Source of the DNA: an uncultured Rhodospirillales bacterium
Lineage (GTDB): Bacteria; Pseudomonadota; Alphaproteobacteria; CACIAM-22H2
Direction: 5' to 3'
Assembly (NCBI GenBank): GCA_903860935.1
Contig: CAIOSQ010000232.1
Coordinates: 1-37,687, forward strand
DNA length: 37,687 bases
Made by a program: the position numbers and the translations under genes. The number at the start of each line of letters is the position of its first letter. Positions within the stretch are counted from its first letter, which is position 1. Of this stretch, positions 1 to 37,687 are shown one piece after another. The notes under the pieces were generated by a model. The model was not told the origin of the DNA. It was given only the letters and a program-made list of their open reading frames with translations, and did no database searches.

Positions 1-1742
1 GGATCGTCGGCGGCGAGGCGCTGCTCCGCGCGCGCCAGCCGCGCCTCGTCGTCCTCGCCGGCGCGCTCGCCGACACGGCGGATCGCGACCAGGGCCTGGA
101 GCGTCTCGACGAGCGGCGCCCACCAGGTCGCGGCGGGCTGATCCTGCCGCACCGCGCGCAGCGCCGCCGCGGCATGTGCCGGAAATTCGGCGCGCAGGGC
201 CGCGCGGTCGGGCGGCGACGCGGCGAGCGCCGCCTCGAGACGCACGAGCGCATCAGCCAGCGACGGATGGGCGGCGATGCGGTCGCGAAGCGGCGCGAGG
301 GCCTGGGCAGGCGACGTTCCGCCGGCGAGGGCCGCGCGCAATGCGGCAATCGCCGCGGCCGGCGTGTCCGCCACGGTCGCCGACACGGACGACGAGGAGA
401 GCGGGGGCAGGGGCGGGGGCGGCGGTGACGAAGAGGCCGGGGCGGCGGCGCGCAACGTCTCGATCTCCGCGCGCAGCCGCCGCATGTCGTCGGTGAGGGC
501 AGCGAGAGCGGCGGCAGCGGCCCCCTCCTCCGCCGCCGGCTTCGGCTCCGGACCAGGCGCGGCGGAGGCCTGCAGCGCGGCGACGGCGGCGGCCGCTGCG
601 GACGCGGCGCGCGCGGTTTCGGCGCGCACCTCGCGGTCGATGGCGTCGATCCGGCCAGCGAGCCCATTCAGCGCCGCGGCAAGCGCGTCGAGGCGCGCAT
701 CGACGCGACGATCCCGTTCCGCCGCGGCATCGCGCTCGCCGCGCGCAGGCTGCAGGGCGGCCAACGTGCGCTCCATCTGGTCGACACGATCGCGCGCGGC
801 GCTCTCGCGCGCCGCCTGCGCGGCATCGCGACCCGGCGCGTTCAGCAGCACGCGCAGATCGAGGGCGAGCGCGGCAACGGCCACCAGCCCGACCAGAAGG
901 ACCGGCCACGGCGCGGCGCGCGCGCGGGCGGGCGAAGCGGGCGGCGGGGCTGTGGGAGGGGCCGGCTCGGGCGCCGCTTTCGGTTCGGACATGGTCTGGG
1001 TCCCCTCCATCCGCTCCGCGCCCGCCGCCATCCCGGCCGCGGCGTCGACCAGCGCGAGCAGGGCGTCCTCGTCGGGCGTGGCGGCGATGGCGACGCGCCG
1101 CCAGCCAAGATCAGCCACCGCCTCGGCGACGGCCGGGCTGAGCGCGAACAGGGTCAGCCGCGACAGCGCGGCGCGCAACTCCGGCGCGGCCGTCACCGCG
1201 GCGAAGGTCGCCGCGCTGCGGGGCGAGAATAGCAGCACACCGTCAAGCACGCCGTCGGCGAGCGCGTCATGGGCCGCGGCGGAAAGCCGCGTCGCGGGCT
1301 CGGCCGCGTAGAGCGCGGCGCGCCCGACCACGAAGCCGCGCGCGGCAAGCGGGCCGGCGAGATCGCCTGCGACGACCCGTCCCGCGACATGGAGCACCGC
1401 GCCCCTCGCCGGGTCGAGCCGCGTGACGACCAGCGCCGCCAGCGCGCGCACGTCGCCGCCGGCGCTCTCGACCGTCGCACAGCCGATCTCGCGGGCCGCC
1501 GCGGCGGTCGCCGGCCCGACGGCGTAGACCGGCAGGTCGCGGCGCGGGCTGCGCAGCGCGAAGGCGCGCACGCCATTGGCCGAGGTGAACAGCAGCGCCT
1601 GCACGCCCTCGAGCGAGAGCGGCGCGAACAGGTCGGGCGCGATGGTCAGGAGCGGCTCGATCGCCGCCTGATGGCCGCGCGCCTCCAGCCGCTCCGCCAG
1701 CGCCTGGGACTCGTCGAGCGGACGCGTGACGAGAAGTCGCAT
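1..1742 (-). CDS. hemD: Uroporphyrinogen-III synthase (HemD) fused in frame to a mitofilin-like membrane protein; C-terminus off the left edge
   Basis: One reading frame runs from ATG at 1742 to the window edge (580 codons) with no stop; I checked it line by line. Residues 1 to about 235 are a HemD domain, which closes and isomerises hydroxymethylbilane to uroporphyrinogen III in haem synthesis: N-terminus MRLLVTRPLDES, then TSANGVRAF and FSPRSAATF. A Pro/Ala-rich linker follows, then one hydrophobic helix (about 279-297), a long Ala/Arg/Glu-rich heptad region (about 300-440), a second Pro-rich linker and a helical segment typical of bacterial mitofilin/COG4223-like proteins. In Alphaproteobacteria hemD and a mitofilin-like gene are usually separate neighbours. 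The start lies 8 bp after hemC, so the two are probably co-transcribed. An internal ATG at 992 has a strong Shine-Dalgarno sequence, so the second half might also be made alone. HemD is certain; the mitofilin label rests on topology and gene order. Confidence 0.85.
   Translation of the reverse strand, partial: MRLLVTRPLDESQALAERLEARGHQAAIEPLLTIAPDLFAPLSLEGVQALLFTSANGVRAFALRSPRRDLPVYAVGPATAAAAREIGCATVESAGGDVRALAALVVTRLDPARGAVLHVAGRVVAGDLAGPLAARGFVVGRAALYAAEPATRLSAAAHDALADGVLDGVLLFSPRSAATFAAVTAAPELRAALSRLTLFALSPAVAEAVADLGWRRVAIAATPDEDALLALVDAAAGMAAGAERMEGTQTMSEPKAAPEPAPPTAPPPASPARARAAPWPVLLVGLVAVAALALDLRVLLNAPGRDAAQAARESAARDRVDQMERTLAALQPARGERDAAAERDRRVDARLDALAAALNGLAGRIDAIDREVRAETARAASAAAAAVAALQASAAPGPEPKPAAEEGAAAAALAALTDDMRRLRAEIETLRAAAPASSSPPPPPLPPLSSSSVSATVADTPAAAIAALRAALAGGTSPAQALAPLRDRIAAHPSLADALVRLEAALAASPPDRAALRAEFPAHAAAALRAVRQDQPAATWWAPLVETLQALVAIRRVGERAGEDDEARLARAEQRLAADD
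990..1008 (-). promoter_or_regulatory. Internal Shine-Dalgarno and in-frame ATG inside the hemD-mitofilin frame
   Basis: On the minus strand GGAGGGGA (1008-1001) lies 8 nt before an in-frame ATG (992-990) that would begin MSEPKAAPEP. It sits exactly at the junction between the HemD domain and the Pro-rich linker. This is where a separate mitofilin-like gene would be expected to start, so it may be a leftover or still active ribosome binding site giving a shorter second product. Use of the site is inferred. Confidence 0.5.
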
Positions 1743-1750
1743 GGGCGGCG

Positions 1751-2686
1751 TCAGGCCACGCGCGGGAAGTCGTCGCCGGCCATCTCCAGGATGCCGAGCC
1801 CGACCTCGCGCCCCAGCGCCTCGCCCTCGCCCGCCGGCGCCGAAAGGCTGAAGCGCCAGGCACGGCGCCCGTCGGGCTGCGCCACCAGACCGGTGAGCGA
1901 GAGGAGCCCGTCCACGAGGCGGGCATGGCCCGCGATCGGCGTGCGGCAATTGCCCTCGAGCTGGGCCAGCATCGCCCGCTCCGCACCGACGGCAAGACGG
2001 GTCGGCGCATGATCGATGGCGGCAAGATAGCCGCCGAGCCGCGCATCGCCGCCGCGGATCTCGCACCCCACCGCGCCCTGGCCGACGGCGGGCAGCATCT
2101 CGTCGGCGTCGAGCAGACAGGTGATCCTGTCCGTGAGACCAAGCCGGTTGAGCCCGGCGGCGGCGAGCAGGATGGCGTCAAACTCGCCGCTCTCGACCTT
2201 GCGCAGCCGCGTGTCGACATTGCCGCGCAGCATGGACAGGACGACGTCGTCGCGCTGCGCCAGGATCTGGGACTGGCGGCGCAGGGCCGACGTGCCGATC
2301 CGCGCGCCGGCGGGCAGGGTCGACAGGCCGCTGCACGGGACGCGCGCGATCAACGCGTCGCGCGGATCCTCGCGCGGCAGCATCGCCGCCAGCGCGAAGG
2401 GCCCAGGCAGCGCCGCCGGCAGGTCCTTGACCGAATGCACGGCGAGATCGATGGCACCGGCGGCCAGCGCCTCCTCGAGTTCCTTGGTGAACAATCCCTT
2501 GCCGCCGATCGCCGAGAGCGGCCGGTCCTGGATCCGGTCTCCGGTCGTGCGGATGACGACGATCTCGATGGCGCCAGGCGCGGCGAGGTCGGGCCAGGAC
2601 GCGGCGAGGGCGCCGCGGACGAGGTCGGCCTGGGCGAGCGCGAGGGCCGAGCCGCGGGTCCCGAGCCTGAGGATGGGTGTGCTCAT
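1751..2686 (-). CDS. hemC: Hydroxymethylbilane synthase (porphobilinogen deaminase)
   Basis: A cytoplasmic enzyme of haem synthesis that joins four porphobilinogen molecules into hydroxymethylbilane, the substrate of the HemD domain encoded next. The 311-residue length is normal for the family. The N-terminus reads [15 protein letters not shown]. The catalytic Asp is D88 in HSVKDLP, the substrate-binding arginines lie in GTSALRRQ (131-138) and LRGNVDTRL (153-161), and C247 in [12 protein letters not shown] is the expected dipyrromethane cofactor attachment site. The ATG at 2686 has no recognisable Shine-Dalgarno. A GATAAA box ends only 8 bp upstream, so the transcript may have little or no leader. 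The gene diverges from acs. Confidence 0.97.
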
Positions 2687-2838
2687 GGCTGTCGTTTATC
2701 AGGGCCGGACCGCCGTCGCCAGTTCGGGTACAAAATCGGCCCAGCGTCTTGTGCGCGGCGATGGCCGTAGATAAAGAGTGGCGTTACCCGGGGGGCCCGG
2801 AGCGCCTCGGAAGCCGCGTCATGCAGGGAGAGACAGCC
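2687..2838. promoter_or_regulatory. Divergent promoter region between hemC and acs
   Basis: A 152-bp gap between two divergent genes must hold both promoters. On the minus strand GATAAA (2700-2695) could be a -10 for hemC, with only a poor -35 upstream. On the plus strand TTGTGC (2749-2754) and TAGATAAAG (2768-2776) could serve acs, but the spacing is short. No clear operator was seen. Confidence 0.35.
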
Positions 2839-4782
<1,944 letters not shown>

Positions 4783-4813
4783 GCCCGGCACCCTTCGGAC
4801 GGTCGCGGCCGCG

Positions 4814-5239
4814 ATGAGCCCGAAGGGCTGCCTCTCGACCTCGATCGTCCTGCTCCTCGCCGCGTGGTCGCTGCTGGTCGGCGGCCTCGTGGTGGCGGGC
4901 TGGTTGGGCGCCGAGATCCTGGACTTCGCGCTGCGCGTCCTGCTCGGCGGCGACGGTCATGCCGCGCGGATCGCCCGCGACATGCTGGAGGCCCTGCGCG
5001 CGATCGGCTTCGGCGTGATGGCAGGTCTCTGGGCCATCGGCGCGGCGGTGCTCTGCGCGCTCTGGATCTCGTTCCGGCGCGGCGCCGCCCAGGAGCGCAT
5101 GATGACCGAGACCACGCTGCGGCGCGGGCGCGTGGTCGACATCGAGGTCGTCGAGATCGACGCGCGACGGGATCAGGCGGGCATGAAGGACGTCACGCCG
5201 AAGCGCCCGGACGAATTGCCGCCGCCCGGCAAGGGCTGA
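4814..5239 (+). CDS. Small two-helix membrane protein of unknown function
   Basis: A 141-residue protein that I cannot assign to a family. It has two strongly hydrophobic segments, about residues 10-34 (IVLLLAAWSLLVGGLVVAGW) and 62-85 (AIGFGVMAGLWAIGAAVLCA). Between them is a short loop with charged residues, and after them a hydrophilic tail rich in Arg, Asp and Glu ending in Pro/Gly. The basic segment SFRRGAAQER after the second helix suggests that both termini are cytoplasmic. It starts 31 bp after acs on the same strand and may be read through from it, but nothing in the sequence ties it to acetate use. Its stop lies only 4 bp from the convergent stop of the ABC transporter gene. Codon use looks like that of its neighbours, which supports it as a real gene. 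Confidence 0.7.
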   Translation: MSPKGCLSTSIVLLLAAWSLLVGGLVVAGWLGAEILDFALRVLLGGDGHAARIARDMLEALRAIGFGVMAGLWAIGAAVLCALWISFRRGAAQERMMTETTLRRGRVVDIEVVEIDARRDQAGMKDVTPKRPDELPPPGKG

Positions 5240-5243
5240 CGCG

Positions 5244-6947
5244 CTATCGCGTCCGCGGCGGCGTGCCGCCGGGGAAGCTCCATTCACGGCCGTGGAAGGT
5301 GCGCAGGGCCGCCCGATGTCCAATGGAGACGATCGCGGTGTCCGGAAGCCGTGCACAGAGCAGCGCGTAGAGATCGGCCTCCGCGGCCTCGTCGAGCGCG
5401 GCGGTCGCCTCGTCGAGGAAGAGCCAGTCCGGCTTGAGGACAAGGGCGCGCGCGATCGCGACGCGCTGCTGCTCGCCACCGGACAGGCGCTGCGCCCAAT
5501 GCGCCGTCTCGTCCAGCGCGCGCACGAGATGCGCGAGCCCGACATCGCGCAGCGCCGCGGCGAGATCGGACTCGCTCGCCGCCGTACCGCGATCGGGATA
5601 GCGCAGCGCGGCACCCAACGTGCCGATCGGCAGATAGGGCCGCTGCGGCAGGAAGAGCGGCCGCGCCGTCGCCGGCACCTCGATCCGCCCGGCGCCGAAG
5701 GGCCAGATCCCGGCCAGCGCGCGGAACAGGGTCGACTTGCCGGATCCGGAGGCGCCGGTGACGAGCACGCGCTCGCCCGGACGGATCGCGAGGTCGATGC
5801 CCCGCGCCAGGATCCGTCCGTCGGGCAAGGCGAGGCTGACACCGTCCAGCGCGATCCCCGCGCCGTGCGCCGGCTCGAGCACGATCGAGCCGCCGGGGGT
5901 GTCGGACGCGGCGGCGCGATCGATCGCGCGCTCGAAGCCGGTCAGCCGCTCCACCACCGCGCGCCACTGCGCGATGTCGGAATAGGCATCGACGAAGAAG
6001 CTCAGCGCGCCCTGCACCTGACCGAAGGCACCGGCGATCTGGGTCAGGCCGCCCAGGGGAATGGCGCCGGAGAAGTAGCGCGGCGCGGCGACCACGATCG
6101 GGAAGATGCTGGCCGCGAGGCCATAGAAGGTCGACACGGCGAAGATGTTCTTCTGCACCGACATCAGTTGGCGCCAGTTGCGAGCGACCGCCGCGAAGGC
6201 CGCGAGGAAGCCGCGCTGCTCATCGGCCTCGCTGCGATGAAGCGCCACCGCCTCCGCGTTCTCCCGAAAGCGTACCAGACCGAAACGGAAATCCGCCTCG
6301 TGACGCTGCTGCTCGAAGGTGAGGCCGATCAGCCGTCGCCCGATGAGATGGGTCAGTATCGTCCCGGCGATCGCGTAGACGATCGCGACCAGCACCATGT
6401 AGCCGGGCACTTCGATTCCGGCGACGAGGAGGCTGCCCGAGAGGTGCCAGAGGATCAGGATGAAAGACCCGAGGGTCACGATCTGCTGCAGCAGGTCGAG
6501 CGTCAGACGCAGCGTCACGTCGACGAAGAGCTTGAGATCCTCGGCGATGCGCTGGTCAGGGTTGTCTGTGCTGCGGTCGATGAGCTGGATGCGGTAATAG
6601 GCGCGCGCCGCGAGCCAGCGCCCGACGAAGCGCTCCGTCAGCCAGCCGCGCCAGCGGATGCGCAGCCACATGCTGAAATAGAGCCGCATCAGCCCGAAGA
6701 TCACATAGACGAGGACGATGGCGGCCCAATCCCAGAGCAGCCGCCGGAACGCCGTCTCGTCACGATCCTGCAGCGCGTTGAAGAAATCGCCGTTCCAGGC
6801 GTTGAGCCGGACATTGAGATAGACGAGGAAGAGGCTGATCGAGACGATCGCGATCAGCAGCACGAGGCCGGGGCCGCGATCCTCGCCGACCCAGTAGGGC
6901 CGCGTCAGCGCCCAGAGGTCGCGCAGGAAAAGCCGCAGCTTGCGCAT
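5244..6947 (-). CDS. YddA/SbmA-type ABC transporter, fused permease and ATPase
   Basis: A 567-residue inner-membrane half transporter with its ATPase on the same chain. The N-terminal half has about six hydrophobic segments (the first at about 26-45) and carries [13 protein letters not shown], a hallmark of the SbmA/BacA and ABCD-like membrane domain (ABC_membrane_2). The ATPase half has Walker [10 protein letters not shown] (about 400), signature LSGGEQQR (about 487), Walker B LFLDEAT (about 507) and the switch histidine in SIGHRA. ATG 6947 is preceded by GGAGGCGAGGG, an excellent ribosome site; the open frame extends further upstream, but that part is an Arg-rich shadow. Relatives include YddA and vitamin B12/BacA-related transporters; the substrate cannot be told from sequence. 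The small SDHAF4-like gene lies 35 bp upstream on the same strand. Confidence 0.9.
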
Positions 6948-6982
6948 CCCTCGCCTCCGTCCTCGCCGCCCCCTGCCTGGCC

Positions 6983-7225
6983 TCAGAAATCCACGCAGCG
7001 TCCGTCGCGTTCCCAGTCGCCGTAGCGTGTGGGCTCGAGCCCCTTGGGCCCGCCCAGTTCGGCCGGTCGCGCGGCGGCCGGAACGGGTGCGGCGACGGAG
7101 GCGGGCGCGGCGGTCTCGGGTCCTGGTGGTGCGGAGGCTGCCCCTGCTCCCGGCGCTGCTTGGCTGGCGGGCGCGGCGGCGGCGGGCATGGCAGGCCGAT
7201 AACGGCCCTCGTCGGAGATGCTCAT
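6983..7225 (-). CDS. SDHAF4-like protein (DUF1674)
   Basis: An 80-residue protein. Its last 23 residues, beginning [20 protein letters not shown] and ending VDF, are the conserved core of DUF1674, the bacterial relative of succinate dehydrogenase assembly factor 4. In mitochondria that factor binds the flavinated SdhA subunit and helps it join SdhB. The first 55 residues are low-complexity Ala/Pro and probably disordered, as is common in the family. The gene is divergent from htpX, a pairing that recurs in Alphaproteobacteria. The family assignment rests on the C-terminal motif alone, but that motif is distinctive. The role in complex II assembly is inferred from the eukaryotic protein. Confidence 0.85.
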
Positions 7226-7262
7226 GCGGCCGATCTAGGCCCCTCGGTGGCGCACGGCAAGG

Positions 7263-7291
7263 CTTGATTCGCCCGGCGGGTCCGGCCACAT
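7263..7291 (+). promoter_or_regulatory. Candidate heat-shock (RpoH/sigma-32) promoter of htpX
   Basis: CTTGAT (7263-7268), a 17-bp spacer and CCACAT (7286-7291) resemble the sigma-32 pattern of CTTGAA-like and CCCCAT-like boxes. Initiation would fall near 7298, giving a leader of about 38 nt before the htpX ATG. HtpX is a classic heat-shock protease, which supports the assignment. The -10 differs from consensus at one inner base, so the call is tentative. Confidence 0.4.
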
Positions 7292-7335
7292 GCTGCGCTG
7301 GGATCCGGCAGATCCCGTCCGGAGGCACAAGACCC

Positions 7336-8328
7336 ATGAACTACGCACGCACGGCTTTGCTGATGGCCGCGATGACCGGCCTGTTCCTGGCGCTTGGCTG
7401 GGCGCTGGGCGGATCGCAGGGGATGACGATCGCACTGGTCGTCGCCTGCGGCATGAACGTCTTTTCTTATTGGTTCTCGGACCGCCTCGTCCTGCGCATG
7501 TACGGCGCGCGCGAGATCGGCGAGGCCGAGGCCCCGCATCTCTTCCGCATGGTCCGCGACCTTGCGGCGCGCGCGCAGATGCCGATGCCGCGCGTCTACA
7601 TCATGGACGACGACCAGCCCAACGCCTTCGCCACCGGCCGCAATCCCGAAAACGCCGCGGTCGCGGCGACCACCGGGCTGCTGCGCATGCTCGAGCCGCG
7701 CGAGGTCGCGGCCGTGATGGCGCACGAGCTGGCGCATGTCCGCAACCGCGACTCGCTGATCATGACGGTGACCGCGACGCTCGCCGGCGCGATCGGGATG
7801 CTGGCCAATTTCGGCATGATGTTCGGCGCCGGGGCACGCGACAGCGAGGGCCGTCCCAACCCGCTCGGCGCGATCCTCGGCATCGCCGCCGCCATCCTCG
7901 CGCCGCTGGTCGCCGGCCTCGTGCAGATGGCGATCAGCCGCAGCCGCGAATACGAGGCCGACCGCGTCGGCGCCGAGATCTGCGGCGATCCGACGGCGCT
8001 CGCCTCCGCGCTCGACAAGATCAGCCGCGGCGCGCAGGCGATCCACAACGACCGTGCCGAGGCCAATCCGGCGAGCGCGCATCTGTTCATCGTGAACCCA
8101 CTCGCCGGCGGCACGCGCGACAGCCTGTTCTCGACGCATCCTGCGACCGAGAACCGCATCGCCCAGCTTCTCGCCCTGGCGCGCGATCGTGGCATGGCGC
8201 CGCTGCACCGCGCCACGTCGCCGCAGACGCAGCGCGCACCGCAGAGCCCCTCGCAGGGCAGCCGCCCCGCGCGCGGGCCCTGGGGCGGGGGCGGGGGCGG
8301 TGGCCGCCGCCGCGGACCCTGGGGGTGA
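7336..8328 (+). CDS. htpX: Membrane zinc metalloprotease HtpX
   Basis: An inner-membrane M48-family protease that degrades damaged membrane proteins together with FtsH. Of its 330 residues, two hydrophobic helices lie at the N-terminus (about 5-25 and 30-48). The zinc site is H130-E131-L-A-H134 in [13 protein letters not shown], and the third ligand is the Glu in [15 protein letters not shown]. More hydrophobic segments lie around residues 145-200. The tail is an unusual Pro/Arg/Gly-rich stretch ending in a run of seven glycines and RRRGPWG, probably flexible. ATG 7336 follows CCGGAGGCACAAG, a good ribosome site. Its stop overlaps the rsmB start (GTGA), so the two are translationally coupled. 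Confidence 0.96.
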
Positions 8329-9653
8329 GCGCCGCATCTGGACCGGCGGGATTTCCGGCACGTCACGCGGCGCATACGCTTCTCGCCGCCGTCCTCCACC
8401 GCCGCCAGTCGCTCGACGAGGCGATCGAGCGCTGCACCGCCTACGGCGCGCTCGAGACGCGTGACCGCGCCTTCGCGCGGTTGATCGTCGCCACGACGCT
8501 GCGACGTCTCGGACAGATCGACGCGGTGCTCGCCCGCCTCATCGCCCGCGAGCTGCCACCCCGGGCGGCGCCGGCACGCGACGCGCTGCGCATCGGCGCG
8601 GCCCAGCTTCTCTTCCTCGGCAGCCCGCCCCATGCGGCGGTGGGAACCGCCGTCGCCCTGCTCTCCGGCCGTCTCGCCACCTTCCGCGGCATGGTCAACG
8701 CCGTGCTTCGCCGCATCGCGACCGACGGGCCGGCACTCCTCGTCGATAGCGACGAGCGCGACAACCTGCCGGCGTGGCTGCGCGACTCCTGGATCGCAGC
8801 TCACGGCGCGGAGACGACCCGCGCGATCGCCGCGTCGATCGCCTGCGATCCGCCGCTCGACCTCAGCCTGCGCGACGGCGACACGGCGCTCTGGGCGGAG
8901 CGGCTCTCGGCGCACGTGCTGCCGACCGGCACCCTGCGGCGCACCGCTGGCGGCGCGCCCCCCGAGTTGCCCGGCTACGCGGAGGGCGCCTGGTGGGTCC
9001 AGGACGCCGCGGCGACGCTGCCGGCGCGGCTGCTCGGCGATGTCCGCGGACGGCAGGTGATCGATCTCTGCGCCGCGCCCGGCGGCAAGACCGCGCAACT
9101 CGCGGCGGCGGGCGCGCACGTGACCGCCGTCGAGCGAAGCGCGGCGCGGCTGGCGCGGCTGGCGGCCAATCTCACGCGGCTCGGCCTCTGCGCACAGACC
9201 GTCTGCGCCGACGCCGCGCTCTGGCGACCGGACGCCCCCGCACAGGCCGTGCTGCTCGACGCGCCCTGCTCGGCGACAGGCACCGCGCGGCGCAATCCCG
9301 ACATGCCGCATCTGCGCCGCGCAGAGGATGTCGCCCGCATCCTGCCGCTGCAGGCGCGGCTGCTCGACGCCGCCGCGGAGATGACCGCGCCGGGCGGCAC
9401 GCTGGTCTACTGCGTGTGCTCCCTGCAGCCCGAGGAAGGCCCGGGACAGGTGGAGGCGTTCCTCGCGCGCCGTCCGGATTTCGCTCGCCACCCCGTCACC
9501 GCGGCGGAGATCGGCGGCCTCGCCGAATGCATCGACGCAGCCGGCGATCTGCGCACCCTGCCCTGCCATCTCGCGGCGGAGGGTGGTCTCGACGGCTTCC
9601 ACGCCGCGCGGCTGGTGCGCGGCGGAGATGCGCCGCAGACGCGGGCGCGCTAG
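8325..9653 (+). CDS. rsmB: 16S rRNA cytosine-C5 methyltransferase RsmB
   Basis: Methylates a cytosine of 16S rRNA (C967 in E. coli) with S-adenosylmethionine. The 442 residues comprise an N-terminal NusB-like RNA-binding domain (about 10-140) and a Rossmann-type methyltransferase domain. The latter has the SAM loop [10 protein letters not shown] (about 247-256), the catalytic PC motif in [15 protein letters not shown] (Cys315) and the product-release cysteine in [12 protein letters not shown] (Cys365). The start is GTG 8325, which overlaps the htpX stop as GTGA and gives the expected N-terminus. The open frame extends far upstream, but only as an Arg-rich shadow of htpX. lptE follows after 13 bp. 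Confidence 0.93.
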
Positions 9654-9666
9654 GCTCGCCGCGTCC

Positions 9667-10191
9667 ATGACGCGCCGTATCGTCCTCGCCCTTCCCCTCC
9701 TCGCCCTCGTAGCAACCGGCCTCGGCGGCTGCGGGTTCGAGCCGCTCTATGGCCGCTTCGGCGACGTCTCGATCGCCGACGACCTCGCGCAGATCCGCAT
9801 CCAGCCGATCGCCAACCGCTCCGGGCAGATCCTGCGCAACCACCTGATCGACGGGCTGCAGCCGCGCGGCGAATCGCAGCCCACCACCTACACGCTCGCG
9901 ATCGAACTCATCGAGCCTCAGCCGCAGGATCTCGGCATCTCGCGCACCGAGTCGGTCGTGCGCTACGGCTACGTCGCCCAGGCCAATTGCCGCCTCCTCG
10001 ATGCGTCCGGGCGGGAGATCTGGCGCGGGCGCGCGGCGAGTTCGACCAGCTACGAGGTCACCAACTCGCAATTCGCCACGCTCGCCGGGCTGAACAACGC
10101 CCGCGACCGCGTGATGGAAGAGATCTCGATCGACGTGAAGGCGCAGCTGGCGGCGCTGTTCCGCGCGCGCCGCGCCGTGCGAAACGGCTGA
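9667..10191 (+). CDS. lptE: LPS-assembly lipoprotein LptE
   Basis: A 174-residue outer-membrane lipoprotein that plugs the LptD barrel and helps insert lipopolysaccharide into the outer leaflet. The signal sequence MTRRIVLALPLLALVATG ends in the lipobox LGGC, with Cys22 as the lipidated residue. It is followed directly by GFEPLYG, the typical start of mature alphaproteobacterial LptE. The rest alternates short strands and polar segments as the family does. ATG 9667 was chosen because only it places the signal peptide at the N-terminus. The gene sits 13 bp after rsmB and converges on lptD with 13 bp between the stops. In many Alphaproteobacteria lptE lies between leuS and holA instead. Confidence 0.85.
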   Translation: MTRRIVLALPLLALVATGLGGCGFEPLYGRFGDVSIADDLAQIRIQPIANRSGQILRNHLIDGLQPRGESQPTTYTLAIELIEPQPQDLGISRTESVVRYGYVAQANCRLLDASGREIWRGRAASSTSYEVTNSQFATLAGLNNARDRVMEEISIDVKAQLAALFRARRAVRNG

Positions 10192-10204
10192 GCGCGACAC
10201 TCCG

Positions 10205-12442
10205 TCAGGGCGCCTGGAATCGGGTCTCGCCGAGATTGCGCAGCGCGAAACGCAGGATCAGCGCGCTGTCGGGCGGGTTGTCGCGGGTGCCCACCAGGCG
10301 GCGCTGGAAATCGATCCCGAAGAGGAAACACTCGTCCTCGTAGATCAGCGCCGAGTTGAATCGCAGCACGCCCGAATCCGCGCCGATCGACCGCGTCTCG
10401 CGCATCACCACGCGCCAGTTCTCGTCGATCATCGCGGTGAGCATGGTCGTCATCTGCTCGAGATCCATCGGCAGGCTGGGCTGGCTGGCGCGGTCGATGA
10501 AATTGTACCCGACCGCGAGGTTGAGCGCCTCGGGGCCGACCCGCAGGCTCGCCGCGTTGCGCGCCGCGCTGAGATCATCGTGGTTGGTCTGGAACCGCCA
10601 CTGCGCCGTCAGCCATTCATGCGGCGAGACCAGGAGGCGGCCGACGATGTTGGAGGCATGGTCCGACAATCCGGTCTCGTAGGCGACCGAGTTGTCGCGC
10701 TGGAAGCGATAGCTCTGCCCGAGGAAAGCGGCGACGCGGGCGCCATTGTCGAGACGGCGCGTATCGGTGCTGAGACCGTAGGTGACACGCTGTCCCCCTT
10801 CGAGACGATCGAGGCCGGTGTAGCGGTTGCGCCGGAAGAGATTGGTGTCGTCGAGATCGATCGCACGCGAATCCTCGTTCGGGTAGCGCGACTGGATCCC
10901 CATGCGCGGACCGGCGACGAAGGACAGGATCGGCTCGACGACGGTCCGGCTGGTCTCGTCGGCGCGCATGAAGGGCCAGCGCCAGCCCAGCGCGAATTGC
11001 GGAAAGACGCGCGTCTCGAGCCCGTCCTTGTCGGGCCGGAATCCGTCGTCGAAGCTGCCGCGGTCGCTGATGTTGAACAGGTCACCCTGGACGCTGGTCG
11101 ACAGGGTCCAGACCTCGCCGCTGGTGGCCGTGTAGGGCAGCGTGTAGCCGAGCACGCCCGCCGTGCGTTGCGACGCCGTTCCCTCGCTGCGGTAGATGCC
11201 ATAGCTGTAGGAGCGGAAATCGACATAGCCGCCGCGCCGATCGCTCTCGCCGATCCAGTGATAATCGAGCATCGGCATCACGAAGGGCGCAACGCGGGGA
11301 TCGTCCTCCGGCCGCAGGCCCTGGAAGGTATAGCCCTGCGCCACCGCGTAGGAGCGGCCGTCGAAACCCTCGACATAGGCGCGCGACGTCAGGGTGTTGC
11401 GATCGATGAAGCGGAAGCGGTCGAAAAGCTTGTAGCGCAGCAGGTAGTTGTCGTGGCTGGCACGCGCGAGGTCGAAGCCCCAGCGCCAGCTGTCGTCGAT
11501 GTCGAAGCGGCCGGTGCCGGCGATGTGGCTGCGCATCGTCGTGCGCCCGGTCCGCCCGTTGTCGTCGTCGTAGACGGTCGCGTTCGTGACCGAGGCGTTG
11601 AGGACCATCGCGCCGCTGCGAAAACGCTGCCGGTACTCGCCGGCGAGGACCGGATTTTCCTTGGTGAAGACGATCGGCTCGATCGTGACGTCGGCGGACG
11701 GGCCGAGCGTCAGATAGAAGGGCTGGGCGTAGAACTGCCCCAGCACGTTCGACGACCCCAGGGACGGTGGCAAAAGGCCGCTCTGGCGCTTCACCGTGCC
11801 GTCGGGATGGTCGATATACGGCGTGTAGAGGACCGGCACGCCGCCGATCTCCAGCCACGCATCGCGATAGGTGACGGTCGCCGTCTTCTGGTCGTGGGTC
11901 GCGCGCGCCGCCTTGATCTGCCAGAGCGGCGGGCGCGTGGGATCGTCGCGACACGGCGCGCAGGGGCTGTAGACGACCTTGCGCAGCGTCGTCACGCCGC
12001 CCTCGCTGCGCCGCCCCGTCGCCGCGGCGAGCCGTGACCAGTCGACGAGCAGGGCGCGGAAATTGCGCACGACCCCGGCGGCGAGGTCATCGGTCAGCTC
12101 GGCATAATCGACGAAGATCGCATCGCCCGTCGGCTCGGCCAGCGAGACGTTGCCGCTGGCGCTGACCGTGTCGCGCCGCCGGTCATAGGCGACGGAATCG
12201 GCGCGCAGTACCCGACCGCCCTGCACGATTTCGACGTTGCCGCGGGCGGTCACGACTTCGCTGTCCCGGTCATGGATGATCTCGTCAGCGGAGATCAGGG
12301 CCGCCTGCTCGCTCTCGGTCGGCGGCGCGGCGGCCGGCGGCGCCTGCCCTGACGCGGGCGACGCGGCAGCCACGCCAAGCGCCAGCGCGAGCGCCGCCAC
12401 GGCACGCTTCAGCCTCGAAAATCTGGGAATCGACCCGTCCAC
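10205..12442 (-). CDS. lptD: LPS-assembly outer-membrane protein LptD
   Basis: The 745-residue outer-membrane barrel that, with LptE, delivers lipopolysaccharide to the cell surface. The signal peptide is [20 protein letters not shown] to about residue 34. Next comes an OstA/LptA-like periplasmic domain (about 50-190) with [19 protein letters not shown] and the repeated [16 protein letters not shown] pattern. A long C-terminal beta barrel (about 220-745) follows, ending in an aromatic-rich pattern. Cysteines occur in [10 protein letters not shown] and near the end in EDECFLFG, and could form the disulphides needed to fold LptD. The start is taken as GTG 12442, the only start that puts the signal peptide first. 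It has no Shine-Dalgarno, and a TATACT box lies 7 bp upstream, so the transcript may be leaderless. Confidence 0.92.
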
Positions 12443-12673
12443 GCCGCCGAGTATAGGCCGGCGGCGCGACTTCCAAAACGCTCCACGACCGTCCTCCTGG
12501 CCGCGCGGCAGCGCGGCTGGGAGGACAGACGCCGTGCGCCGAGCATGGCGGCAGGAGGGCATGGGTGGCTCGGGAGACCCGCGCACGCCGACGACCCCGC
12601 GATGCCGCACCCGGCGCCGGGCGCCGCCTTGCCGCGTGGCGGGGTGGGCTGCTACGAGAGGATGAATCCGATC
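12443..12673. promoter_or_regulatory. Divergent lptD/rpe control region
   Basis: The 231-bp gap between divergent lptD and rpe. On the minus strand TTTGGA (12477-12472), a 16-bp spacer and TATACT (12455-12450) make a good promoter that would start at or next to the lptD GTG. On the plus side are a long perfect RNA hairpin (12491-12526), a short open frame (12561-12665) and the weak rpe ribosome site GAGAGG (12656-12661). No clear rpe -10/-35 was found. Confidence 0.5.
12491..12526 (+). other. 16-bp RNA hairpin upstream of rpe
   Basis: The left arm (12491-12506) and right arm (12511-12526) pair along all 16 positions around a GGCA loop when read as plus-strand RNA. Fourteen pairs are Watson-Crick and two adjacent pairs are U-G and G-U wobbles. 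On the minus-strand RNA the same two positions are C-A and A-C mismatches. A further six bases, CGGCGC (12462-12467) and GCGCCG (12536-12541), could extend the stem outside a bulged region. There is no U-tract, so it is not a classic terminator. Confidence 0.55.
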
Positions 12674-13345
12674 ATGTCCAAACCGCCCCTCATCGCGCCC
12701 TCGATCCTGTCCGCCGATTTCGCCCGCCTGGGCGAGGAGGTCCGCGCGGTCGCGGCCGCCGGTGCCGACTGGATCCATGTCGACGTGATGGACGGGCATT
12801 TCGTGCCCAACCTGACGCTTGGGCCGATGGTCGCGAAAGCGCTGCGGCCCTGCACGGCGCTGCCGCTCGACGTGCATCTCATGGTGACGCCGGTCGATCC
12901 CTGGATCGCGGCGTTCGCCGAGGCCGGCGCCGATATCCTGACCGTGCATCCCGAGGCAGGACCGCATCTGCATCGGACGATCCAGCTGATCCGGTCTCTC
13001 GGCAAGCGCGCCGGCGTCGCGCTGAACCCGGCGACCCCGCCCGAGGCGATCGACTACGTCCTCGGCGACATCGACATGGTGCTCGTGATGTCGGTGAATC
13101 CCGGCTTCGGCGGCCAAGGGTTCATCGCCGCGCAACTCGACAAGATCCGCGCCGTGCGCCGACGCATCGCCGCCAGCGGACGAGCGATCGAGCTGCAGGT
13201 CGATGGCGGCGTCAACGCCGAGACGGCGCGCGCGGCGGTCGAGGCAGGGGCGAGCGTGCTGGTCGCCGGCTCCGCTGTGTTCGCCGGCGGGCCCGCCGCC
13301 TATGCGGAGAATATCCGTCGCCTGCGCGGGGTTGAGGCGCCGTGA
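12674..13345 (+). CDS. rpe: Ribulose-phosphate 3-epimerase
   Basis: A cytoplasmic TIM-barrel enzyme interconverting ribulose 5-phosphate and xylulose 5-phosphate in the pentose phosphate pathway. The 223 residues are normal for the family. Motifs in order are the substrate loop APSILSADF, catalytic and metal site [19 protein letters not shown], phosphate site [11 protein letters not shown] and catalytic [10 protein letters not shown] 12674 gives the typical N-terminus [12 protein letters not shown] and lies 12 nt after GAGAGG. ATG 12662, four codons upstream in frame, is possible but its ribosome site is too close. The stop overlaps the next gene's GTG as GTGA, so the two are coupled. Confidence 0.95.
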
Positions 13346-14928
13346 AGGGCCTCGCCCGGCTGATCTGCGCCTCGCCGTTCCATCGCCTGCTGCTATCCGG
13401 CGGCGTTCCCGCCGCTCCCAAGGCCCTGCCCGCCCAGCCACCGCGCGGATCCGCCGCGCGGGGCCGGACGATCCTGTCCGGCGGCGGCCTCCCCGACCAC
13501 CCGGACTGGCAGGCGGCGTCACTCGATCCGGTCACCCTCGCCACGCTCAACGGATTCGGCTGGCTCGCCGACCTCGCTGCGGTCGGCACGCCGCAGGCGC
13601 GTGGCCAGGCGCGGCGGCTGATCCATGACTGGCTGGAGCAGGAGCGCTGGCATCCAGGCGCCTGGGCGCCTGAAATCATCGGCCGCCGCGTCACCATCGC
13701 GCTCGAGACCTGGAGCTTCGTGATCGAGGGCGCGGGCGGCACCCTGCCCAAGCGCTGGCTGACATCGCTGTCGCGCCAGGCCCGGCATCTCGCGCGCCAT
13801 GCCGAGGATGGAGCCGACGGCCTGCCGCGGCTCGAGGCGACCACCGGCCTCGTCCATGCCGCCGTCGCGGGCCTCGGCGCGGTCGATCTCGCCGGCGCGC
13901 TCGAGCGTCTGCAGCGGGAGATCGCCCGCCAGATCCTGCCCGACGGCGGTCATGTCGAGCGTTCGCCGACGGCGCATGTCGAGGCGCTCGACCTGCTCGT
14001 GGGTCTGCGCGACTCGCTCGTCGCCGCCGGTGTCGCGCTGCCGGCGCGGCTGGAGCCCGCGATCGAGCGCATGTGCGCCATCGCCCGTTTTTTCCGGCAC
14101 GGCGACGGCAGGCTCGCGCTCTTCAACGGCGCGAGCGAGGGCGACGGGCGCGCGATCGACCGCGTGCTCCACCGCGCCGGCCTCAAACCCGCCTGCCCCG
14201 ACTCGGCGCCCGACAGCGGCTTCGAGCGGCTCGCCAGCCATCGCACGCTCGCGATCTTCAACACCGGCGCCCCGCCGCCGCGCGGGCTCGACGGCGCCGC
14301 CCATGCCGGCCAGCTCTCCTTCGAGCTCAGCCACGGGCGCGACCGGATCGTCGTGAATTGCGGTGGCTCGCCCAGCCACGACCCCGCCTGGACCATGGCC
14401 GCGCGCGCGACGGCAGCGCATTCGACCGTGACGGTCGACGAGACGAACTCGGCCGAGCTGCGGCCCGAGGGCGGCATGGTGCGGCGGCCGCGACATCTCG
14501 ACACCCAGCGCGAGGATGCGGATGGCGCCGTGCTGGCCCAGGCCAGCCACGATGGCTACGCGCCCAATTTCGGCCTCACGCATCGCCGCCGGCTCTGGCT
14601 GTCGGCGGACGGCACCGATTTCCGCGGCGAAGACGTCCTGGTCGGCCAGCATGCCGGTCTGTTCGCCGCGCGCTTCCATCTCCATCCCGACATGCAGGCC
14701 TCGTTGATCCAGAGCGGCACCGCGGCCCTGCTGCGTGCGCCGTCCGGAACGGCCTGGCGCTTCCACGTCGCGGGCGGGCGGCTGGAGATCGCGGAGAGCG
14801 TCTATTTCGGCGCCGCGGCCCAGCCCGGCCTGCCGCCGACGCGGCGCGGCGAGCAGCTCGTCGTCACCGGTCCGGTGGTCGACGGCCAACCGGTTAAATG
14901 GGCTTTCCGGATGCTGCCGCGAACCTGA
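13342..14928 (+). CDS. Heparinase II/III-family protein
   Basis: A 528-residue protein with the two-part layout of the heparinase II/III family. An N-terminal alpha/alpha toroid-like helical region (about 50-300) contains [14 protein letters not shown] and [17 protein letters not shown]-terminal beta-rich domain (about 310-520) contains [32 protein letters not shown] and [17 protein letters not shown]. Members cleave uronic-acid polysaccharides by elimination. The rpe-coupled alphaproteobacterial branch has no proven substrate that I know of. I see no clear signal peptide, so it may be cytoplasmic. The GTG start at 13342 overlaps the rpe stop. A role in turnover of the uronic-acid glycan made by the locus further right is possible but speculative. 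Confidence 0.85.
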
Positions 14929-14949
14929 CGCGCACGGCGCGGCGACGGC

Positions 14950-15414
14950 TCACGAGATCCGCGCGCGGCGGTGGTGCAAGAACAGGGCGAGCGCGTCGTA
15001 GGGGGCGAGATCGAGCCCGGTCAGCGCCGTGTCGCCGTCGATCCAGCGCATCGCGGCCCCCTCGCCCAGACGCAGCGCGGCGATTTCCGCCGGCTCCAGC
15101 GTCGCCGCGTAGACATGGCGCTCGCGCGGGCCGATGCCGGCGAGATCGATGTCGAGGCGCAGGGCGGGCTCGAACCGGTCGGCATCCAGCGCGATGCCGA
15201 TCTCCTCGACGAGTTCCCGGCGCAGCGCGGCGAGCGGCGTCTCCCCCGCCTCGATCGCCCCGCCAAAGAGCGCGAAATGGCCCGGATACCAGATGCCCGG
15301 AATGTCGTCGCGCTCCTGCAGCAGATAGAGCCCCGCGCGATCGCACAGGATCGCCGCACAGGCATGCGACAGGACGAGGGGGCGGTCGTCGGGCAGGAAA
15401 TGGGCGCGCGTCAT
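14950..15414 (-). CDS. Nudix hydrolase
   Basis: A 154-residue protein with a complete Nudix box, GGAIEAGETPLAALRRELVE followed by EIGI. It supplies the glutamates that bind magnesium for hydrolysis of a nucleoside diphosphate linked to another group. The segment before it (SHACAAILCDRAGLYLLQERDDIPGIWY) is the normal first strands of the fold. WYPGHFALFGGAIE resembles Nudix proteins acting on nucleotide sugars or alcohols, but the substrate cannot be fixed. I chose ATG 15414 (MTRAHFLPDD) because it fits the fold; ATG 15471 in the same frame adds 19 mostly basic residues. Neither has a strong ribosome site. It converges on the heparinase gene and diverges from flgD. Confidence 0.85.
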   Translation of the reverse strand: MTRAHFLPDDRPLVLSHACAAILCDRAGLYLLQERDDIPGIWYPGHFALFGGAIEAGETPLAALRRELVEEIGIALDADRFEPALRLDIDLAGIGPRERHVYAATLEPAEIAALRLGEGAAMRWIDGDTALTGLDLAPYDALALFLHHRRARIS

Positions 15415-15521
15415 AGGAAGGCGGCAGATCTTGCCCGATCGTCGCCGTGCGACCCAGCGCTTTCTGCCCACGCCGCCGCTGCGCCCTCACCAACTACCTG
15501 ATCCACATAGACTTTTGCCGC

Positions 15522-15536
15522 GGCACGAAGCTTGCT
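15522..15536 (+). promoter_or_regulatory. Sigma-54 (RpoN) promoter of flgD
   Basis: GGCACGAAGCTTGCT matches the sigma-54 pattern GGCACG-N4-TTGC, with the GG (15522-15523) and GC (15534-15535) doublets at the required 12-bp offset. Initiation is predicted near 15547, leaving a leader of about 28 nt before the flgD ATG. Sigma-54 control of middle and late flagellar genes is established in several Alphaproteobacteria. I did not identify an enhancer site for the activator. Confidence 0.75.
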
Positions 15537-15574
15537 GGTCAGGCGCAGGACAACGCCTCACACCGGACCCGATC

Positions 15575-16246
15575 ATGGCCACCGTCGCAGCCGCCTCCAC
15601 CTCCGCCTTCGCGCCCGCGGGCGCCGCCACCCAGGCGGCGCGCGACGAGACCAAGTTCGGCCAGGACTTCAATTCGTTCCTGACGCTGCTGACGAGCCAG
15701 CTCAAATTCCAGGACCCGATGTCGCCGATGGACACGACGCAGTTCACGTCGCAGTTGGTCCAGTTCACCAGCGTCGAGCAGCAGATCAAGCAGAACAAGA
15801 ACCTCGAATCGCTGCTCGCGATGCAGCAGACGATCGAACTCGCCTCCGCCTCCAACTACATCGGCAAGACCGTGGAGGCCAATGGCCGCAGCGTGGTGCT
15901 GAGTAACGGCGCGGCATCGTTCAGCTACAATCTGCCGAGCGACGCGAAATCGGTGTCGATCGCGATCAAGGGCGCCGACGGTACGACCCTGCGGACGCTG
16001 ACCGGCAATACCGGCCAGGGCGCGCAGACGATCTCCTGGGACGGGCGCGGCACTACGGGCAACCGCCTGCCCGACGGCACCTACAGCTACGCGGTGACCG
16101 CGACCGGCGCCAATGGCCAGCCGATCAAGGCCACGACCGGCCTGACCGGCGTCGTCGACGGCTTCGACATCGCGGCCAACAACGCCATCATCCTGCGCGC
16201 CGGCACGCTGCGCATCCCGATCGGGGACGTCGCGACGGTGCGGTGA
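15575..16246 (+). CDS. flgD: Flagellar hook-capping (hook assembly scaffold) protein FlgD
   Basis: A 223-residue protein exported by the flagellar apparatus, which caps the growing hook and guides FlgE subunits. The N-terminal export/cap region contains the family signature DFNSFLTLLTSQLKFQDPMS followed by PMDTTQFTSQLVQFTSVEQQ (about 28-66). Then come TIELASASNYIGKTVEA and a beta-sandwich C-terminal half with the FLN-like segment ISWDGRGTTGNRLPDGTYSY (about 148-167). ATG 15575 (MATVAAASTS) was chosen because upstream codons are an Arg/Pro-rich shadow. No other flagellar gene lies in the window, so flgD stands alone here. It has its own sigma-54 promoter and converges on the last gene of the polysaccharide operon with 7 bp between the stops. 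Confidence 0.93.
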   Translation: MATVAAASTSAFAPAGAATQAARDETKFGQDFNSFLTLLTSQLKFQDPMSPMDTTQFTSQLVQFTSVEQQIKQNKNLESLLAMQQTIELASASNYIGKTVEANGRSVVLSNGAASFSYNLPSDAKSVSIAIKGADGTTLRTLTGNTGQGAQTISWDGRGTTGNRLPDGTYSYAVTATGANGQPIKATTGLTGVVDGFDIAANNAIILRAGTLRIPIGDVATVR

Positions 16247-16253
16247 CGAGCGC

Positions 16254-17030
16254 TCAGCGCGCGAAGACGAATTCGTTGCAGCCATGGCGTCGGCCGCACA
16301 GGGTCCGACGCACGAGCCGCAACCCGCGTGCGGCATGGAACGACTCGATGGCGTCCGGGCTCGCCACCTCGAACGGATATCCGCCCAGCCAGTCCAGCAT
16401 GTCGTACCAGAGGGTCATTCCACGCGGGATGCGGCCACGCCCCGCGACCGCACGCACCAGCATGCGCAAGCCGATCAGGTATGGGGCATGCAACGCGATC
16501 ATCGCCGCGCGCCATGCCGCACCGCGATTGAAGAGCCGCTTCACCACCGTCCAGTAACGGCTGATCGGCCCCTGGTCGTTGTAGATCGCGATGAACAGGC
16601 TGCCGCTCGGCGCCAGCGGCAGCAGGGCGAGTTCCAGAGCCTCCCACATCCGCCCGGTATGGTGGAGGACGCCCCAGGAATAGACGACGTCGTACTGCCC
16701 CAGGCTGCGCAGATACGCGGCGTCGAGCGCGGACCCGCGCGTGATCGTCCACCGGTCGTCGCCGGGCGCGTAGCGGCGCCTGAGCTCCTCGGTGCAGGCG
16801 ACCGATTGCGGATCGTAGTCGAAGGAATGAACGCGCGCGCCCAGCCGCCACGCCGCCAGCGAGAAGAGCCCGCTGCCAGAGCCGATATCGAGGAAGCTGC
16901 GGCCCCGCAGGTCGTCGATGCCGAGCATCGCGCACAGCGACGCCTCGGCCTCGCGGATGCGGACATCGTCCAGGCTGTCGAGGAAACGACGCCAGTTGGC
17001 ACCGAAGGCGAAGCGCATCTCGTCGGTCAT
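16254..17030 (-). CDS. SAM-dependent methyltransferase
   Basis: A 258-residue class I methyltransferase and the last gene of the leftward polysaccharide operon. SAM loop FLDIGSGSGLFSLAAWRLGA is at about residues 45-64. The acidic strand end is HSFDYDPQS, and the substrate-side motif is YSWGVLHHTGRMWEAL. The C-terminal half has two hydrophobic or amphipathic stretches (MIALHAPYLIGLRMLVRAVA and LWYDMLDWLGGYPFEVASP) that suggest contact with the membrane or a lipid-linked glycan. Related proteins in O-antigen and capsule loci methylate sugars, often the terminal residue; this one's acceptor is unknown. Its ATG overlaps the stop of the preceding glycosyltransferase as ATGA. Confidence 0.88.
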   Translation of the reverse strand: MTDEMRFAFGANWRRFLDSLDDVRIREAEASLCAMLGIDDLRGRSFLDIGSGSGLFSLAAWRLGARVHSFDYDPQSVACTEELRRRYAPGDDRWTITRGSALDAAYLRSLGQYDVVYSWGVLHHTGRMWEALELALLPLAPSGSLFIAIYNDQGPISRYWTVVKRLFNRGAAWRAAMIALHAPYLIGLRMLVRAVAGRGRIPRGMTLWYDMLDWLGGYPFEVASPDAIESFHAARGLRLVRRTLCGRRHGCNEFVFAR

Positions 17031-18151
17031 GGCATGGCTTTCCGGGCGAGCAGCCCACGATAGAGGGCGGCATAGCGCTCGACGCAGGCATCGAGCGAAA
17101 AATCGCGCGTCGCGCGCATGCGCGCCGCGTCCCCCAGCCGGGCCCGCAGATCCGGTTCGCCGGCGAGCGACAGCAGCGCCGCACCCAGCGCCGCCGGATC
17201 GCGCGGCGGCACCAGCAGCCCGCCGGTCCCCGGCTGTATCGCCTCGGCGTTGCCGCCGGCATCGGTCGCGATCACGGCGAGCCCGGCCGCCATCGCCTCG
17301 AGGACCGCGTTGGACGATCCCTCCTCATGCGAGGCGCTGACCGCGATATCGGATGCGGCGAGCAGGGCCGGCACGTCGTCGCGCTGCCCGAGGAAGCGGA
17401 TGCGATCGCCCATGCCGGCAGCGGCGGCGCGAGCGGCGAGTTCCACGCCGATCCCGTCGTCGCGCCCCACGCAGAGCAGGGTCCAGGATGCCGGCAACCG
17501 CGCGTGCACCGAAGCGAGGGCATCGATGAGGTCGGCATGCCCCTTGTAGGCGATGAGATTGGCGACGACGACGACGACCAGCGCATCGGGGGTGATCGCG
17601 AGCACGCGGCGCGTCGCGATGCGATCTCCACCGGCTGCGAAGACGAGGCCATTCGCGATCACATGCAGCCGCCCGGCCGATACGCCCTCGGCGCGCAGCT
17701 CGGCCGCGACCGCCGCGCTGTTCGCCAGAACGGCGTCCATACGCTGGTGCAGCCAGGCTTCGACGCGCGCCGCGAACGGGTGGTTGCGCTGATAACGGTT
17801 GAGGCTGCGCCGGCTCATCACACGGACAATCCCGCCGAGCCCGAGCGACGCGAGCCCACCGAGCAGATAGGCCTCGGGCAGGAAGAAATGCGCGATCGCT
17901 GGACGCTGCCGCGACAGCCACGCGCGCAGTCGCGGCAGGACACGCATGGCGCCGGCCGGTCCGCCACCGCCGTCGCACGCGGTCACCTCGATGCCGGCGG
18001 CGGCGAAATCGGGCGCGAGCGCGCCACCGGTGCGCAGGCAGGCGATGCGCGGCTCGAAGCCATGCGCACGCAGCCGCGGCAGGACGGCGAGGAGATGGCG
18101 CTCCGTCCCGCCGATGCCGAGGCCGGTCGTGACCACGAGCAGGCGCGTCAT
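17027..18151 (-). CDS. Glycosyltransferase, GT4 type
   Basis: A 374-residue GT-B enzyme that transfers a sugar from a nucleotide donor onto the growing repeat unit at the inner face of the membrane. The N-terminal domain begins LLVVTTGLGIGGTERHLLAV, typical of GT4 acceptor domains. The C-terminal donor-binding domain has VVVVVANLIAYKGHADLIDA, IRFLGQRDDVPALLAASDIA and the E-x7-E motif in HEEGSSNAVLEAMAAGLAVI, all GT4 features. ATG 18151 overlaps the upstream epimerase stop (ATGA), and the stop overlaps the next methyltransferase start in the same way. Donor and acceptor cannot be read from sequence. It lies right behind the UDP-sugar epimerase, so a ManNAc-type donor is a reasonable guess. Confidence 0.92.
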   Translation of the reverse strand: MTRLLVVTTGLGIGGTERHLLAVLPRLRAHGFEPRIACLRTGGALAPDFAAAGIEVTACDGGGGPAGAMRVLPRLRAWLSRQRPAIAHFFLPEAYLLGGLASLGLGGIVRVMSRRSLNRYQRNHPFAARVEAWLHQRMDAVLANSAAVAAELRAEGVSAGRLHVIANGLVFAAGGDRIATRRVLAITPDALVVVVVANLIAYKGHADLIDALASVHARLPASWTLLCVGRDDGIGVELAARAAAAGMGDRIRFLGQRDDVPALLAASDIAVSASHEEGSSNAVLEAMAAGLAVIATDAGGNAEAIQPGTGGLLVPPRDPAALGAALLSLAGEPDLRARLGDAARMRATRDFSLDACVERYAALYRGLLARKAMP

Positions 18152-19200
18152 CCCGCGAGATCCGCGGCCAGGATCGCGGCGATGCGCTCGGCGGCGCGGC
18201 CATCGCCATATTCCGCGATGTCGCGGCGCGGCAGATAGTCCGGCCCGGTCCAGAGCCGCGCCCATCCGCATGCGACGGTCTCGACCCATTCGGTCTCCCC
18301 GCGCAGCGTCACGCAGGGCCGACGGTGGAAATAGGCTTCCTTCTGCAGTCCCCCGGAATCCGTATGGACGTCGTGGCACGCCATCACCAGCCGCGTCATG
18401 TCGACATAGGACAGGGGCTCGATGGCGCGCAGCCCCGCGAAATCGAGACCGAAGCGCAGCGCCGCCGCGCGCGTGCGCGGATGAACGGGGAAAACGACCG
18501 GTCGCAGCGCGGCGACCGCGCGCAGATGCGCGAGAACGGCGGCGAGTCGCGCGGGATCGTCGGTGTTCTCCTGGCGATGGACCGTCGCGACGCTGTAGGC
18601 GCCTGGCTCGAGGTCGAGCCGCTCGAGGATCGTCGAATTGCGCCGCGCGGCATCGGCGACGGCGAGGGTCACGTCGTACATCAGATCGCCGACGGCGTGG
18701 ACACCGGCGGTGACACCCTCGCGCGCGAGATGCGCGACAGAGGCCGCGGTCGGGCAGAACAGCCAGCTGCTGCAATGATCGACCAGGACGCGGTTGAGTT
18801 CTTCCGGCATCGCGCGGTTGAAGGACCGTAGCCCGGCCTCGACATGCGCGACCGGGATCCGCAGCTTGGCCGCGGCGAGCGCGCCGGCCAGCGTCGAATT
18901 GGTGTCTCCATAGACGACCACCGCGTCGGGGCGCTCGGCCTCCAGAACCGTTTCGATCGCGGCCAGCATCCGGCCGGTCATGGCACCATGGCCGCCGCCA
19001 TGGATGCCGAGGTGATGCGCCGGCGCCGGCAGGCCGAGATCGGTGAAGAATACCTCCGACATGTTGGCGTCGTGATGCTGCCCGGTATGGACGAGCGCCT
19101 CGCGCAGACGGCCCTCGCGACGCAGCGCGGCGCTCAGCGCGGCGGCCTTTATGAATTGCGGTCGCGCGCCGACCACGGTGACGATCGTCTTCGTTGTCAT
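18148..19200 (-). CDS. UDP-GlcNAc / UDP-GlcNAc3NAcA 2-epimerase (WecB/WbpI family)
   Basis: A 350-residue non-hydrolysing UDP-sugar 2-epimerase that inverts C2 of a UDP-N-acetylglucosamine-type sugar. Motifs in order are VVGARPQFIKAA, HTGQHHDANMSEVFF, VVVYGDTNSTLAGALAA, AHVEAGLRSFNRAMPEELNR, ATVHRQENTD, VHPRTR, DSGGLQKEAYF and CVTLRGETEWVE. The length fits WbpI (about 355) at least as well as WecB (about 376). Because wbpB, wbpD and wbpE are in the same locus, I infer the substrate is UDP-2,3-diacetamido-2,3-dideoxy-glucuronate, giving the mannuronate epimer. A plain UDP-ManNAc product cannot be excluded. Both ends overlap neighbouring genes by ATGA. Confidence 0.92.
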   Translation of the reverse strand: MTTKTIVTVVGARPQFIKAAALSAALRREGRLREALVHTGQHHDANMSEVFFTDLGLPAPAHHLGIHGGGHGAMTGRMLAAIETVLEAERPDAVVVYGDTNSTLAGALAAAKLRIPVAHVEAGLRSFNRAMPEELNRVLVDHCSSWLFCPTAASVAHLAREGVTAGVHAVGDLMYDVTLAVADAARRNSTILERLDLEPGAYSVATVHRQENTDDPARLAAVLAHLRAVAALRPVVFPVHPRTRAAALRFGLDFAGLRAIEPLSYVDMTRLVMACHDVHTDSGGLQKEAYFHRRPCVTLRGETEWVETVACGWARLWTGPDYLPRRDIAEYGDGRAAERIAAILAADLAG

Positions 19201-20483
19201 GGCACGAGCCCCTGGCCGCGCAGGAAGTCGCGCAGGCGGTTGAACTGGTCCCGGCGCGACAGCCCGGCGCGCGCGTCTTGAGATGGCGCGGCGACGCCAC
19301 CGGCTCGCTTCTGGGCCAGCCAAGCCCGCAGCGCGGCCGCGATCGCGCCGGTGTCGCTGCCGACATGACCGAGGCCGCGCGTGCGGATCAAGTCCGCCGC
19401 GACACCGCCGGAATAGCCGAGCGAGAGGACCGGCCGGCCAGCGCCGGCATACTCGAACAGCTTCGCCGGACAGACGCCCTGCTCGCGCGGATCGTTCCAC
19501 AGCAGAAGCAGGAGCGCGTCCGCCTGCTTCTGCCAGGCGAGCGACGTGCGATACGGCACCGCCGCGCCGACCCGCACCCTGTCCTCGACGCCGTGCCGGC
19601 GCGCCATCTCTGCGACGCCGCGCAGATCCTGGCCGTGGAAGCGCAACTCGATTCGGGCGCGTTCCTCGGGGGTCAGTCCCGCCAGGGCCGCGAAGAGAGG
19701 ACTTGGGTCGCGCCGGCCGGGATAGATGATCCCCGTGTAGAGGATCGTCAGCATTTGAGGATCGAAGGGCGCGGGCGCGTCTGCGGTCGCAAAATCCTCC
19801 GGATCGTAGCCGTTGGGCACCGAGACAGACGGCTTGCCGTGGCGCTGCGCCAGTTCCTCGGCCATGGGCGGGGAGATCGTCACGCTCGCGGCGGCGCTGC
19901 GCATGACCGCGGCCTCGAGGCGGCGATCGATCGCGCCACGCCAGGCGGGCGTGTCCTGATAGGGGTTGTCGGCGAAGAAATCGCGATACTCGGCCACCCA
20001 CGGGCATCCGAAGCGCCGCGCGAGCCGCGCCGCGACGAGATGGCTGCTGAAGGGCAGCGCGGTCGAGTAGACGAGATCCGGTCGCCAGTCGCGCCCCAGC
20101 GTCCGGCCGGCCGCGAGCGCGAACGGGATCCAGCCAAGCTGGCCGTCCGGCATGCCGATCGTCGCGCGATAGAACCGCACCAGCCTTTGGGCAAGCGACG
20201 CCCTACCTGCGCCGGCGGACGCACCGCCCGCGCCGACGCCTCCGCCGCCCGGCAGAAGCCTGCGCGCGACCTCCAGCGGCGCGAAGACGTCGAGCCAGCG
20301 CGTGGTGACCACGCACGTCTCCGGGACGCGCGCAGATAGGGTGCGCGGATAGGCAAGCGGCGCCGCCGTGATCACGCGCAGGTCGTAGCCGCATTCGCGG
20401 AAAAACTCCGCAAGCTTGACGGCGCGCACGCTTCCGCTGGCGTTGTGCGGCGCGAAGGCATGGGCGAGCAGCAGCAGCTTCAC
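19197..20483 (-). CDS. Glycosyltransferase, GT4-like (WbuB-type)
   Basis: A 428-residue GT-B glycosyltransferase. Early motifs are LLLLAHAFAPHNASGSVRAV and DLVYSTALPFSSHLVAARLA. VAEYRDFFADNPYQDTPAWR is typical of GT4 enzymes related to FucNAc/WbuB-type transferases. The donor domain has VSVPNGYDPEDF, LTILYTGIIYPGRRDPSPLF and EQGVCPAKLFEYAGAGRPVL. The start is GTG 20483 (MKLLLLAHAF), which overlaps the stop of the upstream amidotransferase as GTGA. A longer open frame exists but begins in shadow sequence. A Gly/Ala-rich insertion near residues 75-92 looks like a loop. It ends overlapping the epimerase start. Specific sugars are unknown. Confidence 0.9.
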   Translation of the reverse strand: MKLLLLAHAFAPHNASGSVRAVKLAEFFRECGYDLRVITAAPLAYPRTLSARVPETCVVTTRWLDVFAPLEVARRLLPGGGGVGAGGASAGAGRASLAQRLVRFYRATIGMPDGQLGWIPFALAAGRTLGRDWRPDLVYSTALPFSSHLVAARLARRFGCPWVAEYRDFFADNPYQDTPAWRGAIDRRLEAAVMRSAAASVTISPPMAEELAQRHGKPSVSVPNGYDPEDFATADAPAPFDPQMLTILYTGIIYPGRRDPSPLFAALAGLTPEERARIELRFHGQDLRGVAEMARRHGVEDRVRVGAAVPYRTSLAWQKQADALLLLLWNDPREQGVCPAKLFEYAGAGRPVLSLGYSGGVAADLIRTRGLGHVGSDTGAIAAALRAWLAQKRAGGVAAPSQDARAGLSRRDQFNRLRDFLRGQGLVP

Positions 20484-22387
20484 GACGCGAACTCCACGCG
20501 CATCGTCCGCGCCCAGCGGATGGCATTCATGCATCGCCAATCCGCCGCGGTCATCGTCCCGGCGCCCGACGCGACCGCGCAGAGCCGCGCGATGGCCGGC
20601 GGCGCGAGGCAGGGCGGCGGTGGACCGGCGACGCTGTCCGCCACAAGCGCACGCAGCGCCGGGCTGCGCGCGAACCATTCGGCCTGCGGCGTCGCGAAGC
20701 CGATCTTGTCGCGCCGATCGAGGATCGCGTCGGGCACGAGGCCGCGCAACGCCCGGCGCAGCAGCGTCTTGGTCGTACCATCGTCGCCGATCAGCAACGA
20801 ATCCGGCAGCGACAGGGCGAATCGCGCGAGATCCGCAGTCAGGTATGGCGTGCGGTTTTCGAGCGAGACGGCCATCGCATTGCGATCCGCGTAGCGCAGC
20901 AACATCGGCAGGCTGGTTAGGGACAGGGCCTCGACCAGATCACGGCGCAGCGGCGGTGCTGCGATGTCGATCGCCGGTGGAACGGCATGGCCGGCGAAAT
21001 AGCGCGCGTCGAGCCAGTCGGGCAGCAACGGCCGGCCCACCGCGCGACGCGCAGCGGATCGCAGGGCCGGCGGCACGCCCTGGCCAAGCGCCTGGAGAAG
21101 AAGCGTCGCGCCACCAGGTCCCGATGCGCGCAGCAGACCGAGCGCCGTGCCGACGCGACCGCGGCGGAGAAGCGCGCGCACCCGCGCCGCGCGGAACACG
21201 GGATATCCGGCAAAGATTTCGTCGGCACCCTGACCGTCGAGGACGACCTTGAACCCCGCGTCGCGCACGGCGCGGAAGACCCGCGCCTGGGCCCAGATGC
21301 TGGTCGTCTGGAACGGCTGTTCCTGGGTGGCGATCAGCGTATCGAGTTCGCCGGCGAGGTCGTCGCCCGGCGGATCGACGATGCGCAGCTCGGCCTCCGC
21401 ATTCCGGGCCATGAGTTCGGCCCAGGGCCGCTCGTCGGTCGCGGCGCCCGGTGCGCTGAACGTGAAGACGGGCCGGTCGCGCTCGCCCGACAGGTGACGC
21501 ATCGCCGCGACGATGCCGCTCGAATCGATGCCCCCGGACAAGGTCGCGACCACGGGAACGTCGGCGCGCATGTGCAGCGACACGCTGCGCAGGAACAGCG
21601 CGCGTAGCGCCTCGGCGGCTTCGTCCGCGCCGCCGCGCCATGCGCCTTCGACGGGCGGCGTCCAGAACGGGGTAAGGCGGAACGCGCCGGGATCGTCGAG
21701 CGGCACCTCCAACGCATGGCCCGGTGGGACCTCGCGGATATCCGCGAACATCGTCCCGCCGCCGGCGTTGGTCACGGCATGGCGCAGATAACGGTAGAGG
21801 GCGAGCCGATCGACGACGCGACGCGCGGCGCCGATCTCGAGCAGCGGCGTCAGTTCGGAGGCGAATGCGAAGACGCCGTCGCGCCATGCGTAGTGCAGCG
21901 GCTTGATCCCGAACGGATCGCGCGCGAGCACGAGGCGCCGACCCGGCAGGTCGAACCACGCGAAGGCGAACATGCCGGTCAGCCGCGGCAGGATGGACAG
22001 GCCCTGCTGCGCGAGCAGCGCCGCGAGCACCTCGGTGTCGGAGCCGCCACGCCAGGCATGGCCTGAGAGGGCGGGATCCGCGCGCAGTTCACGGTAGTCG
22101 TAGATCTCGCCGTTGAAGACGAGCGCGCGCCGCCCATCCGCGTCGCACATCGGCTGCCACCCGGTGGGCGCGAGATCGATGATCGACAGGCGCCGGTGGA
22201 CGAGGCCGACCCGCCCCGGCGGTAGATCGACGGCCGCGCGGCCGAGGGCGAGCGGCGCGTCGTCGCGCCATGTCATGAAGCCCGAATCGTCTGGACCGCG
22301 ATGCGCGAGCGCCGCGCCGAGCCGTGCCAGCCGGTCCCCGAGGCCAGGGATCGGCGCCACGCCCACCAGACCGGCGATCCCGCACAT
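20480..22387 (-). CDS. Asparagine synthase-like glutamine amidotransferase (first of three)
   Basis: A 635-residue two-domain enzyme of the AsnB family. The N-terminal glutaminase domain starts MCGIAGLVG (Cys2 nucleophile once Met is removed), with RRLSIIDL and FNGEIYDYREL for glutamine binding. The C-terminal synthetase domain has the ATP PP-loop LSGGIDSS and LDGQGADEIFAGYPVF. In true AsnB it activates aspartate; in surface-glycan loci such proteins (for example Pseudomonas WbpS) are thought to amidate sugar carboxyl groups. Given the uronic-acid genes here I favour sugar amidation, but sequence does not prove it. ATG 22387 puts Cys at position 2; upstream Met codons would spoil the active site. 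It starts 7 bp after the methyltransferase stop. Confidence 0.93.
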   Translation of the reverse strand: MCGIAGLVGVAPIPGLGDRLARLGAALAHRGPDDSGFMTWRDDAPLALGRAAVDLPPGRVGLVHRRLSIIDLAPTGWQPMCDADGRRALVFNGEIYDYRELRADPALSGHAWRGGSDTEVLAALLAQQGLSILPRLTGMFAFAWFDLPGRRLVLARDPFGIKPLHYAWRDGVFAFASELTPLLEIGAARRVVDRLALYRYLRHAVTNAGGGTMFADIREVPPGHALEVPLDDPGAFRLTPFWTPPVEGAWRGGADEAAEALRALFLRSVSLHMRADVPVVATLSGGIDSSGIVAAMRHLSGERDRPVFTFSAPGAATDERPWAELMARNAEAELRIVDPPGDDLAGELDTLIATQEQPFQTTSIWAQARVFRAVRDAGFKVVLDGQGADEIFAGYPVFRAARVRALLRRGRVGTALGLLRASGPGGATLLLQALGQGVPPALRSAARRAVGRPLLPDWLDARYFAGHAVPPAIDIAAPPLRRDLVEALSLTSLPMLLRYADRNAMAVSLENRTPYLTADLARFALSLPDSLLIGDDGTTKTLLRRALRGLVPDAILDRRDKIGFATPQAEWFARSPALRALVADSVAGPPPPCLAPPAIARLCAVASGAGTMTAADWRCMNAIRWARTMRVEFAS

Positions 22388-22394
22388 GACGCGC

Positions 22395-23507
22395 TCAGCC
22401 TTCGCGATCGCCGCGCACGCCGACACCGAGCAGGCGCTTGCCGATCAGCGTCTCGTAGGCGAGGGGCGATTGCACCGTGGTGCGATAGCCGGCGCGCTCG
22501 AACCACAGCAGCACCTCGTTGAATCCATGCTGATGCGCATAACGTGGCGTGAACGCGTCACGCAGGCCATGCAGCGTGTTCTGGAACCCCCAGGAACCCG
22601 GCCGGCGATCGCGCATGCGGACGATCGGGTGCAGCACTGCCGCGATCGCCCACATGACCGCGTTGCGCAGCCACGCAGGCGAGCGGCTGAGCACGGGCCG
22701 GAACACGTGGTGCGTGATCAGCCAATAGGCCCGGATCACGGCGCCGCGCAGCCCCTTGACGACCAGCGAATCCTCGGCGGCATAGAGCCAGATGAACAGG
22801 CTGCCGCGTGGTGCGACCATCTTCTCGATCGCCGCGAAGGCGGCCTCGGTCGACCAGGTGTGATGCAGGACGCCCTGGCTGTGGACGTGATCCATCGAGC
22901 CGGTCGCGAACGGCAGGCGGAAGAGAGACGCCACCACCGGGTCGAGCCGCGGATGGTCGGCGAGTTCGTCGCCCGCCGCGACGAGCGCGAGGTTGAGATC
23001 GACGGCGACGACCTGTGCCGCGCCGAACAGGCGCGCAAGGATGGTCGCCTCGCGGCCATAGCCACAGCCGACATCGAGCACGCGGCGCTTCGCCTCCCGT
23101 GCCGGCGCATCCATGCGCAGCCAGACATCGCGATGTAGCGCCTCGAGTTCGGCGTCGTCGTAGATGAAGGTCAGCGCGTCGGCAGCAAGTCCGCCCCACT
23201 CCTCGGTGAACGTGCGCTGAACGGAACGCTCGCCCGGCATCGGCGCGAGGTCTGGTGCCGCGAAACCCGGATGCGCAGCGAGCGACGCGGCATGATCGCG
23301 CGCGAACCTCTGCACCAGCGGCGTGACGAAGGTCAGCATGACCGGGACGAAGTTGATGATCGGATACCACAGCCGGGATTCGGCGCAGGCAAGCAGGCCG
23401 GTCCGGACACGCCGTCGTCCACCGCGTGTCTCGGTATCGATAGGATGGAGCGTCAACGCGCCGCCCGAAACGGGGCAGCGCAGGAGGTCGAGAAGGGAAG
23501 GATCCAT
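22395..23507 (-). CDS. Methyltransferase with a degenerate Trm112-like N-terminal domain
   Basis: A 370-residue protein. Residues 1 to about 60 (MDPSLLDLLRCPVSGGALTL and LLACAESRLWYPIINFVPVM) follow the pattern of Trm112-like zinc ribbons. Each CxxC pair has kept only one cysteine (CPVS, CAES), so zinc binding is doubtful. The middle is a class I methyltransferase with the SAM loop VLDVGCGYGREATILARLFG, VVAVDLNLAL and HSQGVLHHTWSTEAAF. The C-terminal third has two hydrophobic segments (IRAYWLITHHVFRPVL and NAVMWAIAAVLHPIVRM), suggesting membrane contact. A similar layout is seen in glycan-locus methyltransferases. It starts 18 bp after the acyltransferase stop, the longest gap in the operon. 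Confidence 0.87.
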   Translation of the reverse strand: MDPSLLDLLRCPVSGGALTLHPIDTETRGGRRRVRTGLLACAESRLWYPIINFVPVMLTFVTPLVQRFARDHAASLAAHPGFAAPDLAPMPGERSVQRTFTEEWGGLAADALTFIYDDAELEALHRDVWLRMDAPAREAKRRVLDVGCGYGREATILARLFGAAQVVAVDLNLALVAAGDELADHPRLDPVVASLFRLPFATGSMDHVHSQGVLHHTWSTEAAFAAIEKMVAPRGSLFIWLYAAEDSLVVKGLRGAVIRAYWLITHHVFRPVLSRSPAWLRNAVMWAIAAVLHPIVRMRDRRPGSWGFQNTLHGLRDAFTPRYAHQHGFNEVLLWFERAGYRTTVQSPLAYETLIGKRLLGVGVRGDREG

Positions 23508-23525
23508 TGGTGCCGCTGCCTCGTT

Positions 23526-24029
23526 TCAGAGCGCTTTGACAAGACGCGCCGGCGATCCAGCGAGGATCGCGCGGCCTTCGGGGAAGCTGTCGCGCACGAC
23601 ACTGTTGGCGGCGACGATCGTGCCGTCGCCAAGCGTGACGCCAGGCAAGATCACCGCACCGAAGCCGATCCAGCAGGCGCGGCCGATCCGGATGCCGGCG
23701 GTCGGCGGCGCCTCGTCGAGATTCTCGAGGGCGTGGTTCTGCGACACGATCGCGACATTCGGCGCCCAGATCGTCCCGCGTCCGATCCAGAGCCCGTCCG
23801 CCGCGTTGATGTAGCAGCCGCCGCTCACCGCCAGCGACCTGCGGACCTTCGGGCAGTCGTCCTCGATCTCCAGCCCCGCGGGATGGAGCACCCGGGTCGT
23901 GAAATGCTTGCCGGGGCGGCAAGCTGCGTCGAGGCGGAAGACCCGCTGGAACAGGAGGTTGACCGCCCACAGCGCGGCGCCCGTGCCCGCCGTGTAGTCG
24001 AGCGCACGGAAAAGCATCTCCTTGGTCAT
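23526..24029 (-). CDS. Left-handed beta-helix acyltransferase (WbbJ type)
   Basis: A 167-residue hexapeptide-repeat O- or N-acyltransferase, normally a trimer using acetyl-CoA. The last 110 residues show repeats such as IGRGTIWAPNVAIVS, IRIGRACWIGFGAVILPGVT and LGDGTIVAANSVVRD, closing with ILAGSPARLVKAL. The likely catalytic His is in SQNHALEN. The N-terminus has a short hydrophobic stretch (GTGAALWAVNLLFQRVF) that may rest on the membrane. It could acetylate a sugar of the repeat unit. The ATG at 24029 overlaps the stop of the flippase gene (ATGA). Confidence 0.88.
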   Translation of the reverse strand: MTKEMLFRALDYTAGTGAALWAVNLLFQRVFRLDAACRPGKHFTTRVLHPAGLEIEDDCPKVRRSLAVSGGCYINAADGLWIGRGTIWAPNVAIVSQNHALENLDEAPPTAGIRIGRACWIGFGAVILPGVTLGDGTIVAANSVVRDSFPEGRAILAGSPARLVKAL

Positions 24030-25480
24030 GCGGCGCACCACCCGAGAACACGTTCGACCGCCCGATGACGCGGCAGGAAGACGACCAGTTCCGCCAGCGC
24101 GCGGAACCAGCCGCGGTGGCGAGCCACGAAGACAAGCACGCCGGCACAGCTCGCGACCGCGAGGGCGACGACCGGCGGCGCCAGCGCGATGATCGGAACG
24201 ACGATGCCGAAGAAGGCGCCCAGCCACGACCAGCGTCGCAACGCGACGCGATCGTCACCGCCGAGACGCGCCGCGAGCACGAGACCGTAGGTCGCAAGCG
24301 CCCACACGGCGATGCCGCTCACGACCGCCGCCCCGAGGGCGCCGGCGACGGGCAGGCAGATCCAGATCCCGCCCGCCAGGAACAGCGCCGTTGCAACATT
24401 GGCACGCGTCAGCGCGCCGACGAGAGTCTCGTCGGCCATCAGGAGAGGACTGAGGAGGTAGGACAGGAGCTGTGCCGGCAGGGCGGCGCAGAGCAGGACC
24501 AGAAGGGGCTGGGCCTCGGCATAGGCCGACGGCAGAGCGACCGCGGCGACGAAGCGCAGGGCAAGCAGGGCCGGCACGCCCAGCATGGCGACGAACAGCG
24601 CGACCGCGACCGCCCGGGCCACGGCGGTGCGCAGCCGCGCCGGATCGCCGGCGAGGCGCAGATCGACCATTCCTGGCGCGAGCAAGGCCGACAGCGGGAT
24701 CAGCGCCGCGGCGGCGATCGCGACGAGCGCCACCGTCCAGGCGTAGATGCCGGCGACCTCCGCGCCTTCGCGCATCTGCAGGGCCCAGACCCCGAACCAG
24801 GCCACCACCATGCCCGCCGCGCTCGCGAAGGGAAGCCGCCAGCCATAGGCCAGCATGCGGCGCGCGGTCCCTGGACGCGCCGGCCCGGCCCAGGACGAGA
24901 CGCGCGCTGTCCATGCGAGACCGGCAAGCCAGCCGGCGAGCGCGCCGGCGAAGAGCTTTTCGGCGTCCGGCGCCACCGCGGTACAGGCCAGCACCGCGAC
25001 GAAAGGTCCTGCCTTCGCGAGCGCATGGCCAGGTCCATAGCCGTCGAAACGTCCGCCGGCCTGCGCCGCGTAGGTCGCGGTCTCGAAGGCGGCGAGCGCT
25101 GCGATGCCGGCGACGCACCACGGCAAAGCGGAGACGGGCAGACCCGCAAGCGCCGCGACCGCGGGTCCGGTCGCCACTGCGGCGAGCGCGCAGAGCGCGA
25201 TCAGCGCCGCATGCGCGTATAGGGCCGGGCGGACCGCGCCGGATATCGTGCCGTGCCGTACGCGCTCTTCGCGCGCGTACCGAAAGAGCGCATGGTTGAT
25301 CCATGCGAAGGCGACCGCGTACCCGACCTGCGCGATCGACAGCATCAGGCTGTAGCGGGCGAAAACGGCAGGCGGCACGGCTATCGCGGCCAGGGCGACG
25401 GTACCGACGGCCATGAGGCTCCCCGCCCCCTGCCAGGACACGATCCGCAGCCATTGTCCGAGGAACCGGGTATCGGACAT
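24026..25480 (-). CDS. Polysaccharide flippase, Wzx-like (MATE/MOP fold)
   Basis: A 484-residue integral membrane protein with about twelve hydrophobic helices. Examples are AGSLMAVGTVALAAIAVPPA, ALIALCALAAVATGPAVAAL, GIYAWTVALVAIAAAALIPL, LVLLCAALPAQLLSYLLSPL and WLGAFFGIVVPIIALAPPVV. Length, helix number and its place in a glycan operon fit Wzx-type flippases, which turn undecaprenyl-linked repeat units to the periplasmic side. No sharp sequence motif exists for this family, so the call rests on topology and context. Its ATG overlaps the last base of the upstream amidotransferase stop (TGATG). Confidence 0.8.
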   Translation of the reverse strand: MSDTRFLGQWLRIVSWQGAGSLMAVGTVALAAIAVPPAVFARYSLMLSIAQVGYAVAFAWINHALFRYAREERVRHGTISGAVRPALYAHAALIALCALAAVATGPAVAALAGLPVSALPWCVAGIAALAAFETATYAAQAGGRFDGYGPGHALAKAGPFVAVLACTAVAPDAEKLFAGALAGWLAGLAWTARVSSWAGPARPGTARRMLAYGWRLPFASAAGMVVAWFGVWALQMREGAEVAGIYAWTVALVAIAAAALIPLSALLAPGMVDLRLAGDPARLRTAVARAVAVALFVAMLGVPALLALRFVAAVALPSAYAEAQPLLVLLCAALPAQLLSYLLSPLLMADETLVGALTRANVATALFLAGGIWICLPVAGALGAAVVSGIAVWALATYGLVLAARLGGDDRVALRRWSWLGAFFGIVVPIIALAPPVVALAVASCAGVLVFVARHRGWFRALAELVVFLPRHRAVERVLGWCAA

Positions 25481-27357
25481 CACGCGGCAGCTTCCAGGCC
25501 GGCGACCTGCGCCGGACTGCGCCCCAACAGCTTCGTCTCCACCCAGATGGCGACGCTGAGCAGCATGCATGTGGCGCCATAGGATTCGCGGAGCGCCCAA
25601 CGCGCCCCGTCGCGGTCGAAAAACCCGAGATCCAGATAGGCGCCCTCCAGCACAAGCCGGCGCACCGGCGCCGACCAAGCGCCCCGCAAGAGCCCCGCGA
25701 TGTCGATGTTGAAGCCGAAACCGATCTTCGGCGCGTGCACGAGCGACGACGGAAAGCGCTGGAGGAGATGCTGCTTGACCAGATGCTTCGTGGTTCGCGC
25801 GCGCGGCGGACATCCAAGGAGCAGATGCCGCGGGAGCGTCGCCGCGAACTCGACCACGCGATGGTCGAGGAACGGCGCCCGGATCTCGAGGCCATGCGCC
25901 ATCCCCGCCATGTCGGCGATCACGGCATGGCCATGCTGATGGCTGACCATCAGATCGGCCACCAGCGTCGCGTCGAGAAGCGACGTGGCGCCGGCGCGCA
26001 TCGCTGCGTCCACCGCGGCCTTGCCGGGAGGAGCGTCGCGCAGCGCGGCGTGCAGCGCCGGCGTGGCGACGCGCGCGGCGAGCGCGGACGCATTGGCCGA
26101 GAGCGCGGCACCGCGCTGCGCCGACGGACCTCCGGACGCCGCCGCGACCAGCGGCCGCATCCGCGCGGGCATCGCCGCGCCGGGAAGCCACGCACCCAGC
26201 CGCAGGGCCATTTCCACAAGCGGCAGCCGCGCATAACCGGCATAGCCTGCGAAGACCTCGTCGGCGCCATTGCCGGCCAGCACCACCTTGACCTCGCGGC
26301 GCATCTCGGCGGCGAGCCGATCCGCGTAGAGCGCGACCATCGAGGACATCGGCTGGTCGTAATGCGCCAGCGTGGCGACAGCATGTCCGAAATCGAGATC
26401 CGGCAGGTTCACTTCGGCATGGCGCACACCGAGAAGAGCCGCCGCCTCGCGGGCCCGCGCGAATTCGACATCCGGCCTACCGGGCCGCTCGAACCCAACG
26501 CAATAGGTGCTCACCGTACCGGTCGACGTCTCCGCCGCGAGCCGCGCGATCGTTCCGGAATCAACCCCGCCGGACAGCATCACGCCGACCGGAACGTCTG
26601 CGAGCATCTGCAGGCCGACCGCCTCGCGCATCAGCGCGTCATATTCGGCCAGCGCGGCGTGGATGCTCGTCGCACCCCGACGGCCAAGCTGCGGCGACCA
26701 GTAGAACTCGGAGGTGATCCGCCCGTCTTCCCAGACCAGGCGCTCACCCGGTCCCAGTTGCCGGATGTCCGCGAAGGCGGTCATCGGCGCCGGGATGCTC
26801 TGCTGCGCCAGCAGCGTCCCGAGCGCGGCGGGATCGGCGCGCCGCCCGATCCACGGCAATGTCAGCAGGGCCTTGATCTCGGATGCGAAGGCGATGCGCG
26901 ATCCGGCGACGGCGTAGAAGAGCGGCTTCTCGCCGATACGATCACGCGCCAGGACCAGGCGGTGGCGGCGCGCGTCCCAGAGCGCGAAGGCGAACATCCC
27001 CGCCAGCGCGTCGACGCAGCGCGCACCGAGACGCCGGTACAGCGGCAGGATCACCTCGACATCGGTCTGGCTTGCGAAGGGGTAGCCGGCTTCGTCGCGT
27101 CGCAGGGCGGAATGATTGTAGATCTCGCCATTGCACACGAGTTGGACGCCGGTATCCGGATCGCCCATCGGCTGACGGCCATTCTCCGACAGATCGACGA
27201 TGCTGAGCCTGCGATGCCCAAGCGCCGCGTGGCCATCGGCCCAGACGCCCTCGCCATCCGGGCCGCGATGGCGCAGCGCAGCGGCCATGGCCGCGAGCTC
27301 GTCGCGAGCCGCGGGCCACAATCCATGTGCATCGACGAGGCCGACGATCCCGCACAT
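25480..27357 (-). CDS. Asparagine synthase-like glutamine amidotransferase (second of three)
   Basis: A 625-residue AsnB-family enzyme. The glutaminase domain starts MCGIVGLVDAHG with Cys2 as nucleophile, then HRRLSIVDLSENGRQPM, CNGEIYNHSAL and the Asp in SQTDVEVI. The synthetase domain has the PP-loop LSGGVDSG and LAGNGADEVFAGYAGY. The last position of the PP-loop motif is Gly where the two other copies have Ser. Between the domains is QLGPGERLVWEDGRI, as in bacterial AsnB. It starts 3 bp after the stop of the preceding methyltransferase and overlaps the flippase start by one base. As for the other copies, amidation of a uronic acid in the glycan is inferred from context; free asparagine synthesis is the alternative. 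Confidence 0.93.
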   Translation of the reverse strand: MCGIVGLVDAHGLWPAARDELAAMAAALRHRGPDGEGVWADGHAALGHRRLSIVDLSENGRQPMGDPDTGVQLVCNGEIYNHSALRRDEAGYPFASQTDVEVILPLYRRLGARCVDALAGMFAFALWDARRHRLVLARDRIGEKPLFYAVAGSRIAFASEIKALLTLPWIGRRADPAALGTLLAQQSIPAPMTAFADIRQLGPGERLVWEDGRITSEFYWSPQLGRRGATSIHAALAEYDALMREAVGLQMLADVPVGVMLSGGVDSGTIARLAAETSTGTVSTYCVGFERPGRPDVEFARAREAAALLGVRHAEVNLPDLDFGHAVATLAHYDQPMSSMVALYADRLAAEMRREVKVVLAGNGADEVFAGYAGYARLPLVEMALRLGAWLPGAAMPARMRPLVAAASGGPSAQRGAALSANASALAARVATPALHAALRDAPPGKAAVDAAMRAGATSLLDATLVADLMVSHQHGHAVIADMAGMAHGLEIRAPFLDHRVVEFAATLPRHLLLGCPPRARTTKHLVKQHLLQRFPSSLVHAPKIGFGFNIDIAGLLRGAWSAPVRRLVLEGAYLDLGFFDRDGARWALRESYGATCMLLSVAIWVETKLLGRSPAQVAGLEAAA

Positions 27358-27360
27358 GGC

Positions 27361-28113
27361 TCAGCGCAGCGCCCGCGCTATCAAGCCGGCGGCCTGGCCG
27401 GGCATGGCACGACCCAGCGCCCGCGACAGCGCCCGTCCCGCACCGGTCGACTGCACCAGACGGCCGATGGCCATATGCGGCCAGAAGAACTCCTCCACGG
27501 CCACGGATGGCGCCTGGAACCCCGCGTCCGCGATCATGCGCGCGAGGCTGTCGGCGGTGAAGAAATGAACGTGATCCGTGGTCGAGAGGATGCTGCGCTG
27601 AAGGACATGGTTGCGCAGCCGCGCCAGCACACAGCCCTCGTTGGGTACGCCGACGATCAGCAGCCCACCCGGCCGCAGCACGCGGCGCAGTTCGGCGAGC
27701 GCGGCGCCACAATCGGGAATGTGCTCGAGGACATGGTTGCAGAGCACGACGTCGAAGGCGGCGTCCGGATAGGGCAGTGCGAGAAGCGACGCGCGCGTCA
27801 ACGATGCGCCCGATGTCGCGGCGCGCGCGAGCCGTAACGCGTTGCGGTCGGTCCCGTGCAATGTGGTAGGCCACCCCCGCCGCGTCGCGATCGCCGCGAG
27901 GCCGACGAGATTGATCCCGTCTCCGCAGCCGGCGTCGAGGATGGCCTTCGGCGGCGTGCCCGTTTCGGTGCACCATGCGTCGAGAAAGGATCCGAACCGG
28001 GCCCAGCGATCGGTGATGAGCCTGCGTCCCGCCGGGCTTGCGTATTGCGCGGCGAACTGGTCGTCCAGATCCCACGCGGCGCGCGCGCGCGCGATGTGGC
28101 CGCGCTCAGCCAT
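27361..28113 (-). CDS. SAM-dependent methyltransferase
   Basis: A 250-residue class I methyltransferase of the Methyltransf_11/UbiE type. SAM loop ILDAGCGDGINLVGLAAIAT is at about 60-79. Acidic residue HGTDRNALRLA, motif FDVVLCNHVLEHIPDCGAAL and LRRVLRPGGLLIVGVPNEGC follow in normal order. The C-terminal part (HVHFFTADSLARMIADAGFQ) is typical of family members acting on sugars or lipid-linked glycans. ATG 28113 (MAERGHIARARAAWD) overlaps the preceding glycosyltransferase by 8 bp. Its specific target is not evident. Confidence 0.88.
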   Translation of the reverse strand: MAERGHIARARAAWDLDDQFAAQYASPAGRRLITDRWARFGSFLDAWCTETGTPPKAILDAGCGDGINLVGLAAIATRRGWPTTLHGTDRNALRLARAATSGASLTRASLLALPYPDAAFDVVLCNHVLEHIPDCGAALAELRRVLRPGGLLIVGVPNEGCVLARLRNHVLQRSILSTTDHVHFFTADSLARMIADAGFQAPSVAVEEFFWPHMAIGRLVQSTGAGRALSRALGRAMPGQAAGLIARALR

Positions 28114-29296
28114 GGGCGAGTAGCGCCGCGTAGCAGCGCTGCTTGTGGCGCGTCGCCGCATCGAGCCGGTGTCGCGCGAGGGCGAGCGTCTGCGCACGGT
28201 GGCCCATCGCCCGCGCGTTTGCTGGATCGTCCAGAAACGCCGCGACAGCCGCGACGACGCCGTCGACGTCGTGCTCGGTCAGCAGACGGCCGGTCTCGCC
28301 ATCGCGCACGATCTCCCGGTGCCATTCGACGTCATAGGAGACCAGGGCGGCACCGGCGGCGGCGGCCTCGATGAGACTGAACCCGCCCATCAGGACCAGC
28401 GCGACCAGAGATGCCCGACGCAACCCAGCGACCGCCGGGCGGTCAAGCGATCCGACCATCCGCACGACATCGCGGAGGATCGGATCGGCGGCGAGCGTGG
28501 TGGCGAGTCGCGCCTCCTCGTCGCCGCTGCCGGCGATCACGAGCACGAAGTCGCGCCGCTGCGATCCCAGGCGCCGGGCGATCGACAGGAGATCGTCGAC
28601 GTAGTTCTCGCGCGACAGACGCCCCGCGAAGCTGACGACGAGACGTCCGGCGGGCAGACCATCCGGTGGCGTCGCCCCGTCCCCTGAGACGAACAGACCA
28701 AGATCGGCGCCATGGGGGATGACTGTGATCCGTTCGCGCGCGGCGCCGCGGGCGAGCGCATAGGCGACAAGGGTTTCGCGGATCGGCCAGACGGCATCCA
28801 CACGGGAGAGCACGAAGCCCTCGACGAGCGAGGCCAGCCGCCGCGACCCGAGCAGAACGGGCGCACCCGCGTCGCCCGCAAGAGCGTGGCGCTTGTCGTA
28901 GTCCGCGTGGATCGACACGCAGACGGGACGACGCGCGAGCCGCGCGATCGCCAGCGCGAGCAGGCCGGAAAAACAGGGATCGGTGGCGCGCACCGCGTCG
29001 ATCCTCTCGTCGCGCACGAGGCGCGCGAGACGCAGCACGCTTCGCGCGACATGGAGCGGCGCCAGCAGACGGCGCAGCCAGCGTCGCGCGACCGGAACGC
29101 CGCATTCCAGGATCTCGGTCCGCTCCGTGAGCCGCACCCTGCGCGCGTGCCGGGTCAGCGGAAAGCAGATCACCACGCGGGCGAAGAAACCATCCTCGTG
29201 GAAGTCGTCGAGCAAGGGCGCGACACCCTTCGCGAGCGCCGAATCGTAGTCGCTCGGCGAGATCAGCAGCAGGCCGCGCCCCGGCGGGAACGTCAT
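28106..29296 (-). CDS. Glycosyltransferase, GT4 type
   Basis: A 396-residue GT-B glycosyltransferase. The N-terminal domain has LLLISPSDYDSALAKGVAPL, VRATDPCFSGLLALAIARLA and RPVCVSIHADYDKRHALAGD. The C-terminal domain has ITVIPHGADLGLFVSG, LVVSFAGRLSRENYVDDLLS, FVLVIAGSGDEEARL and the donor-site acidic motif in MGGFSLIEAAAAGAALVSYD. The usual E-x7-E pair is altered: the first position is Gly in LMGGFSLIE, which may affect activity or phosphate contact. ATG 29296 overlaps the wbpD stop as ATGA. The sugar donor is unknown. Confidence 0.9.
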   Translation of the reverse strand: MTFPPGRGLLLISPSDYDSALAKGVAPLLDDFHEDGFFARVVICFPLTRHARRVRLTERTEILECGVPVARRWLRRLLAPLHVARSVLRLARLVRDERIDAVRATDPCFSGLLALAIARLARRPVCVSIHADYDKRHALAGDAGAPVLLGSRRLASLVEGFVLSRVDAVWPIRETLVAYALARGAARERITVIPHGADLGLFVSGDGATPPDGLPAGRLVVSFAGRLSRENYVDDLLSIARRLGSQRRDFVLVIAGSGDEEARLATTLAADPILRDVVRMVGSLDRPAVAGLRRASLVALVLMGGFSLIEAAAAGAALVSYDVEWHREIVRDGETGRLLTEHDVDGVVAAVAAFLDDPANARAMGHRAQTLALARHRLDAATRHKQRCYAALLAHG

Positions 29297-29892
29297 CGCG
29301 AAACCTCGCCCAGCGCGCCGTCGACCACGGCGTAGCGCCGTCCCGTGCGCGGGCAGACGAGGTCGGGGCCGAGCCGCTCGCCGTCATGGCTCATCCAGCC
29401 GATGCGACGCGCCGGCACGCCGGCGACCAGCGCGAAGGCGGGCACGTCGCGCGTCACCACGGCGCCGGCGGCGACGAAGCACCAGGGGCCGAGTTCGACG
29501 CCGCAGACGATGGTCGCGTTGGCGCCGATCGTGGCGCCGCGGCGCACGCGCGTCGTACGGAACTCGTGCTTGCGCTCAACCGCCGCGCGCGGGTTCATGA
29601 CGTTCGTGAAGACGCAGGACGGGCCGCAGAACACGTCGTCTTCGATCTCGACGCCCTCGTAGAGACTGACGTTGTTCTGGATCTTGCACCCGTCGCCGAC
29701 CGAGACCTTCGGGCCGATCATGACGTTCTGGCCGATCGAGCAGCGCGCGCCGATGCGCGTATGCGGCAGCACGTGGCTGAAATGCCAGATCCGCGTGTCC
29801 GCGCCGATCTCTGCGCCCTGGTCGACATAGGCGCTCTCGTGGATGCGCGCGCCGGGAAAGCGCGGATCCTCGCGCAGTTCAGACGCCGACAT
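29293..29892 (-). CDS. wbpD: UDP-2-acetamido-3-amino-2,3-dideoxy-glucuronate N-acetyltransferase
   Basis: A 199-residue left-handed beta-helix enzyme that N-acetylates the 3-amino group in the UDP-GlcNAc3NAcA pathway, after WbpB and WbpE. Hexapeptide repeats run IHESAYVDQGAEIGADTRIW, IGARCSIGQNVMIGPKVSVG, then GDGCKIQNNVSLYEGVEIED, DVFCGPSCVFTNVMNPRA and RRGATIGANATIVCGVELGP. The strings KIQNNVSLYEGV and CGPSCVFTNVMNPRA are characteristic of WbpD/WlbB. I placed the start at ATG 29892 (MSASELREDP), overlapping wbpB by 14 bp; ATG 29916 would add eight residues. A short tail (CPRTGRRYAVVDGALGEV) extends beyond the helix. Confidence 0.93.
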   Translation of the reverse strand: MSASELREDPRFPGARIHESAYVDQGAEIGADTRIWHFSHVLPHTRIGARCSIGQNVMIGPKVSVGDGCKIQNNVSLYEGVEIEDDVFCGPSCVFTNVMNPRAAVERKHEFRTTRVRRGATIGANATIVCGVELGPWCFVAAGAVVTRDVPAFALVAGVPARRIGWMSHDGERLGPDLVCPRTGRRYAVVDGALGEVSR

Positions 29893-30832
29893 GACGACGG
29901 GCCTGCGGATGGACATGGCCGCGCGCTGGCGCCGGCGTCGCCGTGCGCAGGGCCGAGACCATCTCGATGCTGGGCCGCACCTCGGCGATGCCGAAGCCGC
30001 GGCCGGCGGCGATCTCCTCGTAGGAGCGCGTGTGCAGATCGGTGAAGCCTTCGGAAAACTCGAAATCGGCGCCGTCGACCCGCACCGCGCGATAGGTGTT
30101 CCCCGCGCCAGGCGGCAGGTCGGCGCGGTCGATCGACAGGAACCACGACACCCGGGCGCGCCCCGCCTCGAGATAGCCGGCGGCGCGCTCTGCATCCGCG
30201 TGATGCAGGACGCTGAGGCCAACCTTGCCGAAGACGAAGCCCAGCATGTCGAAGAAATGGACACCGATATTCGTCGCGACGCCGCCCGACTTGGCGACGT
30301 CGCCCTTCCAGGAGCGGTGGTACCAGCGCCCGCGCGGCGTGACGTAGCAGAGTTCGACATCATGGGCGCGATCGCCCGCGGCGCGGATGCGCTCGGCCAG
30401 CGCGACCACCGAGGGGTGCAGGCGCAGCTGCAGGATCGTGTCCACCCGCCGGCCGGTGCGCGCCTCGATGTCGGCAATAGTGTCGAGGTTCCAGGGATTG
30501 AGGACCAGCGGCTTCTCGCAGATCGCGTCGGCGCCGGCGCGCAGAGCGTGGCGGACATGCGCATCATGCAGATAGTTGGGCGAGCAGATCGCCACGCGGT
30601 CGATCGGCTCTCCGCCCATCGCCAGCTTGCTGACATGCCGGTCGTAGCGCTCGAATTCGGTGAAGAACTCGGCCTCGGGGAAATGCTGGTCGATCACGCC
30701 GACAGCATCGTGCGGATCGTAGGCGACGCGCAGCGCACCGCCGGTCGCCTTCATCGCCTTCATGTGGCGGGGCGCGACATAGCCGGCCGCGCCGACCAGG
30801 GCATAGGTGAGGGGCTTGGACAAGGGATGCAT
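29879..30832 (-). CDS. wbpB: UDP-N-acetyl-2-amino-2-deoxyglucuronate dehydrogenase
   Basis: A 317-residue Gfo/Idh/MocA-family oxidoreductase that oxidises C3 of UDP-GlcNAcA, giving the 3-keto sugar used by WbpE. The Rossmann start YALVGAAGYVAPRHMKAMKA closely follows WbpB/WlbA. ICSPNYLHDAHVRHAL and AICEKPLVLNPWNLD (catalytic Lys) are in place, then GRWYHRSWKGDVAKSGGVAT and NIGVHFFDML (catalytic His), and ARVSWFLSIDRADLP. The first gene of the leftward operon, it faces the twin-operator region. The annotated ATG (30832) touches its own GGGGA ribosome site. A TTG at 30823 in the same frame is better spaced (9 nt) and may be the true start. Confidence 0.94.
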   Translation of the reverse strand: MHPLSKPLTYALVGAAGYVAPRHMKAMKATGGALRVAYDPHDAVGVIDQHFPEAEFFTEFERYDRHVSKLAMGGEPIDRVAICSPNYLHDAHVRHALRAGADAICEKPLVLNPWNLDTIADIEARTGRRVDTILQLRLHPSVVALAERIRAAGDRAHDVELCYVTPRGRWYHRSWKGDVAKSGGVATNIGVHFFDMLGFVFGKVGLSVLHHADAERAAGYLEAGRARVSWFLSIDRADLPPGAGNTYRAVRVDGADFEFSEGFTDLHTRSYEEIAAGRGFGIAEVRPSIEMVSALRTATPAPARGHVHPQARRHVGV

Positions 30833-30887
30833 TCCCCAGCTGGCCGATGCCGCACGGCCGATCCGCGCGGTGCGAAGCGGCTACCAT

Positions 30888-30907
30888 GTTCAGAGCGTGA
30901 ACGTCAA
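30888..30907 (-). promoter_or_regulatory. Operator copy 1 and putative -35 of the leftward operon
   Basis: GTTCAGAGCGTGAAC (30888-30902) is a perfect GTTCA-N5-TGAAC dyad. Read on the minus strand it is preceded by TTGAC, so TTGACG (30907-30902) could be a -35 for wbpB. The -10 that should follow is poor (TAGCCG at 18-bp spacing), suggesting a weak or activated promoter. The layout TTGAC-GTTCA-N5-TGAAC matches copy 2 in the opposite direction. Confidence 0.65.
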
Positions 30908-30956
30908 CCCGCGGCCAGGAAAGCAGCCTCTACAAGTTGCTGATACACAAGGACAC

Positions 30957-30984
30957 TTGACGTTCACATTTTGAACGCTATACC
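30957..30984 (+). promoter_or_regulatory. Operator copy 2 inside the promoter of the regulator operon
   Basis: TTGACG (30957-30962), a 16-bp spacer and TATACC (30979-30984) form a good sigma-70 promoter. The dyad GTTCACATTTTGAAC (30962-30976) lies between the two boxes. A protein bound there would block RNA polymerase. Initiation is expected at about 30989-30992, on top of the ATG at 30988, so the transcript may be leaderless. The dyad centre is 74 bp from that of copy 1, close to seven helical turns. Confidence 0.7.
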
Positions 30985-30987
30985 CGA

Positions 30988-31653
30988 ATGACCATGCCGC
31001 AGGCCAAGCCCATCTACCCGCGCGACGGCCGTCCAGCGCGCGACGGCGCCGAGGATGTCGGCGCGACGCTCGACCTGCTGGCGGCGCTCGAGGCGGATGG
31101 CCAGCAGACCCAGCGCGGCCTCGCCCAGCGCCTGGGCATCGCGCTCGGCCTCACCAACGCCTATCTGCGCCGCGCCGCCCGCAAAGGGCTGATCAAGATG
31201 CGCGAGGCGCCCGCACGGCGCTACGCCTACTACCTGACGCCGCGCGGCTTCGCGGAAAAGGCGCGGCTCACCCACGCCTATCTGCGCGACGCCTTCGGAT
31301 TCTTCCGTCGCGCGCGCGCGGAATGCGACGACGCGCTGCGGGCCGCAGCCGCAGCCGGACATCGCCGTATCCTGCTCGCCGGCGCGAGCGAACTCGCCGA
31401 GATCGCGGCGCTCTCCGCGCGCGATCACGATGTGGAGCTGGTCGGCCTGCTCGACCCCGGCCGCAACACCGAGCGTTTCCTCGGCCTGCAGGTGGTGCGC
31501 GAGCTTGACCAGGCGGAGACCTGGGACGCGATCCTTCTGACCGACATCGCCCGGCCGCAGGCGCGCTATGACGAGCTCGTCGCGACGGTGCCGGCGGCAC
31601 GCATCCTGGCGCCGCCGATGCTGCGCGTGGCGCCGCGCGCGGACCGGAGCTGA
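30988..31653 (+). CDS. Winged-helix regulator with a Rossmann-like C-terminal domain
   Basis: A 221-residue protein. Residues 22-100 form a MarR-like winged helix: TQRGLAQRLGIALGLTNAYL is the helix-turn-helix and ARRYAYYLTPRGFAEKARLT the wing. This resembles regulators found beside exopolysaccharide genes. Residues 125-210 look like half a Rossmann fold: RRILLAGASELAEIAALS, VELVGLLDPGRN, FLGLQVV and WDAILLTDI. The order recalls the PglD/NeuD N-terminal domain that binds UDP-sugars, or a CoA-binding fold. It is first in the rightward operon, 11 nt after operator copy 2. I infer that it binds both operators and senses a pathway sugar nucleotide. ATG 30988 lacks a Shine-Dalgarno; ATG 30994 is an alternative. 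Confidence 0.82.
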   Translation: MTMPQAKPIYPRDGRPARDGAEDVGATLDLLAALEADGQQTQRGLAQRLGIALGLTNAYLRRAARKGLIKMREAPARRYAYYLTPRGFAEKARLTHAYLRDAFGFFRRARAECDDALRAAAAAGHRRILLAGASELAEIAALSARDHDVELVGLLDPGRNTERFLGLQVVRELDQAETWDAILLTDIARPQARYDELVATVPAARILAPPMLRVAPRADRS

Positions 31654-31659
31654 TCGTCC

Positions 31660-33591
31660 ATGTGCGGCTTCGCCGGCATCCTCGACACCGATCCGCAGCT
31701 GGCCAACCATGCCATGACCGAGCTGGTCGGGCGCATGGCCGACGCGCTGCGCGCGCGCGGGCCCGACGATTCCGGCGCCTGGGCCGATGCCGAGGCGGGG
31801 ATCGCGCTCGGCTTCCGCAGGCTCGCCATCCTCGACCTCTCCGTCGCCGGCCATCAGCCGATGATCTCGGCGAACGGGCGCTTCGTCATCGTCTTCAACG
31901 GCGAGGTCTACAATTTCGCCGAGCTGCGTGCGGAACTCGAATCCAACGGCGTCGCCTTCCGTAGCCAGAGCGACACCGAAGTCGTGCTCGAGGCCTGCGC
32001 CTATTGGGGTTTCCTGCCGACGCTGCGCCGGCTCAACGGCATGTTCGCGATCGCGCTCTGGGATCGCGAGACGCGCAGCCTGTCGCTGGCCCGCGACCGG
32101 CTCGGGATCAAGCCGCTCTATCTCGCCCATATGGGCTCGTCCTGGCTCTTCGCCTCGCAGCCCGCCGCCTTCGTGCCGCACCCCGCATGGTCGCCGCGGC
32201 TCGATCGCGGCGCGCTGAAGGCGTTCTTCCGCTTCAATTACGTGCCCGCGCCGGCGACGATCTGGCGCAACGTCGAGAAGATCCTACCGGGTGGCTGGGC
32301 GGTCATACGGTCCGATGGCGGCATCGTGCGCGGCCGCTACTGGAGCGTGCGCGCCGAGGCCGCGCGCGCACCGCTGCGCGGGCTGGACACGCGCATCGCG
32401 ACCGACGAGCTCGAGGCGCTGCTCACCGATGCCGTGCGCCGGCAGATGGTGGCCGATGTCCCGGTCGGCGCGTTCTTGTCGGGCGGCATCGATTCCTCCA
32501 CCGTCGTGGCGCTGATGCAGGCGGTCGCGGGCGATCAGAAGGTGCGCAGCTTCACGATCGGCTTCCCGGTGCGCAGCTACGACGAATCCGCCGCCGCCGC
32601 CGCCGTGGCCCGTCATCTGGGCACCGAGCACACGCAGATGATCGTCACGCCGGAAGACGCGATGGCGGTCATTCCGTACATGGCCGATATCTACGACGAA
32701 CCCTTCGCCGACGCCTCGCAGATCCCGACCTTCCTGGTGTCGCGCCTGACCCGGCAGAGCGTGACCGTGGCGCTGTCGGGGGATGGCGGCGACGAGGGCT
32801 TTGCCGGCTACAACCGCTACGACGCGCTGCCCCACTGGCAGAAGCTCTCCGCCATCCCGCTCGGCATGCGCAGCCTCGCGGCGCGCGCGGTTCGGGCGCT
32901 GGCGCCGCGCCACTGGGACAGGCTTTTCGGCAGCTTCGGGGTGAGCACGCCCCAGGCCGGCGACAAGCTGCACAAGGCCGCGCATATCGCGACCGCCGGA
33001 TCGGTCGAGGAACTCTATCGCCGGCTGGTCAGCCAATGGCAGACACCAGAGGACGTCGTGCGCGGCGCGCCCGACCTGCCGCATCCGGCCGACGACCCAG
33101 ACCTGCCGCAGGCGATCCCCGACCCGGTGCAGCGGCTGCAATATCTCGACTTCGCGACCTATCTTCCCGACGACATCCTGACCAAGGTCGACCGCGCGAG
33201 CATGGCGGTCGGGCTGGAGGCGCGCGTGCCCCTGCTCGACCATCGCGTCGTCGAATTCGCGCTGCGCCTGCCTGATGCGCTGAAACGCCGCGACGGACGG
33301 GGCAAGTTCCTTCTGCGCCAGGTGCTCTACCGCCATGTTCCGCGCGCCCTCGTCGACCGTCCGAAGACCGGCTTCGCGATCCCGATCGGCGTCTGGCTGC
33401 GCGGGCCTCTGCGCGACTGGGCCGAGGAGTTGCTCGATCCGCGTGCGCTGCGCGCCGACGGGTTGCTCGACGTCGCCACCATCCGCACCGCCTGGTCCGA
33501 GCACCTGTCCGGCACCCGCAACCTGCAATACCAGCTCTGGGGGGTGCTGATGTTCCAGGCCTGGCGCCAGCGCTGGCGGCTGGTGCCGTGA
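31660..33591 (+). CDS. Asparagine synthase-like glutamine amidotransferase (third of three)
   Basis: A 643-residue AsnB-family enzyme. The glutaminase domain begins MCGFAGILDTDPQL (Cys2 nucleophile), with RRLAILDLSVAGHQPM, FNGEVYNFAELRAEL and QSDTEVVLEA. The synthetase domain has PP-loop LSGGIDSSTVVALMQ, IYDEPFADASQIPTFLVS, LSGDGGDEGFAGYNRY and VDRASMAVGLEARVPLLDHR. The DGGDE form and the EPFADASQIPT motif are those of the branch common in O-antigen and exopolysaccharide loci, unlike the GQGADE and GNGADE forms of the other two. It lies 6 bp after the regulator gene. Amidation of a sugar carboxyl is inferred from context. Confidence 0.94.
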   Translation: MCGFAGILDTDPQLANHAMTELVGRMADALRARGPDDSGAWADAEAGIALGFRRLAILDLSVAGHQPMISANGRFVIVFNGEVYNFAELRAELESNGVAFRSQSDTEVVLEACAYWGFLPTLRRLNGMFAIALWDRETRSLSLARDRLGIKPLYLAHMGSSWLFASQPAAFVPHPAWSPRLDRGALKAFFRFNYVPAPATIWRNVEKILPGGWAVIRSDGGIVRGRYWSVRAEAARAPLRGLDTRIATDELEALLTDAVRRQMVADVPVGAFLSGGIDSSTVVALMQAVAGDQKVRSFTIGFPVRSYDESAAAAAVARHLGTEHTQMIVTPEDAMAVIPYMADIYDEPFADASQIPTFLVSRLTRQSVTVALSGDGGDEGFAGYNRYDALPHWQKLSAIPLGMRSLAARAVRALAPRHWDRLFGSFGVSTPQAGDKLHKAAHIATAGSVEELYRRLVSQWQTPEDVVRGAPDLPHPADDPDLPQAIPDPVQRLQYLDFATYLPDDILTKVDRASMAVGLEARVPLLDHRVVEFALRLPDALKRRDGRGKFLLRQVLYRHVPRALVDRPKTGFAIPIGVWLRGPLRDWAEELLDPRALRADGLLDVATIRTAWSEHLSGTRNLQYQLWGVLMFQAWRQRWRLVP

Positions 33592-33670
33592 GCAAGGCCT
33601 GCGCGCCGCATTCGCCCCCGGCCAATTCGTAATGGCGCGGCGCGCGCCGATCGGCTATCCCGCAGCCACC

Positions 33671-34801
33671 ATGACCCAGTCCCTGCCCTTCATCGACCTG
33701 CAGGCCCAGTATCGTCGGCTCAAGCCCGCGATCGACGCGCGCATCCAGGCGGTGCTCGCCCATGGTCGCTTCATCCTCGGCCCCGAGGTCGCGGAACTCG
33801 AGGCCGCGCTCAGCGCCTATTGCGGCGTACGCGAGACCGTGACCGTGGCCAGCGGCACCGAGGCGCTGCGGCTGCCGATGATGGCCGAGGAGATCGGCCC
33901 GGGCGACGCGGTCTTCCTGCCGGGCTTCACCTACACGGCAACGGCGGAGGTGCCGGTGGCGCTGGGCGCCGAGCCGGTCTTCGTGGACGTCGATCCCACG
34001 ACCTACAATCTCGACCCGGCGGCGCTCGAGGCGGCGATCGCCGCGACGCGGCGCGCCGGCCGCCTGCGCCCACGCGCGGTGATCGCGGTCGATCTCTTCG
34101 GACTTCCCGCCGACTACCCGGCGATCGGCGCGATCTGCGCGCGCGAGGGCCTGTTCCTGGTCGCCGACGGCGCGCAGAGCTTCGGTGCGTCCGCCGACAA
34201 CCGCCGGGTCGGCGGGCTCGCCCCGGTCACGGCCACCAGCTTCTTTCCGGCCAAGCCGCTGGGCGCCTATGGCGATGGCGGCGCGATCTTCACCGACGAT
34301 CCGGCGCGCGCGGAGATCTACCGCTCGCTGCGCTTCCACGGGTCCAACAACGCCGACCGCTACGAGATCGAGCGCATCGGAACCAATGCGCGGCTGGACA
34401 CGCTCCAGGCCGCGATCCTGCTGGTGAAACTCGGCGCCTATCCGGACGAGCTCGCACGCCGCACGGCCGTCGCCGCGCGCTACGACGCCACGCTGCCCGC
34501 GGCGATCCGCCGTCCGGCCTGCGTCGAGGGCGCGGAGAGCGCCTGGCCGCTCTACGTCGTCGAGACGCCGCGGCGCGACGCCGTGAAGGCCGCGCTGGCG
34601 GCCCAGGGCATTCCGACCGCGATCTATTATCCCAAGCCGCTGCATTTCCAGCCGGCCTATGCGCGCTTCGGCGCCGGACCCGGATCGCTGCCGATCGCCG
34701 AGGCGCTCTGCGCCAAGGTGCTGGCACTGCCGATGCACGCCGATCTCGACGCGCCGACGACCGACCGCATCGTCGCCGCCGTGGCGGACGCGCTCGGCTG
34801 A
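33671..34801 (+). CDS. wbpE: UDP-2-acetamido-2-deoxy-3-oxo-glucuronate aminotransferase
   Basis: A 376-residue PLP-dependent DegT/DnrJ/EryC1-family aminotransferase, predicted to convert the 3-keto sugar made by WbpB into the 3-amino sugar, with glutamate as donor. The N-terminus is LPFIDLQAQYRRLKPAIDAR, followed by GRFILGPEVAELEAAL, VASGTEALRLPMMAEEIGPG, FTYTATAEVPVALGAEPVFV, and DGAQSFGA for the cofactor ring. K195 in SFFPAKPLGAYGDGGAI is the PLP lysine. IGTNARLDTLQAAILLVKL and AIYYPKPLHFQPAY complete the family pattern. ATG 33671 was chosen because it begins the conserved fold. It is 79 bp after the amidotransferase, the widest gap in this operon, and 1 bp before the ligase gene. Confidence 0.92.
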   Translation: MTQSLPFIDLQAQYRRLKPAIDARIQAVLAHGRFILGPEVAELEAALSAYCGVRETVTVASGTEALRLPMMAEEIGPGDAVFLPGFTYTATAEVPVALGAEPVFVDVDPTTYNLDPAALEAAIAATRRAGRLRPRAVIAVDLFGLPADYPAIGAICAREGLFLVADGAQSFGASADNRRVGGLAPVTATSFFPAKPLGAYGDGGAIFTDDPARAEIYRSLRFHGSNNADRYEIERIGTNARLDTLQAAILLVKLGAYPDELARRTAVAARYDATLPAAIRRPACVEGAESAWPLYVVETPRRDAVKAALAAQGIPTAIYYPKPLHFQPAYARFGAGPGSLPIAEALCAKVLALPMHADLDAPTTDRIVAAVADALG

Positions 34802-34802
34802 C

Positions 34803-36038
34803 ATGGGCACGGGCGTCGCGCGGCTGCAGGTCGTCGCGCTCGGCCTCGGCGCCGCGCTTCTGGCGCCGCTGGCGATCATCAACGCCGTCGCGCCGCTCTA
34901 CACGCTGGTGGCCCTGCTCGCCGTCGCCGCGCTGATCGCCGGGCGCGGCTGGCGTGGCGTGCCGCGCGTGCCGCTGCTGCTTGCGCTCGCCCTGCTGGGC
35001 TGGGCCGCGCTCTCGATCCTCTGGGCCGTCGATCCCGCACGCTCCGCGCGCGGCTGGGCCTCGCTGGCGCTGTCCCTCACCGGAGGATTGGCCCTGTTCG
35101 CGGCCGCCGACGCGCTGTCGTCCGATGGCCGGGCGCGGGTCGGCAGGGCACTGGCCCTCGGCACGATCGCCGCGCTGGTGCCGCTGACGATCGAGGCGAT
35201 CGCGCGCGCGCGCGGCTGGACGCCGACGCCGCAGCAATGGCTGCTCGAGAGCGCGGGCTTCGCCTACGGACCGCATCAGCTCAACCGCGTCGCCGCCCTC
35301 GTCGCGATCGCGGTCTGGCCCGCGGCCGCGATCCTCGCGCGGCACGCCGGATGGCGGCGTGCGTGGCTGCTGCCCGCCTGGGCGGCCTGCGTCCTGCCGG
35401 CCTTCGACAGCGCCGCGGCGCTGCTGGCCCTCGTCTGCGCCGCGGCCACGCTCGTCCTCGCCGTTGCCATCGACGCGTGGCGTCCGCGCGCGCTGCGCAT
35501 CCTCGCGCCCGCGGCGATCGCGATCGGCGTCGCGGCGATGCCGATGCTGCCGAACTGGGAGCCGTTCCGCGCCCGCTTTACCGAGCGCGCCCAGGGCGTC
35601 TCGATCTGGCACCGCGCGGAGATCTGGTCCTTCGTCGCGACCCGGATCGCCGAACGGCCGCTCCTGGGCTGGGGCCTTGATTCGGCGCGCAGCATGCCCG
35701 GCGGCAAGGACCTGATCGACGGCCGGGCGGAGCGGCTGCCCCTGCACCCGCACAACAACATCCTCCAGCTCTGGCTCGAGCTTGGCCTGCCCGGCGCGGC
35801 GCTGATGGCGATTCTGGCGAGCGCCGTGGCGCGCCGCGCCTGCGCGCAGGCGGATCGGGCCGGCCGGCTCGCGCTTCTCGCCGCGCTGGCGGCGGCGCTC
35901 GCGGTCGCGGCCACGGGCTATGGCGTGTGGCAGGCCTGGTGGATGGGGGCGCTGTGGATCGTCGCGAGCGCCGTGCGCGCGGCCTTTGGCGGCGTGGCGC
36001 CTGGCCCGGCAAGCCATGACCGCACGGAGCGCGCATGA
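34803..36038 (+). CDS. O-antigen ligase / polymerase-like membrane protein (WaaL/Wzy_C)
   Basis: A 411-residue integral membrane protein with about ten hydrophobic helices, such as VVALGLGAALLAPLAIINAV, LYTLVALLAVAALIA and ILAPAAIAIGVAAMPML. A large periplasmic loop (about 255-330) ends in HPHNNILQLWLELGLPG (from residue 315), the Wzy_C/WaaL hallmark whose His lies near the active site. WaaL joins undecaprenyl-linked O-antigen to lipid A-core; Wzy polymerises repeat units. The family domain does not separate the two roles. Start ATG 34803 lies 1 bp after wbpE. Its stop overlaps the next glycosyltransferase (ATGA). Confidence 0.87.
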   Translation: MGTGVARLQVVALGLGAALLAPLAIINAVAPLYTLVALLAVAALIAGRGWRGVPRVPLLLALALLGWAALSILWAVDPARSARGWASLALSLTGGLALFAAADALSSDGRARVGRALALGTIAALVPLTIEAIARARGWTPTPQQWLLESAGFAYGPHQLNRVAALVAIAVWPAAAILARHAGWRRAWLLPAWAACVLPAFDSAAALLALVCAAATLVLAVAIDAWRPRALRILAPAAIAIGVAAMPMLPNWEPFRARFTERAQGVSIWHRAEIWSFVATRIAERPLLGWGLDSARSMPGGKDLIDGRAERLPLHPHNNILQLWLELGLPGAALMAILASAVARRACAQADRAGRLALLAALAAALAVAATGYGVWQAWWMGALWIVASAVRAAFGGVAPGPASHDRTERA

Positions 36039-37192
36039 AGATCTGCCAGCTCTGCGCGGTGGATTTCACGCTCTACCATTTCCTGTTGCCGCTGATGCGC
36101 GCGCAACGCGCGGCCGGCCACGAAGTCGTCGGGGTCTGCGCGCCGGGCGCGCTGGTCGCGCGCGTGCGCGAGGCGGGCTTCCGGGTCGAGACCGTCGCCT
36201 TCGAGCGCAACCTTGATCTTCGCGCCCATGCGCGCGCCTATCGCGAGGCCTCGGCGCTGTTCGCGCGCGAGCGCTTCGACCTCGTGCATGTCCATACGCC
36301 GATCGCCGCGCTGATCGGGCGCCTGGCGGCAAGGCGGTGGCGCGTGCCGCGCATCGTCTACACGGCGCATGGCTTCTACTTCCACGAGCGCATGTCGCGC
36401 GTGGCCTGGACGGCCTTCGCCGCGCTGGAATGGCTTGGCGGACGCATCACGGACGTCCTGTTCACACAGGCCGAGGAGGACGCCGCGACCGCACGGCGGC
36501 TCGGGCTGTGTCGCCGCGGCGGGCTGATCGCGGCGATCGGCAACGGCAGCGATCCCCAGCGCTTCCACCCGCCCGCCGATGCAGCGGCACGCGCGGCGGA
36601 GCGCGCGCGGCTTGGTCTCGCCTCGCCACGGCCGGCGATCATCTGCGTCGCGCGACTGGTCGCGGAGAAGGGCTATCCGGAGTTGCTCGCCGCGATGCGC
36701 GACGTCGATGCCGATCTCTGGGTGGTCGGCGAGCGGCTGGACAGCGACCATGCGGGATCGATCGATGCCGACATCGACGCTGTCGCGCGCGATCGTGTCC
36801 GCGCGGAGCGCATCCGCTTCCTCGGCTATCGCGCGGACGTGCCGGCGTTGCTGCGCGCGGCCGACATCTTCGTCCTGCCGTCGCATCGCGAGGGCATGCC
36901 GCGTTCCATCATCGAGGCGATGCTCTGCGGCCTGCCCGTCGTCGCCACCGACATACGCGGCGCGCGCGAGGAGGTGGTCGAAGGCGAAACCGGCCGCCTC
37001 GTGCCGGTCGCCGCGCCCGCCGCGCTGGCCGCGGCCCTCGCAGAACTTGCGGCCGATCCCGCCCTGCGCGCGGCGATGGGCGCGGCCGGTCTCGCCCGCG
37101 CCCGGGCGCTCTATGTCGAGGACGCGGTCGTCGAGCGCCAATTACAGATCCTCGGTCTCGCGGCGCCAGACGCGCAACCGCCACCTTCGTAG
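36035..37192 (+). CDS. Glycosyltransferase, GT4 type
   Basis: A 385-residue GT-B glycosyltransferase. The acceptor domain shows FHFLLPLMRAQRAAGHEVVG-like sequence (YHFLLPLMRAQRAAGHEVVG), FDLVHVHTPIAALIGRLAAR and IVYTAHGFYFHE, a pattern seen in PglA/WbpH-type and undecaprenyl-linked glycan transferases. The donor domain has IGNGSDPQRFHP, PAIICVARLVAEKGYPELLA, IRFLGYRADVPALLRAADIF and the acidic motif SHREGMPRSIIEAMLCGLPV. Start ATG 36035 overlaps the ligase stop. It lies 44 bp before the CBS-aminotransferase gene. Sugar specificity is unknown. Confidence 0.92.
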   Translation: MKICQLCAVDFTLYHFLLPLMRAQRAAGHEVVGVCAPGALVARVREAGFRVETVAFERNLDLRAHARAYREASALFARERFDLVHVHTPIAALIGRLAARRWRVPRIVYTAHGFYFHERMSRVAWTAFAALEWLGGRITDVLFTQAEEDAATARRLGLCRRGGLIAAIGNGSDPQRFHPPADAAARAAERARLGLASPRPAIICVARLVAEKGYPELLAAMRDVDADLWVVGERLDSDHAGSIDADIDAVARDRVRAERIRFLGYRADVPALLRAADIFVLPSHREGMPRSIIEAMLCGLPVVATDIRGAREEVVEGETGRLVPVAAPAALAAALAELAADPALRAAMGAAGLARARALYVEDAVVERQLQILGLAAPDAQPPPS

Positions 37193-37236
37193 CTGGACGG
37201 GTCGGACGCCCTGGATTAAATGCGAGGGGTAGCCCG

Positions 37237-37687
37237 TTGATCGGGCATGACCCGACGCCCTCCCGCCAGGACAACGCCTTGCCTCTCTCCTCCCTGCTGG
37301 TCCGCGACAGCGACCGGATCGCCGACGCCCTCGCGCTCATCGACCGCAACGGTCATGGCCTCGCCGCCGTCGTCGACGGCGATGGCCGGCTGGTCGGTCG
37401 GATATCGGGCCCAGGGATCCGGACCTTCCTGGCGCAGGGCGGCGGGCTCGATGCGCGCACGGCGGCGGCCATGAGCGCCGACGGCGCCGGCGCGGCCGAT
37501 CGCGCGCTGCTCGATTTCGAGACCGATTCGGGCGGACGGCCGATCCGTCTCGCCTCGCCGGCGGCGGCGCGGCGGATCCCGATCGCGGAACCCGTGCTGG
37601 GCGGCAACGAGCTGCGCTACGTCACCGAATGCGTGCAGACCAACTGGATCTCCTCGCTCGGCAGCTTCGTGAAGCGCTTCGAGGACA
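37237..37687 (+). CDS. CBS domain fused to a DegT/DnrJ/EryC1 aminotransferase; C-terminus off the right edge
   Basis: An open frame runs to the window edge, 150 codons from TTG 37237. That TTG has the ribosome site GAGGGG (37224-37229) 7 nt upstream; a second TTG at 37279 lacks one. Residues about 15-75 form a single CBS unit (LVRDSDRIADALALIDRNGH, AAVVDGDGRLVGRISGPGIR). This is the type normally attached to sugar-phosphate nucleotidyltransferases, but the nucleotide-binding TDGDIR string is here SGPGIR. From about residue 113 the sequence IPIAEPVLGGNELRYVTECV, then QTNWISSLGSFVKRFED, is the start of a perosamine-synthase-like DegT aminotransferase. The catalytic lysine lies outside the window. 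It would be a second sugar aminotransferase beside WbpE. Confidence 0.82.
   Translation, partial: MIGHDPTPSRQDNALPLSSLLVRDSDRIADALALIDRNGHGLAAVVDGDGRLVGRISGPGIRTFLAQGGGLDARTAAAMSADGAGAADRALLDFETDSGGRPIRLASPAAARRIPIAEPVLGGNELRYVTECVQTNWISSLGSFVKRFED

Follow-up and report, generated by a model that had tools for sequence, protein, structure and literature searches.

Bacterial Mic60 is ancestral to the protein that gives mitochondrial cristae their shape. We know of no explanation for the presence of a mic60 gene among the heme genes of alphaproteobacteria. In PMC12631773, Mic60 (mitofilin) is described as having an N-terminal transmembrane (TM) helix, a coiled coil and a C-terminal mitofilin domain, and the studies on alphaproteobacterial Mic60 by Munoz-Gomez et al. 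and Tarasenko et al. are cited in that article and in PMC12136173. A hemC-hemD-IMMP(mitofilin)-hemY operon has been described for alphaproteobacteria (BMC Biol 2020, PMC7641849). The closest named protein architecture is the HemD-HemX fusion (NF005411, PRK06975), in which HemD is followed by a TM helix and a coiled coil in one chain.

Here we describe a hemD-mic60 open reading frame (ORF), which is a fused variant of the known gene pair; the novelty lies in how widespread the fusion is and in the internal start retained within it. Our literature search returned no paper treating Mic60 together with HemD in alphaproteobacteria and none describing the fusion, but key Mic60 papers lay outside its scope and an earlier mention is possible. 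The papers found for Mic60 and uroporphyrinogen dealt with mammalian, cell-culture or general heme topics only.

The fused ORF and its operon

The window, i.e., the whole stretch of DNA analyzed here (37,687 nucleotides), constitutes an entire contig (C232) of the draft assembly GCA_903860935.1 of an uncultured Rhodospirillales bacterium. The relevant features are as follows, in the order of transcription.

1751–2686, minus strand: hemC (porphobilinogen deaminase, 311 aa; Pfam Porphobil_deam E 4.2e-78, Porphobil_deamC E 1.2e-13)
3–1742, minus strand: fused hemD-mic60 ORF, 580 codons without a stop, truncated at window base 1, where the contig ends
1056–1703, minus strand: HEM4/HemD domain, residues 14–229 (Pfam E 4.5e-40)
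903–1055, minus strand: linker, residues 230–280, Pro/Ala-rich and predicted to be disordered (AlphaFold)
1002–1008, minus strand: Shine-Dalgarno (SD)-like GGAGGGG preceding the internal ATG (anti-SD pairing −9.8 kcal/mol)
990–992, minus strand: in-frame internal ATG, codon 251 (MSEPK...), candidate start of free Mic60
846–902, minus strand: predicted TM helix, residues 281–299, VLLVGLVAVAALALDLRVL, mean hydropathy 2.44
444–824, minus strand: long helices/coiled-coil region, residues 307–433 (AlphaFold secondary structure)
3–356, minus strand: N-terminal ~70% of the mitofilin domain, residues 463–580, cut by the contig end

The ORF starts at the hemD ATG (window 1740–1742, minus strand), 8 nt after the hemC stop. 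A first-pass annotation had claimed that the HemD frame continues without a stop through the linker, the helix and the coiled coil to the window edge, and our reading of the 580 codons from 1742 to 3 agrees. Since the window is the whole contig and ends inside the gene, the fused gene lacks its 3′ end: the ORF matches profile positions 1–548 of 595, and alignment with complete relatives places the loss at ~50 C-terminal residues. Nothing of the missing part was found elsewhere in the assembly in a search that used the downstream ORF of a same-genus relative as the query and had no positive control.

The gene order in the window is hemC-hemD-mic60, with the contig ending before any downstream gene. 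In the relatives L010 and L038, an ORF with a HemY-like N-terminus, identified by eye, lies 3′ of the fused gene. With hemC before the fused gene and an ORF at the place of hemY after it, the relatives appear to follow the gene order of the published operon, in which HemD and mitofilin are listed as separate members rather than one ORF.

We considered the open frame as evidence of fusion and rejected it after simulation. At the same composition, 67% of the 54-codon linkers and 6% of the whole 345-codon tails were free of stops, and an antisense frame of 344 codons is likewise open across the region. Because the DNA is so GC-rich, openness is weak evidence; the claim is carried by the recognizable domains on both sides in one frame and, decisively, by the comparison with relatives.

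Domain composition and predicted topology

The window ORF encodes, in order, HEM4 (HemD), the linker, one TM helix, the coiled coil and ~70% of the mitofilin domain. HEM4 (PF02602) scored 137.7 bits against a cut-off of 27.5 and covered profile positions 2–230 of 231, i.e., its full length. The AlphaFold model of the HemD part was confident (pLDDT mostly above 90), and Foldseek searches with the window protein and with the complete relative L038 ranked HemD structures first for both, with matches to 4es6, 3re1 and 3mw8. Foldseek recovered the HemD half alone; Mic60 surfaced by sequence, not by fold. By domain and fold, the HemD half is a putative uroporphyrinogen-III synthase; indirect hints of catalytic activity are that it is the sole HemD detected in the organism's genome and that it is encoded beside hemC.

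For the membrane half, we made a mitofilin-domain profile from other genomes, leaving out the window protein; it matched residues 463–580 over profile positions 8–124 of 169 (74.6 bits, E 4.4e-25). A search of the PDB with a profile of the A1 alignment found HemD (3mw8, 4es6) over positions 1–232 and MIC60 (7pv1) over 529–591. Complete orthologues exceeded the Pfam Mitofilin (PF09731) cut-off of 27.4, e.g., L010 with 52.6 bits and L087 with 81.1 bits. The membrane part, previously annotated as mitofilin-like, is by these sequence matches a true mitofilin/Mic60 relative. The proposal that HEM4 and mitofilin occur in one chain held for complete relatives, in which both domains pass the curated Pfam cut-offs (L010, of the same genus, L012, L014, L016 and L021, and seven more: L055, L069, L070, L087, L117, L101 and L092), but not for the truncated window protein itself, in which Pfam reports no Mitofilin.

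The layout is that of Mic60, with one N-proximal TM helix (281–299) followed by long helices (307–433). In the AlphaFold models of the window protein and L038, a confident HemD (pLDDT above 90) is followed by a disordered linker, then one helix, a stretch of long helices and, at the C-terminus, a helical domain, and relatives of the window protein match coiled-coil models. Lys/Arg residues are biased toward the segment preceding the TM helix in 40 loci versus 3 with the opposite bias, which predicts a cytoplasmic HemD and a periplasmic mitofilin domain. The fused protein is accordingly predicted to be N-in/C-out, the counterpart of the mitochondrial Mic60 topology. The window protein shares the TM helix, the coiled coil, the mitofilin domain and the N-in/C-out orientation by the charge rule with alphaproteobacterial Mic60 (PF09731), but differs from plain Mic60 in that its cytoplasmic N-terminus bears an enzyme, HemD.

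Occurrence of the fusion among relatives

A HemD search covered 61 genomes, and the frames at the matches were then read. Most genera of the window's family had this single ORF, with an ORF of HemY-like N-terminus coming after its stop. In the window's family, 22 of 23 genomes had a match, and 19 of these 22 were open across the junction: 15 complete ORFs (563–695 aa), which end in a normal stop, and four cut by contig ends, including the window. The split state was confined to one genus of the family (g5, three genomes). We then assembled 103 distinct loci (80 from GTDB genomes plus the genome-search loci, with duplicates removed), of which 57 were fused, 38 were split and eight had no mitofilin in the DNA examined. 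Among the isolates with the fused form are Dongia mobilis CGMCC 1.7660, D. deserti, Magnetospirillum aberrantis SpK, M. moscoviense BB-1, Oceanibaculum pacificum and Pararhodospirillum oryzae; the split form occurs, for instance, in Azospirillum species, Skermanella aerolata, Fodinicurvata fenggangensis and Magnetospirillum sp. UT-4.

In a survey of the class (289 genomes), 22 genomes besides the window's, from 13 families, had one stop-free match to nearly the whole model. This number is a minimum, since the match to a fused gene is in many cases broken into two. The open-frame length and the stop counts of this survey were not used alone for split/fused calls, since stops were read through there and may be terminal. 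The survey of alphaproteobacterial genomes proposed in the first-pass annotation thus recovers the same fusion in the window's family and in many other alphaproteobacteria, and its premise that these are normally two neighboring genes is borne out by the 38 split loci. Judged from these comparisons, the fusion is not peculiar to the window organism, and its spread makes a refutation by resequencing very unlikely.

Some family members have additional, weaker matches at the mitofilin end of the model (G006:C2:171029–174587, G009:C44 and C107, G004:C253), which suggest further mitofilin-like paralogues.

Switching between the fused and split states

On a HemC+HemD tree, we counted at least 15 changes between the two states; this is a quick tree with many weak forks, from which the direction of the changes was not inferred. 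Fused and split forms occur among close relatives in Magnetospirillum. In 24 of the 38 split pairs the two genes lie in different frames, and in eight a single in-frame stop is the sole separation. Since the fusion is not fixed, neither HemD nor Mic60 can depend on it for its function. At the same time, whole groups (Dongiaceae, Kiloniellaceae and nearly all of family f1) stay fused. The fused linkers vary in length between 27 and 248 codons yet stay in frame, and their dN/dS values of 0.12–0.63 in close pairs match those of protein-coding sequence.

The fused linkers are also rich in candidate start codons. An in-frame ATG is present in 49 of the 57, at a rate of 2.0% compared with 0.6% in the HemD domain and 1.1% past the TM helix. 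We counted 39 ATGs with an SD-like site versus 15.0 ± 3.5 (maximum 25) in 500 codon shuffles, a test that overstates the significance because the rows in the count are related. The residues that follow the ATG in fused linkers (MSEPK, MTETP, MSEDR, MAEPS) resemble the N-termini of split Mic60 proteins (MTEEAKED, MSDTDKP, MADEKEPG). The split-gene control was weak, with SD pairing of the first ATG at or below −5.5 in 24% only, in part since the true start of a gene need not be its first ATG. Some fused genes, e.g., L012, L017, L019, L025 and L040, have no evident internal start. If the internal start is kept in use, free Mic60 could also be made; it could instead be a relic of a recent stop loss. 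Given the related rows and the weak control, we infer its use rather than read it directly from the counts.

Candidate products of the fused gene

We regard the hemD-mic60 fusion in the heme operon (hemC - hemD-mic60 - hemY) as real and conserved, and its reading as the gene of a tethered HemD-Mic60, probably with free Mic60 in addition, has a probability of roughly 80%. In the proposed arrangement, a cytoplasmic uroporphyrinogen-III synthase would be tethered via a flexible linker to the N-in/C-out TM helix of bacterial Mic60, with the coiled coil and the mitofilin domain of the latter on the periplasmic side. The fused ORF would still contain the start codon and the ribosome-binding site of the ancestral Mic60 gene, and internal initiation would probably yield free Mic60 as well. 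The single ORF with both domains and the TM helix, the conservation across genera and isolates, the repeated switching and the start signals above chance were computed directly, and from them we infer translation as one chain, the topology and the dual products.

The strongest competitor holds that the genes are fused in DNA only, with Mic60 made mostly from the internal ATG and/or the linker cleaved, so that the state is nearly neutral and flips by the loss and gain of stops. The frequent state changes, the loci parted by exactly one in-frame stop, the preserved internal ATG with its SD-like site and the predicted disorder of the linker all fit this account. However, ribosomes that start at hemD meet no stop, and hence some fused chain must arise; in addition, entire groups remain fused with the frame kept despite varying linker lengths, and the five genes named above offer no evident internal start. 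On balance we regard a fusion confined to the DNA as unlikely, though deserving of serious consideration.

Returning to the tethered HemD-Mic60, any advantage may lie in placing HemD near the membrane-bound later steps of heme synthesis or in a fixed stoichiometry of the two proteins. A more specific version, which we offer tentatively and would not bet on as a whole, is that of a nested gene: the full ORF would give HemD-Mic60, with uroporphyrinogen-III synthesis at the Mic60-shaped membrane, the conserved internal ribosome-binding site and ATG would give free Mic60, and the lineage would toggle with the split form by single stop codons gained or lost. The functional link to membrane architecture, at which the first-pass annotation hinted, is a hypothesis. 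The recurrent, conserved fusion of Mic60 with a heme enzyme speaks for a direct connection between them, by co-localization or by stoichiometry and coupled expression, and the culturable fused species provide material for testing it.

HemX and assembly artefacts

The membrane half might alternatively be HemX, which would make the window protein an instance of the HemD-HemX fusion known from other Pseudomonadota (PRK06975/NF005411). The layout is the same (HemD, TM helix, coiled coil), and NF005411 does match residues 1–359 of the window protein, but at 33.6 bits, far under its 414-bit cut-off. Complete relatives give Pfam Mitofilin and not HemX, which is unreported in the window protein too, and when the profile of the Mic60 part was compared with HemX profiles, 16 columns only could be aligned (probability 68% and 10%). 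The C-terminal half thus carries a mitofilin domain in place of HemX, with no full-length profile match to the latter; we rejected the assignment to HemX, which we consider very improbable.

That an assembly or sequencing error joined two genes is scarcely credible: the draft consists of 468 contigs with the gene at a contig end, and the assemblies of several relatives (G001, G004, G006) also break inside the gene, but the same architecture in independent assemblies and isolate genomes refutes an artefact as its source.

The breaks lie inside the alanine-rich Mic60 part (G000:C232 end, G001:C93, G004:C140, G006:C72), and since several independent assemblies break there, draft genomes may understate how often the fusion occurs. 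In G050 (CP030885), two head-to-head copies of the fused gene lie at the beginning of the sequence (C1:1–4152) and the gene recurs near its end, which is probably an end-assembly artefact of the chromosome record.

Neighboring genes and an additional domain in Mic60

Divergent to hemC, a large ORF resembling acetyl-CoA synthetase occupies window positions 2677–4782 on the plus strand, and the same was seen by eye in the same-genus L010. At its position, L030, L012 and L016 have a TsaD-like frame, also identified by eye, which agrees with the published head-to-head arrangement.

A carph-isopro domain (NF046037, helix-turn-helix-like) was found in L055 at residues 277–328 (locus 4829–4984), with 63 bits against a cut-off of 38. 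In many Kiloniellales/Azospirillum-type bacteria, the domain forms part of the cytoplasmic N-terminal portion of Mic60; the motif is present in 10 fused and 14 split loci, namely in the fused linkers of L042, L044, L069, L082, L086, L088, L091, L106 and L112 besides L055, and at the split Mic60 N-termini of L064, L066, L074, L078, L080, L097, L109 and others. It is possible that these Mic60 proteins carry a DNA-binding domain on a membrane protein.
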